A DNA stretch of 63,224 nucleotides from an uncultured Mycoplasmatota bacterium (GTDB lineage: Bacteria > Bacillota_I > Bacilli_A > RF39 > UBA660), in contig CANOWY010000006.1 of the NCBI GenBank assembly GCA_947571135.1, forward strand, positions 1 to 63,224, given 5' to 3'. The notes below the pieces were generated by a model that saw only the letters and a list, made by a program, of their open reading frames with translations, was not told where the DNA came from and ran no database searches. The number at the start of each line of letters is the position of its first letter. The first letter of the stretch is position 1. Below are positions 1 to 63,224 of the stretch, piece by piece. A program made the translations under genes and the position numbers.

Positions 1-297
1 ATTTTGACACAAGTATCAAAATATGGGGGCTAAGGTTTAGGCAACCTTAGAATCCACCTGTCTTATTTCGTAATATTTCAAAACTTCGTAATGGAATAAA
101 ACTACATAAGACTTCTGATAAAATAATAAGCACTGCTTTTTATTTTATCTATGAAAATTATTCAAGTAATTGCAAACTATCGTAAGCAATTATTTCATAA
201 TTTTATTTAAACAATCTATCGCTACTTTCACGAGTAAACTCGCAAAACGTACCACGGTTGTTATAACTTTTTTATCAAAAAAGTTAACAAAAAATTT
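1..297. other. Left-edge non-coding stretch beside recombinase operon
   Basis: No convincing gene is visible. The first 22 bases form a short inverted repeat (ATTTTGA and TCAAAAT arms). An A/T hairpin at about 264-285 lies just past the end of the recombinase operon and could be a weak terminator. As the sequence beyond a large serine recombinase operon, this is where an attachment site could sit, but no duplicated core was identified. Confidence 0.3.
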
Positions 298-2296
<1,999 letters not shown>

Positions 2297-2473
2297 AATC
2301 TAAATAAGTTGTATTAATATAATTTAAACTTCGTTTCATATTAACCCCAAAAACATAAAACTTGTTTCTTGGTTACTTATTATAGATATTTAAACTTTAA
2401 AGTCAAGACATAATTACCATTTTTTACCTATTTAAAAGGCATTTTAAGAGAAGTTGATCAAGTTTTAATACAT

Positions 2474-2749
2474 TTAATCTAATGATTTAATAAAATCCTC
2501 TAAATCTTTTATTTCTAGGGAATTTGCTAGACTTCCAACATATATAGTTTTAGAATAATTAAAAACTAAAAAAGTAATACCTTTAATAATAACTCTATGA
2601 GGTTCTATATAATTCAAATTTGTATGTTCTATGTTTTTGATACTTCCATTAATAATAGTAGGTTTCGTATTGCAAAAATCACATATAAATTCTATTTTCT
2701 TTTTTAATTCCTCATCAAAATGTAATTCTTTCGTTTTTAATTTAATCAT
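2474..2749 (-). CDS. Hypothetical protein (91 aa)
   Basis: A 91-residue soluble protein with a Cys pair (CDFCNTKP) near residue 24 that could bind metal, followed by a beta-rich C-terminal half. It lies between the serine recombinase and the tRNA pair, behind the tRNA terminator. No family is recognised; it may be element-borne or a chromosomal flank. Confidence 0.5.
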   Translation of the reverse strand: MIKLKTKELHFDEELKKKIEFICDFCNTKPTIINGSIKNIEHTNLNYIEPHRVIIKGITFLVFNYSKTIYVGSLANSLEIKDLEDFIKSLD

Positions 2750-2778
2750 CTAAATCTATTCCTTTCTTTCCTTAAATG

Positions 2779-2807
2779 CAAAAAATCAACTTCTTTTGAA
2801 GTTGATA
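2779..2807 (-). terminator. Rho-independent terminator after the tRNA pair
   Basis: In minus orientation ATCAACTTC pairs with GAAGTTGAT around AAAA and is followed by six T. It ends the tRNA transcript and separates it from the 91-residue gene. Confidence 0.8.
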
Positions 2808-2849
2808 CTATATGTTTAAATCTAACAAAAGTTAGAATAGATTGCTCAA

Positions 2850-2934
2850 TGGTGCGGGTAAAGGGACTTGAACCCCCATGGATTTCTCCGCTAGATCCTA
2901 AGTCTAGTGCGTCTACCAATTCCGCCATACCCGC
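2850..2934 (-). tRNA. tRNA-Leu (anticodon UAG)
   Basis: An 85-base tRNA with acceptor GCGGGTA/TACCCGC, encoded CCA, a long variable arm typical of class II tRNAs, a GGTTCAAGTCC T-loop region, and anticodon loop CTTAGGA giving UAG. It decodes CUN leucine codons. It is cotranscribed with the CAU tRNA eight bases upstream. Confidence 0.95.
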
Positions 2935-2942
2935 ATTTAAAA

Positions 2943-3019
2943 TGGTGGACCTCGTAGGACTCGAACCTACGACCGCCCGGTTATGAGCCGGATGCTCTAA
3001 CCAACTGAGCTAGAGGTCC
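2943..3019 (-). tRNA. tRNA with CAU anticodon (Ile2-like or elongator Met)
   Basis: A 77-base cloverleaf with acceptor GGACCTC/GAGGTCC, encoded CCA, D-loop AGCTCAGTTGGTTAGAGC and anticodon loop CTCATAA. The body resembles from memory the Firmicutes tRNA-Ile2, whose CAU is modified by TilS to read AUA, more than an initiator tRNA. Elongator Met cannot be excluded by eye. Confidence 0.9.
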
Positions 3020-3031
3020 GCTGACTAATTA

Positions 3032-3060
3032 ATAATATCATAATATTGTATGCCATGCAA
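3032..3060 (-). promoter_or_regulatory. Promoter of the tRNA pair
   Basis: Minus-strand TTGCAT and TATTAT boxes spaced 17 bases apart, about 12 bases ahead of the first tRNA. Confidence 0.6.
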
Positions 3061-3072
3061 GTAGTTTTTGTA

Positions 3073-3100
3073 CAAAAAAAGATAAGTTATTACTTACCTT
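3073..3100 (-). terminator. Terminator of the 139-residue gene
   Basis: GGTAAGT pairs with ACTTATC and is followed by seven T in minus orientation. It overlaps the stop codon of the upstream gene. Confidence 0.7.
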
Positions 3101-3509
3101 GTAGCATATTTAATAAATCAATTTTAAACTTATCTTTAGAAGCATTGGCTCTAGAAATCATAACACCTTTATATGTAGTTAATTCAGACATATGCCCTTC
3201 TAGTAAAATATCCTTAGGTGCAATAGAATCTAGCATCACTATTTCTTCTTTTTTATACACAATATAAATTAATTTTACTTCCCCATGCACTTGAGCAAAC
3301 ATTTTATCACTAGGTAATTTCAATTCATATGTTTCTGTTCCTGCTTTTTTGTTTTGAGAAACCATTTCTCCAACAAATGTACCATTTCTTAAAGATGGAT
3401 AATACTCAAAATTCAATTTTTTAAATGCTAATGTATTGTATTTTTTTAATGCTCTTTCTAATTTACGATACTCATTTTCGTCAATATAATCTAAAACAAA
3501 TCCCTTCAT
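3090..3509 (-). CDS. Hypothetical protein (139 aa)
   Basis: A soluble, mixed alpha/beta protein of 139 residues with no membrane segment and no family I recognise. It is a single-gene transcription unit with its own consensus promoter upstream and a terminator at its stop codon, which supports it as a real gene. A purine-rich GGGGG stretch precedes the ATG as a likely ribosome site. Confidence 0.75.
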   Translation of the reverse strand: MKGFVLDYIDENEYRKLERALKKYNTLAFKKLNFEYYPSLRNGTFVGEMVSQNKKAGTETYELKLPSDKMFAQVHGEVKLIYIVYKKEEIVMLDSIAPKDILLEGHMSELTTYKGVMISRANASKDKFKIDLLNMLQGK

Positions 3510-3540
3510 ATTTTTACCCCCAATTTCTTTTTATGCTTAT

Positions 3541-3569
3541 AGTATAGCACAATAGCCAAAATATGTCAA
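3541..3569 (-). promoter_or_regulatory. Strong sigma-A type promoter
   Basis: Minus-strand TTGACA, 17-base spacer, TATACT; it drives the 139-residue gene. Confidence 0.75.
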
Positions 3570-3624
3570 CTTGATGTCTACTTTCCTTATTGCTTTGTGA
3601 TTATACCACTAAATATTTAGTTTG

Positions 3625-3885
3625 TCAAATATTTAATTCGATAACCGTTACACCTTGGTTCCAATAATATAAATGATAATTTTTAACCTCTTTCATAGTT
3701 TTTAAATAATAGTGTATTTCCTGTTTTAAAATTCCTGTTCCTTTTCCATGTACTATTATAATGGTCGAATTCTTTAATTTTATGTTATCACTTACAAATT
3801 CTTTTAAAACCGTATAAATGGTATCTCTAGTTTCACCATGAACATCAAGACTCGGGTATTTATTAAGCGGTAGGAGCATTGTCAT
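3625..3885 (-). CDS. Smr-domain protein
   Basis: A stand-alone Smr domain (about 87 residues) with the two signature motifs LDVHGE near the N-terminus and HGKGTG in the middle. Smr domains, as in MutS2, bind or nick branched or collided nucleic acids and ribosome-linked mRNA. The gene overlaps the 3' end of the PfkB gene in another frame, so translation is probably coupled. The start is uncertain because no clear ribosome site precedes any of the ATG codons between 3912 and 3879. Confidence 0.75.
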   Translation of the reverse strand: MTMLLPLNKYPSLDVHGETRDTIYTVLKEFVSDNIKLKNSTIIIVHGKGTGILKQEIHYYLKTMKEVKNYHLYYWNQGVTVIELNI

Positions 3886-5014
3886 TATTGTTATTATTTG
3901 GAGTTGTGCCAAAAACTTGTGAAACTATTTGTTCATCTGTTTGGGAATTTGTCGCAGTTTCTAATGTTTCAAGTTTAACTTCTGGTGGAGCAGAACTTGT
4001 GTTTGTTTCTTGTACAACTTCTATTTTTGTTTGTTCTGTTGCTTTTGGTATTGTTTCGCTACTCTTTTCTTCTGAAGACGGCGCTATAAAATCACTATTA
4101 TTTTTTAAATCACCAAACTTGCTTTCATAGTATTTGATAATATCACTTAATAAAGGAATAGACAATGTAGAACCAATCGTTTTTTTAGACATTGATTCTG
4201 CTATTGTTGCTAGGCGAATAGTAGTTTCTATGTCATAACCATTTGTAATTCCATATCCTATCATAGCAACAAATATATCTCTTGCTCCTGTTTTATCTAC
4301 AATTTCTGTATTCATAGTGGCTAGTACTTTAATTTCATTATTTACAGAATAAATGGTTCCTTTTCCTTCTATCGTAATAAACAATGTAATGTGTGGATAT
4401 TTATCGATAATCTTTTTATAGACATTTACCATACTTACAGGAGCGTCGAAATCAATTTTCATCCCTGTCATGGCTTCTGCAACGTCACTTGATGCAACCA
4501 CATACTTGGCATACTTAAAGAAATCCAATAATCCATTATGTGGTGTTTTGGCATTCAATACTGTTATAGCCTTACTGTATTTATTAAAAGCATAGACAGA
4601 TGCATTATATTCATATCCATCTACTACTACGCAATCAATATCCGTATCATAATCATATTTTTTAATGTTAAAATCGTTAATCTCTGCATTTACTACTGTT
4701 CGAGAATTCTTTTGTTTATTAATAAATATATAAGAAGTCGGTGTTTTTATATCGTAATTTGTTTCCAAAAAGTTTGTTCTTACTCTATTCTCTTCCATAT
4801 TTTTTTTCATAGTAGTTCCTGTTTCGTCGTAGCCTATTACTCCTGAAATAAAAGATTCCATATTCCATTTTCCTAGAGAATACGCAATAATATTAGTAGA
4901 GCCCCCACTACACGTGATCATTTCTTTGGTAACATTTTCACTACCTTCTATTGGATAACCATCCATCATAATATTAATATCGTACACTAATCGTCCAACG
5001 CTTAATGCTTTCAT
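3863..5014 (-). CDS. PfkB-family carbohydrate/nucleoside kinase with disordered tail
   Basis: A 383-residue ribokinase-like enzyme that phosphorylates a sugar or nucleoside with ATP. The N-terminal GGSTNI substrate loop and the C-terminal anion-hole region (DKTGARDIFVAMIGYG) are present. The catalytic Asp is kept, but the usual GAGD reads GARD, which may alter activity. After about residue 305 there is a Ser/Thr/Glu/Pro-rich, poly-Asn-ending tail with no fold, unusual for this family. Substrate unknown. Confidence 0.82.
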   Translation of the reverse strand: MKALSVGRLVYDINIMMDGYPIEGSENVTKEMITCSGGSTNIIAYSLGKWNMESFISGVIGYDETGTTMKKNMEENRVRTNFLETNYDIKTPTSYIFINKQKNSRTVVNAEINDFNIKKYDYDTDIDCVVVDGYEYNASVYAFNKYSKAITVLNAKTPHNGLLDFFKYAKYVVASSDVAEAMTGMKIDFDAPVSMVNVYKKIIDKYPHITLFITIEGKGTIYSVNNEIKVLATMNTEIVDKTGARDIFVAMIGYGITNGYDIETTIRLATIAESMSKKTIGSTLSIPLLSDIIKYYESKFGDLKNNSDFIAPSSEEKSSETIPKATEQTKIEVVQETNTSSAPPEVKLETLETATNSQTDEQIVSQVFGTTPNNNNNDNAPTA

Positions 5015-5210
5015 TTATATCACCCTATTCTGTTTTAAATTATACTATAAATATGACAAGAAAAAAAGTGCTAGTTTTTGCCCTTTTTAATCTACTTTAG
5101 ATATAAATATCTAATATTTTTTTACTTAATAATTAAAATTACTTTCTAAATATAAATTAATACGATTATTTTCAATAATTATAACACTTTAACCACCAAA
5201 ATAAAAAAAT

Positions 5211-6152
5211 TTAATTCTTTTTTAATATCTTTCCTTTTAATTTGATAATATAATTGTACATCATCGCCATTATTATAATAGTAATAATAGTTAATATATT
5301 ACTCATTAATCTTTTGTCAACATATCTATATATATTATTTGCAATTTTAAAACCAAAAATCATTTGAATGCCATACAACTCTAAAGTTATAGAGCCAATA
5401 TACTCAATTAATTTATTTTTCTTAATTCTATCAATTATGAGAATAATACCAATTACCAATGGAATATATAAAACATAAAATATTTCTTTAAACCATGTAA
5501 CTTTAAAGTGATATTTAAATATACAATATGAAACAACTATTCCAACAATAGTACTAATTATGGTTAATGCCCAATAGATTATTTTGTTTTTATCTAGTTT
5601 GTCAAAAATATCATATCGAGCAAAATAATAACCTATTAATATTACTGGTATTCTATTTATTAAAATAAACAATGCTTTATAATCACCCAAAGTACTTATT
5701 AAAACTACAGCCAACATATATATAATTAATAAAGCAAAAGGAATTATTTTTGGAAATTTTATATCCAGTTTCTTAATTATTGGTAAAGTCAAATAGATAA
5801 TCATAATTCCTGGAATAAACCATAGAAATGAGCCTCCCCCATATTTAATCAACTCAAAACCAAATACCACATTTAAAAATTTTTTTAAGCCCCATTTGAA
5901 ATAAATAGCACCTATAATAGAAAAAACTAAGAATTCTGAATATATCTTTTTAATCCTATTAGCAATAAAATCTTTATAACTTATCTTTAATTTTCCAATA
6001 GTATATGCTGATATAAAAAAGAATATATCAACTCCAATAACACATATTTGTCTTAAGTAAATTTCGACTCTTAGGTTTGTAATATTAATCCACAAATGAT
6101 AAATCAGAATAAGAATGGCTGATATGGCCATTAAGTTTTTTTTATTTTTCAT
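5211..6152 (-). CDS. Acyltransferase-3 family membrane protein
   Basis: A 313-residue polytopic protein with about ten hydrophobic segments. The N-terminal pattern (IYHLW then FFFISAYTIG) is that of the acyltransferase 3 family, which O-acetylates cell-wall or surface glycans or acts as an exopolysaccharide acyltransferase. There is no periplasmic SGNH domain, unlike OatA. It lies five bases downstream of a lipoprotein gene and is likely cotranscribed. Confidence 0.8.
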   Translation of the reverse strand: MKNKKNLMAISAILILIYHLWINITNLRVEIYLRQICVIGVDIFFFISAYTIGKLKISYKDFIANRIKKIYSEFLVFSIIGAIYFKWGLKKFLNVVFGFELIKYGGGSFLWFIPGIMIIYLTLPIIKKLDIKFPKIIPFALLIIYMLAVVLISTLGDYKALFILINRIPVILIGYYFARYDIFDKLDKNKIIYWALTIISTIVGIVVSYCIFKYHFKVTWFKEIFYVLYIPLVIGIILIIDRIKKNKLIEYIGSITLELYGIQMIFGFKIANNIYRYVDKRLMSNILTIITIIIMAMMYNYIIKLKGKILKKN

Positions 6153-6157
6153 AAAAA

Positions 6158-6658
6158 TTATTCTTCTTGTTCAAAATTTTTGGGTGACATAATGAAGAAT
6201 ACGTAATCTCCACTAACTATTGCATGCATTTCGTCTGCTTCTGTACAAATGTTCCATCTCAAATCTGCATTGGATTTTAATTCTTCGGCAAAATCGCTAG
6301 CATTTTCAACTTCGAAAATATAAGCAACAAATGGAATAGTTCCAATCATCGGTCTAATTACATAAGCATTTTTGAAATCCTTAATCTCTTTTTGAAAGCC
6401 ACTAATGTAGTCTCCCTTTTTAATTTGAGATACATCAACACTTATTTTAAGAACTTCATTTTCCGCTATTTTCTTAGCAACTTTTTCAATATCCTTTTCA
6501 TTTTTGATTTCACTCTCAAATTGTTTTCCCAAAGTTATAGCAACAGTTTTTTCCTCTTGTTTTTCTTCTTTGACCTCATTATTAGTACAACCTGTTAATA
6601 GGCAAACTGATAGAGATAAAACACTACACATAATTAAAATAAATTTAAACTTTTTCAT
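6158..6658 (-). CDS. DUF4358-like lipoprotein
   Basis: A 166-residue lipoprotein. The N-terminus is a signal peptide with lipobox LLTGC, so the Cys near residue 24 is lipidated and the protein sits on the outer face of the membrane. The body (IRPMIGTIPFVAYIFEVE ... RWNICTEADEM) resembles DUF4358 proteins of Firmicutes. The start at 6658 follows TAGGAGG; the upstream in-frame ATG codons lack a ribosome site. Function unknown. Confidence 0.8.
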   Translation of the reverse strand: MKKFKFILIMCSVLSLSVCLLTGCTNNEVKEEKQEEKTVAITLGKQFESEIKNEKDIEKVAKKIAENEVLKISVDVSQIKKGDYISGFQKEIKDFKNAYVIRPMIGTIPFVAYIFEVENASDFAEELKSNADLRWNICTEADEMHAIVSGDYVFFIMSPKNFEQEE

Positions 6659-6754
6659 ATATCCTCCTATAAATACATTATAGCACATAAAAATTTTCTT
6701 TCTAGACTTTATTTTATTTTTTGATAGTTTCAATATTCTATCGTCCTTCTCATA

Positions 6755-6841
6755 CTACTTGTAAGAATTCTTTAAACTGTCATGCAAAAGCAATTCTTGC
6801 CTTCTCCTTGTGATAAATTTTGTTAATTCAAAAAATTTCAT
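6755..6841 (-). CDS. Possible 28-residue peptide
   Basis: A short minus-strand ORF preceded by a textbook AAAAGGAGG six bases before ATG. It encodes a basic peptide with an RRR run. No family is known; it may be a leader peptide or a chance ORF. Confidence 0.3.
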   Translation of the reverse strand: MKFFELTKFITRRRQELLLHDSLKNSYK

Positions 6842-6971
6842 TTGCAGCCTCCTTTTCTATTTAACAAAAATGACTAAGGCATAATTATCCTAACTACAAC
6901 CGTTTTTAAAATTATAATTGGATTATTACATTTTTACCTTTTTTATGTCACAGAAATCACTTTTTTCCAGC

Positions 6972-6998
6972 AAAAAACTAAGATTTTCAAATCTTAGT
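6972..6998 (-). terminator. Terminator downstream of ppdK
   Basis: ACTAAGATTT pairs with AATCTTAGT around a short loop and is followed by six T, about 125 bases past the PPDK stop. Confidence 0.75.
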
Positions 6999-7122
6999 CT
7001 AATTTATATAAAAATAAATTGTGATAGATTTCTTTAACCTCGCATTTTACATTCAACTATTATACCTAAATATCTTAAAATATCGTTTTTTGTATCTAAG
7101 AAAAAGAGTTCATCATCACTTT

Positions 7123-9762
7123 TTATTTATTCTCCTGTTCACGGATACTTGCTTGGGCTGCAGCAAGTCTTGCAATCGGTACTCTAAATGGAGAACAAGA
7201 TACATAATTAAGTCCTACATTATGGCAGAACTCAACACTTGATGGGTCTCCTCCGTGTTCTCCACAAATTCCTAATTTAATATTCGGATTGGTACTTCTT
7301 CCTTTTTCTACTGCCATTTTAACAAGTTCTCCTACTCCCGTTTGATCTAGTTTTGCAAATGGATCAGATTCATAGATTTTGTTTTGGTAATAAGAATCTA
7401 AGAATTTTCCAGCATCATCTCTTGAGAATCCAAACGTCATTTGGGTTAAGTCGTTTGTACCAAATGAGAAGAATTCGGCTTCTTTTGCTATGGCGTCTGC
7501 AGTTAGGGCCGCTCTTGGAATTTCAATCATTGTTCCAATATGGTATTCCATATCAGAATTCTTTTCAGATTTTACTTTTTCTGCTGTTCCTACAACAATA
7601 TCTTTTACGAATTTCAATTCTTTTTCTTCTCCGATAAGTGGAATCATAATTTCAGGAATAATGTCATATCCATCTTCCTCTTTAACCTCAATCGCTGCTT
7701 CCATTAAGGCACGAGTTTGCATTCTAGCAATTTCTGGGTAAGTTACAGCAAGACGACATCCACGATGTCCCATCATTGGGTTGAATTCGTGTAATTCATC
7801 ACATTTTTGTTTTAAATGTTCTACCGTTACCCCCATTTCATTTGCTAATGCAATAATATCTTTTTCTTCAGTTGGTAAAAATTCATGTAAAGGTGGATCT
7901 AAATAACGAACTGTCATTGGAAGTCCTTTTAATTCCTTATACATGGCTTTAAAGTCACCTTTTTGGAAAGGAATTAATTTTTCTAAGTATTTTTCTCTTT
8001 CTTCTACGGTTTCAGAAAGAATCATTTGGCGTATTGCTGGAATTCTTTCTTCGTCAAAGAACATATGCTCTGTACGACAAAGACCAATTCCTTCCGCTCC
8101 AAGTTCTACTGCTTTTTTGGTATCTCTTGGATTGTCGGCGTTGGTTCTTACTCCTAGGGTACGTGCCTCATCTGCCCATGCCATAATACGTCCAAAGTTT
8201 CCTGATACAGTTGCTTCTTCGGTTTCAATATCGCCTTTATAAATTTTACCTGTTGAACCATCTAGAGAAATATAATCTCCTTCGCGGAATGTATTTCCAC
8301 CAAGTTCAAAATACTTTTCTTCTTCATTAATTTTAATTTCTCCACAACCAGATACACAACAAGTTCCCATACCACGAGCAACCACTGCAGCGTGACTCGT
8401 CATTCCACCACGAACAGTTAGAATTCCTTGGCTTGCTACCATTCCTTCTATGTCTTCTGGAGTTGTTTCAAGTCTTACTAATATAACTCTATCTCCAAGA
8501 CCACCTAATCCGCGTTTTTTGGCTTCTTCGGCGGTGAATACCACATATCCTGCTGCAGCACCTGGACTTGCGGGTAGTCCGCTTCCAACCACTTCGCCAT
8601 TTTTTAGGCTTTCTTGATTAAAAGTAGGATGTAATAATTGATCTAGAGATTTGGCTTCGATTCGCATTACGGCTTCACTTTCTGTAATCATGCCTTCATC
8701 TACTAAATCACAAGCAATTTTAATAGCGGCAGAAGCAGTACGTTTACCATTTCTAGTTTGTAAGAAGTACAATTTCCCCTCTTGAATGGTAAATTCCATA
8801 TCTTGCATATCACGATAATGATTTTCTAGTTTTTCAGCAAGGCTCATAAACTGCTCATAACACTCTGGTAAATCTTCCTCTAGTTTCGTAATAGGTTGAG
8901 GCGTTCTAACACCTGCTACAACGTCTTCTCCTTGAGCATTGATTAAATATTCTCCATAAATCCCTTTTTCTCCTGTGCTTGGATTTCTTGTGAAAGCAAC
9001 ACCTGTACCAGAAGTACTCCCCATATTTCCAAATACCATGGATTGAACATTTACAGCGGTTCCCCAATCCCCTGGAATATCGTTCATTCTACGATACACA
9101 ATGGCTCTTGGATTGTCCCACGAACGGAATACGGCTTTTACGGCTCCCATTAATTGTTCTACTGGATCTTGCGGGAACTCTTCTCCATTCATATTCTCTT
9201 TATATACATTTTTAAATTTTACAATCAATTCTTTTAAATCATCACTAGTAAGTTCTGTATCGTAATGAATTCCTTTTGCTTCTTTTACTTCATCGATAAT
9301 TTTTTCAAAATAACTTTTTGGAACTTCCATTACAACATCAGAATACATTTGGATAAATCTGCGATAAGAATCATATGCAAATCTTGGGTTGTTTGTTTTG
9401 GTAGCAAATCCTTCTACAGAAACATCATTTAACCCTAAATTTAAAATGGTATCCATCATACCTGGCATTGAAGCACGCGCTCCACTACGTACTGATACGA
9501 GTAACGGATCACTATTATCTCCAAACTTCTTTCCTTGTAATTCTTCTAATTTTTTTAAAGCCTCAAAAATTTGGTTTTGAATTTCTTCACTAATTTCTTT
9601 ACCATCATTGTAATACGCTGTACAAGCCTCTGTTGTAATGGTAAATCCATTCGGAACTGGTAATCCTAAATTAGCCATTTCTGCTAAATTAGCACCCTTT
9701 CCTCCAAGTAGTTCACGCATATTTGCATTTCCTTCTTGGAACAAATAAACATATTTTGCCAT
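7123..9762 (-). CDS. ppdK: Pyruvate, phosphate dikinase
   Basis: An 879-residue full-length PPDK that interconverts pyruvate, ATP and phosphate with PEP, AMP and pyrophosphate. The N-terminal ATP-grasp domain begins MAKYVYLFQEGNANMRELLGGKGANLAEM; the phosphohistidine motif GGMTSHAAVVARGMG is near residue 455, and the C-terminal PEP/pyruvate barrel contains GICGEHGGDPSSVEFC. Length and motifs match Gram-positive PPDK. It is monocistronic with its own promoter and terminator. No PPDK regulatory kinase gene is seen nearby. In fermentative bacteria it commonly works in pyrophosphate-based glycolysis. Confidence 0.97.
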   Translation of the reverse strand: MAKYVYLFQEGNANMRELLGGKGANLAEMANLGLPVPNGFTITTEACTAYYNDGKEISEEIQNQIFEALKKLEELQGKKFGDNSDPLLVSVRSGARASMPGMMDTILNLGLNDVSVEGFATKTNNPRFAYDSYRRFIQMYSDVVMEVPKSYFEKIIDEVKEAKGIHYDTELTSDDLKELIVKFKNVYKENMNGEEFPQDPVEQLMGAVKAVFRSWDNPRAIVYRRMNDIPGDWGTAVNVQSMVFGNMGSTSGTGVAFTRNPSTGEKGIYGEYLINAQGEDVVAGVRTPQPITKLEEDLPECYEQFMSLAEKLENHYRDMQDMEFTIQEGKLYFLQTRNGKRTASAAIKIACDLVDEGMITESEAVMRIEAKSLDQLLHPTFNQESLKNGEVVGSGLPASPGAAAGYVVFTAEEAKKRGLGGLGDRVILVRLETTPEDIEGMVASQGILTVRGGMTSHAAVVARGMGTCCVSGCGEIKINEEEKYFELGGNTFREGDYISLDGSTGKIYKGDIETEEATVSGNFGRIMAWADEARTLGVRTNADNPRDTKKAVELGAEGIGLCRTEHMFFDEERIPAIRQMILSETVEEREKYLEKLIPFQKGDFKAMYKELKGLPMTVRYLDPPLHEFLPTEEKDIIALANEMGVTVEHLKQKCDELHEFNPMMGHRGCRLAVTYPEIARMQTRALMEAAIEVKEEDGYDIIPEIMIPLIGEEKELKFVKDIVVGTAEKVKSEKNSDMEYHIGTMIEIPRAALTADAIAKEAEFFSFGTNDLTQMTFGFSRDDAGKFLDSYYQNKIYESDPFAKLDQTGVGELVKMAVEKGRSTNPNIKLGICGEHGGDPSSVEFCHNVGLNYVSCSPFRVPIARLAAAQASIREQENK

Positions 9763-9791
9763 CTCTTCTCCTCCTTTTAATGGTTTATTTT

Positions 9792-9820
9792 ATTATAGCA
9801 ACAGAAAAAAAATACGACAA
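9792..9820 (-). promoter_or_regulatory. ppdK promoter
   Basis: Minus-strand TTGTCG, 17-base spacer and TATAAT. The -35 box lies inside the terminator of the upstream xer gene. A strong AAGGAGGAG ribosome site follows. Confidence 0.65.
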
Positions 9821-9836
9821 CGTATCGCCGTATTTT
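9804..9836 (-). terminator. Terminator downstream of xer recombinase
   Basis: AATACGGCGA pairs with TTGTCGTATT (two G-U pairs), followed by eight T. Confidence 0.7.
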
Positions 9837-9854
9837 TGACAAAAAATGTACATT

Positions 9855-10754
9855 TTACTTACGATTATCTTGATGTGTTTCTAAATAAACTTGCCTTAGT
9901 CTTTCATTCGAAACATGGGTATAAATCTGTGTAGTAGATAAACTAGAATGACCAAGTAATTCTTGCACACTTCGTAAATCTGCTCCGTGGTTTAAAAGAT
10001 GTGTCGCAAAAGTGTGTCGCAATGTATGGGGAGTTACATTATTTTTAATGGCGACTAGTTTCATAATATTATCTAGTATTTGCGAAATACGTCGGGTTGT
10101 TAATTTACCACTTTCTTTAGAAACAAATAGATATTCGCTTGATTTGCCATCTAAAATTATTTCTCTATCTTTTAAATATTCATGTAATGTATCTATCGTA
10201 TATTCCCCATAAAAAACAATTCTTTCTTTTGCGCCTTTTCCCAGTACTTTAATATTTTTTTCTAATTCATTTATATTTTTTAATTTGATGGTTACTAATT
10301 CTTCTACACGACATCCTGTATCATAAAGTAACTCAATGATAAGTAAATCTCGTGTAGTATAAATTGTTTTTTTATACTCCTCTTGGTTTGGAAAATTTAA
10401 AATTGTTTCCATATCAATTTCACTTACATAATTTGGAAGTTTATGCTCTAATTTTGGGTTTCTTATACTTGCAAATATATTTTTTTCTAATACTCCTTTA
10501 CTTACTAAATAGCGATAAAAACTTCGTATAGAACTTATATTTTTAGCAATACTTCTATTTTTATATTGCATTTTATCTAAATATTTTAAATATTCTCTTG
10601 CTTCGTCTTTGGTAATTTTTAAATAAGATATTTTATGAGTATCTAAAAATTCTTTAAATTTATATAATTCGATTCCATACGACTTAATCGTATTTTCACT
10701 ATAATTTAATTCTACTTGTAAAGATTCTAAATAGTTTTTAATGTCTACTTCCAT
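9855..10754 (-). CDS. xerC: Tyrosine recombinase XerC/XerD
   Basis: A 299-residue tyrosine recombinase of the size expected for Xer proteins that resolve chromosome dimers at dif. The N-terminal SAM-like core-binding domain is followed by catalytic residues in DTGCRVEELV (Arg), TPHTLRHTFATHLLNHGADLR (His-x-x-Arg), LLGHSS (His) and TQIYTHV (Tyr). Position downstream of topA matches codV/xerC of Bacillus, favouring XerC over XerD. The gene overlaps the preceding small gene by 17 bases. Confidence 0.9.
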   Translation of the reverse strand: MEVDIKNYLESLQVELNYSENTIKSYGIELYKFKEFLDTHKISYLKITKDEAREYLKYLDKMQYKNRSIAKNISSIRSFYRYLVSKGVLEKNIFASIRNPKLEHKLPNYVSEIDMETILNFPNQEEYKKTIYTTRDLLIIELLYDTGCRVEELVTIKLKNINELEKNIKVLGKGAKERIVFYGEYTIDTLHEYLKDREIILDGKSSEYLFVSKESGKLTTRRISQILDNIMKLVAIKNNVTPHTLRHTFATHLLNHGADLRSVQELLGHSSLSTTQIYTHVSNERLRQVYLETHQDNRK

Positions 10755-10977
10755 AGTGACCTAAATCTTCTGTTTCCTCATGTGTTTCTTTGTAATCATA
10801 AAGAGATGCTTTATCTTGTTTTCCATAACGCGCAAAGTATTTTTTCTCTGTTAATTCATACATTTGGTGCAACAATTGTTGTCTTTCTGCATTTATATCC
10901 TTATTTATTTTCTTATTTTTTGGTCTGTTTTGTTCTCTATCTTCTCTATCGTAACTTGCTTCACTAAAGTATCCCAC
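10738..10977 (-). CDS. Hypothetical charged protein (79 aa)
   Basis: A 79-residue, highly hydrophilic protein rich in Lys, Glu, Asp and Asn, probably largely disordered or helical. It overlaps the start of xerC and is likely cotranscribed with it. No family recognised. Confidence 0.6.
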   Translation of the reverse strand: MGYFSEASYDREDREQNRPKNKKINKDINAERQQLLHQMYELTEKKYFARYGKQDKASLYDYKETHEETEDLGHYGSRH

Positions 10978-11063
10978 AATTTAACACCTACCTTATATAT
11001 TTATTATGTTCCAAAAGTTAAAAAAAAGCAAGGGTCTTTACTCTTACTTTTCAATATTCATTT

Positions 11064-11516
11064 TTATTTTCTTATTAATTTTTTTGTTAAGCAATTATCT
11101 CCTAAATAAACTTCAAATCCATTCTTTATATAAAATCTAGTAGAATCTTCACTTAAGGAATAAACCTCTATTTGTTCTAAATAAGGAAAATCACTTGCTA
11201 TATTTTTTAATGATTGGTTTAATAAAATTGTTCCTAATCCATTAGAACGTTTGGGTGACGCAATTTCTATATTATCTAGTCTTAAAATTTTATCATCAGT
11301 AGGAATGTAATAACGCGCATATCCTACTAAGATTTGACGATTTTCGATTCCATAAAAACGATATAGGCCATTTTCAACTAATGCCAAAATATTTTGACTA
11401 TTAGCATTATCTCGATTATCTTCATATAACATTGGAATATAAGAAATAAAATAGAATACATCGTTTAAACAATTAAAACTTGATAAAGTAATACTATTTT
11501 CATAGATAGAAAACAT
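11064..11516 (-). CDS. GNAT-family N-acetyltransferase
   Basis: A 150-residue GNAT-like protein. The pattern LDNIEIASPKRSNGLGTILLNQSLK resembles the acetyl-CoA-binding motif A (R/Q-x-x-G-x-G/A), and the C-terminal YIKNGFEVYLGDN is typical of the last GNAT strand. The substrate cannot be told. It lies between topA and xerC, where Bacillus has unrelated genes. Confidence 0.75.
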   Translation of the reverse strand: MFSIYENSITLSSFNCLNDVFYFISYIPMLYEDNRDNANSQNILALVENGLYRFYGIENRQILVGYARYYIPTDDKILRLDNIEIASPKRSNGLGTILLNQSLKNIASDFPYLEQIEVYSLSEDSTRFYIKNGFEVYLGDNCLTKKLIRK

Positions 11517-11559
11517 AATATATAACCCCCTCTCCTTTTGTTTTATTACTTTAGCATTT

Positions 11560-11590
11560 CATATAAAAGAAGCAAGAGTCTTTACTCTCC
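11560..11590 (-). terminator. Terminator at end of topA
   Basis: AGAGT pairs with ACTCT around AAAG, then a T-rich tail. The hairpin begins inside the last codons of topA. A related sequence (AAGAGTAAAGACCCTTGC plus T run) follows the adjacent GNAT gene near 11025. Confidence 0.55.
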
Positions 11591-13609
11591 CTTTTCATAA
11601 TCACAATTAGAACAAACTACTTTATCTTTTTTTTCTACTAATAAACTTTCACATTTTGGACATTTTTCTCCAGTGGGTTTATACCAAGAAGCGAAGTCAC
11701 ATTTTGGATAATTTGAACATCCATAGAAAAATTTGCCTTTGCGTGTTCTTTTTGCTACAATTTTTCCCTCGCATTTCGGACAATCTGCAAGTTCTTCTAT
11801 TTCTCTTTCTTCTTTCTTGATATATTTACAAGTTGGGTAATTAGAACATGCTGTAAATTTACCATATTTTCCATTACGGATAACTAAATCACTTCCACAT
11901 TCAGGACATATCTCTCCTGTTTTTTCGGCTTCTTTTTTCTCCATTTTGTCAAATGCTTCTTCCACGCATGGTTCGAATTTATTATAGAATTCTCTTAAGA
12001 CTTTCACATTATCGGCATCACTTTCTGCTATTTTATCTAAATCCGTTTCCATAGCACTTGTGTATTCGACATTGACAATGTCACTAAAGAATTCCTGTAG
12101 TTTGTCAGTGGTTTCTATCCCAATTTCCGTAGGAAGCATTTTTTTATCTTCTATTTTAACATATCCACGCTCTTTAATGGTTGCAACTATCGTAGCATAC
12201 GTACTAGGCCTTCCTATTCCTAAATTTTCCATTTCTTTAATTAAACTACTTTCTGTATATCTTGGAAGTGGTTTGGTAAAATGTTGTTCTTTTAATATTT
12301 CATTGGCAATTATGGTATTACTCTTATAATTTTTAAAATCTGGTAAAAGGGTATCTTTTTGTTCTTCGTAAGCCGCATAGACTTTTAAGTACCCATCAAA
12401 TTTTAATACACTTCCTGTTGTCTTAAAGGTATAACCATTATTTTCTAAAATAACAGAAGTAGTTAAGAAATTAGCATTTGCCATTAAAGAAGACAATGCA
12501 CGTACATAAATTAAGTTGTACAATTTATATTCATCTGGTGTTAAGTATTTTTTCATTGACTCTGGTGTACGCATAATACTTGTAGGACGAATACCTTCAT
12601 GGGCATCTTGCATATTTTTGTCTTTTTTGCCTACTTTTACGCTTCCTATGTATTCTGGTCCATAATTTTTCTTAATATACTCATATGTTTCTGTAACGAA
12701 TGTTGGTGATACACGTTCTGAATCGGTACGCATATACGTGATAAGTCCGACAGTTTCACTTCCAATATCAATTCCTTCGTATAATTTTTGCGCCACACGC
12801 ATGGTTTTAGATGGTGCAAAGTTTATACGATTGGCAGCCATTCTTTGTAAAGTAGATGTTTTAAAAACAGGCTTTGCACTTTTCGTAGTGTCTGTTTGTT
12901 TTACATCTTCTAGTTTAAAAGCATTAGATAGTTGATTTAATATTTCCTCTGCTTCTACTTCACTCCCAATTTCTACCTTTTTTCCATGGTATTTTTCTAA
13001 GTCTGCAGTGAAGTCTTTAAAATCAGCGTGAATAGTCCAATACTCAACTGGTATAAATGCTTCTATCTCACGCTCGCGATCCACAATTAATTTTAAAGCA
13101 ACACTCTGTACTCTACCTGCACTTTTTCCACCAGTTTTAGATTGCATTAATTTGCTTAAACGAAATCCAATAATGCGGTCTAGAATTCTTCGTGTCTCTT
13201 GACTTTTTACTAAGTTTTCATCAATTTTACGTGGGTGGTTAATAGCATCAATAACGACATCTTTAGTAATTTCATTAAAAACAACACGACTGTAATTGTC
13301 ATTAATGTCAAGTGTATCCTTTAAATGCCAAGAAATGGCTTCTCCTTCGCGGTCTGGGTCAGTAGCAAGATAGACAAATTCACTATCTTTTACATCTTTT
13401 TTCAAAGCATTAATGTCTTTCGCTTTTCCTTTAATAGGAATATAGTTTGGTTCAAAGTTATTCTCTACGTCTACCCCTAATCCAAACTTACCACTTGTTG
13501 CTAAATCACGAATATGCCCCTTGCTAGAAACTACTTTATAATCACTGCCTAGATATTTTTCAATCGTTTTACTTTTCGCAGGCGATTCTACGATGACTAA
13601 TTTTTTCAT
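11582..13609 (-). CDS. topA: DNA topoisomerase I
   Basis: A 675-residue type IA topoisomerase that relaxes negative supercoils. The N-terminal Toprim domain (LVIVESPAKSKTIEKYLG, then DPDREGEAISWHL) is intact. The active-site Tyr lies in ITYMRTDSERVS near residue 293. Three C-terminal zinc ribbons follow (CPECG, CPKCEG and CPKCES with their partner CSNYP/CSNC pairs). Length and domain order match Firmicutes TopA. Neighbours (rnhB, rbgA upstream; xerC downstream) match the Bacillus arrangement, but dprA is absent. Confidence 0.97.
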   Translation of the reverse strand: MKKLVIVESPAKSKTIEKYLGSDYKVVSSKGHIRDLATSGKFGLGVDVENNFEPNYIPIKGKAKDINALKKDVKDSEFVYLATDPDREGEAISWHLKDTLDINDNYSRVVFNEITKDVVIDAINHPRKIDENLVKSQETRRILDRIIGFRLSKLMQSKTGGKSAGRVQSVALKLIVDREREIEAFIPVEYWTIHADFKDFTADLEKYHGKKVEIGSEVEAEEILNQLSNAFKLEDVKQTDTTKSAKPVFKTSTLQRMAANRINFAPSKTMRVAQKLYEGIDIGSETVGLITYMRTDSERVSPTFVTETYEYIKKNYGPEYIGSVKVGKKDKNMQDAHEGIRPTSIMRTPESMKKYLTPDEYKLYNLIYVRALSSLMANANFLTTSVILENNGYTFKTTGSVLKFDGYLKVYAAYEEQKDTLLPDFKNYKSNTIIANEILKEQHFTKPLPRYTESSLIKEMENLGIGRPSTYATIVATIKERGYVKIEDKKMLPTEIGIETTDKLQEFFSDIVNVEYTSAMETDLDKIAESDADNVKVLREFYNKFEPCVEEAFDKMEKKEAEKTGEICPECGSDLVIRNGKYGKFTACSNYPTCKYIKKEEREIEELADCPKCEGKIVAKRTRKGKFFYGCSNYPKCDFASWYKPTGEKCPKCESLLVEKKDKVVCSNCDYEKGE

Positions 13610-13621
13610 ATATTTCCCTTT

Positions 13622-15661
13622 CTAATTCATATCTTCTTCCGTAGTTTTGTATCTTTCTAATCCTTCACTTAAATATTTAAAATAATTAGAAGTGATGGCT
13701 AAATTGCTCATTTTAATCATATTACTGATTTCTTTATTATATTTAATAATTTCTTCATTTGTATATTGTTTTTCACCAAAATAATTTATTTTGCCTGTTG
13801 TTGAATTATAATACCCTATTTCATTTTCCCAAGAGCCATCTGCAAATACTACTCTATTTTTATAAGAATCTGCATAGTCGTTTGATAGAATATCTTCTCC
13901 TACATATAAACGAGGATCATAATCTAAATTAAATAAATTGGCTATAGTGGGCACTATATTTAAGTAAGAAGTATATTCAGTAAAATGACGCCCTTCCATT
14001 TCACTATTATAAATGACAAATGGAGTTTGTTCTATGTTATTTCTTTCTAGTGCATTTGGCAAAGCAGAGGCAATATCATTATCTTTAAGACCATAAGGAT
14101 AGTGATCTCCATACATAACAATGACAGTATCCTCTAGAACATCCTTTTCTTCTAATAATTCAAGAAGTCTTGCAAGAGCCAAATCTAGTTCTTTTAGTTT
14201 TGACATATAACGTTTTATACCAGTAGGATATCCTGTATTTTTAAAGAAATCTAAATATTTATCTCCATATTCGCTTGATACATAATAAGGCTGATGAGAA
14301 GTGACACTAGTCATCCAAGCCATAAATGGCTTAGTAGTATCAATATGTTCCATAGCACGTTCCATAAGAAGAATATCACTTGGCCACTCTTTGTATTCAG
14401 TTGTATAATTGATTTTTAAATCTTTTACTCCATAAAATGCACTACTTCCCATATTCTTATGAATAGTAGAACGAAAATAGTAGGTCTCATCATAATTATG
14501 ATAAGAAGATGTTGTATATCCTGCTTTATTAAATAAACCAAAAATACTTTCATCATATTTGTTATTTTTGTATTGATTTGCTGTACAAATACGATTGATA
14601 CTAAACAAACTTACCATACCACTCATTTCGTTATTTCCAGTAGCACACGAATTTCTTGGAGAATAGTTATTTTCCCAACTAAAACCTTCTGTATACATTT
14701 TATAAAATGTTGGATAGTATTCTGGATTAATAAAGATTTCGTTTACGCTTTCTAGCATAATGACAATCAGGTTTTTGCCTTCAAACAATCCTGTATATTC
14801 ATTTTTGTCTGTAATATTTCGACTCATGAAGTAATTATTTAATGTTTTATAATTCGCATTCGTCGTTTCTTTCTGTAAAAGTTCCCATGCTGTATCATCA
14901 ATTATTCTTGTGTAATCAGTAACTTCCGATGTTTTTTCTTGTTCATTACCAAACTCTAGCAATGTGTTGTCTTCTTGCTTAATAAAATTAGATTTTATAT
15001 CTAAAATGCCAAACATGCTAGTTCCAAATTGGTTCACACTAATATTTAAATTATTAGGATTTTTAAATAAGGACTTTGTACTTTCAAGTTGTAATTCATT
15101 TTGCATAAACGGAATACTTAAGGTTTGGTAATAGAATAAAAATAGTATAATAGTGCCTAAAATAGCGATAATAGCACTTCGACGATTCTTACGTTTCATA
15201 AATAGACTTTTTTGTTCTTTAAAATATGAAACAAATACTTTTGGCTCTACAAAAAATTTATAAAGTATATAAAGAATAAAAGGGGCCAACATCCACCAAA
15301 AATTTGGATTAAAAGAAGCAAAATAATCTTGAATGTATTCTTTTACGGCTCCAAGTTGACTACTTGTTCCGATTGAAATATACACCCCTAAAAAGTTTTC
15401 AAATCCTGCTTGTAAAATAGCATAAATAGTGGCAATAAATAAAATAATACTACTAAATATTCTTCCTATACTTTCTTTCATAAAACAAGTAATGCTGCTG
15501 ATGATTAAAGTAAAAATACTACATCCAATAAAAATTCTAAATACTGCCCAGTCTAGTATGGCCATTTTTTCAAAACTACGAAATAATACTTCCAATATAA
15601 ATAACGGAAGTAACAATGATATATAATTTTTAATTAGTTTGTTTTTCATGATTTTTTTCAT
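13622..15661 (-). CDS. LtaS-like sulfatase-family membrane protein
   Basis: A 679-residue protein with about five N-terminal membrane segments and an extracellular alkaline-phosphatase/sulfatase-fold domain from about residue 270 (NLIVIMLESVNE ... SCATGNNEMSG ... MYGDHYPYG). The Thr in SCATGN is at the nucleophile position of lipoteichoic acid synthases; the DxH metal motif is kept. It probably transfers glycerol-phosphate, or another phospho-alcohol, onto a surface polymer. It lies between rnhB and topA and overlaps rnhB by 32 bases if the first ATG is used; ATG at 15649 is an alternative start. Confidence 0.85.
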   Translation of the reverse strand: MKKIMKNKLIKNYISLLLPLFILEVLFRSFEKMAILDWAVFRIFIGCSIFTLIISSITCFMKESIGRIFSSIILFIATIYAILQAGFENFLGVYISIGTSSQLGAVKEYIQDYFASFNPNFWWMLAPFILYILYKFFVEPKVFVSYFKEQKSLFMKRKNRRSAIIAILGTIILFLFYYQTLSIPFMQNELQLESTKSLFKNPNNLNISVNQFGTSMFGILDIKSNFIKQEDNTLLEFGNEQEKTSEVTDYTRIIDDTAWELLQKETTNANYKTLNNYFMSRNITDKNEYTGLFEGKNLIVIMLESVNEIFINPEYYPTFYKMYTEGFSWENNYSPRNSCATGNNEMSGMVSLFSINRICTANQYKNNKYDESIFGLFNKAGYTTSSYHNYDETYYFRSTIHKNMGSSAFYGVKDLKINYTTEYKEWPSDILLMERAMEHIDTTKPFMAWMTSVTSHQPYYVSSEYGDKYLDFFKNTGYPTGIKRYMSKLKELDLALARLLELLEEKDVLEDTVIVMYGDHYPYGLKDNDIASALPNALERNNIEQTPFVIYNSEMEGRHFTEYTSYLNIVPTIANLFNLDYDPRLYVGEDILSNDYADSYKNRVVFADGSWENEIGYYNSTTGKINYFGEKQYTNEEIIKYNKEISNMIKMSNLAITSNYFKYLSEGLERYKTTEEDMN

Positions 15662-16298
15662 TTACTTCTTCACCTTTTTCTATTAAATCACGAACTGGCT
15701 TATATGTAAATCTGTAATTTTCAAGTGGACCATATTTTTCTAAGCAGGCCAAATGAAGTTTGGTAGGATAACCTTTATGTTGGTCAAAATGATAAAGAGG
15801 ATATTTTTGATGTAGTTCGTACATCATGTCATCTCTTGTAACTTTGGCTATAACACTAGCAGCAGCGATTGATAAAGATAATGCATCTCCATGTATGATA
15901 CTCGTAGAAGGTATATCTAAATCTAATTTCATAGCATCAATTAGAACATGCTCTGGTTTTACATCTAAATTGGATAAGGCTTCTAACATAGCCAGTTTAC
16001 TTGCTTCGTAAATGTTTACTTCGTCAATTTTAGAGGCGGGAATAATACCAATACCATAAGAAATAGCATCTTGTACCAATATTTTATAGAATTCATTTCT
16101 TTTCTTTTCGCTTAGTTTTTTTGAATCATTTAAACCCTTTAAATGATAATTAACAGGTAAAATTACGGCTGCAGCAACAACAGGCCCTACTAGTGGCCCA
16201 CGTCCTACTTCATCTACTCCTGCTATTAATTTTATGTTCTCTTTATATAAATTTGTTTCAAATTTTAACAAATCGTTTTTTTCCTTTACTACTGCCAC
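15630..16298 (-). CDS. rnhB: Ribonuclease HII
   Basis: A 222-residue RNase HII that removes ribonucleotides and RNA primers from DNA. The signature AGVDEVGRGPLVGPVVAAAVILP carries the first catalytic Asp-Glu pair; LIDAMKLDL and SIAAASVIAKVTRDDMM carry the remaining acidic residues. Synteny rbgA-rnhB is as in Bacillus, except that a 284-residue gene intervenes. A charged Lys/Glu/Asn tail overlaps the next gene. Confidence 0.95.
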   Translation of the reverse strand: MAVVKEKNDLLKFETNLYKENIKLIAGVDEVGRGPLVGPVVAAAVILPVNYHLKGLNDSKKLSEKKRNEFYKILVQDAISYGIGIIPASKIDEVNIYEASKLAMLEALSNLDVKPEHVLIDAMKLDLDIPSTSIIHGDALSLSIAAASVIAKVTRDDMMYELHQKYPLYHFDQHKGYPTKLHLACLEKYGPLENYRFTYKPVRDLIEKGEEVNEKNHEKQTN

Positions 16299-16622
16299 TT
16301 TTTTTCACTTCCAGACTTTTTCATTTTAGCATATTTTAAAAAACTATGTACTAGATTTTTAAAATATTCACCAAATATTTATAAAAAAGTTATCATTTAC
16401 AGCCAAAATAAATAGTAGTGCAAAAAGGAGGATGGAATCTAGTCGGTTTAACATTTTCTTTTTTGAAAAATATTTCTTCAACCGTATAAGGTTTGTATCA
16501 TCTATTAAACGTATTAATGCATTTTTTCACAAAGAAGGTTATCAACTAAAAAATGAGAATTTTTCTCTCATTTTGGCTGTTACTATGAATACAACAAAAA
16601 GCAAAAGGATTACTTTTATTGC
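16299..16622. other. 323-base gap with inverted repeat and terminator
   Basis: No credible gene. An 11-base inverted repeat (ACAGCCAAAAT) has arms at about 16399 and 16571, roughly 170 bases apart. A plus-strand ORF beginning at 16432 has AGGAGG directly against its ATG, with no spacing, and no family likeness, so it is not called. Confidence 0.4.
16547..16574. terminator. Bidirectional terminator hairpin
   Basis: AATGAGA pairs with TCTCATT around an A/T loop, with T runs on both strands. In minus orientation it ends the 284-residue gene. Confidence 0.65.
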
Positions 16623-17477
16623 TTATTTTGTATATATTCTTCTCTGTGCGTCTTCTTGATTTAGAAATTCATGAACTGCTTTCGCTAAATCCTTTTCTAA
16701 ATCATCTTTTATATTATCATTAGAAAATACTTTGTAAGGTTTAGTTTTCATTTTTCCATTCTCTTTTCTATAAACTTCTATCTCTTGCATACCTTCTGCA
16801 AAATGAAGTACATTTTCCTCATCATATGTTAAAAAATATTCTGTCATTTGATAGGTACTTACACCATTTTCAAGTGGAAAGTCAAATAAATAATCAAAAG
16901 TCGTATTTTTCTTTCTAATGATATCTCGAATATTCATGAGTTTGGATGTAACTTTATAACATTCTCTATCTAAATCACAAATCATAGTAAATGTTCCAGC
17001 ATCTTTATTTCCAAATTCACCTGTATCGATAGCATATGTAAGGGACTGATAATAACCCGATACTTTATTATTCTCTTGAGATGTAATTTTAAATTCTTCT
17101 AAAAAGTTGGTAATTCCCTCTTGATAAAAGGTATCTGGATATCGTAATTGCTTGTATAAAAATGTTGTTTCTATAAAAGGATTTTCTTTAATTGGTAATA
17201 CAAATGGACGATAATAATTATAAATTTTACTTCCTATTACGTATTTCTCTTTTGTATATAATTTTATAAAACTGGTTGGTTTTAGTTCTTCTAGTTTTTC
17301 TAAAAACAATTTTAATTCCTCTTCTGATATTATGACATTGACAGAAGGTAAAAAATGGTTATAAGGAGTTATACACTCTTGCAATTTTGTTAGTACTTCA
17401 TAACGCAAATTTCTTGTATACATAAATTTTTTTAGGGCATCTAATTCTGTTCCTTCAATATGAAAAATATATTCCAT
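16623..17477 (-). CDS. Hypothetical protein (284 aa)
   Basis: A 284-residue soluble protein with no signal peptide or membrane segment. It is mixed alpha/beta, with a Lys/Glu-rich C-terminus. I recognise no motif. It is flanked by its own terminator and by that of rbgA, so it is a separate unit between rbgA and rnhB, probably lineage-specific. Confidence 0.7.
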   Translation of the reverse strand: MEYIFHIEGTELDALKKFMYTRNLRYEVLTKLQECITPYNHFLPSVNVIISEEELKLFLEKLEELKPTSFIKLYTKEKYVIGSKIYNYYRPFVLPIKENPFIETTFLYKQLRYPDTFYQEGITNFLEEFKITSQENNKVSGYYQSLTYAIDTGEFGNKDAGTFTMICDLDRECYKVTSKLMNIRDIIRKKNTTFDYLFDFPLENGVSTYQMTEYFLTYDEENVLHFAEGMQEIEVYRKENGKMKTKPYKVFSNDNIKDDLEKDLAKAVHEFLNQEDAQRRIYTK

Positions 17478-17526
17478 AACACTACTCTTTTCCTTTTTGT
17501 TTTTCTATTCTAACATATAATTTGGC

Positions 17527-17552
17527 AAAAAAAAGAACTTTTTTCAGTTCCT
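17527..17552 (-). terminator. Terminator downstream of rbgA
   Basis: GGAACT pairs with AGTTC(C/T) around an A-rich loop, followed by eight T, overlapping the rbgA stop. Confidence 0.7.
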
Positions 17553-18408
17553 AGCGATCGAAAGTAATTCCTTTTATATATTCCATCTTTACATCATCTA
17601 CAATTTTTTTGCTTACTCTATCATAGTCAACTTCACCATTTTTAATAGCACCCATATTTTTTCCGATAATTTCATAAACTTCTTCGATATCTTCCACTTT
17701 ATCAATTTTGTATCTTTCTTTCAGAATAGTAGGATAGTGTTCTGCTAGCATTGTTAAAATATAGATGGCTACTTCATCTAATGGCAAAACTTCTAGTTTG
17801 ATGCTAGTCATAGATGCAAGATTAAAAGCAACTGTATTGTCACTTAGTTTTGGCCATAAAATCCCTGGTGTATCTAAAAGAGAAATATTATGAGAGGTTT
17901 TTAGCCATTTTACTTGTTTTGTTACTCCTGGATTATTTCCAACATCTGCTACTTTACGATTGGCCATTTTATTAATTAATGTGCTCTTTCCAACATTGGG
18001 TATTCCAATTACCAAAGCCCTTATCTCTTTTTCTTTCATGCCTTTTTCTTCTCTTTTTATTTGCGTTTCTTTCATGATTTTATAGGTTTCTTCTATGATT
18101 TTTTTATAATCATCAGGGTTGTTTAAATCTACCAAAAGGACTTTTGAACCTAAATTTTCATAATATCTTATCCATTTTTGGGTTACTTTTAAATCACACA
18201 AATCTTTTTTGGTCATAATTAAAAGTTTGGGTTTGTTTCTTATTAAATCATAGATATCCTTTATTTTAGATGAGTATGGTATTCTTGCATCTACTAATTC
18301 ATAAACAACATCAATTAAGGAATATTTTTCACTAATAAGTCTTCTTGTTTTAGCCATATGACCTGGGTACCAGTTTATATTTGTCGAATTTTGTCGATTA
18401 TTTTCCAT
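17551..18408 (-). CDS. rbgA: Ribosome biogenesis GTPase RbgA (YlqF)
   Basis: A 285-residue circularly permuted GTPase needed for late 50S assembly. N-terminal NWYPGHMAKTRR is the family signature. The permuted order is visible: the G4-like TKKDL comes first, then G1 GIPNVGKSTLIN, then G3 DTPGILWP. The start at 18408 (MENNRQN) is chosen because an upstream in-frame extension belongs to the overlapping preceding gene. Its first about 13 codons recur twice more upstream at 20271-20297 and 22522-22558, making it a likely insertion site. In Bacillus it directly follows rplS; here 15 kb intervene. Confidence 0.95.
   Translation of the reverse strand: MENNRQNSTNINWYPGHMAKTRRLISEKYSLIDVVYELVDARIPYSSKIKDIYDLIRNKPKLLIMTKKDLCDLKVTQKWIRYYENLGSKVLLVDLNNPDDYKKIIEETYKIMKETQIKREEKGMKEKEIRALVIGIPNVGKSTLINKMANRKVADVGNNPGVTKQVKWLKTSHNISLLDTPGILWPKLSDNTVAFNLASMTSIKLEVLPLDEVAIYILTMLAEHYPTILKERYKIDKVEDIEEVYEIIGKNMGAIKNGEVDYDRVSKKIVDDVKMEYIKGITFDR
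18370..18408 (-). repeat. rbgA 5'-end repeat, copy A (true gene start)
   Basis: Codons 1-13 of rbgA. A 26-base block at 18370-18395 is identical to 20271-20296 and an 18-base block at 18389-18406 is identical to 22541-22558. It is the proximal boundary of the accessory island. Confidence 0.85.
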
Positions 18409-18847
18409 TATTTTCACTTCCCTTAAATTTAACATATTCATCGATTTTTTTATTATAGTGTTTTAACTCTTCTATAAATTTAGGTCTAAATTGATTTAAA
18501 TAATCAATGATTAAATTAGCATATTCATCAATATTTTTATTATTAACTATATCTATGAGATATTTATTCATTCCTTTTTTAGTATTAATTCTTTCTACAT
18601 AAAATGCTAATAAATTAGTTGAGCCTATTTTTTCCTTTGCTGATAAAACTATAGAAACTAAATTTTCTCTTGATACATAATATCTAGGTTTAAATCCATT
18701 TGATCTAGAAAATAATATCAAAGTACAACCTATAAATAACTTATCTGAACCATTTTTAGGAAATGTTTTGCTTGCAAATTCAATTAAACTTTCTATGTTT
18801 CCCTGTTCGTAATCATCATATAGTTCCATTAAAATTCTATTTATCAT
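18398..18847 (-). CDS. Hypothetical cargo protein (149 aa)
   Basis: A 149-residue, Lys/Ile/Asn-rich soluble helical protein without a recognised domain. Its last four codons and stop overlap the start of rbgA by 11 bases, so the two are probably coupled. It is preceded by a DUF6870-like gene, as are the HAD and phosphoglycerate-mutase-like genes at the other two rbgA-start repeats, so it occupies the cargo position of this cassette. Confidence 0.65.
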   Translation of the reverse strand: MINRILMELYDDYEQGNIESLIEFASKTFPKNGSDKLFIGCTLILFSRSNGFKPRYYVSRENLVSIVLSAKEKIGSTNLLAFYVERINTKKGMNKYLIDIVNNKNIDEYANLIIDYLNQFRPKFIEELKHYNKKIDEYVKFKGSENNGK

Positions 18848-18857
18848 TTTATCTCCT

Positions 18858-19130
18858 CTATTTATATAGACTTTTTATAACTCTATTAATACAATCTTTA
18901 GTACTCCTATTATTCGAAAAGCTTATTTTTACTAATGTTCCATTTACTTTAAAAGCATATGGATTCTTTGTAGTAGCAATAAAATCCAATATTCTTTCTT
19001 CTCTACATTTCTTTCTACTTATTTTTATATCTTCTATATTATCTACATCATCAGGATTGATTTCTTCAATAGGAATGTTCTTACATCTTTCTAATTTTTC
19101 TTTTAATTCTTCTAAATTATACTTATTCAT
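18858..19130 (-). CDS. DUF6870-like small protein, copy 1
   Basis: A 90-residue protein with an N-terminal leucine-rich helix (YNLEELKEKLERC) and a C-terminal core ERILDFI-TKNPYAFKVNGTLVKI-FS that matches what I recall of DUF6870, a family common in Firmicutes mobile regions. Start 19130 is preceded by AAGGAT. Two paralogues lie at 21097 and 23154. It has diverged from them (about half identical), so the copies are not recent duplicates. Confidence 0.7.
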   Translation of the reverse strand: MNKYNLEELKEKLERCKNIPIEEINPDDVDNIEDIKISRKKCREERILDFIATTKNPYAFKVNGTLVKISFSNNRSTKDCINRVIKSLYK

Positions 19131-20163
19131 TATTATCCTTCTTACACTCATTTAAATACTTATTATAAAACTCATCCATAGATGAAATATACCTTTGATC
19201 TTGAATTATTCTATATTTTTCGTATTCACTTTCTGCTTTTTCTACTGCTTCTTTATGACTTATATTTCATGAATGTTTTAAAACACTTTTTTTTCTAAAT
19301 TTTAATAAATCATCAGTTGCATTAATCCAATCTTGCATTGTCATAATATGTCTTTCTTTTGCTTCGTCCTCTGCAAATACTAAAAACATATTTGTTAAGT
19401 CATTTAACTTATTTAATTCTTCTTCATTTAAATAATTTTTGGCAATACTAACATCATACTTATATATTAATCCATCAGGAGAATTTTTCCAATTCGTAAG
19501 CCCCATATGTTCTTTTTCTGAATTTGCTCTTTCATAGATTAGCTCTGCTGCAGTATGCCCAGAGATGGCGAAATGGAGTTTATTTTGCACAATTTTAAAA
19601 AATGTATAAGCACTCTCAGATTTCGGATTATAATCAGAAGATGTTGCAATAAATAAATCAGTGATTTTCTGATATGACATTCTTTCACTTACCCTGATTG
19701 TTTTAATTCTTTCAAGTAATTCATCAAAATACTTCATATCATATTTATTGCCTTTTATAAATCGTTCATCATTTAAAGCAAAACCATTCGTCATATATTC
19801 CTTAAGTATTTTAGTTGCCCATATTCTAAATTCTGTAGCTTTTTTAGAACTAATTCGATATCCCACAGCAATTATTGCATCAAGGTTATACATATTAATT
19901 TCTACTGTTTGCGTTTTTCCTTCAATTGCACCATGAATAGTGGTATTTTCCATTTTGGAAACAACCATACTTTCCTCTAATTCTTTTTCTTCAAATATAT
20001 TTTTTAAATGTTTAGAAATTGCTGGTACACCAACTTCAAATACTTTTGCCATTCCTTTTTGAGATAACCACAATGTTTCATCTTTATATATTGCATCAAC
20101 AATAATATTACCATCTTTATTTTTATATATTAATAAATCATTTTTTTCTTCAAAATTATTCAT
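19123..20163 (-). pseudogene. RhuM-family protein, interrupted by TGA
   Basis: RhuM-like (virulence RhuM family) protein: EKNDLLIYKNKDGNIIVDAIYKDETLWLSQ..MAKVF and the central ATEFRIWATKILKEYMTNGFALNDER are hallmarks. The frame stops at TGA 19267-19269 (after residue 298) and resumes in the same frame with NISHKEAVEKAESEYEKYR, the normal RhuM C-terminus, ending at 19123. So the gene is full length except for one nonsense codon, where family members have Gly. The 298-residue product might still work. RhuM genes often occur in mobile and defence islands; molecular role unknown. Confidence 0.8.
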
Positions 20164-20224
20164 TTTTTCACCTCTTTTTCCTTAATTTTACCCAAAAGTG
20201 TAAAAACTTATTTTAAGCAAACCC

Positions 20225-20250
20225 TTTATTTATAAAGCTCTAGCTATGGT
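20225..20250. repeat. CCTTTATTTATAA motif, copy 1
   Basis: A CCTTTATTTATAAAG near-palindrome followed by CTATGG lies beyond the rbgA-start repeat. A similar arrangement recurs at 22481-22505 and, more weakly, at 23588-23602. It could be part of an insertion junction or a promoter relic. Confidence 0.35.
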
Positions 20251-20270
20251 TGTCTTTTTATCCCCATATC

Positions 20271-20297
20271 CCAGTTTATATTTGTCGAATTTTGTCC
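20271..20297 (-). repeat. rbgA 5'-end repeat, copy B
   Basis: Twenty-six bases identical to rbgA positions about 14-39 (18370-18395) directly follow the stop of the HAD gene. After the repeat the sequence diverges, so no RbgA is encoded. It marks the downstream end of a cassette. Confidence 0.85.
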
Positions 20298-20298
20298 T

Positions 20299-21081
20299 TT
20301 ATTGTCGTTCATCATTATCTCTTCCTTCACTTAACAATTCTTTAATTGCATAATAAACACCATCTTCATTATTAGAATATTCAGTAACTATATCTGCATT
20401 TTCTTTTACTATTTCTGGTGAATTTGACATTGCTATTCCACACCCAGCATATTTTATCACATCTATATCATTATCTCCATCACCAATTGCTACAACATTT
20501 TCTTTGTCAATGTCTAATTTATTTAACAATAATTCAATTGACTTAACTTTTGTCATTCCTTTGTTAACAAATTCTATCCTATTTAATTCGCTACTGGTTA
20601 TTTCTAAATTTTCTAATACTTCTTTAGATAAATTACTTCTAATTTTGTTTATTACACTAGGTGTTGATACACCAACTATTTTATATATCTTATTTTCGTT
20701 TGCAAATTTCTCAATATTGCTTATTTCGTTTCTTAATAATCTATTATTATACAGATAATAAGTCCAATCTATTTTATTATCTAAAATGAAATTATCTATT
20801 TTAATAACTACACTTTTATCAATATATGATGAAAATATTTCGGATTCTTTGTTATTAACTATTAAATAACCATTGAAGCAAATTGTATAATTATTTTCGT
20901 CTAACAAACCTAAATTTTCCAAGTAAGGTTTTATAGTACAAAATTGTCTAGCACTTGCTGGAATTATTTTTAAATTATTTTTAATTTGTCTCAAATAATG
21001 TATTGTTTTGTCGCCTATTTTTTTATTATCATCTAACAATGTTCCATCAAGATCTAAAATAATCGCTTTTATTTTATTCAT
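20299..21081 (-). CDS. Cof-type HAD hydrolase (cargo, cassette 2)
   Basis: A 260-residue HAD-superfamily phosphatase of the Cof/YwpJ subgroup with a C2 cap. Motif I is IILDLDGTLLDD near the N-terminus; the later motifs are the Lys of GMTKVKSIELL and GDGDNDIDVIKYAGCGIAM. Such enzymes dephosphorylate sugar phosphates or flavins; the substrate is not predictable. Start 21081 (MNKIKAII) is chosen over the upstream ATG because of AGGAAG/GGAGGAAGGT upstream. It starts 16 bases after a DUF6870-like gene and ends against rbgA-start copy B. Confidence 0.88.
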   Translation of the reverse strand: MNKIKAIILDLDGTLLDDNKKIGDKTIHYLRQIKNNLKIIPASARQFCTIKPYLENLGLLDENNYTICFNGYLIVNNKESEIFSSYIDKSVVIKIDNFILDNKIDWTYYLYNNRLLRNEISNIEKFANENKIYKIVGVSTPSVINKIRSNLSKEVLENLEITSSELNRIEFVNKGMTKVKSIELLLNKLDIDKENVVAIGDGDNDIDVIKYAGCGIAMSNSPEIVKENADIVTEYSNNEDGVYYAIKELLSEGRDNDERQ

Positions 21082-21096
21082 ACCTTCCTCCAAAAA

Positions 21097-21375
21097 CTAT
21101 CTATATAAATTCTTTAATACATTAGTCAGACAATCTTCTACTGTTAAATCTGTGTTTTCTGAAAATCTAATTCTAACTAATTTTCCATTTACCTTAAATA
21201 TATAAGGATTTTTTGTCTTCATAATAAAATCTAATATTCTTTCTTTGCTAGGTTTTCTTCTATCTATTTTTATAGAACTTATTTCATCTACATCTTCTAA
21301 TTTCACATTATCGAGATTTACCTTTCTACAACGTTCTAATTTTTCTCTTAATTCTTCGATATTGTATTTATTCAT
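21097..21375 (-). CDS. DUF6870-like small protein, copy 2
   Basis: A 92-residue paralogue with N-terminal YNIEELREKLERCRKV, then KERILDFIMKTKNPYIFKVNGKLVRI and a TDLTVEDCL tail. The start at 21375 follows TTGGAGTG. It is nearly identical to the broken copy 3 at 23154-23428, including upstream DNA, so these two arose by a recent duplication. Located directly upstream of the HAD cargo gene. Confidence 0.75.
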   Translation of the reverse strand: MNKYNIEELREKLERCRKVNLDNVKLEDVDEISSIKIDRRKPSKERILDFIMKTKNPYIFKVNGKLVRIRFSENTDLTVEDCLTNVLKNLYR

Positions 21376-21446
21376 AAAATCACACTCCAACTTGATTATA
21401 TAGTTAATCATAATTATTGTTAAATGTGCAATATTAATTTTTTTAT

Positions 21447-22293
21447 TTACTCATTAAGTGTACTTTCTATTTTTTGTTGCTCATCAATATATTGATAATT
21501 CAACGCATTATCTTTAGAAATTGCAGATTTTTTTTGTCTCTTTTTCATAAGAAGGCCTTGCATCATTTGCAACTTTTCCGCCTCGTTTTGCAACATTCAT
21601 ATTTTCCCTTAAACCCTGTGGATGTTCAGAAGTTGCGATATCACGAGCAGCAATTTCACCAATATTAGTTAGTGCAACTTCTATATCAGTCATATTGTCT
21701 CGAAGTGATTCTTTTCTAAGACCTTTCAACTCTTTATATTCACTAGCCTTCATTCCAGACCAGCCTTTATAAATTTCGTTTGTAAGTAATGCATATTCTA
21801 TTGGTTTGGTTATGCCACCTTCCTTCCAAATGTCCGTAAGTTTAAATCTATCTACGACTCCTGTTAATCTTGCTTTTATTCATTCATCTGTATAACCTTT
21901 ATTACGATAATAATTTACTGCGCGATTTATTGCGATTTCTGGATCAAATACTTCATCAATTCTTTCACTTCCTAAAGATGCTAACCATAATTTAAAAGGT
22001 TCAGCTTTTGGACTAGGAACTGACTCAATTAATCTTAATATTCCTTTAGTGTCTAAAGTGTCAGTAGAATAACTTTTCCCATCTTTTTTAGATTTCATTT
22101 TCAGTTGTACACATTTTGTGGACAACTCACTTTGCTCTTCTTCAGTCATTCTTTTCTTTAACATATTCCAATAATTTCTTGGATTATTACTATCAGTTAA
22201 AGCGGATATTACATCTACAACTGAAAAATAGTAATCTTCTTTTTCGCTATCCCAAATACTTCTAATTTCATTATCTTCAAATAAATTTGACAT
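21447..22293 (-). pseudogene. DinD-like (BRO-N type) protein, broken by TGA and a frameshift
   Basis: The first 137 residues (IRSIWDSEKEDYYFSVVDVI ... LRLIESVPSPKAEPFKLWLA) are those of DNA-damage-inducible protein D. Reading stops at TGA 21880-21882, exactly where DinD has Trp in GYTDEW, and continues in frame with IKARLTG ... DIATSEHPQGLRENMNVAKRGG, a typical DinD segment. A second lesion is a 1-base indel in an A8 run near 21529; the other frame then gives KSAISKDNALNYQYIDEQQ to a stop at 21447. In E. coli DinD inhibits RecA activities. Here it is likely inactive. Confidence 0.85.
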
Positions 22294-22480
22294 TGTTTCT
22301 AATTTATTATTAAATTTAACACCTTCTTTCTTTTTGCTTTTGAGAGGGGTTTAAACGTCGTAATCACCTTTCTATTTCTTATCATAAATATCATTAAAAC
22401 TACTATGTTTTTACCAAATTTTATTGATTTTACCACTTTTTTAATAAAAATGTGCAAGATTTAAAATCAAGAAAATCCTT

Positions 22481-22505
22481 TATTTATAAGGGATTGCTAT
22501 GGGGG
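22481..22505. repeat. CCTTTATTTATAA motif, copy 2
   Basis: ATCCTTTATTTATAAGGGAT is an imperfect palindrome followed by GCTATGGGGGCTAA. The same order, rbgA-start repeat then this motif, is seen at 20225-20297. ATATGGGGGCTAA also occurs at 21-34, which may be coincidence. Confidence 0.35.
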
Positions 22506-22521
22506 CTAAATAAATCGTAAT

Positions 22522-22558
22522 CAACCAGTTAATTGTCTTATTTTGTCGATTATTTTCC
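22522..22558 (-). repeat. rbgA 5'-end repeat, copy C
   Basis: Eighteen bases (22541-22558) are identical to rbgA codons 1-6 region, followed by a diverged CCAGTT stretch with a three-base deletion. It lies about 15 bases beyond the stop of the phosphatase pseudogene, in the same relation as copies A and B to their cargo genes. Confidence 0.75.
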
Positions 22559-22572
22559 CTCTTTATCACTCC

Positions 22573-23142
22573 TTATTTTTTTAATATCTTTTCAAAATTA
22601 AATTCTTTCAACTTACCTGTTCCTAACTCAAAATTCAAATAATTTCCATCTTCTGGTATCCCTTCAAAATAACTCATTAAAACTAGCCCCACACCACCAT
22701 GTGCAACTATCAAAATATTTTCGGATGGATTAAAACTTAATTCATCTAATAAATTAAATACTCGAGTTTGAACTTCTATAATACTTTCTGCTTTATCAAA
22801 TTTTTGATTACCCTATATATTCCAAAAAGAATTAAAATTAAATTCAGAGCGAGTTAATCCTTCAAATTCTCCAAAATCTCGTTCTATAATTCTATTATCA
22901 TATATTATCGGTGCAGTACCTTCATATGCGATAGATAAGGTTTCTTTTGCTCTAATCAAAGGACTACAAATAATTCTATCGAATTTAATTCCATTCAATT
23001 CTTCTTTTGCTTCCAAGGCTTGTTTTTTCCCTTTATCATTTAAATGTAAATCATATCTTCCTTGACACTTTGGATCTTTTTTTCCTTCATTATTTAAATT
23101 TTCGTTCCAATCAGTACTACCATGTCTTAAAAAATAAATCAT
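22573..23142 (-). pseudogene. Histidine phosphatase (phosphoglycerate-mutase-like), nonsense codon
   Basis: The N-terminal IYFLRHGSTDWNEN carries the phosphohistidine RHG motif, and RDFGEFEGLT is typical of the family. TAG at 22813-22815 stops it after residue 109. The same frame then continues FDKAESIIEVQTRVFNLLDEL and VAHGGVG, the second catalytic His, to a natural end at 22573. So a 189-residue enzyme is split by one mutation. It sits 12 bases after a DUF6870-like gene and just before rbgA-start copy C. Confidence 0.85.
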
Positions 23143-23153
23143 TTTAATTTCTC

Positions 23154-23428
23154 CTATCTATATAAATTCTTTAAAACATTAGTCAGACAATCTTCAGCGG
23201 TTTTATCAGTATCTGAAAATCTAATTCTAACTAATTTACCATTAACCTTAAATATATATGGATTTTTTGTCTTCATAATAAAATCTAATATTCTTTCTCA
23301 CTAGTTTTTCTTCTATCTATTTTTATAGAAGTGATTTCATCTACATCTTCTAATTTTACATTATCGAGATTTACCTTTCTACAACGTTCTAATTTTTCTC
23401 TTAATTCTTCGATATTATATTTCTTCAT
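23154..23428 (-). pseudogene. DUF6870-like protein, copy 3, frameshifted
   Basis: The N-terminal half matches copy 2 almost residue for residue. A deletion in the RRKPSKE region near 23298 shifts the frame, giving a 47-residue product. The remaining coding capacity (ILDFIMKTKNPYIFKVNGKLV to LKNLYR) is intact in another frame, ending at 23154. Confidence 0.85.
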
Positions 23429-23482
23429 AAAATCACACTCCAACTTGATTATATAGTTAATTATAATTATTGAAATGCACAA

Positions 23483-23828
23483 TTTTTTGTTTTTACATAA
23501 GTGCTATAACATTAGAATACTGTCTCTACCTTATTTCTTTTAGTTGTTATTCTGTATAGGTTACTGCCACATTCCAGGCATTTTAAAAATCCTTTATATT
23601 TATAAAATTTGTATTTTTTTGTAACGTAACTTGGGTTTTATAAAAAATTAGGGGTTGTAGTAAAAATTAAATTATTTCATTTCAGTCCTTTAATTTGAAA
23701 AGGTTATTCATTTCTTAATATAGTATCACTTCTCATTTTCAGTCGTTTTTTATTGTCACATATATGACATTTAAGCCACTCTAATTTTGGTAACGCTTTT
23801 ATTTCCTCCCTTTATTAGATTTTTATAT
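23483..23828. other. Gene-free stretch inside the island
   Basis: 346 bases of A/T-rich sequence without a credible ORF. It contains a weak TCCTTTATATTTATAAAA variant of the junction motif near 23588. It may be scar sequence from a lost cassette gene. Confidence 0.35.
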
Positions 23829-23948
23829 TTATCCTAACCAACCATTGTAAAATGCCCTAACTCCAAAAATAGCACCTATTACAGTTGCTACTAAAGTAGT
23901 AACAATTAGTATCGGATTTTCTTTAAATAATTTACCTAAATCTTTCAT
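23829..23948 (-). CDS. Small single-span membrane protein (39 aa)
   Basis: A 39-residue protein with a Lys-rich start (MKDLGKLFKENP) followed by one hydrophobic helix of about 20 residues. Its ATG overlaps the stop of the preceding gene (ATGA), implying coupled translation. It could be a small phage- or plasmid-type membrane protein; function unknown. Confidence 0.55.
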   Translation of the reverse strand: MKDLGKLFKENPILIVTTLVATVIGAIFGVRAFYNGWLG

Positions 23949-24142
23949 TCATCATCCTCCTTTTTCGTTTTTTTATCTAAATTAACTCTTACCAAAAAAT
24001 TATAAGCAGAAGTACATTCTTCTTTTGAGATTCCTGTTTCTTTAGCAAGTAATTCTATTGCTTCATCTCTATTAGAACATTTTTCTAATAGATCTTTTAC
24101 TTCTTTTAATTTTAAGATTGCTTCTTTTAATTCATTATTCAT
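23945..24142 (-). CDS. Small helical protein (65 aa)
   Basis: A 65-residue charged helical protein (LKEAILKLKEVKDLLEKC, then DEAIELLAKETGISKEE). It starts inside the end of the upstream DUF6608-like frame and stops within the start of the 39-residue gene, so three genes form an overlapping unit. A TCCTCC complement (GGAGGA) precedes it. No family recognised. Confidence 0.6.
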   Translation of the reverse strand: MNNELKEAILKLKEVKDLLEKCSNRDEAIELLAKETGISKEECTSAYNFLVRVNLDKKTKKEDDE

Positions 24143-24556
24143 TTTTATTTCCTCCTTCTAATTTTTTAGATTTACCTTTTTCTATCGCTATTGCTATAAC
24201 TGATATTGTCAAAAATAATCCTGTATAGTTTATAAATATATCTTGATATGCTGATGAGCAAGTGGCTCTCTAAAACCAGTTAACCAAATATAAAAGAAAG
24301 TAAGCGACATTGTTGGAATATATGTTACCATCATTCTAATAAGTGTATTCTTAATAGGTGATTTTGTCGCCATTTTATAGGCTAGAACACCTATTAGAAC
24401 TATCAATGCTCTATCAATTTCATGCCAATTTCCATTAGGATCTGAATATGTTCCATTTATTAAATAAAGAACACTATTTACTAAAGTTGCTATTGTGTAT
24501 ATAACACAGTACATAAATACTGATTCTTTAAGCCATCCATTCCATATTTTTTTCAT
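24135..24556 (-). pseudogene. DUF6608-like membrane protein, frameshifted
   Basis: The intact reading frame gives 108 residues with three hydrophobic segments (MKKIWNGWLKESVFMYCVIY ... SLTFFYIWLTGFREPLA). A one-base deletion near 24252 shifts the frame. The following frame reads SAYQDIFINYTGLFLTISVIAI and a basic tail to a stop at 24135, which completes the expected fourth helix. The overall pattern resembles DUF6608 proteins (tentative from memory). It may be a real lesion or an assembly error. Confidence 0.65.
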
Positions 24557-24571
24557 AAAAAACTCACTCCT

Positions 24572-25183
24572 CTAATCTATTCCAAAATGAGTAACAACTT
24601 CATTTACCATATCGTCTAAATTAGTTGTACCATCATTTATCATTATTTTTAATTTATTATTCTCACATTGTCTTTCTATTTCTTTAGAAAACAGAAAATC
24701 TCTTTCCATCCAATTTTCAAATGCTTTTTCTTTATTAAAGCAACCTTCAAGCATATTAGAAACATATTGTCTTTCTTGATAATGAGTTACTTGAAATTCC
24801 TTTGTAGGAATTATTGCTAAATACTTGTTATCTGTAACTCCAAATTCTTTTATCAATGTTGGTAGATAAGCACAGCCTTCTGTTATAATAGCATTATCAC
24901 AATTTATCTTTTCTAAATCATTTATTACATCATCAAATATTTCTTTATATATACCAAATTCTTCATCTTTTTGTATCGTAGGATTTCTCATCCATATTTC
25001 TTCAGTTGTCATAGATAAATTTTTTTTACACAATGTTTCATTATTTAAGGCAACCTTTTTCATGTATTTCTCTAAATAGTCATCAACCTTAAAATAACAT
25101 AAATTATATTTTTTAGAAATTATTTCGCATATTGTACTTTTACCAGCACAAGGAGAACCACCAACAAAATATATCTTTTTCAT
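24572..25183 (-). CDS. P-loop kinase-like ATPase (intact copy)
   Basis: A 203-residue AAA/shikimate-kinase-like protein. Walker A is GGSPCAGKST near residue 9; YFKVDDYLEKY follows, and IITEGCAYLP may be the strand bearing Walker B function. Such proteins in mobile regions often phosphorylate small molecules, including antibiotics, but the substrate is unknown. A degraded second copy lies at 30316-30821. The start is uncertain: MKKIYF at 25183 fits the family, with an upstream in-frame ATG at 25198. Confidence 0.75.
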   Translation of the reverse strand: MKKIYFVGGSPCAGKSTICEIISKKYNLCYFKVDDYLEKYMKKVALNNETLCKKNLSMTTEEIWMRNPTIQKDEEFGIYKEIFDDVINDLEKINCDNAIITEGCAYLPTLIKEFGVTDNKYLAIIPTKEFQVTHYQERQYVSNMLEGCFNKEKAFENWMERDFLFSKEIERQCENNKLKIMINDGTTNLDDMVNEVVTHFGID

Positions 25184-25365
25184 ACTATTTCTCATCATTT
25201 ATAGTTTGCTTAAAATCGATTATCCATTTTTCTAGGTTTATCAACTGGAAAAAAATAATTAGCATATTTGTTCATTTAAAACGCCTCTTTCAATGGTATA
25301 TATTATACTACTATATTTATATTTTTTATATAAAAATGTCAATCTACTAAACTGTTTTTAGTAAA

Positions 25366-25406
25366 ACAAAAATAGCACTATTTAAAATTTTATAATGCTA
25401 TTTTTA
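25366..25406 (-). terminator. Terminator after the Bce-like operon
   Basis: AAAATAGCA pairs with TGCTATTTT, with a T run, overlapping the end of the histidine kinase gene. Confidence 0.65.
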
Positions 25407-26380
25407 GGAAATATTATTTTCACTTCAGTATATTTATCTTGCATAGAATCAATTTTCAAACTTAATCCTAATTTTTCACATAATTTTTTTGATAAATATA
25501 GTCCCATTCCTGTTGCATATTCTTTTTTTCTATCACTACAAGTAAAACCTTTTTCACATACTCTAGTTAAGTCCGATTTACTAATACCACACCCATTATC
25601 TCTTATTGTCAAAATAACATTATTTTTATTATTTTGGCTAGATATTTCTATCAATTTGTCTAACTTATCCAAATATTTCATACTATTTTGAATAATCTGT
25701 GATAATACAAATACTATCCATTTTTCATCTGCATAAATTTTATTATCTAAATTATGAAGATCTAATCTAATCTTTTTATTTAAAATGTAATGTCTATATT
25801 TCATAACTACTCTATGCACTACATCTTCCAAATTAAGTTCTGTAACAAAATAATCTTTTTCAGTATTGTTGCTTCGAGCATAAAAAAGGATTTGTTCTGT
25901 TAGTTCATTTATTTTATCTATTTCACTTTTTAATTGAAAATCTTGATTATTATCAAAAGTCAAAGATAATGCAGCAATCGGAGTTTTTATCTCGTGAACA
26001 AAACTCTCTATGTATTCTTGATAATCTAAAAAATCTTTTTCCATTATGCTTATCTTATCAAGCATACCTTTTGAGGCCTGCTTTAAAGCATAGAAGTAAG
26101 CCTTATTTTCCAAGTCAAGTGGCTTCTTTACTATTTCTGCTATTAAATATTTCTCCTCTAAATGATCTACTAATGCCACAATTTTTTTATATTTTTTTAA
26201 ATTAGAAATATAAACTATAAATAAATATGCTATAACTAATGTCATTAGCAATATAATTGTTAAAATTATGTAATAAATTGGAATATTTGTTAAATATAAA
26301 ATTCCAGAAGTTATTGCTATAAGAATTATTTGGAATATTATAAAGGAAAACTTTTCTTCTAAAAAGGTTACAAATTTCAT
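25382..26380 (-). CDS. BceS-like intramembrane-sensing histidine kinase
   Basis: A 332-residue sensor kinase. Two closely spaced N-terminal membrane helices have almost no extracellular loop, the hallmark of intramembrane-sensing kinases that receive their signal through a partner ABC transporter. The H-box is SFVHEIKTPIAAL near residue 128; N-box (IIQNSMKYL), G1 (DNGCGI) and G2 (GMGLYLSKK) follow. It overlaps the response regulator by four bases and belongs to the BceAB-RS-type operon upstream. Confidence 0.9.
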   Translation of the reverse strand: MKFVTFLEEKFSFIIFQIILIAITSGILYLTNIPIYYIILTIILLMTLVIAYLFIVYISNLKKYKKIVALVDHLEEKYLIAEIVKKPLDLENKAYFYALKQASKGMLDKISIMEKDFLDYQEYIESFVHEIKTPIAALSLTFDNNQDFQLKSEIDKINELTEQILFYARSNNTEKDYFVTELNLEDVVHRVVMKYRHYILNKKIRLDLHNLDNKIYADEKWIVFVLSQIIQNSMKYLDKLDKLIEISSQNNKNNVILTIRDNGCGISKSDLTRVCEKGFTCSDRKKEYATGMGLYLSKKLCEKLGLSLKIDSMQDKYTEVKIIFPKNSIIKF

Positions 26381-27036
26381 AGAACAAAACCCTTTCCTCT
26401 AACGTTTTTTATCAAATCATCTATTCCTATTTCTTTGGCTTTTTTCCTTAATCTAGTTATATTTACCATTAAAATATTTTCATCTAAATAATACTTGTCA
26501 TTCCAGAGTTTATCCAGTAATTCCTCTTTTGTGATAACTCGCTTATCATTCATAAAGAAATAATATAGAATTCTAAATTCATTTCGAGTTAATTCTACTT
26601 CCTTATTTCCTTTTTTGAGCAACGATAAATGAAGATCAAGGATATAACCATTTTTACTTATTTCTTTATAATTTTTAGGATTCGATAGGTTAATGGCTCT
26701 TTTTATTTTTTCTAATAAAATCATAGTGTCATAAGGCTTGGTGATAAAGTCTATTCCTCCAACTTCAATGCTCATTAGTTCATCTTTTGTGGTATCTCGG
26801 CTAGTAACAAATATTACTGGAATATTTTTATCTAATTTAATTTGTTTACATATAAGAAATCCATTTTGAAAAGGGAGATTTATATCAAGCAAAATCAAAT
26901 CTGGATTACAATGATTCAGTTCTTCATAAACATTTTCAAAGTTTTCTATAAGTACCACGTCATACTTATTTCGCTTTAATAATTTTTCTAATTCTTTTCT
27001 TATTTTGTTATCATCTTCAATGATTGCTATTTGCAT
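26377..27036 (-). CDS. BceR-like OmpR-family response regulator
   Basis: A 219-residue regulator. The receiver domain has acidic pocket EDD, phosphoacceptor Asp in LILLDINLP (about residue 52), Thr/Ser in FVTSRD and Lys in FITKPYD. The C-terminal winged helix (LTRNEFRILYYFF ... NITRLRKKAKEIG) is OmpR/PhoB type. It lies between the permease gene and its kinase, and probably activates this operon when peptide antibiotics engage the transporter. Confidence 0.93.
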   Translation of the reverse strand: MQIAIIEDDNKIRKELEKLLKRNKYDVVLIENFENVYEELNHCNPDLILLDINLPFQNGFLICKQIKLDKNIPVIFVTSRDTTKDELMSIEVGGIDFITKPYDTMILLEKIKRAINLSNPKNYKEISKNGYILDLHLSLLKKGNKEVELTRNEFRILYYFFMNDKRVITKEELLDKLWNDKYYLDENILMVNITRLRKKAKEIGIDDLIKNVRGKGFVL

Positions 27037-27057
27037 TATTAACCTCCCTCTAAACTG

Positions 27058-29034
27058 TTAGACTTCTTTTATATTTCGTTTAAAACTAAAATATGTAGCA
27101 ATATAATAGATTGCATAAATTACCAAAAACTCTACAAGTGTTCCTATAAAATAAGATAAATAAACCGTATTACTATCAAGCATTATTTTATAGATATTGT
27201 TTATTGATGTGATTAAGCAAAAGTTAAGTATAATTGGATATATAATAGGCATACCAAATAATATTAGCAACTGATGTCGTACTATTTTAAAAATATCCTC
27301 ATCTCTTACCCCTAGATTACTTAAAACCTTATATCTATACTTATATTTATTAGAATCACTTAATGATTGAATAGAAATGATAGTTCCAGCACTTGTTATA
27401 AAAATAAATGCCATATAAATGCAAATTGTCGATATTATCATAGTCATTGTATTTGTTTCTTCAATAAGTTCTCCTTTAACCATGATATTATAACTTGTGT
27501 TTACTATACTCCCATCCTCATCAATGTAAGTTAGATAATCCTTTAACTCTGTTTTCATTTTTTCTCTTAATGCAGTATTTGTCTTTTCTACTGTATTTAC
27601 TACTAGATTGCTCTCATTTGTTTCTAAATTTCTTACTGCTTCATCTGGAGCAATAATTGTATAGTCTGTATTAGATAATCTCGGAAAAAAGTTTTTTGTC
27701 ATAATCTCTTTTCGTTCTAGTTCTACACCATTTGATAAAGTTATCTTGTTTATTTTATTAAAATTTTCATCATTTTTATGCTTAAAATATACTACTACAC
27801 TATATTCATTATTTTTTAGAGTTATTTTGTCTTTTCCTCTTAATTCTAATAACTTATTATAATCACTTAATTTTATAACTGCATCATATTTCTTCTCATC
27901 ACTTTTATACTCATACACAGGAAATACTTTTAAATATTTAGCATTCCTATCTTGATACACATCATAGATAAAGTCATTTTTTATTGTATAATCTTCTTTA
28001 ATAACTTTTAAATAATCATTTAGATTTTCTTTTTTATCAGAAACTGAAACATCATAGGGTGAGTCTAGTTCTATTTTATAATCGTATGCTCCTTTATTTA
28101 AACTGGATATATTTAAAAATAGTATTGAAAGAGTAATAAGCATAGATAAAGTTCCAAATACAAACCCAAGTGTCTTTGCTTTTGCGCTAAAAGTTCTTAC
28201 TATAAATAGATTATCTTTACTATACTTTATTTTCTTATTTTTAAGGACAACAGATAGTATAAAATCCCCTACACTAATCATTACTCCATATATACTGATA
28301 ATCAAAAGGACAAAGCATATTAAAACTGTATTCATAATGCTAGAATCTTGTAGAACTTCTGGCTTTAATTTCAAATTCCACAAAAATAAAGCAATAATTC
28401 CCAAAGTAATACTTAATAAAAATATAATGTTTCTATGTTTTTTGGACTTTGTAATTTTCTTTTCATTTTGTTTTTCTAAATTTAACAAATCGTGAATTGA
28501 TGATTTTTTCATTCTTCTATTTGCACGGCATAATACTAAAAGATAAATAAGGGCAAAATAGATAAAAAGTAAAACAAATGATTTTAGATTGGGTTCAATA
28601 AATATTGCTTGAGGAAGTTCAAGTAACTTCACTATAAAAATAGATAAAAATTGACTTATAGCAAATCCTATTGGCATAGACACGAGAAGTGCCACTAATC
28701 CAAGTAATAAACTTTCTAAAAGAAACATTTTATTTATTTTTCTTTTTTTGATTCCAAGTAATGCGTAGATTCCAAACTCTTTACTTCGTTTTTCAAATAT
28801 GAATTTTGTTGTATAGTTAATCAAAAAACAAATTACTCCTAAAACAATAGCATTTATGCCATACATTACATATTGAAAAGTCTCTAATCCTTGTGATAAT
28901 TTCATTACCTCTTCAGAAGTTGAAATTAAGTTAAGGGCAAAAATTAGTGAAAATGAAATGATAATTGTTATTAAATATATCACATAATCTCTTGAACTTC
29001 TTTTAACATTTCTTACTGCTAATTTACCTAACAT
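27058..29034 (-). CDS. BceB-like ABC permease (peptide antibiotic detoxification)
   Basis: A 658-residue FtsX/MacB-type permease with ten predicted membrane helices and a large extracellular domain (about residues 315-520) between helices VII and VIII, the organisation of BceB/VraG. Partner of the ATPase encoded just upstream (genes overlap by seven bases). These transporters release peptide antibiotics from lipid II-cycle intermediates and signal flux to the BceS kinase. Target drug cannot be predicted. Confidence 0.9.
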   Translation of the reverse strand: MLGKLAVRNVKRSSRDYVIYLITIIISFSLIFALNLISTSEEVMKLSQGLETFQYVMYGINAIVLGVICFLINYTTKFIFEKRSKEFGIYALLGIKKRKINKMFLLESLLLGLVALLVSMPIGFAISQFLSIFIVKLLELPQAIFIEPNLKSFVLLFIYFALIYLLVLCRANRRMKKSSIHDLLNLEKQNEKKITKSKKHRNIIFLLSITLGIIALFLWNLKLKPEVLQDSSIMNTVLICFVLLIISIYGVMISVGDFILSVVLKNKKIKYSKDNLFIVRTFSAKAKTLGFVFGTLSMLITLSILFLNISSLNKGAYDYKIELDSPYDVSVSDKKENLNDYLKVIKEDYTIKNDFIYDVYQDRNAKYLKVFPVYEYKSDEKKYDAVIKLSDYNKLLELRGKDKITLKNNEYSVVVYFKHKNDENFNKINKITLSNGVELERKEIMTKNFFPRLSNTDYTIIAPDEAVRNLETNESNLVVNTVEKTNTALREKMKTELKDYLTYIDEDGSIVNTSYNIMVKGELIEETNTMTMIISTICIYMAFIFITSAGTIISIQSLSDSNKYKYRYKVLSNLGVRDEDIFKIVRHQLLILFGMPIIYPIILNFCLITSINNIYKIMLDSNTVYLSYFIGTLVEFLVIYAIYYIATYFSFKRNIKEV

Positions 29035-29789
29035 TGCCTTTCGTCTCCTCCTAGTAATGTTAGCATATCCATAATTTCATTAAAAAACTCTTTTCTTGTT
29101 TTTTCTCCTTTTACTATTTCATTAAAAATCTTACCATCTTTTAAAAATAGCACTTTTTCACAAAAACTAGCAGAAAAAGAATCGTGTGTAACCATTAGAA
29201 TTGTTGCTTTTAATTCTTCATTCATTTCTTTCATAGTTTCTAGTAACATTCTAGAAGATTTACTATCTAATGCTCCAGTAGGCTCATCTGCAAGAATCAT
29301 TTTAGGGTTATTGATTAAAGCCCTAGCACAAGCACATCTTTGCTTTTGTCCTCCAGATACTTCATAAGGGAATTTTTTTAATATATCACTGATTCCTAAT
29401 TTCGTTGCTATTGATTCTACTTTTTTATCAATAATGTTTATATTCTCTTTATTTACAATTAAAGATAGTGCTATGTTTTCTTCGATAGTCATTGTGTCTA
29501 GCAAATTAAAATCTTGAAAGATAAAGCCTAAATTATCCTTTCTAAAATCGGCTAATTCATCTTCTTTAATTTTTGTTATTTCAATACCACCAATAGTAAT
29601 AAAGCCACTTGTTGGTACATCAATAGTTGAAATGCAATTAAGAAGTGTTGTTTTTCCGCTTCCACTAGCCCCCATAATAGCAACAAATTCTCCCTCATCT
29701 ATATTAAATGAGATGCCATCTACTGCTTTTGTAATATTGGTATTTATACCATAATATTTTTTTAGATTTTGTAGTTTTAAAACTTCCAT
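29028..29789 (-). CDS. BceA-like ABC transporter ATP-binding protein
   Basis: A 253-residue MacB/LolD-class ATPase: Walker A GASGSGKTTLL, Q-loop FQDFNLLD, signature VSGGQKQRCACARAL, Walker B MILADEPTGALDS and H-loop MVTHD. The start at 29789 (MEVLKLQNL) follows AAAGGAGAG; the upstream ATG would add seven unlikely residues. It is the first gene of a four-gene ABC-permease-regulator-kinase operon. Confidence 0.93.
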   Translation of the reverse strand: MEVLKLQNLKKYYGINTNITKAVDGISFNIDEGEFVAIMGASGSGKTTLLNCISTIDVPTSGFITIGGIEITKIKEDELADFRKDNLGFIFQDFNLLDTMTIEENIALSLIVNKENINIIDKKVESIATKLGISDILKKFPYEVSGGQKQRCACARALINNPKMILADEPTGALDSKSSRMLLETMKEMNEELKATILMVTHDSFSASFCEKVLFLKDGKIFNEIVKGEKTRKEFFNEIMDMLTLLGGDERQC

Positions 29790-29933
29790 ATCTAACTCTC
29801 CTTTCAGCAATATTATATTGCTTGGATTTTTAAATAAAAATTACAGTTTTGTAAGTGTATTTTTTAACCAATAGAATTAGATCATTTTAATATTCTTTTC
29901 TCTTATTTACCAACTTTCAAATTGCAATTTGAA

Positions 29934-30295
29934 TTATAGTTCGATTAGATAAATGTCTGCTAGTTTACCTTCAACTGCAAAACCTCTTTCTATCTTTCCA
30001 CCGTTTTTTAAAATAGTCTTTATTGATGGAATATTATCTCTCTCAACTGACAAATACAAATCTTTTAAACCAATTTCTTTTGCATACTTTAATAGCAATC
30101 TCAACATTTCGGTCGCATAACCTTTTTTTCTCTCACTTGGTCTAACACTATAACCACTATTTCCAAAATCTTTTAGAAATTCATTTAAAGTATGTCTTAA
30201 ATCAATTATTCCAATAATCCTATTATCATCTTCTCTAATTGCAAAAAAAGTATCAGTCAAAACCCAGTTTGGATCTACTGTTTCGATTTTAGAAT
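29934..30295 (-). pseudogene. GNAT acetyltransferase, N-terminally truncated
   Basis: The C-terminal two-thirds of a GNAT enzyme: ETVDPNWVLTDTFFAIRE, IIGIIDLRHTLN, then YSVRPSERKKGYATEMLRLLLKYA (acetyl-CoA motif A) and LSVERDNIPSIKTILKNGG. A stop and the degraded kinase precede it, so about 50-60 N-terminal residues are missing; the only internal start would be a TTG at 30260. Likely a deletion relic fused to the kinase pseudogene. Confidence 0.75.
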
Positions 30296-30315
30296 TATTA
30301 TTTACTTTTTATTTT

Positions 30316-30821
30316 TCACTTCTTTAAATCTATTTCAAAATGAGTAACAATTTCATTTACCATATTATCTAAATCAATCGTTCCCTCATTTATGATTACT
30401 TTAAAGTTTTCATTATTATATTGGCTTTCTATTGCTTTGGAAAATAGAAAATCTCTTTCCATTCAATTTTGAAAAGCCTTTGTTTTATCTGAACATCCTT
30501 TAAGCATATTAGGAACATATTGCCTTTTTTATAGTGCAATATTTGAAATTCTTTCGTAGGAATTATAGCCAAATACCTATTATTTGCAACTCCTAATTTT
30601 TTTAACAATTTCGGAATATAAGCACACCCCTCTGTTATAATATCCATATCACAATTTATCTTTTTTACATAAAGATTTATGATTTAATGCTGTATTTTTC
30701 ATATAATCATCTAAATAATCATCAACTTTAAAATAATATAAATTATATTTTTTTCAATGATTTCACATATCGTGCTTTTACTAGCACAGGGAGAACCACC
30801 TGCAAAATATATTTTTTTCAT
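30316..30821 (-). pseudogene. Degraded second copy of the P-loop kinase
   Basis: Begins KKIYFAGGSPCASKST, homologous to the gene at 24572 but with Walker A Gly changed to Ser. It carries a frameshift near 30752, an internal deletion of about 40 codons after the LCKK region, another frameshift near 30525, and TGA at the Trp position of the NWMERDFLF motif. The C-terminal frame still reads VNEIVTHFEIDL. Clearly non-functional. Confidence 0.85.
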
Positions 30822-30841
30822 CACAACTTTACGCCTCTATT

Positions 30842-31474
30842 TTAGTATTCTTTTCTCTTATATATAGTCTCTGCTATTTTGTAAGAAATATATAACATTA
30901 CAACTGTAATCACGGGAATAATAAGCATTATATACTTTTCTAAAAATGCTAATCCCTGTATTATAGATTCAAAATCAATATATTTTGATAAAACACCACC
31001 AATTAAGGCAAATCCAAATACAACTATAAATATTGCAATTCTTGCTTTTTCTACACCATACTTATAAATAGCAGGATACATAATGCTTTGTAATAAAGTG
31101 GTAGCAAAAATTGCTCCAAATATTGATTCTACGATACTTTCTAAATTTACTGCATTAGTACGATAATAATCAATTATTATCGTTAAAATTGTTGTTATTA
31201 AGACGGTTACAAAAATAAGTAATAATGTTGCTATGTACTTTGCTCTTACACTATTCTTTCTTCCATCTGGTAAAGAACAAACATAAGCGTCCCATTTATT
31301 ATAACTATCATAACTAAATGTTGAAAGCATTGTTACAACACACATAAACGGAAGTAAAAAAGAAAGACTCATTAATTCTTGAAAAGCCATAACAATATAT
31401 ACAAATAATAAAATTAACCAAGTTTTAAAATTTCCTTTTAACATTAAGAAATCCTTTTTAATTAAACCTAACAT
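30842..31474 (-). CDS. ABC-2 type transporter permease
   Basis: A 210-residue membrane protein with about six hydrophobic helices and the start MLGLIKKDFLMLKGNFKTWL, typical of the ABC-2 permeases paired with YtrA-regulated ATPases. The CSLPDGRKNSVRAKYI segment between helices 2 and 3 is characteristic. It overlaps the ATPase gene by one base and is the last gene of a GntR-ATPase-permease operon. Confidence 0.85.
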   Translation of the reverse strand: MLGLIKKDFLMLKGNFKTWLILLFVYIVMAFQELMSLSFLLPFMCVVTMLSTFSYDSYNKWDAYVCSLPDGRKNSVRAKYIATLLLIFVTVLITTILTIIIDYYRTNAVNLESIVESIFGAIFATTLLQSIMYPAIYKYGVEKARIAIFIVVFGFALIGGVLSKYIDFESIIQGLAFLEKYIMLIIPVITVVMLYISYKIAETIYKRKEY

Positions 31475-32331
31475 TATTTTTCTCCTTTCACCATCAAGAC
31501 CATTAAATCTTCTAATGATATTTTATCTATGGTATTTATATTATATTTTTTCTTAAATTCATTTTTATTTTCAACTAATAACTCACATTCATATTTTGTT
31601 TTCTTATACTTAATATAATCTTGCTTATCTATTTTATTAAATTCAGATTCAGTACATTTTACAATTCCGTATTGTTCTATTAGTTCATCTTTCGTTTTTG
31701 ATAGTATAATTTCTCCATCATTGATAAAAGTTATATAATCAGCAATATGTTCTAAATCACTTGTAATATGACTTGATAATAATACTCCACATTCTTCATT
31801 TTGAATAAAATCTCTAAAAATATCTATTACTTCATTTCTTGCAATCGGATCTAATCCACTTGTTGGCTCATCAAGAATTAAAAGTTTCGGATGATGTGAA
31901 AGTGCTGTTGCTATTTCTAACTTTTTTCGCATTCCTTTTGAATAAGTTTTTATTTGTTTATCTTTCGGTAAATTAAAATCCCTCAAATATTTAAAATATA
32001 AATCAGAATCCCAATTTTTATATACATCTTTCATAATAGTATTTATATCTTTTGGCAAAAGTATTTCTGGAAAGAACATATCATCCAAAACCACACCTAT
32101 ATCTTCCTTTATTTCTCTTTCATTCTTTTTATTATCAAGACCAAATACTTTTACTTCTCCTTTGTAATTTCCAATTATATTTAAAATAGACTTAATAGTT
32201 GTCGTTTTTCCTGCACCATTTTCTCCAATAAATCCCATAATCATACCTTTTGGCAATTCAAAACTAATATTTTTTAATTCAAATCCAGTATATTTTTTAG
32301 ATAAATTTTTTACTTCTAAAATATTTTCCAT
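31474..32331 (-). CDS. ABC transporter ATP-binding protein (YtrB-like)
   Basis: A 285-residue ATPase: Walker A GENGAGKTTTIKS, Q-loop VVLDDMFF (the Gln replaced), signature YSKGMRKKLEIATAL, Walker B LLILDEPTSGLD and H-loop LSSHI. A C-terminal extension after residue 215 is typical for drug or lantibiotic-type exporters of this group. It directly abuts the GntR gene. Cargo unknown; related systems respond to cell-wall antibiotics. Confidence 0.9.
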   Translation of the reverse strand: MENILEVKNLSKKYTGFELKNISFELPKGMIMGFIGENGAGKTTTIKSILNIIGNYKGEVKVFGLDNKKNEREIKEDIGVVLDDMFFPEILLPKDINTIMKDVYKNWDSDLYFKYLRDFNLPKDKQIKTYSKGMRKKLEIATALSHHPKLLILDEPTSGLDPIARNEVIDIFRDFIQNEECGVLLSSHITSDLEHIADYITFINDGEIILSKTKDELIEQYGIVKCTESEFNKIDKQDYIKYKKTKYECELLVENKNEFKKKYNINTIDKISLEDLMVLMVKGEK

Positions 32332-32709
32332 TTATTTTTCCTCCTCATATAAAATATCTAATATTTCTGTTATCGTCTCTTTTTCAATATTATTTGTTTT
32401 TGCAAGTGTTACTACTGTATCTAGCAAATTTTCAATTTTATTTAGTTGTTCCTCTCTTGCAACATCAAGATTTACTTCTGCTACATAAAACCCTTTAGAG
32501 GGAATCGTTATGACATACCCATCACGTACTAATTCTTCATAAGCATTTTTTGTTGTTATCACACTACATCTTAAATCTTTCGCAAGTGTTCTTATGGATG
32601 GTAATAATTCTCCAGATTTAAGTTCGTTAGATACTATTTTTGCTTTTATTTGTTCTTTAATTTGCTCATATATAGGAACACCACTTGAATTACTGATTAT
32701 GATTTCCAT
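32332..32709 (-). CDS. GntR family regulator, YtrA subfamily
   Basis: A 125-residue regulator with an N-terminal winged HTH (PIYEQIKEQIKAKIVSN ... LPSIRTLAKDLRCSVITTKNAYEEL) and the very short C-terminal helix pair typical of YtrA. It is the first gene of its operon and probably represses it by binding the palindromic sequence overlapping the promoter (32724-32733). Confidence 0.9.
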   Translation of the reverse strand: MEIIISNSSGVPIYEQIKEQIKAKIVSNELKSGELLPSIRTLAKDLRCSVITTKNAYEELVRDGYVITIPSKGFYVAEVNLDVAREEQLNKIENLLDTVVTLAKTNNIEKETITEILDILYEEEK

Positions 32710-32723
32710 AACTCACCTCGCTC

Positions 32724-32762
32724 GTATATATACATTATATACAGATTATACACAGTTGTCAA
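32724..32762 (-). promoter_or_regulatory. Consensus promoter and palindrome of the ytrA-like operon
   Basis: Minus-strand TTGACA (32757-32762), 17-base spacer, TATAAT (32734-32739), followed immediately by the palindrome GTATATATAC (32724-32733). The palindrome covers the start of transcription, where a YtrA-type repressor would act. Confidence 0.75.
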
Positions 32763-32765
32763 TAT

Positions 32766-32798
32766 TAAAAAGAGAAATTATAAAAATAATCTCTCTTT
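32766..32798 (-). terminator. Terminator after the alpha/beta hydrolase gene
   Basis: AAGAGAGATTAT pairs with ATAATTTCTCTT and is followed by T residues. It isolates the GntR operon promoter. Confidence 0.65.
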
Positions 32799-32847
32799 GC
32801 TTTTTATTTTATATTACAATATGATTCGCTCTACAAATCTTTTTAAT

Positions 32848-33588
32848 TTATTGAATTAGTCTCTTTACTCTCTCAACATAATCATCTGCATGATTTATGC
32901 TAATATCCCCATGATAATATCCTTGTAGTACATCAAGTTCACTATTTGGTATTAAATTAGCAATTTTAGTTGCCGATTTTTTCATAATAGGTCTTTCTTT
33001 GCTTCCTACCAATACAAGCACTTTTGCTCTAGTATGTGATAAAGTATCTTTTACTTCATAACTAGAATTTGACTTCATAAAAGCAATTAAATTATCTTTT
33101 GTAATTTTACAAGTATCTTCATAATACATATCAAACAAACTGTTTTTAAGTTTTAAACTTTTAAACTGTAGTTTTGAAAACCATTTTTTACTTATTAAAC
33201 AATATGATAAATTAAACGTTGGCTCTATCATTTTATAAGTAAAATTCATAGGAATTGTCAAAGCACTTTCAACAATAGCATATTCACATATATTGGGATT
33301 TTTAGAGAGTATTTCTAATAATATTTGTCCTCCTAATGATAGCCCTCCAATTAGTTTTACTTTCCCATTATAATTATCATTTATAAAATTTATTATTTCT
33401 AAAGCATTACTTTCAATAGAAGTAAAATTTGTATCACTGCCTGAATGTCCATCTAGTATAGGAATAACTATGCGAAATTCATCTTCAAGCAATCCTATTT
33501 CATCTATATAATTCCACCAAGATAGACCACCACCATGTAATAAAATTATAATATCATTACTCTTTGAGCCATATTCTTTATATTCCAT
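32848..33588 (-). CDS. Alpha/beta hydrolase
   Basis: A 246-residue alpha/beta-hydrolase fold protein. Oxyanion region LLHGGGLSWW, nucleophile elbow GGLSLGGQ (Ser near residue 91), acid in KVLVLVGSKERP and catalytic His in GYYHGDIS. Substrate unknown; it may be an esterase, lipase or lactonase. It is the gene nearest lepB, at the distal edge of the accessory island. Confidence 0.85.
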   Translation of the reverse strand: MEYKEYGSKSNDIIILLHGGGLSWWNYIDEIGLLEDEFRIVIPILDGHSGSDTNFTSIESNALEIINFINDNYNGKVKLIGGLSLGGQILLEILSKNPNICEYAIVESALTIPMNFTYKMIEPTFNLSYCLISKKWFSKLQFKSLKLKNSLFDMYYEDTCKITKDNLIAFMKSNSSYEVKDTLSHTRAKVLVLVGSKERPIMKKSATKIANLIPNSELDVLQGYYHGDISINHADDYVERVKRLIQ

Positions 33589-33673
33589 CTTACACCTCTA
33601 AATCGAGTTTAATCTTCAATTTCCATAATAATGTCGTATGTAGCAGAGCATTCTTTTTTCTCTAATTATTACA

Positions 33674-34168
33674 CTACTTTTTTAATTTTCCAAAACGATT
33701 AAAAGGATACAAAATAAAATTAGTTGTCCCTTTAATCTGCTTTTTCTTAACTGGCCCTATTATTCTACTATCTAAAGATACTGTACGATTATCTCCTAAT
33801 ATGAAATATTCATCATCTGCAAGAGTAATACTTTCATAATCACTCGTTTCTCCATTTGCATAATTGTCTTCTAATTTTTTATCGTTAATGTAGATCGTGT
33901 TATTTTCAATGGAAATTTTTTCTCCAGGAAGACCATAGATTCTTTTGATTAATTCATCACTATGAGAATCTACTACAACAATATCAAAACGCTCAATTTT
34001 TGATAGTTTATTTAGAACCATAAATTCCGAACCATCTAATGTTTTGTACATAGAATTTCCATTTACTTTTATTGGAGTCACTACAAATGCTCTTATAAGT
34101 AATACCACAATAAATATAATAATATAGGGTAATAATTCTTTTATATTTTTTATTATCTTATCTTTCAT
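33674..34168 (-). CDS. lepB: Signal peptidase I
   Basis: A 164-residue type I signal peptidase with one N-terminal membrane anchor. Catalytic Ser is in VNGNSMYKTL (about residue 39), the Lys in DELIKRIYGLPGE, and box E reads GDNRTVSLDSR. It cleaves signal peptides of secreted proteins outside the membrane. Short Gram-positive form. It follows rplS by 67 bases and is the last conserved gene before the island. Confidence 0.95.
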   Translation of the reverse strand: MKDKIIKNIKELLPYIIIFIVVLLIRAFVVTPIKVNGNSMYKTLDGSEFMVLNKLSKIERFDIVVVDSHSDELIKRIYGLPGEKISIENNTIYINDKKLEDNYANGETSDYESITLADDEYFILGDNRTVSLDSRIIGPVKKKQIKGTTNFILYPFNRFGKLKK

Positions 34169-34222
34169 ATTATAAAATCCTTTCGTTATTTATTATACAA
34201 CAGAATATTCGTTTATAAAACT

Positions 34223-34250
34223 AAAAAAAGAAGCCTTATTTCGCTTCTTT
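34223..34250 (-). terminator. Terminator after rplS
   Basis: AGAAGC pairs with GCTTCT around AAATAAG, followed by seven T, overlapping the stop codon. Confidence 0.75.
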
Positions 34251-34616
34251 GTTTTGAGCAAGTTCTTTCATACTGCTGTTTCTTTCTTTCACTTTATATT
34301 CTTTACGCATATTTTTAATAAAGTTAAGTTTAGCACGACGAACCATACCCTTTTTCACTACTGTAATTTTGTCAATTGTTGGCGTATTTACAGGGAATAC
34401 CCTTACAACTCCTACACTTCCACTCTTTTTACGAACTGAGAAAGTTTCAGATACCCCAGAACCTTTCTTCGCAATAACAATTCCTTCAAATGCTTGAATT
34501 CTTTCTTTTTTTCCTTCTTTTACCCAAACATCCACTCTTACAATATCTCCAACACGGAATTCAGGAATGTTTGGCTTCATATGCTTTTTGTTAATTTTGT
34601 CGACTAGATTAGCCAT
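34236..34616 (-). CDS. rplS: 50S ribosomal protein L19
   Basis: A 126-residue L19: PEFRVGDIVRVDVWVKEGKKERIQAFEG, GSGVSETFSVRK and FPVNTPTIDKITVVKKG are family hallmarks. The start at 34616 (MANLVDKI) follows AAAGGATG. It sits at the 30S/50S interface. It has its own promoter and a leader with a potential hairpin, as in Bacillus, where rplS is separately autoregulated. The Lys-rich C-terminus is slightly longer than usual. Confidence 0.97.
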   Translation of the reverse strand: MANLVDKINKKHMKPNIPEFRVGDIVRVDVWVKEGKKERIQAFEGIVIAKKGSGVSETFSVRKKSGSVGVVRVFPVNTPTIDKITVVKKGMVRRAKLNFIKNMRKEYKVKERNSSMKELAQNKEAK

Positions 34617-34649
34617 AAGTATACATCCTTTCTTAAAAAATTTATCTTC

Positions 34650-34685
34650 TGTAATCATAAATACTTTCCATTTCAGCGGATTACA
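34650..34685 (-). ncRNA. Candidate L19 leader (autoregulatory hairpin)
   Basis: TGTAATC (34679-34685) pairs perfectly with GATTACA (34650-34656) in the about 80-base leader between the rplS promoter and its ribosome site. Position and size fit the Firmicutes L19 leader family, in which L19 represses its own mRNA. Only this one helix is visible by eye. Confidence 0.5.
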
Positions 34686-34703
34686 TGCTTAAAAAGCAGA
34701 TTC

Positions 34704-34732
34704 ATTATAACAAATTTTTTTTTAATATGCAA
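34704..34732 (-). promoter_or_regulatory. rplS promoter
   Basis: Minus-strand TTGCAT, 17-base spacer, perfect TATAAT, about 90 bases before the rplS start. Confidence 0.75.
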
Positions 34733-34778
34733 ATGTTTTCTATCACTATTCGTTATGTATAACCATTCTTTCTCTCTT

Positions 34779-35228
34779 CTATCTACTATGCCCTTTTTCT
34801 AATTCTTCTTCATAAACTTTTTCTTCTTCTAATTTTAAAGTCACTAATTTTTCTTTTACTTCTTTTTCTAAAACTTTTAAGCGTTTCAAATACTTCTCTT
34901 GTTCTTCTTTTTTTAAATACTCTCTATATTTACGTGTAATGATACCTTTTTCTTTGGCAAGTTCATTTAGGGCAATCGTAGCATCTCCACTGGTTGCTTC
35001 TTCATCGTTTAATACACTTAAAATAATAGCCGCTAATTTACGAAAGGATTTATCTAATTTTTTTATTAAAATACTATTCGTAATTTCTAAATTCGTGATA
35101 GATAAACTGGTGATTTTAATTAAATTTGGGCTTTTAATATTTGGTTTAAACACATAACCTGTTTCATCAAAATCAAATTTATTTAGTTTTCTATTTTTAT
35201 TTTTTTTCTTGATAACATAATGCTCCAT
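34779..35228 (-). CDS. Hypothetical protein (149 aa)
   Basis: A 149-residue protein with a basic start (YVIKKKNKNRKLNKFDFDETG) and a long Glu/Lys-rich C-terminal coiled coil. No family recognised. It lies nine bases after trmD in the trmD-rimM operon, so it is probably expressed with RNA-modification genes. Confidence 0.7.
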   Translation of the reverse strand: MEHYVIKKKNKNRKLNKFDFDETGYVFKPNIKSPNLIKITSLSITNLEITNSILIKKLDKSFRKLAAIILSVLNDEEATSGDATIALNELAKEKGIITRKYREYLKKEEQEKYLKRLKVLEKEVKEKLVTLKLEEEKVYEEELEKGHSR

Positions 35229-35237
35229 AAACTCACC

Positions 35238-35897
35238 TTACATTAAATCTTTTCTTTTCCTTTCTGTTTTCTTTATTTGTTCGTTCTTTCGCCATTTTTT
35301 TATTTCTTCATGATTGCCACTTAGTAAAATATCTGGAACCTTTAATCCTCTAAACTCTCTGGGTTTTGTATAGGTAGGATAATCTAGCAAATTATTAGTA
35401 AAAGATTCCTCTTCATAGGATTCTTTTTTAATCACTCCATCTAACAGTCTTATGACACTATCGCAAATGGCCATTGCTGGAATTTCTCCTCCAGTCAAAA
35501 TATAATCTCCAATACTAATTTCTTCCTCTACAAACTCACGAATTCGCTCATCAAATCCTTCATAGTGACCACAAATTAATATCAGATGTTTTTCTTCTCT
35601 TAATTCGATTGCTTTTTTTTCTGTATACGTTTTTCCTTGAGGGCACATAAGAATAACTTTAGAGTCTTCCCTTTTTAAAGATTCAATCGCTTCTACTAAA
35701 GGTTCCACCATTAAAACCATTCCGCTTCCTCCACCATATGGAGTATCATCTACTTGGTTATTGTTAAGGTGCGAAAACTCTCTAAAATTGACAATGTTAA
35801 TTTCGACAATCTTTTTTTCAATGGCTCTTTTTATAATGGATTCATGTAAGAAGCCTGTGAACATATTAGGAAAAAGGGTTAATATGTCAATTCTCAT
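35238..35897 (-). CDS. trmD: tRNA (guanine-N1)-methyltransferase
   Basis: A 219-residue TrmD that makes m1G37 in tRNAs next to the anticodon and prevents frameshifting. MRIDILTLFPNMF at the N-terminus, the trefoil-knot SAM site (LICGHYEGFDERIREF, ISIGDYILTGGE) and the C-terminal GLKVPDILLSGNHEEIKKWR are intact. A four-base ATGA overlap with rimM shows coupled translation. Confidence 0.97.
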   Translation of the reverse strand: MRIDILTLFPNMFTGFLHESIIKRAIEKKIVEINIVNFREFSHLNNNQVDDTPYGGGSGMVLMVEPLVEAIESLKREDSKVILMCPQGKTYTEKKAIELREEKHLILICGHYEGFDERIREFVEEEISIGDYILTGGEIPAMAICDSVIRLLDGVIKKESYEEESFTNNLLDYPTYTKPREFRGLKVPDILLSGNHEEIKKWRKNEQIKKTERKRKDLM

Positions 35898-36388
35898 AAT
35901 ATTAAACTTTCTCCCCCTTCTACTAGTACTTTTCTATTTTTTCTATCCACTTGTTTGATATATGCTTGACTTAATGGAATATAAAAATTTTTCTCTCCTT
36001 CAATATATAATAATATATTGGCTTTATTATACACAATATTTCTTATTTTACCTAATATTTTTTCATTTTCTAGAACCATCATTCCTGGTAAATCTTCATA
36101 AAGGTATTCTTCTTCTTTTAAATTTAGGGTTTCTCTTTTTACAAAGACATTTTGTCCTTTGTATTTTAAAACTTCATTTATGTCTTGGTAGCCTTCTAGT
36201 GTAATCATATCAAATTGTTTATGGTGACGATAGTTTTTTATAGTTTCTGGTTGTTTTTCTTTTCCGATAAAAATTTGTATATTTGGTTTAAAAATGCGTT
36301 CTTTTTTTTCAAAATCACTTAACAATCTTAGTTCTCCTTTAATGCCGTGGGTATTTACAATACGTCCTATATATACAAATTCATTCAT
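35894..36388 (-). CDS. rimM: 16S rRNA processing protein RimM
   Basis: A 164-residue RimM: N-terminal YIGRIVNTHGIKGELRLLSDFEK and the C-terminal PRC-barrel (YLYEDLPGMMVLENEKILGKIRN). It helps maturation of the 30S head. It precedes trmD as in most Firmicutes and overlaps the upstream methylase gene by eight bases. It ends with TGA, evidence that TGA is a normal stop here. Confidence 0.95.
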   Translation of the reverse strand: MNEFVYIGRIVNTHGIKGELRLLSDFEKKERIFKPNIQIFIGKEKQPETIKNYRHHKQFDMITLEGYQDINEVLKYKGQNVFVKRETLNLKEEEYLYEDLPGMMVLENEKILGKIRNIVYNKANILLYIEGEKNFYIPLSQAYIKQVDRKNRKVLVEGGESLIL

Positions 36389-37103
36389 GACTTTTCTCCT
36401 TTATTTCATACATTAGTATACTGGCTGCAATTCCCGCGTTTAAGGAATCACAATTTTTATTTATTGGAATTTTAATAAATTCACTCGCTTGTTTTTTGAT
36501 ACTTTCTTTTACTCCTTGTCCTTCGTTTCCAATAATAAGAGCAAGTTTCTTATTTAACGCTACTTGTTTTATATTTTTTCCCTCTTTTACGTCTGTCGTT
36601 AAAATTTGATACTCTTTTTTTATCTCTTCTAAAAATGGTTTTAATTCTTTTCTAATTACATTTACAGAAAATAGCATTCCTTCTGAAGCACGAACTACTT
36701 TTTCGTTATACAAATCAACTGTATCTTCGCTTATCACGATATCTAAGAAATCAAAAGCAAACGCACTTCGAATCATTGTTCCAAGATTTCCTGGATCTTG
36801 AATCTGGTCTAATATTAAAATCTTATCTTGAATGGGTAATTCTTGTTTTTTATAACAAACGGCTATACGGGAAGAAATACTTACCTGATCTGATAATTTT
36901 TTCATAATTTCTTTTGTTACAAAAAAGTCTGCCTCTAGAGTTTCGTCACATGAAATAATTTCTTTGATTAATTTGTGTTTTCCTGCCTCTACTATCAAAT
37001 GTTCTCCTTCTATTAAAAACAATCCTTTTTCATCGCGTACTTTTTTTATTTTTAATTTCATCCATTCTTTTACACGTCCATTTGTTAATGATTCTATTTT
37101 CAT
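36381..37103 (-). CDS. TrmH/SpoU family RNA 2'-O-methyltransferase
   Basis: A 240-residue SPOUT methylase. N-terminal substrate-binding part (SLTNGRVKEWMKLKIKKVRDEKGLFLIEGEH) and C-terminal knot motifs QDPGNLGTMIRSA, LIIGNEGQGV and PINKNCDSLNAGIAASI. It methylates ribose in rRNA or tRNA; YsgA or RlmB-type is likely. It heads the rimM-trmD operon. Confidence 0.92.
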   Translation of the reverse strand: MKIESLTNGRVKEWMKLKIKKVRDEKGLFLIEGEHLIVEAGKHKLIKEIISCDETLEADFFVTKEIMKKLSDQVSISSRIAVCYKKQELPIQDKILILDQIQDPGNLGTMIRSAFAFDFLDIVISEDTVDLYNEKVVRASEGMLFSVNVIRKELKPFLEEIKKEYQILTTDVKEGKNIKQVALNKKLALIIGNEGQGVKESIKKQASEFIKIPINKNCDSLNAGIAASILMYEIKEKSHE

Positions 37104-37107
37104 GTTT

Positions 37108-37740
37108 TTAACTCCTTAATCTTTTTCTTGCTTCTTTATATTTTGGATAGTATTTTTCAACATGTGCCCAAAATCTGGAACTATGGTTGGCTTCATAAAA
37201 ATGGCAAAGTTCATGGATAATAACATAGTCTAATAAATCTATTTCTTTTTTTAAAAGTTCTGTGTTTAAGGTGATTGTATTATTTCCACGATTATTAACG
37301 CCCCATCTGGTTTTCATGTTACGAAATTTTAAAGTAAACTTTGGTATATTTTTAAAATAGGGAGTAATTCTTTCTACTTCGGAAGTAAATACTCGTTTGA
37401 CTTCGCTTTGATAGAATTTTTGTAACTGTTTTTCATTTTTTACAAATATGACATCTCCCTCAAAATAAGGTTGTTTTATTTCTTCGTTATAACAAATTGT
37501 ATATTGCTTTCCTAAATAGTTGAAAAAACGTTCATTTTCAGTTGTTTTCTTTATGGCTTTATACATTTTTGTAATTTTTTCTATATTCTCATCAATTAGT
37601 TTATTAATATCACGTTCTTTTACAAAACGATTACAAGTAGCATATAATTTTTTATCTTCTTTAAAACGTAAATAAATGTTTTTGTTGTTTTTGTATACAA
37701 TGACAACGTCAATGATTTCTCCATCTATTACTTTTTGCAT
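37108..37740 (-). CDS. YgjP-like (WLM/DUF45) metallopeptidase
   Basis: A 210-residue M48-like putative metalloprotease. Zinc motif HELCH in LDYVIIHELCHFYEANHSSRFW, preceded by the family TRWGVNNRGNNTITLNTELL pattern. No membrane segment. Physiological substrate unknown. It ends four bases upstream of the SpoU methylase. Confidence 0.88.
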   Translation of the reverse strand: MQKVIDGEIIDVVIVYKNNKNIYLRFKEDKKLYATCNRFVKERDINKLIDENIEKITKMYKAIKKTTENERFFNYLGKQYTICYNEEIKQPYFEGDVIFVKNEKQLQKFYQSEVKRVFTSEVERITPYFKNIPKFTLKFRNMKTRWGVNNRGNNTITLNTELLKKEIDLLDYVIIHELCHFYEANHSSRFWAHVEKYYPKYKEARKRLRS

Positions 37741-37778
37741 ACTACCACCTATTTATATTTTAGCATAAGTAGGACATG

Positions 37779-37805
37779 AAAAAAAGAACTACATTTAGTA
37801 ATTCT
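37779..37805 (-). terminator. Terminator after the DUF2207 gene
   Basis: AGAATTAC pairs fully with GTAGTTCT (one G-U) around TAAAT, followed by seven T. Confidence 0.75.
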
Positions 37806-37816
37806 CAAGGTTAATT

Positions 37817-39709
37817 TTAGAAGCCATGACCTCCGCCACCGCCACCGCCTCCGCCGAAGCCTCCTCCTGATGAAAATCCTCCCCCAAAGCCGCTTCCACT
37901 AGAAATTGATGAATTGGCACGAGCAGCCGTTACGGCGGTAACATTTGATTGTATAGAATTAGTAATACTGTTATTTATTGAATTAAATACATACCAGTCA
38001 TAAAAATTTGGTACATAGTCTCCTACATACATTCCACCAGTTTCAAGTTCTTTTATTTTTACATTCATAACTTTTGAAACTTTTTCAGCAAGACCAAAAA
38101 CTGTTGCATACACCATAAAGCGTTCCCATAATGCTACTTCTGGTAATTCTTTTGTATCAAATGTACCAAAGTCATTTAGAAATTTTTTAAAAGCCTTCCA
38201 TTTAGCATAATCTTCGTTTCCTTTTTTTGTTCTTTTAAAAAAACAACAAGTATAGATTAAGAAAATAATAGAAATTGCCGTATTAATAAATGGAAACGGT
38301 AAGACAACATTACATATTCCAGCCATAATACTCATTATAACACTAATGATCAAGAATATCACACTAATAGTAATAGGCTTACCATGTCCTTCAAAGAAAT
38401 TTTCCTTTTTTCCATCTTGTACTACTTTACTTTTCCAAGTTGCATAACTGGTCGAAAATTTCTCACAAGTTTTAGTACCCTTTGCATAGTCTTTTAATTG
38501 TTTTGTTGTAAAAGTCCCCTCTTTTCCCACTTTATTAAATAGAAACTTTATTAAATATTCTTCTGTTTCATTGGTATTTTCATACGTTTCATTTAATATG
38601 AATTTATAGTCTTTATGCTTTTTTTCAGAAGGTATTTCTTCTATTTTTACTACTTTTTTGTATATTAAATTCATAATGGATGCACTCATTGCATTTGGTG
38701 TAATGTTTTTATTCATTAAGTAATCTACTACTTCTACATTATAGTCATCAATAAATTCACGATTATATTCGTTAGTAAAATCACTTTTGTATTCTTTGTC
38801 GTATTTTAAATATACATAAATCCATACAATGATAAGAGCAATTAGATACAAAGCAGAAAAAATTAAAAATCCATAAAAAAGCAGTTTCATTTGTTTTCTT
38901 TTGGCGTTTTGTTCATCTGCTCTTTTCGTTTCTACTTCTATAATTTCTTCGAGTGCTTCCTCATTCGTTTGTTTCCTGACAAAATTTTGATTTACTAGTG
39001 TTTTATCAAATGCTATTCTTATATCTACAGGATTGTTTCTTTCTAAATATTCTACAGTTGCTAATAAATATCTGTTTTCATAAGGTCTTATAACTCCTGC
39101 CATCTCTCCATGTGCCCACACACGAAATTTATCTGTTTGATCTATCTTGGGAAGATTTACTCTTATTTGTAAATCTGCTATATCGTCTTCATAACTAGAA
39201 CCAATAAACGTCCAGTAAAGTTCTGCAACATCTTTGTGTAAAACAACTGCATCTGTTATTATGTATTTTATTTTAAAAGCAATGGTTTCTTTATTAGATT
39301 TAAAATACATTTCGTATTCTTTTCCGTCTGAAATCGCTGTTTCTAAATAACCCAGATTACTGGCTTTTCCTTTGGTTAAACTTGTATAATCTGCATCATT
39401 TAATGTATCAAAAGTGACATTATTTACTTTCTTAGCAGATATATCTATTATTTCTATTCCACTTGCATTATATATTCGATTGTTTTCGAATCCTGTACTG
39501 CCAAGATTTTTATTTTGATACACAATGTCTCTGATATAACCATTAAAACTTCCTTTTAAAACAATGAGTTCTGTTACTTCTAGATTTCCACTTTCTACAA
39601 TATCTGCATTGATATAGTAATGTTTAATTTTATAGTCTACTGCACTGGCATCGACAAATAACGGAATACTTAAAAACAAAGAAAGTATGATTATTATAAT
39701 TTTTCTCAT
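37817..39709 (-). CDS. DUF2207 membrane protein with Gly-rich tail
   Basis: A 630-residue protein: signal peptide (ending VDASA), extracellular DUF2207 domain (to about residue 255), one membrane helix near 275-300, a cytosolic region, two further helices around 450-495 and a Gly/Ser-rich, His-containing C-terminus. It pairs with LemA 40 bases upstream, a widespread partnership of unknown envelope function. The Gly-rich tail is typical of YciQ-like members. Confidence 0.9.
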   Translation of the reverse strand: MRKIIIIILSLFLSIPLFVDASAVDYKIKHYYINADIVESGNLEVTELIVLKGSFNGYIRDIVYQNKNLGSTGFENNRIYNASGIEIIDISAKKVNNVTFDTLNDADYTSLTKGKASNLGYLETAISDGKEYEMYFKSNKETIAFKIKYIITDAVVLHKDVAELYWTFIGSSYEDDIADLQIRVNLPKIDQTDKFRVWAHGEMAGVIRPYENRYLLATVEYLERNNPVDIRIAFDKTLVNQNFVRKQTNEEALEEIIEVETKRADEQNAKRKQMKLLFYGFLIFSALYLIALIIVWIYVYLKYDKEYKSDFTNEYNREFIDDYNVEVVDYLMNKNITPNAMSASIMNLIYKKVVKIEEIPSEKKHKDYKFILNETYENTNETEEYLIKFLFNKVGKEGTFTTKQLKDYAKGTKTCEKFSTSYATWKSKVVQDGKKENFFEGHGKPITISVIFLIISVIMSIMAGICNVVLPFPFINTAISIIFLIYTCCFFKRTKKGNEDYAKWKAFKKFLNDFGTFDTKELPEVALWERFMVYATVFGLAEKVSKVMNVKIKELETGGMYVGDYVPNFYDWYVFNSINNSITNSIQSNVTAVTAARANSSISSGSGFGGGFSSGGGFGGGGGGGGGHGF

Positions 39710-39749
39710 CTTTTTTCTCCCTCTTTAAAAGAAAATTTTAAGCCTAGGC

Positions 39750-40307
39750 TTAAAATTTAACTTGTACATTTTCTCTTTCTTTTTCATTTGCTTCAAAGAA
39801 CGTTTCCTTTTTAAAATGAAACATAGAAGCAACAATATTACTTGGTACAACTTCTATTTTGTTATTATACGTTAAAACTGTATCATTGTAAAATTGTCTA
39901 CTACTTGCAATTTTATTTTCTGTCTCACCTAGTTCTTTTTGTAAATCAGTAAAATTAGTATTAGCTTTTAAATCGGGATAACTCTCTGCTAAAGCAAATA
40001 ATTTTGTCATTGCTTTTGTTAATTCTCCATCAGCGGCCATTTCTGCTTCTGGTGTTGACGCATTTAAAAAAGTATTTCTTGCTTTTATAACCTGCTCTAA
40101 AGTTTCACTTTCATGCTTTGCATATCCTTTTACTGTTTCTACTAAATTTGGAATTAAATCAAATCTTCTTTTTAATTGTACATCAATTTGTGCCCATTGG
40201 TCACGGACTCTATTTCTTAAAACTACTAATTTATTGTAAATAGATACTCCATATAACAAAATTAAGACAATTACTACTACAATTCCAATGATAATCCACT
40301 TTGTCAT
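39750..40307 (-). CDS. lemA: LemA family protein
   Basis: A 185-residue protein with one N-terminal membrane helix and a cytosolic or surface four-helix bundle. The family block [22 protein letters not shown], then [18 protein letters not shown], is unmistakable; [16 protein letters not shown] lies in the C-terminal half. Likely operon with the DUF2207 gene. Confidence 0.95.
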
Positions 40308-40388
40308 AATGTTTACCTCCTTATATTTTCTATTATATCATATGTTCTTTTTAAGTACAATAAAACATAATATGAATTGGTGAAATAT

Positions 40389-41189
40389 ATGATTTTTTTT
40401 ACAGGTTTTTTAGTAGGTGTTGTAAGTCTTATTCCTGGCATTAGTGGTGGAACTATTTTAGTCCTTATGAAAAAATATGAACAAGTTTCTTTAGCCATCA
40501 CAAATTTTAAGAAAAAAGAAAATAAAATCCTTTTACTTTTTTTAATATTAGGTATTTTTTTAGGAACCCTTACTTTTGCAAGAATTACTGAACTTTTATT
40601 TTATTTTGCTCCTAATAGTACACTCATTTTATTTAGTGGACTTGTTTTATTTTCGATCCCTGATTTAATTAAAGCGGAAAAAATAAAGCCTAATCTTTTT
40701 TGGCTTAGCCTTGGAATCAGTGTTATTTGTTTTATTTCTAGTATAAGTAGTCAACCAGTTACTGTGATAACCGAATATCCTAAAATAACACTTTTATTTC
40801 TTATTCTATTTACTTTTTTTGGAATGATTGACGGTTTTTTTACTATTTTACCTGGTATTTCAGGTTCTATGATTATGATGATCATAGGTCCGTATTTTTT
40901 ATATAAATCTTATCTGGCTAATTTAAATTTTCAAAACATTTTATTTTGTATTCCTTTACTTTGTTATTTTTTAGGAGACATATGTGGCTTTTATTTAGGA
41001 AGTAAAGTTTCTTTGTATTTTTTAAAAAAACATCATAAAAAATTTATGAGTCTAGTTTTTGGAATGGTAATTATGAGTGCTATTATCATATTACCTATCT
41101 CCTCTATGCAACTTAATAAAATTGTAATTTATATTATTGTTTTTTTACTCAGTTTTATTATCTGCCAACTACTTAATTTATTTAAGTAG
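40389..41189 (+). CDS. DUF368 undecaprenyl-phosphate translocase (PopT-like)
   Basis: A 266-residue membrane protein with two inverted halves, each carrying the DUF368 motif (SLIPGISGGTILVLM near the start, TILPGISGSMIMMIIGPY near residue 155). DUF368 proteins return the lipid carrier undecaprenyl phosphate to the cytoplasmic side for wall synthesis. It is one of the few plus-strand genes, divergent from lemA. TTG and GTG codons at 40377 and 40380 are alternative starts. Confidence 0.9.
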   Translation: MIFFTGFLVGVVSLIPGISGGTILVLMKKYEQVSLAITNFKKKENKILLLFLILGIFLGTLTFARITELLFYFAPNSTLILFSGLVLFSIPDLIKAEKIKPNLFWLSLGISVICFISSISSQPVTVITEYPKITLLFLILFTFFGMIDGFFTILPGISGSMIMMIIGPYFLYKSYLANLNFQNILFCIPLLCYFLGDICGFYLGSKVSLYFLKKHHKKFMSLVFGMVIMSAIIILPISSMQLNKIVIYIIVFLLSFIICQLLNLFK

Positions 41190-41925
41190 TTGCTTTTTTA
41201 ACCATTATTACTGGTTTTATACTTTTATAATTATTATGAGAACTAATAGTATTTGGTCCAATTTTTAAATAACTTATTCCAGCCATATTTGAACTACTGG
41301 TTAAATACCAAATTCCTTCATCATTTACAATTGAAAACTCACTTTCTATTGGAATTCTTATAAAAGAGTTGTAATTTTTTATTCCATCACTATAAGTCAT
41401 ACTTTGTAAACTTCCAATTTGAATAGCCTTTTGCAAAGTAGCATCTGTAGAAAGCCAATCCTCTACTACTTTTTTTACAATACTTGTTCCCCATGTATAA
41501 TAATTAAATGTCACTGAATCTTGATAATTACAAATTACAGGATTATAGCCATTTTTACACATTGATATTGCTTCATTTGCATTTAATCCAGGAAGTCCAA
41601 CATTACTAAGAGTTTTTTCTATCTCTTCTTTACTCAAGATACGATTTAAAACTAGTACTACATTTGCTCCAACATCTTGTAATACTTTCCAGTTTTCATT
41701 TCCAAACTTTATTTCTTCATTCACTTCATAATTTCTATTTTCTAACGATACAGGATTAAATTCAGCGAGCCCATTTAGATACTCTTGTGTTTCTATTTTA
41801 ACATCGTTTAAAAGAATACGATTATGAGCATAATCACGAACAATCATTAATAAAGTAATTAAAAAAACTAAGAAAAAGGAATATATTAAAGAAATGGCAA
41901 TAAAACCTTTATTGTTTTTCTTCAT
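41182..41925 (-). CDS. Prepilin-like protein with surface-domain C-terminus
   Basis: A 247-residue protein. Basic leader MKKNNKGF is followed by a long hydrophobic helix (IAISLIYSFFLVFLITLLMIV), as in type IV prepilins, but the helix lacks the Glu5 of canonical pilins. The C-terminal body (IKFGNENWKVLQDVGANVVL ... WYLTSSS ... IKPVIMVKK) resembles the DUF6273-like surface domain of the proteins at 45067 and 61246. Start 41925 follows AAAGGAGG. It lies just after the bacteriocin peptides and overlaps the DUF368 gene tail to tail. Confidence 0.65.
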   Translation of the reverse strand: MKKNNKGFIAISLIYSFFLVFLITLLMIVRDYAHNRILLNDVKIETQEYLNGLAEFNPVSLENRNYEVNEEIKFGNENWKVLQDVGANVVLVLNRILSKEEIEKTLSNVGLPGLNANEAISMCKNGYNPVICNYQDSVTFNYYTWGTSIVKKVVEDWLSTDATLQKAIQIGSLQSMTYSDGIKNYNSFIRIPIESEFSIVNDEGIWYLTSSSNMAGISYLKIGPNTISSHNNYKSIKPVIMVKKATT

Positions 41926-41986
41926 ATATATTCCTCCTTTATTCTTAATCACATTATATACTACTTAACTTCTTTAAGCAAGAATG

Positions 41987-42142
41987 TTAACAATAATTTT
42001 TAGAATAAATTCTTCTGATGGAAGAACCAACAGTTCTTCCCAAATCTAATACTGTATTTATAAGTCTTGCAATAGAGTTAAAAAATGTCGCTGTAATGGC
42101 TCCTCCTCTAATTTGAAATAATTCTTGTTCTTCTAATCTCAT
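41987..42142 (-). CDS. Double-glycine bacteriocin peptide B
   Basis: A 51-residue peptide. Leader MRLEEQELFQIRGG ends in the Gly-Gly cleaved by C39 peptidases. The predicted 37-residue mature part (residues 15-51) is cationic and amphipathic with Arg/Lys near its end and a C-terminal Cys. GGAG lies eight bases before ATG. It directly follows peptide A and is coexpressed with the C39 exporter, fitting one half of a two-peptide class IIb bacteriocin. No immunity gene is recognised. Confidence 0.8.
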   Translation of the reverse strand: MRLEEQELFQIRGGAITATFFNSIARLINTVLDLGRTVGSSIRRIYSKNYC

Positions 42143-42151
42143 AAAAATCTC

Positions 42152-42289
42152 CTAATTACATTTTAAAGGTCGAAGAATCCCATCTACTACTCCCGCAATA
42201 AATACACCAATTGCTCCAATAATTCCTAAAATAGAATAAGAAATTCCGCCTCCTGTTATATTTTGAAGTTCTTGTTCTTTTAAAATCAT
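42152..42289 (-). CDS. Double-glycine bacteriocin peptide A
   Basis: A 45-residue peptide with leader MILKEQELQNITGG, very similar to that of peptide B, and a 31-residue mature part (15-45) rich in Gly, Ile and Ala that forms one hydrophobic helix ending in PLKCN. GGTG precedes the start by six bases and overlaps the end of the accessory gene. Size, leader and position beside a C39 exporter identify it as a secreted bacteriocin or signal peptide. Confidence 0.82.
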   Translation of the reverse strand: MILKEQELQNITGGGISYSILGIIGAIGVFIAGVVDGILRPLKCN

Positions 42290-42293
42290 ATTA

Positions 42294-42722
42294 TCACCTT
42301 TCTTTTATTATTTTAAATATTTTTTTAATTATTTTTTCTTTGTTTTTATAAATTTGTAATTTTACAAATTCATTATTTTCCCCTTTATATCCTTTTGCTT
42401 TTAGTGTTATTTTTTGATATCCAATATTTGATGTATCCATTGTAATTTCTCCAAAAGAAAAGTTTTCTATTTCGTGATATTTATCATTTATTTTTATTTG
42501 TTCCGCATTAAAACCATCCTTTATTGGATAAAAAAACTGTAAAATACATTCTTCTTCACATAAAACTTGTGCATTGGTTTCCAAAATATTATAAGTATCA
42601 TATTTTAATGAGTAGAAAAATAAACTAGTAAGTAATATTACTGTTAAAAAGCAACTATATTGATATTTTTTCTTGTCTTTTTCTAAATAAGTTATTAGAT
42701 TATATTTTAAATATCTTTTCAC
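42294..42722 (-). CDS. Bacteriocin export accessory protein (short HlyD-like)
   Basis: A 142-residue protein with a basic N-terminus, one membrane helix (YSCFLTVILLTSLFFYSLKY) and an extracellular beta-rich part (KDGFNAEQIKINDKYHEIENF ... KITLKAKGY). Topology is that of a bacteriocin transport accessory protein such as LcnD/ComB, but it is far shorter and lacks the coiled coil. It starts with GTG inside the exporter stop (GTGA overlap) and is followed after four bases by peptide A. Confidence 0.65.
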   Translation of the reverse strand: MKRYLKYNLITYLEKDKKKYQYSCFLTVILLTSLFFYSLKYDTYNILETNAQVLCEEECILQFFYPIKDGFNAEQIKINDKYHEIENFSFGEITMDTSNIGYQKITLKAKGYKGENNEFVKLQIYKNKEKIIKKIFKIIKER

Positions 42723-44773
42723 TTTGCCGCCTCAAAGTTATAAACTTGATCAAAATATTTATCATGATTTTTATGACTCACATATATAATAGTTTTATCT
42801 TTAAATGAATCTTTTATTTTCCGTATAATATCAATTTCTAAATCGTTATTTACTTCACTCAACGCTTCATCCAATATTAAAATTTGAAAAGGATTTAATA
42901 ATGCTCTTGCTAAAATAATTCGTTGCTTCTCACCACCAGAAATATTATTAGAATCACTTGCTAAAAAAGTTTCATAACGAAGTGGTTTTTTAGAAACAAT
43001 ACTATCAATAGCACAAATTTTTAGTATCTCTTTATACTTTGTTTCATCAACATCTCTATTTAGAATGATATTATTTCTTATTGTATCTTGTAGCAAATGC
43101 TCTTTTTGACTTACATACGTAATATTTTTTCTTATGGTATTTAATGAATAATCATTGATATTCGTATCTCCTATTCTAATTTCATTTTGGTTTGTTTCTA
43201 ATAAACGACTTATCATTTGACACAACGTGCTTTTCCCACAACCACTTTCTCCTTTAAATAAAACACAAGACTTTTCTTTAATTCTTAAACAAAAATCTGC
43301 AAATATTTTAGAAAAATCATTATAGGAAAAATTCAGATTTTCAATTATAATGTCTCCATTTTGAAAAGTTTCTAAACCATTTTTTTGCTGCTCCTCTGGA
43401 ATATTGTAAAAATCATTTGTTTTAGTGATACTTACTTTTACATAATTATAACTTGGAAGGATATTTATAATAGTTTTAAATGGGGTGAAAAAGAAACTAA
43501 CTAAACTTTCAAACGTAATCAAATTAATCAAACTACAATTATGACTTATGATTTCTAATAATCCAAAGGAAATGACACTAAAGTTTAATAACTCTTCTAC
43601 AAAACTAGCAATAGAATTGGTATTTACTATCTTTTTGTTCAAATAATAAGAATTTTTTAAATACTTCACCAAACTAATTTCTAATTTTTGAAACATTAAT
43701 TTAATAATATTCAAATTTTTTAATGTAATAAAGGATTCAACATTTTCAATCAAATTGGATTGAAAATTCACTTCTGTTTCATTTACTTTTAAAGCTGCTT
43801 TATAAAGGATTTTTCCTGAAATTATTCCACAAATACTATATAATAAAACAATAAAACAAAGAATTAAAAACAACCGTTTGTTAATAGTCCATAGAATAAT
43901 TCCAACACTAAAAGCCAAGATAGAATCTAAAAGGATTGTAATTAAAATTTCTGAAAGTACATTTTTAATGTTTTCAAGTTCTTTTACTCGTATCATTATT
44001 TCTCCAGTTGTTCTATCTTTAATAAAATAATTAGGAAGCAAAAATAAATGCTTCAAAAAATCGTGATATAGGAATCCATCTAAGTTTTTATTTAAATAAA
44101 TTTTAAAGTGATTGCGAAAATAAAAAAGCATCTCTTTTATCATAAATAAACCAAAAAAGAATAAAAATAAATGATATAAGATTTCTTTTTCTTCATTTTC
44201 ACTAGCAAAATAAATGCCTATCTTTAAATAAAAACCTGTGAAAATAGTAATTACAGTAAGTAATGCTGTTAAAAAAATTATTTTTAAAATTGTTTTTTTC
44301 TCTCTTTTTAAAATTTCAATTATAATTCCTATCAAATGGTTTTCGTTAATTATTTTAGGTAGTTGATATTTAGGATAAAGAGTGATGATGTTTTTGGTCC
44401 ATATAGATTCGAAATCATTTCTTGAAATTTTTATCTTTCCTTTAGCAGGATCCATTACAGTTACCATATTTTTCTCGATTTTATATACAACAACAAAATG
44501 ATTTAAGTTATTCATTTCTACATGAGCAATTATTGGAAGTATGGCATTTTCTAATTCATTTAAATTTTCTAATTTCATACCATAAGCATCGAATCCATAA
44601 TTGATTGCCGTTTTTACAAGATGATAAGCAGTTGTCCCCTCCAAAGACGTCTTTGTATCTTGTCTTAGCACTTCAATTGGAACATAGCCATTATAGTATT
44701 TCATAATAGAAAGTAAACAACATACTCCACAGTCTTTCATATCCTGTTGTCGTACAATAATATTTTTTTTCAT
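42719..44773 (-). CDS. C39 peptidase-containing bacteriocin ABC exporter
   Basis: A 684-residue exporter that both trims and secretes double-glycine peptides. The N-terminal C39 protease has catalytic Cys in QQDMKDCGVCCL (residue 15), His in NHFVVVYK and Asp in VMDPAKG. A six-helix membrane domain (about 160-440) follows, then an ATPase with Walker A GESGCGKSTL, signature ISGGEKQRIILARAL and Walker B ILILDEALSEV. First gene of the bacteriocin operon, preceded by GAGGAGG. The Cys triplet and domain order match the LagD/ComA group. Confidence 0.93.
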   Translation of the reverse strand: MKKNIIVRQQDMKDCGVCCLLSIMKYYNGYVPIEVLRQDTKTSLEGTTAYHLVKTAINYGFDAYGMKLENLNELENAILPIIAHVEMNNLNHFVVVYKIEKNMVTVMDPAKGKIKISRNDFESIWTKNIITLYPKYQLPKIINENHLIGIIIEILKREKKTILKIIFLTALLTVITIFTGFYLKIGIYFASENEEKEILYHLFLFFFGLFMIKEMLFYFRNHFKIYLNKNLDGFLYHDFLKHLFLLPNYFIKDRTTGEIMIRVKELENIKNVLSEILITILLDSILAFSVGIILWTINKRLFLILCFIVLLYSICGIISGKILYKAALKVNETEVNFQSNLIENVESFITLKNLNIIKLMFQKLEISLVKYLKNSYYLNKKIVNTNSIASFVEELLNFSVISFGLLEIISHNCSLINLITFESLVSFFFTPFKTIINILPSYNYVKVSITKTNDFYNIPEEQQKNGLETFQNGDIIIENLNFSYNDFSKIFADFCLRIKEKSCVLFKGESGCGKSTLCQMISRLLETNQNEIRIGDTNINDYSLNTIRKNITYVSQKEHLLQDTIRNNIILNRDVDETKYKEILKICAIDSIVSKKPLRYETFLASDSNNISGGEKQRIILARALLNPFQILILDEALSEVNNDLEIDIIRKIKDSFKDKTIIYVSHKNHDKYFDQVYNFEAAK

Positions 44774-44855
44774 TTTTGCCTCCTCACTAATATATATACA
44801 CTGTAAATTTGAAGTTTCCTTTTTTTTAGGGTAAATTTTTTCATAAAAAAATATC

Positions 44856-45074
44856 TTAATTTTTACTTTTTAAGATATTTTTCAAATTTTTATCTTCTAT
44901 TTTTATTTTTAAATTACATACTTCTACTATTTTTAAAAAAGTTTCTAATGTAATCTTTCGTATTCCACTTTCGTAATGGGCTAAAGTACACTCTGCTATT
45001 CCTAATTTACTTGCTAGTTCTTTTTGCGTATATCCTTTCCTTTTTCGTATCTCTCTTAAATTGATTTTATTCAT
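44856..45074 (-). CDS. Small XRE-family regulator A
   Basis: A 72-residue protein that is almost only an HTH: REIRKRKGYTQKELASKLGIAECTLAHYESGIRKI, then LETFLKIVEVCNLKIKIEDKN. Its start overlaps the end of the surface-protein gene by eight bases, so it is translated with it. A paralogue has the same overlapping position behind the other G-tract surface gene (61040). It probably binds the TGTACA repeat upstream of the surface gene and feeds back on it (inference). Confidence 0.88.
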   Translation of the reverse strand: MNKINLREIRKRKGYTQKELASKLGIAECTLAHYESGIRKITLETFLKIVEVCNLKIKIEDKNLKNILKSKN

Positions 45075-46545
45075 TTATACTTATCCTATACGGATTTACT
45101 TTTGTTCCTTCCCCACTTTTATATTGGACGTTTGGGTTTAAATAAAATGTTGGGTATATATAATATTTGTTGTCCGAGTAAAATTGAGCACCATGATGTA
45201 CCCTACCATTAGATTTTAAAAGCCATGCTGCAATCATGCCCTGAAAATTATAGTAAGCATCTGGAGAAACGAACCAATGTGTTTTTTCTTTTTTTAACCA
45301 TGAATTAATAGCATAATATCCATTATTAGAATTAATTGATTGCGTCCTATAAGTACTATTTACAGAATAACCATAATCACTTGGATACATAAGTCCGATA
45401 TTATAAGCATAAGAAATATTTCCGCCACTTCTTCCAGGAATATTACCTCTCTCATTAGAATATAATATATCCGCGCTATATGAATCTTGATTATTAAAAT
45501 TTAACCCTCCTAAATACCATACACTTGGTTCTATAAATTGTTGATATCCATTTAACTCATTCCAATAAGCATTATTTAATACATTTTGGATTCCACTTGT
45601 ACCCCATGTTATAGAACTATTAGAAGCCCAATAATAAGTAGAACTATAATTTTGCATTTTAATTAATTTAACTCTACTCTCATATTCTCCACCAACTTCA
45701 CTTTGCGTTGGAATTACTCCTATGATTCGGTATAGATTGTCTTCTGGACAAACACTCTCTTCACTTCCAAAACATACGTAATTATTTGGATTTGCTCCTG
45801 TATATCTATAATCTGTTAAGGCTTTTGTTTGATACGTTTCCTCATGCGGAAACTCTTCCATTTCATTTAACATCATTAAATAATCTGTTAATAATACTCT
45901 ATGGCTTTGTTTGGCTGTTACAACTATCTTACTTATAAAGTTCTTATTCATCGCATCATCTTCAACTGTAACGCTTTCATCCATCCATAGTTTTATTGTA
46001 TAGGTCTTACTTTCATTCGCTCCTAACTCTCCACTGGTTAAGTATCTTGCCTCTACTGGTATGTAATCACTTCCTGGATAACTTGGTTCTACACTCTCTA
46101 ATGTATTTAATAGTTTCTTTGTTTCTCCATTAAACTCTACTGCTATATATTCGCTACTTAATCTACTTGTACTTTCCATGATATCTAAATTGACATCATA
46201 TTCTACTGTTGTTGTACAGGTATTTGTGATTGTAAACGTATAAGGACTTAAAATCTTCGCTTCTGCGTCCGTTATGGGATAAGCATTTTGTAAATGAATC
46301 GGATTTTCATCGATTAGTTCTATTTCTAAACACGTACTTTCTATTGTATTGATTCCTTCTTGACTTACTATATGACTCCACCATGCATAACTTACACTTA
46401 TTATAATTCCTAAACTCAGTAATATTCCTATTACTACTAATAGTATTTTCTTCCGGTTTCTTCCTGGGTTACTTTCTAATATACCCCCCCTCCCAGGTTG
46501 ACACCACGGGTTGGGAGGATTTTCTTTTCTTCTTTTTTCCTCCAT
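45067..46545 (-). CDS. G-tract surface protein A (phase ON in this sequence)
   Basis: A 492-residue anchored protein. Residues 1-34 are a charged cytosolic lead with NPWCQPGRGG encoded by a GGGAGGGGGGG tract. A SipW/TasA-like membrane segment follows (KKILLVVIGILLSLGIIISVSYAWW), then a domain shared with 57120 and 61246 (PYTFTITNTCTTTVEYDVN). The C-terminal half (NLYRIIGVIPTQ, WLLKSNGRV, YKSGEGTKVNPYRI) looks DUF6273-like. No Met lies between the tract and the helix, so a tract-length change would abolish the product. Followed by an overlapping XRE gene. Confidence 0.85.
   Translation of the reverse strand: MEEKRRKENPPNPWCQPGRGGILESNPGRNRKKILLVVIGILLSLGIIISVSYAWWSHIVSQEGINTIESTCLEIELIDENPIHLQNAYPITDAEAKILSPYTFTITNTCTTTVEYDVNLDIMESTSRLSSEYIAVEFNGETKKLLNTLESVEPSYPGSDYIPVEARYLTSGELGANESKTYTIKLWMDESVTVEDDAMNKNFISKIVVTAKQSHRVLLTDYLMMLNEMEEFPHEETYQTKALTDYRYTGANPNNYVCFGSEESVCPEDNLYRIIGVIPTQSEVGGEYESRVKLIKMQNYSSTYYWASNSSITWGTSGIQNVLNNAYWNELNGYQQFIEPSVWYLGGLNFNNQDSYSADILYSNERGNIPGRSGGNISYAYNIGLMYPSDYGYSVNSTYRTQSINSNNGYYAINSWLKKEKTHWFVSPDAYYNFQGMIAAWLLKSNGRVHHGAQFYSDNKYYIYPTFYLNPNVQYKSGEGTKVNPYRISINE
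46484..46494 (-). repeat. Homopolymeric G tract in surface gene A
   Basis: Coding-strand GGG-A-GGGGGGG at codons 18-22. Seven uninterrupted G (46484-46490) keep the frame open. The flanks CCTGGG and TATATTA recur as CCTGGG and TACATTA in surface gene B. Confidence 0.85.
46489..46518. repeat. Inverted repeat beside the G tract
   Basis: CCTCCCA (46489-46495) and TGGGAGG (46512-46518) are perfect 7-base arms with a 16-base loop; one arm runs into the G tract. It could promote polymerase slippage at the tract. Confidence 0.7.
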
Positions 46546-46560
46546 CTATTTTCTAAATGT

Positions 46561-46590
46561 AGTATATCATATAATTGTACATATTGTACA
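46561..46590 (-). promoter_or_regulatory. Promoter and TGTACA operator of surface gene A
   Basis: Minus-strand TATACT (46561-46566) is the -10. The -35 region is occupied by TGTACAATATGTACA (46576-46590), two palindromic TGTACA units three bases apart. This is a plausible site for the XRE protein encoded downstream. Confidence 0.55.
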
Positions 46591-46616
46591 TTTTCATTTG
46601 ATAAAAAAGAAGAGTC

Positions 46617-46769
46617 TTACTTTTTCTCTTCTATTTTCACATTCATATTACATTCATCTATTATTTTCCAAAACATCTTTATAAAATTATTTAAATTAGC
46701 GTATGTTTTTCCTATATCTTCTTTTGTAATCAAATTCTTAGATTTTATAAAATGATTTTGAAAAAACAC
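46617..46769 (-). pseudogene. Possible relic of an XRE-type gene
   Basis: A 50-codon frame without a good start, ending NNFIKMFWKIIDECNMNVKIEEKK. This tail resembles the ends of the two XRE proteins (LETFLKIVEVCNLKIKIEDKN). It would be the remnant of another surface-XRE module just upstream. Weak evidence. Confidence 0.3.
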
Positions 46770-46888
46770 TTCTCCAAATATTTTTTGATTGTAATTCCTA
46801 TTAATATCATTAAGACATAAATAGGAATTTTATTTTCTGATCCCCAAACCAATATTTTTTTGCTTCTTTTTAATACTATACAATACAT
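46745..46888 (-). CDS. Possible small membrane protein (47 aa)
   Basis: A 47-residue ORF with one hydrophobic helix (IPIYVLMILIGITI) and a basic C-terminus. AAAAAGGGG precedes ATG by about six bases. It overlaps the XRE relic in another frame. No family recognised. Confidence 0.35.
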   Translation of the reverse strand: MYCIVLKRSKKILVWGSENKIPIYVLMILIGITIKKYLEKCFFKIIL

Positions 46889-46911
46889 ATGAACCCCTTT
46901 TTTTACAAACC

Positions 46912-46938
46912 AACTAAAAAAGAAACACAAAGTTTCTT
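46912..46938 (-). terminator. Terminator after the PBP gene
   Basis: GAAAC pairs with GTTTC around TTTGT and is followed by six T. Confidence 0.6.
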
Positions 46939-48886
46939 AGTAATTAGCAAATATATAATCACTTACAGAAGCACTAATATAGCGATTGATATAAGCAAAA
47001 TAATCCGTCTTGCCATTATAATGACTAACATTTGGACTTACTACTACCATACTGTATCTTGGATTATCATAAGGTGCATACATAGCAAAAGTATTATTAA
47101 TCGTTTTAACATCTCCCACTCCATCATTATCACTATCAAAAATGGTTTCACTCGTTCCGGTTTTTCCAGCCGCATTTAAAGATTTATCAACATATCCAGA
47201 ACCTGTTCCTATATTTACAACTTGATAGAACCCTGTTTTGATACGATCAAAATATTGTTGATCCATTGAAAAAGTACTCAAAACCTTTTTTTCTTTTTTG
47301 ATAATCACATTGTTTTCTTTATCTATTATTCTATCCATTAAAGATAAATCATAACGTACTCCATTATTATAAATTGTATTAATATATTGCAAAAGTGCAA
47401 GAGGTGTATAGGTGTCATATTGTCCAATTGCAAAATTTAGAAGTAAATCTGCTGCAATCGTATTTCCCTTTATACCCGTTTGTTCATTTGGTAAATCAAT
47501 TCCTGTTTTAACGCCTAAGCCAAATTTAGAAAATACATCTCGATAAATCTGAAAGTGACTTTCTGATACATCCATTTTCATATTATAAGAATAAGAGTAA
47601 CCTGCAAGTTTAATGGCTAACAAAAATTGATAGTAATTAGAACTTGTTTTTAAAGCCGTAATATCGTCAATCATCCCTAATTTCTTATAAGAACATTTTT
47701 CTGGAACTAAATAGAGTTTCACACAAGCGTCCCTAACCTTTTTTCCTACCTCTATCAGATTATTTTGGTAGCCAAGCGCCATACTGGCTCCTTTTACAAT
47801 ACTTCCAGCCGTAAAAGAAGAAAATAAAACATCGCTCTCTACATTTTTAAAAACATCATGGCCTAAATATTTTAACCCTGCTAATGCTTTTATAGCGCCA
47901 GTATTGGGGTCTCCTACTAAAACATAACTTCCTTGATAATACTCTGTATTTTTAAGTTCCTTCCCCTTTTTTATTTCTTCTTTTAAAATTTCTTCTATAC
48001 CCAACTGCATCTCGATATCAATACTTAAAATTAAATCATTTCCTCTTTTTCCTTCATTTACTAATGTAAGTGTACCATCTTCTTCGACTTTATAAGTATC
48101 CTTTTCTCCTTTTAAATAAGCATCATACTGTTGTTCTAAAAAACTAATACCCACAATATCATCCATAGCATACCCTTGATTTTTATAATAACTTTCTAAC
48201 TCTTTAGGGATATTGCCTACCATTCCAAAAATACTTCTTAATGTTGCCCCATAAGGATAATCTCTTTTAAAATACATTTCATTCGTTACTCCTACCATTT
48301 TCTTTTCTAAAACACTTGCATATTCTTTTTCTGTAACTTCTAATTTAATTAGTTTAGCATCATAATAATATCCTTTATTCATTAAGGTATAAATATAGGC
48401 AACCTTTTTGTCAAATTCATCATAATAATCTAACATGTCCTTTGTAATTCGGTCTAATTTTAATAAATACAAATCATTACTATTTAGTTTTCTATGTTCA
48501 TATAAGTCATACTCTTCTTCTGTTATTAATGCATTTCCTTCTTTTTGATGTGTGGCTAACCAATATTTTTTTAAATCCATTTCACTAATACTTTCTTTAA
48601 ATTCTAAAAGTTGCGCAAGATTTTTAGCAATCTCTACTTCTTCTTCTAAAGAAATACCATTTGTTTTTCGATAGACAATCGATTTTATTCCAATATTATC
48701 TACCAAAATACGTCCTTTAGCGTCTAGTATTCTTCCACGAGGTCTTGATAATGAACTTACATAAACACTCGTTTTTTCTTCATACACTTTCTCATAAAAG
48801 GCACGTTTTTCCAAAATGAGATGATAAAGCATTCCAGATGTAAAACATAAAAATAAAAAGGCAATTCCAATATAAAACTTTTTCAT
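46937..48886 (-). CDS. Class B penicillin-binding protein (transpeptidase)
   Basis: A 649-residue peptidoglycan transpeptidase. One N-terminal membrane anchor, a dimerisation domain (RPRGRILDAKGRILVDN), and the transpeptidase domain with SxxK in AGSIVKGAS, SxN in TSSNYY and KTG in AAGKTGTSE. It crosslinks the wall during elongation or division; PBP2/MrdA or FtsI type cannot be separated by eye. Its presence shows the organism has a wall, unlike true mollicutes. ATG at 48886 (MKKFYIG) fits better than 48895. Confidence 0.9.
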   Translation of the reverse strand: MKKFYIGIAFLFLCFTSGMLYHLILEKRAFYEKVYEEKTSVYVSSLSRPRGRILDAKGRILVDNIGIKSIVYRKTNGISLEEEVEIAKNLAQLLEFKESISEMDLKKYWLATHQKEGNALITEEEYDLYEHRKLNSNDLYLLKLDRITKDMLDYYDEFDKKVAYIYTLMNKGYYYDAKLIKLEVTEKEYASVLEKKMVGVTNEMYFKRDYPYGATLRSIFGMVGNIPKELESYYKNQGYAMDDIVGISFLEQQYDAYLKGEKDTYKVEEDGTLTLVNEGKRGNDLILSIDIEMQLGIEEILKEEIKKGKELKNTEYYQGSYVLVGDPNTGAIKALAGLKYLGHDVFKNVESDVLFSSFTAGSIVKGASMALGYQNNLIEVGKKVRDACVKLYLVPEKCSYKKLGMIDDITALKTSSNYYQFLLAIKLAGYSYSYNMKMDVSESHFQIYRDVFSKFGLGVKTGIDLPNEQTGIKGNTIAADLLLNFAIGQYDTYTPLALLQYINTIYNNGVRYDLSLMDRIIDKENNVIIKKEKKVLSTFSMDQQYFDRIKTGFYQVVNIGTGSGYVDKSLNAAGKTGTSETIFDSDNDGVGDVKTINNTFAMYAPYDNPRYSMVVVSPNVSHYNGKTDYFAYINRYISASVSDYIFANY

Positions 48887-48949
48887 AAAAAACACCTAAT
48901 ATTAGTATTCAAAAAAAATCATTTTTCATACAATATACTAGGTGGTATT

Positions 48950-49210
48950 ATGTTTAATATTATAGAAAGGTATATGAATAAATTAACAAAAACAGATGTT
49001 GATAATTTTGCTCGTAAAAATAATATTTTCTTAAATGAAGATGAATTAGAGTTTACTTATATTTTTGTGAAAAAAAATTGGCAAACGGTTATTGCTAATC
49101 CCGCTTTTTTAAACTTAGATCGTTATAAAGATAAATTTTCTGAAGAAAATTTAACAAAAATTAAAAAGTTATTTAAAGAATACTCTATACGTTATAAAAA
49201 TTATTTATAG
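48950..49210 (+). CDS. DUF2624-like (YqfT) small protein
   Basis: An 86-residue helical protein (NKLTKTDVDNFARKNNIFLNEDE). Length, sequence pattern and position next to nfo match YqfT of Bacillus, which lies beside yqfS/nfo. AGGTGG precedes the ATG. It runs convergent to nfo, overlapping by ten bases. Function unknown. Confidence 0.65.
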   Translation: MFNIIERYMNKLTKTDVDNFARKNNIFLNEDELEFTYIFVKKNWQTVIANPAFLNLDRYKDKFSEENLTKIKKLFKEYSIRYKNYL

Positions 49211-50079
49211 AAATTTTGAATGTCTTCAATTAAATTTGGATTTTGTTTTCGATTTTTTAAGGAATCAATCTCGAATTTATAAGGGGGATATTCTCTTTCT
49301 ATATAAGGTGTTTCTAATATTTTAGGAACATCTTTTAATTTATCATGTAAAACAACGCGTAATAAGGCATCAAATCCTATTGTACCCAATCCTAAATTTT
49401 CATGACGATCTTTATGAGAACCTAATGTATTTTTACTATCATTTACATGCACGCAATGCACTTTTTCTAACCCAAATGTTTTTTCAATTTGAATTAATAA
49501 TTCATCAAATTGTTCTATATTGTATCCAGCATCATTCAAGTGACATGTATCTAGACAAACCCCGATATGGTTAGAATGTACTTGTTCTAAAATCATTTTT
49601 ATTTCTTCAAGTGTACATCCACATTCTGTTCCCTTACCAGCCATAGTTTCTAATAAAATCATAGGCAAATCTTCACGAATAATTAAATTTAAAGCATCAC
49701 TTATATTTTGTAAGGCAACATTTTTTTCTAATCCAACGGCACTCCCAGGGTGTAAAACAATAGATGAAATCCCTAAAGTTTTGCATCTTTCTAATTCTTG
49801 CTTTAAAAATTGAATACTAAATTGCCATTTTTCTTGGTCTTTATTATTCGCAAGATTAATAATATATGGTGCATGACAAATTACGTTTTTTATATCCATA
49901 TCATTATCTTGCATAAGTTTATGTGCTTCTTTAATTAAATTTTCGTCTAAACCTTTACGTATAGTATTTTGAGGGGCACCTGTATAAAACATAAAAGCAT
50001 TTGCTCCATAAGAAAGGGCTTGTCTCACACTTCCTAAAAGTTGTTCATTCGTAAAATTTACGTGACATCCAATAATCAT
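49201..50079 (-). CDS. nfo: Endonuclease IV (AP endonuclease)
   Basis: A 292-residue Nfo that cuts DNA 5' of abasic sites in base-excision repair. Metal ligands lie in HAPYIINLAN, VLHPGSAVG, LLETMAGKGTECG, CLDTCHLNDAGYN and HVNDSKNTLGSHKDRHENLGLG, all intact. TIM-barrel length is normal. Confidence 0.96.
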   Translation of the reverse strand: MIIGCHVNFTNEQLLGSVRQALSYGANAFMFYTGAPQNTIRKGLDENLIKEAHKLMQDNDMDIKNVICHAPYIINLANNKDQEKWQFSIQFLKQELERCKTLGISSIVLHPGSAVGLEKNVALQNISDALNLIIREDLPMILLETMAGKGTECGCTLEEIKMILEQVHSNHIGVCLDTCHLNDAGYNIEQFDELLIQIEKTFGLEKVHCVHVNDSKNTLGSHKDRHENLGLGTIGFDALLRVVLHDKLKDVPKILETPYIEREYPPYKFEIDSLKNRKQNPNLIEDIQNFYK

Positions 50080-50113
50080 TATACTTCACCAAAAACATTA
50101 TCTCACAAAAGAC

Positions 50114-50147
50114 TAAAAAAAAGAAGTTCTATTCTCTAGAACTTTGG
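50114..50147 (-). terminator. Terminator of the pilin gene
   Basis: AAGTTCTA pairs with TAGAACTT around GAGAA, followed by C and eight T; overlaps the last codons of the pilin. Confidence 0.8.
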
Positions 50148-50597
50148 TACATTTGCTATATCTCCACAAGTTGTAGATGCATTACTCCCAGAAACTGCTC
50201 CAGTTCCTGTAGTACCCGTTTCTCCTGATACCACAAAACTTCCATTGCTTATCCAAAATGTATAATTTACTATCTTTCCAGTGGAATCAGGAGCAACTAA
50301 AACACTCCCTGTATAATGTTCAGATGAGCCTTTACTAAATAAACCCTCTTTATATAAATATTCTAAAGAAAAACATGCACTACCAGTAGTTATTTGTCCT
50401 TCTAAAATAGCAGATTGGTACGCATTTTTAGCAGAATTAATTAAAGTATTTCCTTCAATCGCAAGGGCATTCTTACGCGCCTTATCCATTTGAGACAGAA
50501 CACTATTTGAGGCTATTAAAATAATAACGGCCAAAATAACAATAACAGCTAAAAGTTCTACCAAAGTAAATCCTTTTCTATTTTTTAATATATTCAT
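50136..50597 (-). CDS. Type IV prepilin (ComGC-like)
   Basis: A 153-residue prepilin. Class III leader NRKGFTLVELLAVIVILAVIILIA with Gly at -1, Phe at +1 and Glu at +5 is canonical. The C-terminal part is Gly/Ser/Thr-rich with Cys pairs (SACFSL and STTCGD) likely disulfide-bonded. It would be processed by a prepilin peptidase and assembled into a pseudopilus or pilus for DNA uptake or adhesion. Monocistronic with its own promoter and terminator. Start 50597 follows AAGGATGG. Confidence 0.88.
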   Translation of the reverse strand: MNILKNRKGFTLVELLAVIVILAVIILIASNSVLSQMDKARKNALAIEGNTLINSAKNAYQSAILEGQITTGSACFSLEYLYKEGLFSKGSSEHYTGSVLVAPDSTGKIVNYTFWISNGSFVVSGETGTTGTGAVSGSNASTTCGDIANVPKF

Positions 50598-50628
50598 ATA
50601 GACTACCATCCTTATCTACTTTAAAAAG

Positions 50629-50658
50629 ATTATAACACTAAAATAATTTGGTAGTCAA
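50629..50658 (-). promoter_or_regulatory. Pilin promoter
   Basis: Minus-strand TTGACT, 18-base spacer and TATAAT, about 30 bases before the start codon. Confidence 0.7.
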
Positions 50659-50665
50659 CGAAAGT

Positions 50666-50887
50666 TTATTTTAATGTGTCTAAAATTCCCGTAATGATGT
50701 CAATATTATCAATTGTTTCATTAATTCTATCGGTCATTTTTAAATGATATTTCTCTTTCATAGCATTTACAAAATTTTTATAATTATCACTATTTCGGTT
50801 TAACTCTTTATACCAAAAAGAATTATGTTTTAAATATTCTGCCATTTTTACATCTTTTTCTAACTTTTGTTGTAAAAGGATATCCAT
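50666..50887 (-). CDS. ylbE: YlbE-like protein
   Basis: A 73-residue helical protein (LEKDVKMAEYLKHNSFWYKELNRN) matching the YlbE-like family in length and in the FWYKEL core. It follows ylbD by one base, as in Bacillus. Start 50887 (MDILLQ) uses the AGGA of the ylbD end. Function unknown. Confidence 0.7.
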   Translation of the reverse strand: MDILLQQKLEKDVKMAEYLKHNSFWYKELNRNSDNYKNFVNAMKEKYHLKMTDRINETIDNIDIITGILDTLK

Positions 50888-50888
50888 G

Positions 50889-51251
50889 CTAATCCTCAAA
50901 AATCTTATTAATTGGTCTTGGATTTACGGCATCTGCTACTTTACTTGCTCCTGTTGTAGTTGTTCCTTTACTAGTTAGTTCCTGTACAATTCCTAATGCT
51001 TTTTGAGCTGTTCCAATATGTTCTTGAATAGAAGATAAGTCTAAATTTTTAATTTTATCCGTAATGGATTTAAAATTATAATCATTATTTGTTTTTTCTT
51101 TTGCAAAATAATCTTGCCAAGCACTTTCTTCTTCGCCATAAATATCATAAATTTCATAAAATTTTTGCCAAGTAGCCTCTCCACTTTTGATATAATGAAC
51201 AAGTTCTGGATGCATTTTTGCAAAGTTTTTAAATTCTTCTTTTGTAGCCAT
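50889..51251 (-). CDS. ylbD: YlbD-like putative coat protein family
   Basis: A 120-residue protein. FAKMHPELVHYIKSGEATWQKFYEIYDIYGEEESAWQDYF is the conserved YlbD pattern (HPxLV, GxxTWQxxYE, W at the end). In Bacillus it is annotated as a putative spore coat protein, but the family is also found in non-sporulating relatives, so a coat role here is doubtful. Operon with ylbE. Confidence 0.78.
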   Translation of the reverse strand: MATKEEFKNFAKMHPELVHYIKSGEATWQKFYEIYDIYGEEESAWQDYFAKEKTNNDYNFKSITDKIKNLDLSSIQEHIGTAQKALGIVQELTSKGTTTTGASKVADAVNPRPINKIFED

Positions 51252-51293
51252 AAAAAATCACCTACTACATTCTATGCAGATAGGTGTTTTTTT
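51252..51293. terminator. Bidirectional hairpin between ylbD and the upstream small gene
   Basis: CACCTA pairs with TAGGTG with T runs on both sides. In minus orientation it ends the 76-residue gene. Confidence 0.6.
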
Positions 51294-51302
51294 AAACTTA
51301 TT

Positions 51303-51533
51303 TTACCTAGAGAAAGATGCATTTAAAGCATTTTGTTGCAATAAATATGCAATACATCCTACAAGAAATGCTTTAGAATGATTATCTAAATTCAAATTAT
51401 AATATTGGTATACAAGAGCAAATGCTAAATCATCAGAAATACCACATAAAGCAGCAATTATTTCATGTCTATTTTGAGAATTTAAATACACTAAGGCCTC
51501 GTTTATAAACTTTTCTTGAATTTTTAAATCCAT
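51303..51533 (-). CDS. Hypothetical protein (76 aa)
   Basis: A 76-residue all-helical protein (HEIIAALCGISDDLAFALVYQYYNL, then AFLVGCIAYLLQQNAL). Preceded by AAGGAGGGG. No family recognised. Located between parC and ylbD as a small separate unit. Confidence 0.65.
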   Translation of the reverse strand: MDLKIQEKFINEALVYLNSQNRHEIIAALCGISDDLAFALVYQYYNLNLDNHSKAFLVGCIAYLLQQNALNASFSR

Positions 51534-51568
51534 GAAAAACCCCTCCTTGGCATATTATAATAGCATAA

Positions 51569-54100
51569 TTATATCTTAAAGTCATCTAAAAAATCATCCA
51601 TAGTAAATTCTTTGATTTTTTTATCTTCTCTTTCTTCATTAGGAATATCTTCTTTACTTTCTTTTTTTTCGTCTTTTCTTAAATAACTTTCTAATTCCTT
51701 CTTTTTATAAATAGTATCAATTTTATGCTTTGTTATAACCGATCCAGTACTTGCTAAATCCATAATAGCAATTTCGCTATTTTTTATTTCTTTTACTTCA
51801 CTATCTGATTTTAATAAAATAATGTCTCTGGCGTCCATCTCCATTGCTTTTATAATTTCATAATTTACTGATTTTACTTTTTTCATTAAAGCATTCCCGC
51901 GTTTAGCACGTCCTGTTTCTTCTAGTTCACTCATCTTCACTCTTTTTGCTGTTTTATGATTGGTAAAAATATCAATATATTCTGCTTCTTGATAAGATAG
52001 TGCTGATACAACTACCCCATCTTTTAAGTTCATTCCTTTTACACCTGATGATTTTACTCCAGTAAGTGGAATTTCACATTCATTAAATTTAACGTAATAT
52101 CCATTATTACTCACTAATATTACATTTTCTTTCTTTTTAAATACTGCGACAACTTCATCATCTTCTTTTAATTTAATAGCACTCATTGGTTTTGAAAATC
52201 TGGTTACTACGTAATCTTTTAAATTACTTTTCTTTACCATACCATTTTTTGTTGCCGTAATAATTTCTTTGTTAGTATCTTCCATCACCATAGAAGTAAT
52301 GACTTGTTCTTCACTAGACATCATCACAATATTATTTACGTGTTTTCCAAGTTCTTTCCATTTTGCTTCTGGAATTCGATGCACTGGAATGTACAAATAA
52401 TTCCCTAAGTTTGTAAAGACTAAAATCGTATCTAAAGTTGTCACTTCGTATAAACAGGCAACAAAATCTCCCGGTTTTAAAGTAGTTTCTTCATCCCCTC
52501 GAGAAGCATAAGACTTTGCACTTACACGCTTTATATAGCCTTCATTCGTAACAACGACTACCACATTTTCTTTTGGAATCATATCAAGCATATCCAGTTT
52601 AATTTCTGTCACTTCATCTTTTATTTTAGTGCGACGCGGATTTCCATATTCTTTTTTAATAATCTTAAGTTCTGTTTTCATTACATGTTTTAAGGCTTCT
52701 TCATTATTCAAGATTTGTTCCCAAATTTTAATATTTTTTGCTAGTTCTTCCATTTCTTCTTGCAATGCTACAATATCAGTATTGGTTAAACGGTACAATT
52801 GCAATTCTACAATGGCTTTAGATTGATCAAAAGTAAAGTCATATTCTTTTGTCAAATTGTCTATGGCATCACTCTTATTTTTACTGCCACGTATGATACG
52901 AATTACTTCATCTAAAATACTAATGGCTTTGACTAAACCTTCTAAAATATGATAATCAAACTTGGCTTTTTTTAAGTTCCATTCTGTTCTTCTTGTAATA
53001 ACTTCTTTTTGATGATTAATAAATGCATCTAGTATTTCTAAAATTCCAACAAGTCTTGGACGACGATTTACAATTGCCACCATATTAAAATTGTAGTTAA
53101 CTTGTAAATCTGTATTTTTAAGTAAATAATTTAAAACAAGTTCGGCGTTTGCTTCTTTTTTTAAATCAATTGTGAGTTTTGCCATATGTTCGTGATCCGA
53201 CTCATCAATAACATCATTAATTCCCTCAATTTTTTTATCTAATCTAATTTCTGTAATTTTTTTAATTAATTGCTCTTTTACAACTTCATAAGGAATCGAA
53301 TGAACAATAATTTGTTTTTTGTTTCCCGAAGTAACAATTTCGCAATCGGCTTTTAAAATAACTTTTCCTTTTCCTTTGGTATAGGCATCAATCAGTCCAT
53401 TTTTGCCTTCAATGACACCACCTGTTGGAAAATCTGGTCCTGGTAAAATATCCATAATGGTCTCTAACTTACAATTTGGAGATTCAATTCTTTTAATCGT
53501 TGCATCAATGACTTCACTTAAATTGTGAGTAGGAATATTGGTAGCATATCCTGCACTAATTCCTGTAGAGCCATTCACTAAAAGATTAGGAAATGCAGCA
53601 GGCAATACAGTAGGTTCTAATTCTTCATCATCAAAATTATACGTCATCTCTACTGTATTTTTGTTAATTGAAGCAAGCATTTCTTCCGCAATTTTAGATA
53701 ATCTTGCTTCAGTATAACGCATTGCAGCAGGTCCATCTCCATCGATAGAGCCATTATTTCCGTGAATATCGATTAAACATTCTCTCATTTTCCAGTTTTG
53801 ACTCATACGAATCATCGCATCATAAATAGAAGAATCCCCATGTGGATGGAAATTACCCATGACATCTCCAACCGCCTTGGCGCTTTTACGATATGGCTTA
53901 TCATGTTTAAATCCAGAAATAAACATAGAATACAAAATTCTTCTTTGTACAGGTTTTAAACCATCTCTTACATCAGGCAAGGCACGTTCTTGGATAATTT
54001 CTTTTGAATATCTTCCAAAACCAGTTTCCATAATTTCTTCTAAACTATAATCGTAAATCTTCTCTATAATTTCTTTTGCTGTTTCCTTTTTCTTTGGCAT
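51569..54100 (-). CDS. parC: DNA topoisomerase IV subunit A
   Basis: An 843-residue type IIA topoisomerase A subunit that decatenates chromosomes. N-terminal RALPDVRDGLKPVQRRILY, quinolone-determining region HPHGDSSIYDAMIRMSQNW with wild-type Ser, and catalytic Tyr in AAMRYTEARL near residue 120. The C-terminal beta-pinwheel lacks a clear GyrA box (QRRGGKG), favouring ParC. It is separated from parE by one small gene. The C-terminus is Lys/Glu-rich. Confidence 0.93.
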   Translation of the reverse strand: MPKKKETAKEIIEKIYDYSLEEIMETGFGRYSKEIIQERALPDVRDGLKPVQRRILYSMFISGFKHDKPYRKSAKAVGDVMGNFHPHGDSSIYDAMIRMSQNWKMRECLIDIHGNNGSIDGDGPAAMRYTEARLSKIAEEMLASINKNTVEMTYNFDDEELEPTVLPAAFPNLLVNGSTGISAGYATNIPTHNLSEVIDATIKRIESPNCKLETIMDILPGPDFPTGGVIEGKNGLIDAYTKGKGKVILKADCEIVTSGNKKQIIVHSIPYEVVKEQLIKKITEIRLDKKIEGINDVIDESDHEHMAKLTIDLKKEANAELVLNYLLKNTDLQVNYNFNMVAIVNRRPRLVGILEILDAFINHQKEVITRRTEWNLKKAKFDYHILEGLVKAISILDEVIRIIRGSKNKSDAIDNLTKEYDFTFDQSKAIVELQLYRLTNTDIVALQEEMEELAKNIKIWEQILNNEEALKHVMKTELKIIKKEYGNPRRTKIKDEVTEIKLDMLDMIPKENVVVVVTNEGYIKRVSAKSYASRGDEETTLKPGDFVACLYEVTTLDTILVFTNLGNYLYIPVHRIPEAKWKELGKHVNNIVMMSSEEQVITSMVMEDTNKEIITATKNGMVKKSNLKDYVVTRFSKPMSAIKLKEDDEVVAVFKKKENVILVSNNGYYVKFNECEIPLTGVKSSGVKGMNLKDGVVVSALSYQEAEYIDIFTNHKTAKRVKMSELEETGRAKRGNALMKKVKSVNYEIIKAMEMDARDIILLKSDSEVKEIKNSEIAIMDLASTGSVITKHKIDTIYKKKELESYLRKDEKKESKEDIPNEEREDKKIKEFTMDDFLDDFKI

Positions 54101-54131
54101 TTACATCACCCTCTTATTAAATATTTTTGAT

Positions 54132-54785
54132 TTATCTACTGAATCCCTTTATTTCGTTTGCATTTAAAATAGTTTCATACTGTTCAATGTCTTGTCGTTT
54201 TAAAACAGCCATTTGTTGATCGCATTCTAGTTCAAAAAATTCCAATGCTTCTTTAGCACACTCCAATTGTTGTAAAATGCTACTTATATATTTTTCTTTC
54301 CTCTTGCAATAAGTAACATATTGACTTCTAAATTTTTCTTTTATCTCTTCCTTACAAGTTTCTCTATTGAGTACCTCTAAAAAATCAGGATGAAGATGAA
54401 AAAAATTAAAAAAATCATTTGTATAAAAACCAACGGATTGTAAAGAAAAATCTGTTATTCCACAATCTTTAATATTACAAAATAATCCTAAAATTCTAAA
54501 ATATGGACTTTCTAAATTATATAAATAATCTAATAAGTGTTGTAAAAGAAGAGTTTGAGAAATAGTTTTATCAAATATTGTTAAACGTTCAATTATCCCT
54601 ACTACACTAGAAGACCTAAGACATAGCCCAAAATTTGCTAGTTTCCTTTTTTCTCGCTCTTCATAGAAAGTGATGTCTACTTCCTCTTCCTCGAAAACAT
54701 AATTACGCATCAAGGTAAATTTCATTTTATCCCAATCCACGTTCTTTTTTAGATGATCTTCACCTAATTGCATTACAATTTCCAT
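54132..54785 (-). CDS. Hypothetical protein between parE and parC (217 aa)
   Basis: A 217-residue protein with a central hydrophobic/aromatic region (GFYTNDFFNFFHLHPDFLEVL) and a Glu/Gln-rich helical C-terminus. No signal peptide or recognised domain. It lies 19 bases after parE and 31 before parC, so it is probably cotranscribed with both. Insertion of an unrelated gene between parE and parC is unusual in Bacilli. Confidence 0.65.
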   Translation of the reverse strand: MEIVMQLGEDHLKKNVDWDKMKFTLMRNYVFEEEEVDITFYEEREKRKLANFGLCLRSSSVVGIIERLTIFDKTISQTLLLQHLLDYLYNLESPYFRILGLFCNIKDCGITDFSLQSVGFYTNDFFNFFHLHPDFLEVLNRETCKEEIKEKFRSQYVTYCKRKEKYISSILQQLECAKEALEFFELECDQQMAVLKRQDIEQYETILNANEIKGFSR

Positions 54786-54804
54786 ACTTTTCTAACCCCA
54801 TCCC

Positions 54805-56712
54805 TTATTTTCTAAAATCATCTTCTAAAGTAAAATCAACATTTTCGTTAATCCACTCTTTTCTAGGCTCTACTTGATCCCCCATTAAAAGGTGAATTCG
54901 TTTTTCTGCAACGGCTGCATCTGTTAAATTGACACGAAGGAGTCTTCTGTTTCTTGGATCCATAGTTGTTTCATAGAGTTCTTCTGCATTCATTTCCCCT
55001 AATCCTTTAAAACGTTGTACTTTAAAGTTTCCTTTTAATTCACTTTTTCGTTTTGCTAATTCTTCGTCGTCGGCAATATACTCTTTTCCTTTGTTTCCAT
55101 GTTCAATAGAATAAAGAGGAGGTGTTGCTATATAAAGCATTCCTTCTTCAATCAAAGGACGCATGAAACGATAAAAGAAAGTAATCAAAAGAATTTGTAT
55201 GTGAGAACCATCTACATCGGCATCGGTCATAATAATAATTTTTCCGTAATTCGAGTCTTTGGGGTCAAAGTCAGCACCCAATCCTGCTCCAATTGCATAT
55301 TCAATTTGTTTAAGTTCCGCATTTGCTTCTATATCATGAGTACTTGCTTTTTCACAGTTTAACACCTTACCACGAAGAGGTAGTATTGCTTGTGTTTCAC
55401 GATTACGAAAAGACTTCGCAGAACCACCCGCACTATCTCCTTCGACTAAGAATAATTCATTTTTCTTATAATCTCTTCCAGTTGCTTTGGCTAACTTTTC
55501 ACTTAAAACTCGTTCTTTGGAATTCTTTCCAGTTCCTTTTCTTGCTGCTTCTCTTGCTTTTCTTGCCGCCTCTCTTGCAACACGACTTTTCATGGCTTTC
55601 TCTAGAATAGTTAGAGCAATTTCTTTATTTTCTTCTAAAAAGAATTTTAAGTTTTCGTATGTAATAGATTCTGTAACACTTTTGGCTTCTGGTGTTCCTA
55701 ATTTCCCTTTGGTTTGGCCTTCAAATTGTAATAATTTTTCTGGTATTTTTAAACTAATAATAGCACTTAGGCCTTCTCTTACGTCACTACCTTCTAAATT
55801 AGAATCACGACCCTTAATTAAATTATTGCTTCGAGCATAATCATTAAATGCTTTGGTAATTCCTGTTTTAAAGCCCACTTCATGAGAACCACCATCGCTT
55901 GTTTTTACATTATTCACAAAACTTAAAATATTCTCATTATAAGAATCACTATACTGCATTGCTATATCGACTTCAATATCATTTTTATTACTTGTAAAAT
56001 GTATAGGTTTATGTAAAACATTTTTATTTTCATTAATATATTCTACAAAACTAACTAGTCCGTTTTCGTAGTGAAACTCGCAATTTTTGTTGTCTTTCAC
56101 GTCTTCTATAATTACTTTTAAATTTGGAAGTAAAAATGCACTTTCTTGCATTCTTTCTACAATCGTTGTATAAGAAAAACTTGCATTTTTAAACATTTCA
56201 TAATCTGGCAAGAATGTAACAACTGTTCCTGTTTTTTTTGATTCCCCTATTGTTTTTAAAGGACTTTCAACTTGACCACCATTAAAAAACCTAATATTAC
56301 TAATTTTTCCTTCGTTATAAATTGTAACGTCCATTCTTTTAGACAAAGCATTTACAACACTTGCTCCAACACCATGCAATCCTCCACTTACTTTATACCC
56401 ATCCGTTTCAAATTTACCACCTGCATGCAATACAGTATAAATAACTTCTGGAGTAGACTTACCCGATTCATGCATTCCTATGGGAACCCCACGACCATTA
56501 TCGCTTATTGTTATACTTTCATCTGGGTTTAACGTAATTTTGATTGTATCTCCAAATCCATTAATAATCTCATCAATTGCATTATCTACAATTTCCCAAA
56601 TTAAATGATGAAGACCACGCTTATCAGTAGACCCTATGTACATACCAGGTCTTTTACGTACGGCTTCTAAACCTTCTAAAATCTTAATTGACGATGCATC
56701 ATATTTTGACAT
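54805..56712 (-). CDS. parE: DNA topoisomerase IV subunit B
   Basis: A 635-residue ATPase subunit. GHKL motifs IVDNAIDE, DNGRGVPIG and GGLHGVGASVVNALS; transducer; Toprim motifs EGDSAGGSAK and DADVDGSHIQ; C-terminal RFKGLGEMN with PRNRRLLRV. Length is ParE/GyrB type; pairing with a ParC-like A subunit supports topoisomerase IV. Own promoter upstream. Confidence 0.93.
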   Translation of the reverse strand: MSKYDASSIKILEGLEAVRKRPGMYIGSTDKRGLHHLIWEIVDNAIDEIINGFGDTIKITLNPDESITISDNGRGVPIGMHESGKSTPEVIYTVLHAGGKFETDGYKVSGGLHGVGASVVNALSKRMDVTIYNEGKISNIRFFNGGQVESPLKTIGESKKTGTVVTFLPDYEMFKNASFSYTTIVERMQESAFLLPNLKVIIEDVKDNKNCEFHYENGLVSFVEYINENKNVLHKPIHFTSNKNDIEVDIAMQYSDSYNENILSFVNNVKTSDGGSHEVGFKTGITKAFNDYARSNNLIKGRDSNLEGSDVREGLSAIISLKIPEKLLQFEGQTKGKLGTPEAKSVTESITYENLKFFLEENKEIALTILEKAMKSRVAREAARKAREAARKGTGKNSKERVLSEKLAKATGRDYKKNELFLVEGDSAGGSAKSFRNRETQAILPLRGKVLNCEKASTHDIEANAELKQIEYAIGAGLGADFDPKDSNYGKIIIMTDADVDGSHIQILLITFFYRFMRPLIEEGMLYIATPPLYSIEHGNKGKEYIADDEELAKRKSELKGNFKVQRFKGLGEMNAEELYETTMDPRNRRLLRVNLTDAAVAEKRIHLLMGDQVEPRKEWINENVDFTLEDDFRK

Positions 56713-56728
56713 GTTACCACCTTAAACA

Positions 56729-56757
56729 AGTATAGCATAAAAAAAAAGACGGTGCAA
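56729..56757 (-). promoter_or_regulatory. parE promoter
   Basis: Minus-strand TTGCAC, 17-base spacer and TATACT, embedded in the terminator of the upstream small unit. Confidence 0.6.
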
Positions 56758-56769
56758 AACGCAACTGTC
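56739..56769 (-). terminator. Terminator upstream of parE
   Basis: GACAGTTGC pairs with GCACCGTC (one bulge) around GTTTT, followed by nine T. It ends a short transcript from the 56781-57061 region. Confidence 0.6.
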
Positions 56770-56780
56770 AAATTAATGTC

Positions 56781-56903
56781 TTATATAACTCTTGAAGAAT
56801 GCATTTCCTTCCAAATTTTCACAATGGGTAAAATTTCTTTTTCAGATAAAGTTCCCCTATTTCTTTGCTCTTCCGTTAAGAATAAGGAAAAAGAAACTAG
56901 CAT
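56781..56903 (-). CDS. Possible 40-residue ORF, second of an overlapping pair
   Basis: Reads MLVSFSLFLTEEQRNRGT and continues to RVI. Its ATG overlaps the stop of the 54-codon frame upstream (ATGCTAG), so the two could be one gene with a frameshift. No family recognised. Confidence 0.3.
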   Translation of the reverse strand: MLVSFSLFLTEEQRNRGTLSEKEILPIVKIWKEMHSSRVI

Positions 56904-57061
56904 TGGCGTACAATTTGCAGTTCTTTTACATTACTTTTTCCATTACTAAACTTTAACCCTTCCCTTGGGTCCAATAGATTCTGAAAATATAAAACATTTC
57001 TTAATTTCATTTTTTGAAAATCTATTGTCTCTTTAAAATTTCGTTGAATTTTTATTTTCAT
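56897..57061 (-). CDS. Possible small basic protein (54 aa)
   Basis: A 54-residue basic ORF (MKIKIQRNFKETIDFQKMKL) with AAAGGAA eight bases before ATG and a TATAAT about 30 bases upstream. It is bracketed by terminators on both sides, which supports a transcribed unit of its own. Family unknown. Confidence 0.4.
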   Translation of the reverse strand: MKIKIQRNFKETIDFQKMKLRNVLYFQNLLDPREGLKFSNGKSNVKELQIVRQC

Positions 57062-57105
57062 AAAATCATTCCTTTATGAAAATGTATTATACAATATATA
57101 AAAAG

Positions 57106-57129
57106 CAAAAAAAGACTAATTAACTAGCC
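57106..57129 (-). terminator. Terminator of the TasA-like gene
   Basis: GGCTA pairs with TAGTC around GTTAAT, followed by seven T. Confidence 0.5.
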
Positions 57130-57779
57130 TCTTCTAACTTAGTAGCCGTAGCAATAGTAGAAATCCCTGCCTCAAACGTTTGCCCTTCAATTCCTGGCGT
57201 GATGATATTTCCTTGTTTATCTCGTACAGCATTTTTTCCACTTTCATCTATCCATAATCTTAAACTATAAGTTGCTACACCACCATCATCGCTTGCATCA
57301 TCTGTCTTCCCTTTTAAAGTTCCTGTACCAATTTCATAAGATTTTAGAATCGTTTTGTCAAATGTAAAATGAGATTTATCTAGATTTACTTTTGCAGTAT
57401 CTAGCGTTTGTGCTGTTCCAACTGCATCATCAGATTTTACCAAAGAATATTTAATTAAACTATCATCTAATTTTGTCCCTGTCACTTCTAGTGTGTTTAA
57501 ATAAATTGTATATTTGGCATCAACAGAACAAGTATTTTTTACTTTAAAAATATAAGGTGTCAATTTCATACCGTTTGTATCTTTCATAGGATAAGTGTTT
57601 CCTAAATTAATCGAATTACTTATATCTTCAAATTCAATTGAAAAACAACCAGTTTCAATTATATTTTCTGTCTCTTGATAAATAGTTACTTTCCATAACG
57701 CATAACTACTTGAAAGAAATAAAGTCATCACCATTAAAATCGCTATTACAGCAAGTGGAATACGATATCTTAAACGCAT
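57120..57779 (-). CDS. TasA/SipW-type secreted surface protein
   Basis: A 219-residue protein with an N-terminal hydrophobic segment ending SSSYALWKVTIYQ, the pattern of SipW-dependent-type signal peptides. The rest shares the NTYPMKDTNGMKLTPYIFKVKNTC block with surface proteins A and B but has no C-terminal lectin-like domain and no G tract. It may be a fibre subunit or the fixed core of this surface family. Monocistronic between the YlbL-like protease and its terminator. Confidence 0.75.
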   Translation of the reverse strand: MRLRYRIPLAVIAILMVMTLFLSSSYALWKVTIYQETENIIETGCFSIEFEDISNSINLGNTYPMKDTNGMKLTPYIFKVKNTCSVDAKYTIYLNTLEVTGTKLDDSLIKYSLVKSDDAVGTAQTLDTAKVNLDKSHFTFDKTILKSYEIGTGTLKGKTDDASDDGGVATYSLRLWIDESGKNAVRDKQGNIITPGIEGQTFEAGISTIATATKLEEAS

Positions 57780-57845
57780 ATAATCTTCACCTATTTTTCT
57801 ATTCTCTGTTTCTATTATAGAATAAAAAAAAGGTTTTGAAAAGTA

Positions 57846-58856
57846 CTAATTTTCTTTTTCTAAAGCCATAATGGCTTCTTCTAAAGTTTTTACTGGAACC
57901 AACTTTAGTTCTAAATGATTTCTCTCTTTAACTTCTTTTGCTTCTTCATAATTTTCGTAAGGACACAAGAAAGTATTGGCTTTTGCTTTTTCAGCACCTA
58001 AAAGCTTATATTTAATTCCGCCAATTTCTCCAACATTTCCGTCAATATCAATTGTACCCGTTCCCACTATTTTTCTTCCTTTTGTTATATCCTCTTCTGT
58101 TAAAGCATTGTAAATAGAAAGGGCTGTCATAAGGCCACCACTGGAACCAGATTCACTTGCTTTTGTTTCAATTGTAATTTTAGGTTCTGTTTCATATTCA
58201 AATTTATTGACTATTGAAATTCCCACCTTTAGACTTCCTTCTATTTCGTAAACATTCGCTTTACAATTTTTTTCTTCGCCATCACGTAAAACCCTAAAAT
58301 ATACTTCCTCATCTTTTGCTAATGAATTAATATAGGATTGCAAATCACTAAGAGTAGAAAATTCTTTCTCATTTACCTTTAAAATAACGTCTCCTACTTC
58401 TAGATTGGTTTGGGCTTCTTTCGTAATATATGTAACAACATGATGAATAGCCTTTATATTTACTTCTTTATTAGCCAGTTTATATGCACTAAGAGTAGCA
58501 TTGTCTAATCCTTCTTCTAGATAAAGACGATCTCTTACAATTGAATCATCTACTGTTTCATCTTCATAGGTAATGCTCTTTGCTTCTACCAAATCCCAAT
58601 TTGGTAAAACAAAAGATAGTAAGATAAAGGGAATTTTTCCTTTCATCATAGAAACATATGCCATATTTAAACTCCCTTTTGTTTCATAGCCATCTTCTAC
58701 TTTTACTCGATTATTTAAATCAATCGTGCCCCCTGGTCGATAAATGACAAAAGGCATTTCATAAAAGAATAAAAAAATTAAAATAACAATTGTAAGTAAA
58801 AATTTATAATTTTCTTTTATGTAATTTTTTATTTTTTCATATACTTTATTAACCAT
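57846..58856 (-). CDS. YlbL/SepM-type PDZ-Lon serine protease
   Basis: A 336-residue membrane-anchored protease. One N-terminal helix, a PDZ domain (VGDVILKVNEKEFSTLSDLQSYI) near residue 155 and an S16 Lon-type domain with catalytic Ser in ASESGSSGGLMTALSIYN and Lys in GGIKYKLLGAEKAKA. SepM relatives trim extracellular peptide pheromones; Bacillus YlbL cleaves a cell-division inhibitor. Divergent from the YlbJ-like gene 39 bases away. Confidence 0.9.
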   Translation of the reverse strand: MVNKVYEKIKNYIKENYKFLLTIVILIFLFFYEMPFVIYRPGGTIDLNNRVKVEDGYETKGSLNMAYVSMMKGKIPFILLSFVLPNWDLVEAKSITYEDETVDDSIVRDRLYLEEGLDNATLSAYKLANKEVNIKAIHHVVTYITKEAQTNLEVGDVILKVNEKEFSTLSDLQSYINSLAKDEEVYFRVLRDGEEKNCKANVYEIEGSLKVGISIVNKFEYETEPKITIETKASESGSSGGLMTALSIYNALTEEDITKGRKIVGTGTIDIDGNVGEIGGIKYKLLGAEKAKANTFLCPYENYEEAKEVKERNHLELKLVPVKTLEEAIMALEKEN

Positions 58857-58895
58857 AGTATCACCACCATAATTATAGCAAAGGAAAGGAAGAAT

Positions 58896-59804
58896 ATGAA
58901 AACTTTTTTAAAAAACAATTTAGTTATTTTCTTTACTTTATTTTTTCTATTTTTATTATTTTATCAAAATAGTACTTTTAAAACATGTATAATAAAAGGG
59001 TGTTTTCTCTTTTTTGAACAAGTATTTCCTTCTTTATTTCCAATGTTTATTATAAATGATATTTTAATGAACTACAATTTTTTTAGCATTATTGAAAAAA
59101 GTATTAATAAAATATTTCAAAAAATATTTGGATTTTCTACAATGGCTTCTTATATATTTGTTATGTCTTTATTTTCTGGTACTCCTACTAATGCTTATTT
59201 AATAACAAATTTAGTAAAAGAAAAAAAAATAAATCAGAAGGACGCTGCTATTATTCTTTCTTATTCTTGTTTTTTAAATCCCCTATTTTTATATAATATG
59301 TTAAATGCTATTTTCCATAATACACATATTACATTTAAAATCATACTTATCCATTATACACTTAACTTTATAACGGCGCTTTTCTTCAATAAGTATCCTT
59401 ATGAAAAAAGAAACTTTTTTACATCAAATCCAAAACCTTTTACAAAAGTACTAGCGAATAGTCTAAAAAGAAGTACCAATACTTTTTTTCTTATTTTAGG
59501 CACGATTATTTTTTATTTTATACTATGCGAAGGAATTTCTATGTTTCTAAATTCTCCTATACTAAATTGTTTAATAAATGGGGTATTAGAAACAACTGGC
59601 GGTCTTTCTAAACTTATTCTTCTAAATATAAATCACCATCTAAAAGAAATATTGGCTTGTTTTTTTATTTCTTTTGGTGGCTTAAGTATACACACACAAA
59701 TCAAAAATATTATAGAAGAAGAAAATATATCTTATAAATTTTTCTTTTGTTCAAAACTTATTCAAGGAATTCTATCAACACTGGTTTGCATGATAATACC
59801 CTAA
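58896..59804 (+). CDS. YlbJ-like membrane protein (gate domain)
   Basis: A 302-residue polytopic protein with about eight helices. FEQVFPSLFPMFIINDILM, MSLFSGTPTNAYLITNLVKE and the C-terminal FGGLSIHTQI match YlbJ, a nucleoside-recognition (gate) domain protein needed for spore formation in Bacillus. In Bacillus ylbJ also neighbours ylbL. Its role in a possibly non-sporulating host is unclear. Confidence 0.85.
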   Translation: MKTFLKNNLVIFFTLFFLFLLFYQNSTFKTCIIKGCFLFFEQVFPSLFPMFIINDILMNYNFFSIIEKSINKIFQKIFGFSTMASYIFVMSLFSGTPTNAYLITNLVKEKKINQKDAAIILSYSCFLNPLFLYNMLNAIFHNTHITFKIILIHYTLNFITALFFNKYPYEKRNFFTSNPKPFTKVLANSLKRSTNTFFLILGTIIFYFILCEGISMFLNSPILNCLINGVLETTGGLSKLILLNINHHLKEILACFFISFGGLSIHTQIKNIIEEENISYKFFFCSKLIQGILSTLVCMIIP

Positions 59805-60374
59805 ATCTGTTCGATTAGGAAATGCATTATCTAAATCAAGAATATCTTTTTTTTCTCCTATATAGAAAAATTCTAAATCGTCAATATAATTTTGTTTTTT
59901 TGTATTTACAATAACAGGAATTGTTAATTTTACCGAAAAAAATTCTCCTTCTGTTTTTAAAATAGGGGTTGATAAACTAGTACTATAACTTACACAATTA
60001 ATTCCTAATTTTGTATTTTCTGTTTCTTTTTCAAGCAACCATTTTTCTGTGCTTAAATTATTTGTATACATAATGGAATCACGTAGTACAGTAAGCCTTC
60101 CTGTCGTATGATCTGCGTAAGAAAATTCCACTATAAATTCTCCTTCATTTTGCGTTCTATCTGTTAAACCAATTAATTTTCTTTCTAAAAAATCTGTTTG
60201 AATATATTTAATAATAGTTGCTCTTTTTTGTTGATTATCTCGATTATAATCTGTTGTATTATCACTATACCTTACATCAACAAGTAACCGAAACAAAAAC
60301 ATAATTACAATAGAAATTAAAGCAATGCTTACAATTAATTCTACTAAAGTAATTCCTTTGTTATCTAACTTCAT
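59775..60374 (-). CDS. Prepilin-like protein (minor pseudopilin)
   Basis: A 199-residue protein with class III leader KLDNKGITLVELIVSIALISIVIMFLF, including Glu5, and a beta-rich C-terminal domain. It overlaps the next prepilin gene upstream by four bases (ATGA) and the YlbJ-like gene tail to tail by 30 bases. ComGF-like or PulJ-like position in a pseudopilus is likely. Confidence 0.8.
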   Translation of the reverse strand: MKLDNKGITLVELIVSIALISIVIMFLFRLLVDVRYSDNTTDYNRDNQQKRATIIKYIQTDFLERKLIGLTDRTQNEGEFIVEFSYADHTTGRLTVLRDSIMYTNNLSTEKWLLEKETENTKLGINCVSYSTSLSTPILKTEGEFFSVKLTIPVIVNTKKQNYIDDLEFFYIGEKKDILDLDNAFPNRTDLGYYHANQC

Positions 60375-60952
60375 GATAATTCCCCCAAACTAATGGTGGC
60401 ATAATAAAATCTACAATCATCTCCTACACATGCTTCTCCTTCTTTAGTTTCTGCATATTCAATAATAATGCGATATCCTTCTTTTCCATCTCCACCAATT
60501 GTTTTTAAATAAGCAGATGCTGTTTCGTTTACTTGTACAAGAACTTCACATGGTCCACTTTGGTTAGTACAAGTTTGTAATATACTTAAATCATTGTACG
60601 TTAAGTACATATTGCTTACATGCAATTCTGCCAATAAATTTTCACATAACCCTTTGTTATCTTCTTCATTAATGAAAATATTATTTGTACAACCAAAACC
60701 AGTTAACAAAGCAATAGGCTTATCTGGATTATCTTTATTTAAACTTAAAGTCATAGAGTCCATACGAAAATTTCTAAAAAATTTCTCTAAATAATAGGTT
60801 CGATACAAATAAGCTGAATCATTATACGTTATTCTTGTTTTTTCTTTTCTTACAATAGCACTATACGTAGAATAAAGCATTAATAAAGAGGCTGTAAGTA
60901 CAGCAACAACAACTAAAGTTTCTACAAATACAAATCCCTTTTTATTTCTCAT
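60371..60952 (-). CDS. Prepilin-like protein with long leader
   Basis: A 193-residue protein. MRNKKGFVFVETLVVVAVLTASLLML is a prepilin N-terminus with Glu5. The body contains several Cys pairs (FGCTNN, QTCTNQSGPC, EACVGDDC) suggesting disulfides outside the cell. Start 60952 follows GGAAGTGG; an upstream ATG would add 24 residues and disrupt the leader. Coupled to the next prepilin. Confidence 0.8.
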   Translation of the reverse strand: MRNKKGFVFVETLVVVAVLTASLLMLYSTYSAIVRKEKTRITYNDSAYLYRTYYLEKFFRNFRMDSMTLSLNKDNPDKPIALLTGFGCTNNIFINEEDNKGLCENLLAELHVSNMYLTYNDLSILQTCTNQSGPCEVLVQVNETASAYLKTIGGDGKEGYRIIIEYAETKEGEACVGDDCRFYYATISLGELS

Positions 60953-61039
60953 AGTGCCACTTCCTATTGTATTTATTATAGTAAAATTAATTTGTTTTGT
61001 AAAGGTTCCAGAAAAAAACGACATAACTAAATATCGTTT

Positions 61040-61249
61040 TTACAACTTTATAAAATCATATTTTCCATTTTTCATTTGAATTAAAAATTTACATTCACAT
61101 ATTTCTAGCATTTTTAAAAAAGTTTCTAAAGGAATCTTATTTGTGCCATTTTCATATCTTGAATATTGTTGTTGCGTTATTCCCATAGCTTCTGCTAAAT
61201 CACATTGCTTAAAACCACAACTCTTACGGATTTCTCTTATATTTATCAT
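61040..61249 (-). CDS. Small XRE-family regulator B
   Basis: A 69-residue HTH protein: REIRKSCGFKQCDLAEAMGITQQQYSRYENGTNKIPLETFLKML. It overlaps the stop of surface gene B by four bases (ATGA) and is the paralogue of the regulator at 44856 in sequence, size and position. Likely autoregulator or cross-regulator of the surface modules (inference). Confidence 0.88.
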   Translation of the reverse strand: MINIREIRKSCGFKQCDLAEAMGITQQQYSRYENGTNKIPLETFLKMLEICECKFLIQMKNGKYDFIKL

Positions 61250-63224
61250 ATAGCAAGAACAAGGTGGAAGCCAATGTGCGTACCTGGATAGCCACCGTCA
61301 GAACTGAAGTAAAAGACACCTACACTACAACCATAGTTGTAATGACCACTACGTGCAATCCACGGAGACATGGAGTAGAGGAACCAACTTTCATCACTAT
61401 ACCAAGATCCTATGTGCCTTATTTGATTGGCTACATATGTAACACTTGCATATGGTCCAAATTCACTAGTTCCATCCCCAAGTATTCTTCTATTAAACGT
61501 TGTATCACTTGTACTATAAGTATAAGTATCAAAATATCTTGCATTTGGAAAATTGATTCCTGTTGTTAAGACTCCTCCTTCACCATAAGCACCATTAAAA
61601 TTAGAGTGGTATGTACTATTTATACCCGATAATAGAGCACTATTCGTAGAATCAAGCACACCACTCATCATGTATTCCCATGCTCCTCCACTCATATCAT
61701 AGATTCCACTATAGTTTCCTGTTGTACTTGCTACTTGACTAGATGGATTTTTATAATTATATGTATTTGTTCCATCTATACCTAAATTTGTACTTTCATA
61801 TCGATTACAATTTTCATTTGTTCCAGTATATCCACATGTTGGTTCATTTTTTGCTGCATATCCAGTTATATAGGCACTATTGTTGTTAATTCTTACACTT
61901 GTAGAAGAACCATATTTTGAGTGTTGTAAATAGGCAACTGCTCCCCACTCTGTATTCTTCATCATATGACTATCTAATTCTCTTTTGTAATTGTAACTTG
62001 CTAGATGAGCATTTACTAGTTGTATATTTCTCCAACTATATACATTCGGTTTGATTTGGATTTTAGTTGAATCAGATGCATTTACTTGAGCAGCAGTCGT
62101 ACTCGTTGCTCCTTTGTATCCTGTCTCAAACTTTCCTACCCATAACCCATTCGTTCCCATCGAAATAAATGCTGGTGGTGTCATATAGTCTCCAATCTTA
62201 CAGTTTCCACTTTCTCCAGAAAGTCCTTGGGTTTTTTCTTCATTCATTGGGGTTGTACATTCCCCATCTATTTCATCACTCGTATTATTAAGTCCAAACT
62301 TAATGGGAATTTCATGGACTTTACTTTCATCTATACTTGTTAGACTTTCATATTCTCCTAAATCCCATATTTGATATGAATATTTGGGTATCCATACAAA
62401 ATAACTCTCTATATTACTTTCTGGTATTTCTTCCTTGTATTTGTATTCTATATTTTTATCATTCAAAATGACTGCGTTTGCCCATCTTTTTTCTTCATAA
62501 CTATACCATTCACTTGCTGGATTTGCTCTTGTAACGACTCCTTTTTCATCTATTTCGACTGGTATTAATCCCTCTGCTACTACTGGATCTGCTCCATTTA
62601 ATATTTCTTCTTTATAAATAGATACTATTTGATTTTGTTTTGCATCAATTACTACTTTACTATAAAAGGTTCCGTTTTGACTGTCATTTCCTGCACTTTC
62701 ATCTAACCATATTCTTACCTCATGTTCGACACTTCCATAGGGTTCTATACTTCCACTATGTATCGTATACGCTTCTACTGCGGTATAATCGCTTTCTTGG
62801 TAGGTTATAGGGGCAGTTGGATTATTACTTAAAATACTTTTAGTGTTCTCATCTACTTTTGTTGCTATGTTCTTACTTGCTATTCGAGATTCTGTTTCCA
62901 TTACTTCTAAGTTTACGTTATAGTCTACTCCTACCCCACAAGTATTTGTGAGTTTAAATCGAAAGGGTTTTAAATTTTTTCCTACTTCATCTGTTATAGG
63001 GTGAGTATTTTTTAAGTTTATCGCATTGGTTAGTTCTTCCATTGTGACACTGATACAGTCTGTTTCTAGTACATTGATTCCTTCTTGTCTTGTACTATAG
63101 GCTATATAGGCATAACTGACTCCTATTAGGATCGTGAGTAGTATTCCTATACTACTCCCTATTAGTATTTTCTTTTCAGTACTTCCTAGGGTTTTCTTAC
63201 CTTTTAATGTACCCCCCCCCCAGG
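61246..63224 (-). CDS. G-tract surface protein B, 5' end beyond the window
   Basis: At least 659 codons. After the G10 tract comes GTLKGKKTLGSTEKK, a membrane segment (ILIGSSIGILLTILIGVSYAYIA), then the domain shared with protein A (INVLETDCISV ... TDEVGKNLKPFRFKLTNTCG). From about 62400 a lectin/FGE-like domain follows: FVWIPKYSYQIW, GLWVGKFETGYKG, GIYDMSGGAWEYMM. The last 45 residues (PWIARSGHYNYGC-VGVFYF-HIGFHLVL) look like a retroelement variable region. If the lead sequence matches gene A, G10 puts it out of frame (phase OFF). Confidence 0.85.
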   Translation of the reverse strand, partial: WGGGTLKGKKTLGSTEKKILIGSSIGILLTILIGVSYAYIAYSTRQEGINVLETDCISVTMEELTNAINLKNTHPITDEVGKNLKPFRFKLTNTCGVGVDYNVNLEVMETESRIASKNIATKVDENTKSILSNNPTAPITYQESDYTAVEAYTIHSGSIEPYGSVEHEVRIWLDESAGNDSQNGTFYSKVVIDAKQNQIVSIYKEEILNGADPVVAEGLIPVEIDEKGVVTRANPASEWYSYEEKRWANAVILNDKNIEYKYKEEIPESNIESYFVWIPKYSYQIWDLGEYESLTSIDESKVHEIPIKFGLNNTSDEIDGECTTPMNEEKTQGLSGESGNCKIGDYMTPPAFISMGTNGLWVGKFETGYKGATSTTAAQVNASDSTKIQIKPNVYSWRNIQLVNAHLASYNYKRELDSHMMKNTEWGAVAYLQHSKYGSSTSVRINNNSAYITGYAAKNEPTCGYTGTNENCNRYESTNLGIDGTNTYNYKNPSSQVASTTGNYSGIYDMSGGAWEYMMSGVLDSTNSALLSGINSTYHSNFNGAYGEGGVLTTGINFPNARYFDTYTYSTSDTTFNRRILGDGTSEFGPYASVTYVANQIRHIGSWYSDESWFLYSMSPWIARSGHYNYGCSVGVFYFSSDGGYPGTHIGFHLVLAI
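61247..61390 (-). other. Candidate DGR variable region (3' end of surface gene B)
   Basis: About 48 codons with visibly higher G+C than the rest of the window and mostly C- or T-ending codons of the NNY kind (TTC CTC TAC TCC; CAT TAC AAC TAT; GGT ACG CAC ATT). This is the signature left when adenines of AAY-rich template codons are replaced. The fixed scaffold W-PW--R-G-Y--G---GVF-F----G----GF-LVL matches variable C-type-lectin ends. No reverse transcriptase or template repeat is in the window. Confidence 0.55.
63212..63221 (-). repeat. G10 homopolymer in surface gene B
   Basis: Ten uninterrupted G on the coding strand between CCT and TACATTA, four bases from the window edge. In the frame of gene A (CCT as a codon) it leads to TAA within three codons after the tract; eleven G would open the frame. 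The window ends here, consistent with an assembly break at a repeated, slippery site. Confidence 0.8.

Follow-up and report, generated by a model that had tools for sequence, protein, structure and literature searches.

A poly-G hairpin cassette as a probable phase-variation switch of a large putative surface-protein family in an uncultured genus of Bacilli

Poly-G contingency loci and phase-variable surface-protein families are already well known. In Campylobacter jejuni NCTC11168, there are 29 poly-G/C loci of at least seven repeats, and the tract lengths among colonies were G8 in 257, G9 in 214, G10 in 431, G11 in 77 and G12 in 9 (PMC4965091). In Candidatus Mycoplasma girerdii, dinucleotide repeats occur in BspA-like proteins and G(8) in a mod gene (PMC5476646), and Helicobacter pylori sabA has tracts in its promoter as well as in its coding region (PMC2715451). 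Stem-loop-mediated slippage in Roseiflexus IS630 is reported to give transcripts one base short (reviewed in PMC5009743). No paper on poly-G contingency loci in the lineage studied here was found in the open full-text literature.

We analysed a 63,224-nucleotide stretch of DNA (the window) from an uncultured Mycoplasmatota bacterium. A first-pass annotation had proposed that a G tract inside the coding sequence of surface protein A switches this protein on and off by slippage. The features of this flagged copy, and of a second family member in the window, are as follows.

45067..46545, minus strand: surface protein A ORF, 492 aa, with a leader, a single membrane helix and an ectodomain of ~440 aa
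46387..46446, minus strand: membrane helix of protein A, residues ~34-53, a long N-terminal helix in the structure model too
46484..46494, minus strand: G tract GGGAGGGGGGG, with an interruption not seen in the pure G8-G10 tracts of relatives
46484..46518, minus strand: predicted hairpin, with the 5′ arm CCTCCC (46513-46518), a short inner stem-loop and the G tract as 3′ arm
46538..46542, minus strand: family ribosome-binding site GGAGG, from alignment with four paralogues
46543-46545, minus strand: ATG of the protein A ORF, directly upstream of GGAGG, the canonical ATG 3′ of GGAGG being deleted
46561..46566, minus strand: probable -10 box TATACT, read from the sequence and common to paralogues
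46576..46590, no strand assigned: operator-like palindrome TGTACAATATGTACA, in 5 copies of this genome, one with a variant
61246..63210, minus strand: second family member, 654 intact codons past the tract
63212..63221, minus strand: G10 tract of the second family member, truncated at the end of the contig

The tract does lie in frame within the protein A ORF, 5′ of its only membrane helix and with no alternative Met between the two, as had been annotated; the minus strand at 46484-46494 reads CCT GGG AGG GGG GGT ATA TTA, codons 18-21 of the 492-codon ORF. The window contains 2 runs of at least seven G versus 0.31 expected from dinucleotide shuffles (two or more were reached in 4 of 100 shuffles), and on this excess, together with 50 such runs in the 1.45-Mb genome, a chance origin was rejected. 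The position was also said to be conserved in a paralogue, and indeed the G10 at 63212-63221 has shared flanks, as do about 20 more tracts in the genome. In the overlapping contig C34, which has the same module (C34/L101), this G10 is out of frame with its own gene, whose product shows a weak C-terminal FGE-sulfatase-like match, likewise found in several paralogues.

It is the flagged copy itself that departs from its family. Alignment with four paralogues shows that its tract is G3-A-G7, with three extra bases including an A, and that the canonical ATG after GGAGG is absent; thus it has neither the uninterrupted tract nor the normal start codon of a contingency locus. Nine bases present in the C10 copy are missing here, probably lost between A-runs. 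Because the canonical ATG is missing, the ATG of the flagged ORF falls inside the usual ribosome-binding site AGATGGAGG, and only this frame, starting ~15 nt past the TATACT box and having no ribosome-binding site of its own, is open through the tract. The G3-A-G7 split should also lead to less slippage. Phase variation of the flagged copy is therefore doubtful, given the deleted start codon and the split tract; for the gene family, by contrast, slipped-strand phase variation is well supported, with pure G8-G11 tracts in ~22 paralogues of this genome and in dozens per genome throughout the genus, both ON and OFF phases, and OFF ORFs that are intact, and the claim rests on relatives of the flagged copy. 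The flagged copy is probably an aberrant, damaged family member, weakly expressed or frozen in view of its lost start and interrupted tract, and it may be locked or silent. Since cassette repeats assemble poorly, the sequence of this copy may contain an assembly error. Protein A matched no Pfam and no PADLOC family, its one NCBIfam match at the leader and helix is below cutoff (14.2 vs 35 bits), and the structure model of its ectodomain (pLDDT 80) found no confident PDB match. In five cassettes of this genome the palindrome TGTACAATATGTACA, possibly an operator, precedes the tract by ~100-113 nt; one of the five has the variant TGTACAATATGAAC. An ABC transporter with an N-terminal C39 peptidase domain, a bacteriocin-type exporter, adjoins the surface gene at 42719-44773.

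The relatives share one layout: GGAGG, ATG, a Lys/Glu-rich leader, CCTCCCAAC, 12-20 nt containing a short stem-loop, G8-G11, TA(T/C)A(T/C)TA, a basic stretch, one helix and a variable ectodomain. The helix part is of two types, …SYAWW and …GGITLYKTFALYEE, and the ectodomains are diverse (concanavalin-like, ALK/LTK glycine-rich, DUF285, DUF6273-like and weakly FGE-sulfatase-like). This genome, examined as stretches around tracts, has ~22 cassette copies, and relatives hold up to ~45; a DNA search with the cassette 5′ end gave 45 matches in this genome. Several contigs terminate within a cassette, which is expected of near-identical repeats, and because cassettes break assemblies, public genomes probably show fewer copies than exist. 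Every copy is equipped with a ribosome-binding site and a start of its own, which argues against a single expression site switched by a recombinase (Vsa, Vpma type). Variation by a diversity-generating retroelement was rejected, as no RVT_1 reverse transcriptase match was found in the 92.6%-complete genome. No phage record matched the cassette, and the pattern hits in IMG/VR were attributed to chance, being on contigs of higher GC (0.44-0.70) that do not have the cassette layout. G7-G10 runs also occur inside other genes (L071, L097 and others) and are further candidate switches, such as a frame-breaking G8 near the 5′ end of an SDR-like oxidoreductase gene and a G10 in a membrane protein gene.

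From 12 genomes of the genus, 97 distinct modules were extracted, and the downstream frame was readable in 88. Twelve of these 88 copies are in frame (usually G9), and the other 76, mostly G10, are not. In 80 of the 88 modules, an ON tract has a length of 0 mod 3 (with the usual flanks, G9 and once G6), and the tracts of these 80 canonical copies are G10 in 62, G9 in 10, G8 in 5, G11 in 2 and G6 in 1. A change of one base makes the difference between full length and an early stop, the second-best frame ending within five codons in 96 of the 97 modules. Restart of translation past the tract was rejected: the first codons there are ATA, ACA, CTA, TAT or TTA, without any conserved start codon among them. 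Could the OFF copies and the flagged copy simply be decaying pseudogenes or silent recombination donors, the tract changes being homopolymer noise? A few copies do have broken ORFs (L100, L106 and L176), the flagged copy is without its start codon, and recombination between copies takes place, since the 5′ regions are homogenised more than the 3′ regions. However, nearly all OFF copies retain ORFs of at least 200 codons past the tract (48 of 53 copies with one G too many and 10 of 11 in the third phase, beside 10 of 10 ON copies), no copy borrows its ribosome-binding site or start from another, and close pairs show signs of purifying selection. The median dN/dS of OFF-OFF pairs is 0.67, and the closest pairs range from 0.15 to 0.56. 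Intact ORFs and such dN/dS values would not be expected of long-dead genes, and we consider the pseudogene explanation improbable.

We then compared 18 near-identical pairs of paralogues whose sequences past the tract are at least 92% identical. Tract length differs in 9 of the 18 pairs (the flagged copy, scored as G7, is in three of these nine), versus 15 indel events in 4222 flanking bases. In genome G009, one pair at 99.6% identity differs by G10/G9 and another at 98.8% identity by G8/G10, with no other indel in 250 bp. Between close paralogues, then, no part changes faster than the tract, although gene conversion could also carry tract lengths between copies. MutS and MutL are present and intact in the genus, so that loss of mismatch repair, which we had considered as a cause, does not explain high slippage.

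Taken together, the sequences point with fair assurance to a genus-specific cassette for slipped-strand phase variation, joined to the 5′ end of many genes that encode one large family of single-pass surface proteins. When replication slips in the G-run, Gs would be gained or dropped. With the canonical leader, G9 (or G6/G12) would link the start codon to the helix and ectodomain and turn the gene ON, and G8, G10 or G11 would lead to a stop within a few codons and turn it OFF. Since each copy, with its own ribosome-binding site and start, would switch alone, a cell would display a small, shuffled subset of the repertoire. The evidence for slippage lies between paralogues and between species; slippage would have to be frequent and reversible in cells, the family proteins are presumably exposed at the surface, and the benefit would come through escape from immunity or phages.

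The dominance of G10, an OFF length, would fit correction at the RNA level too. Here the stem-loop would make RNA polymerase or the ribosome slip at G10, giving transcripts with one G fewer, and OFF copies would be expressed at a low, programmed level. The cassette has the stem-loop 5′ adjacent to the slip run that is characteristic of transcriptional slippage, an architecture shared with the slippage site of Roseiflexus IS630 (reviewed in PMC5009743); moreover, 62 of the 80 canonical copies exceed the ON length by exactly one G, and compensatory changes accompany the conservation of the stem. Nevertheless, a tract one G too long is found in only 1 of the 8 phase-shifted copies, in which the flanks call for another phase (P = 0.0005, Fisher’s exact test), and their lengths are still 8-10, a modest test in that the eight copies are related. 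Tract length thus follows the mutational mode, G10, rather than the frame, and the constant offset expected of programmed -1 recoding is not found (62/80 vs 1/8), so that such recoding is disfavoured. Furthermore, G8 copies retain intact ORFs, the slippage sites seen described in that review (PMC5009743) are A/T or T-C runs rather than G-runs, and promoter tracts, which have no frame to keep, show the same length mode. We regard RNA-level recoding as quite unlikely.

The promoter tracts form a second set of G-runs in this lineage. The arrangement TTGAC-G8..11-TATAAT was found at 41 sites in 15 of the 22 genomes of the genus, and the reversed pattern at none. Tract lengths are G8 in 3, G9 in 11, G10 in 25 and G11 in 2, sharing the G10 mode of the coding tracts and of the C. 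jejuni colonies (PMC4965091), and the spacers are mostly 16-19. In this genome (G000), G9-G10 runs lie between TTGACA and TATAAT at L072:1905+, L075:1938-, L082:4688- and L099:2095-, and the genes behind them, with names read from sequence, include an ABC transporter (ATPase), a putative lipoprotein and others. These runs would tune transcription of genes other than the surface family. Because a spacer tract can act only via DNA length, they support DNA-level slippage in the lineage. The promoter form occurs in 12 of 98 genera sampled in the family. In two genomes from other genera of the family, promoter spacers contain nine (G045) and eleven (G048) G-runs whose flanks are alike (e.g., TTGACCGAAAGGTC-G7/8-TATAAT), which look like separate expansions.

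A conserved hairpin is unexpected for a plain contingency tract and counts against the slippage reading. When the 52 distinct cores of the genus were folded with a G10 tract added, all showed CCTCCC paired to the G-run around a short inner stem. The inner stems vary by species yet still pair (CCAGAA/TTCTGG, CCATTG/CAATGG, CCGAA/TTCGG and CAGGA/TCCTG), and native arm combinations beat swapped ones, with 1 of 20,000 permutations as good, a figure that overstates independence because the twelve species are related. The hairpin matched no known RNA family (best E 0.75, a snoRNA by chance). No CCTCCC-like arm was seen at the promoter tracts, so the hairpin seems unnecessary for holding the tract near G10; a role in RNA is more likely. 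GGAGG, too, is complementary to CCTCCC. The T of CCTCCC forms only a wobble with the G-run and matches GGAGG perfectly, which raises the possibility that the G-run is mainly an RNA switch, in which CCTCCC pairs with either GGAGG or the G-run, a long run frees the ribosome-binding site, and run length sets the strength of translation as well as the frame. As a mean of 92 copies from 12 species, the predicted pairing of the site drops from 0.97-0.98 with 0-4 G to 0.27 with G10; for comparison, 16 GGAGG-ATG sites in the window average 0.45. These values are predictions of pairing, however, and the match of CCTCCC to GGAGG may be incidental, since CCTCCC resembles an anti-Shine-Dalgarno sequence. 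The mean predicted pairing is also alike in ON (0.36) and OFF (0.30) copies, and the effect is saturated by G8 in G004 and G009. We consider the RNA switch rather unlikely as the main function. Similarly speculative is the combined form, in which CCTCCC would act as an anti-Shine-Dalgarno arm captured by the G-run, so that one slippage step would shift both frame and ribosome access and give graded as well as on/off control across the whole surface repertoire.

DNA matches to the cassette were found in 21 of the 22 genomes of the genus, and a looser layout pattern matched in 15 of the 22, a few by chance, with ~45 copies in one genome. Among 291 genomes from 150 genera of the family, the cassette is confined to this genus. 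In a scan of 85,000 species, the matches listed included the layout in uncultured Bacilli/Tenericutes assemblies, several of them from rabbit or mouse gut, and the other pattern hits examined among the matches listed did not have it. The search patterns need CTCCCA or CCTCCCAAC, and copies with other arms (e.g., L118, with CCTCAAC) are thus missed. Runs of at least eight G number 2-80 per genome in the genus and 0-4 in most other families of the class, one other family having 9 and 22 per genome.

Three features set this system apart within a known kind: one cassette common to the family, expansion of that cassette throughout the genus, and conservation of the hairpin. As far as we have found, it is new that a G-run serves as 3′ arm in a hairpin that is conserved and compensated, and that CCTCCC, its 5′ arm, is able to pair with the ribosome-binding site as well. 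With ~22 to 45 copies per genome, the family would form a large surface repertoire, phase-variable through poly-G, outside the classic pathogens, in uncultured gut Bacilli, several from rabbit or mouse, and surface variation of unculturable commensals would become readable from existing metagenomes. It is also a case in which homopolymer, hairpin and ribosome-binding site may be coupled.

Like the contingency loci of C. jejuni, the family has G8-G11 tracts with a mode at G10 and ON/OFF states set by reading frame. The poly-G tracts of C. jejuni sit in mostly unrelated genes, whereas here one shared 5′ hairpin cassette drives a surface family of 20-45 members in an uncultured Bacilli lineage. 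As with the phase-variable surface proteins of mollicutes (PMC5476646), repeat length switches surface proteins and the discovery is metagenomic; the repeats of Ca. Mycoplasma girerdii, however, are mostly dinucleotide, with no shared hairpin cassette seen described in that account (PMC5476646), and the window organism, in contrast, retains a penicillin-binding protein gene. The G-runs between TTGACA and TATAAT resemble the promoter tract of H. pylori sabA, but the promoter form here spans a range of genera in the family. Finally, as in Roseiflexus IS630, a stem-loop lies directly 5′ of a homopolymeric run, whereas here the G-run itself is the 3′ arm of the stem and its length is not tied to the frame for a -1 transcript.
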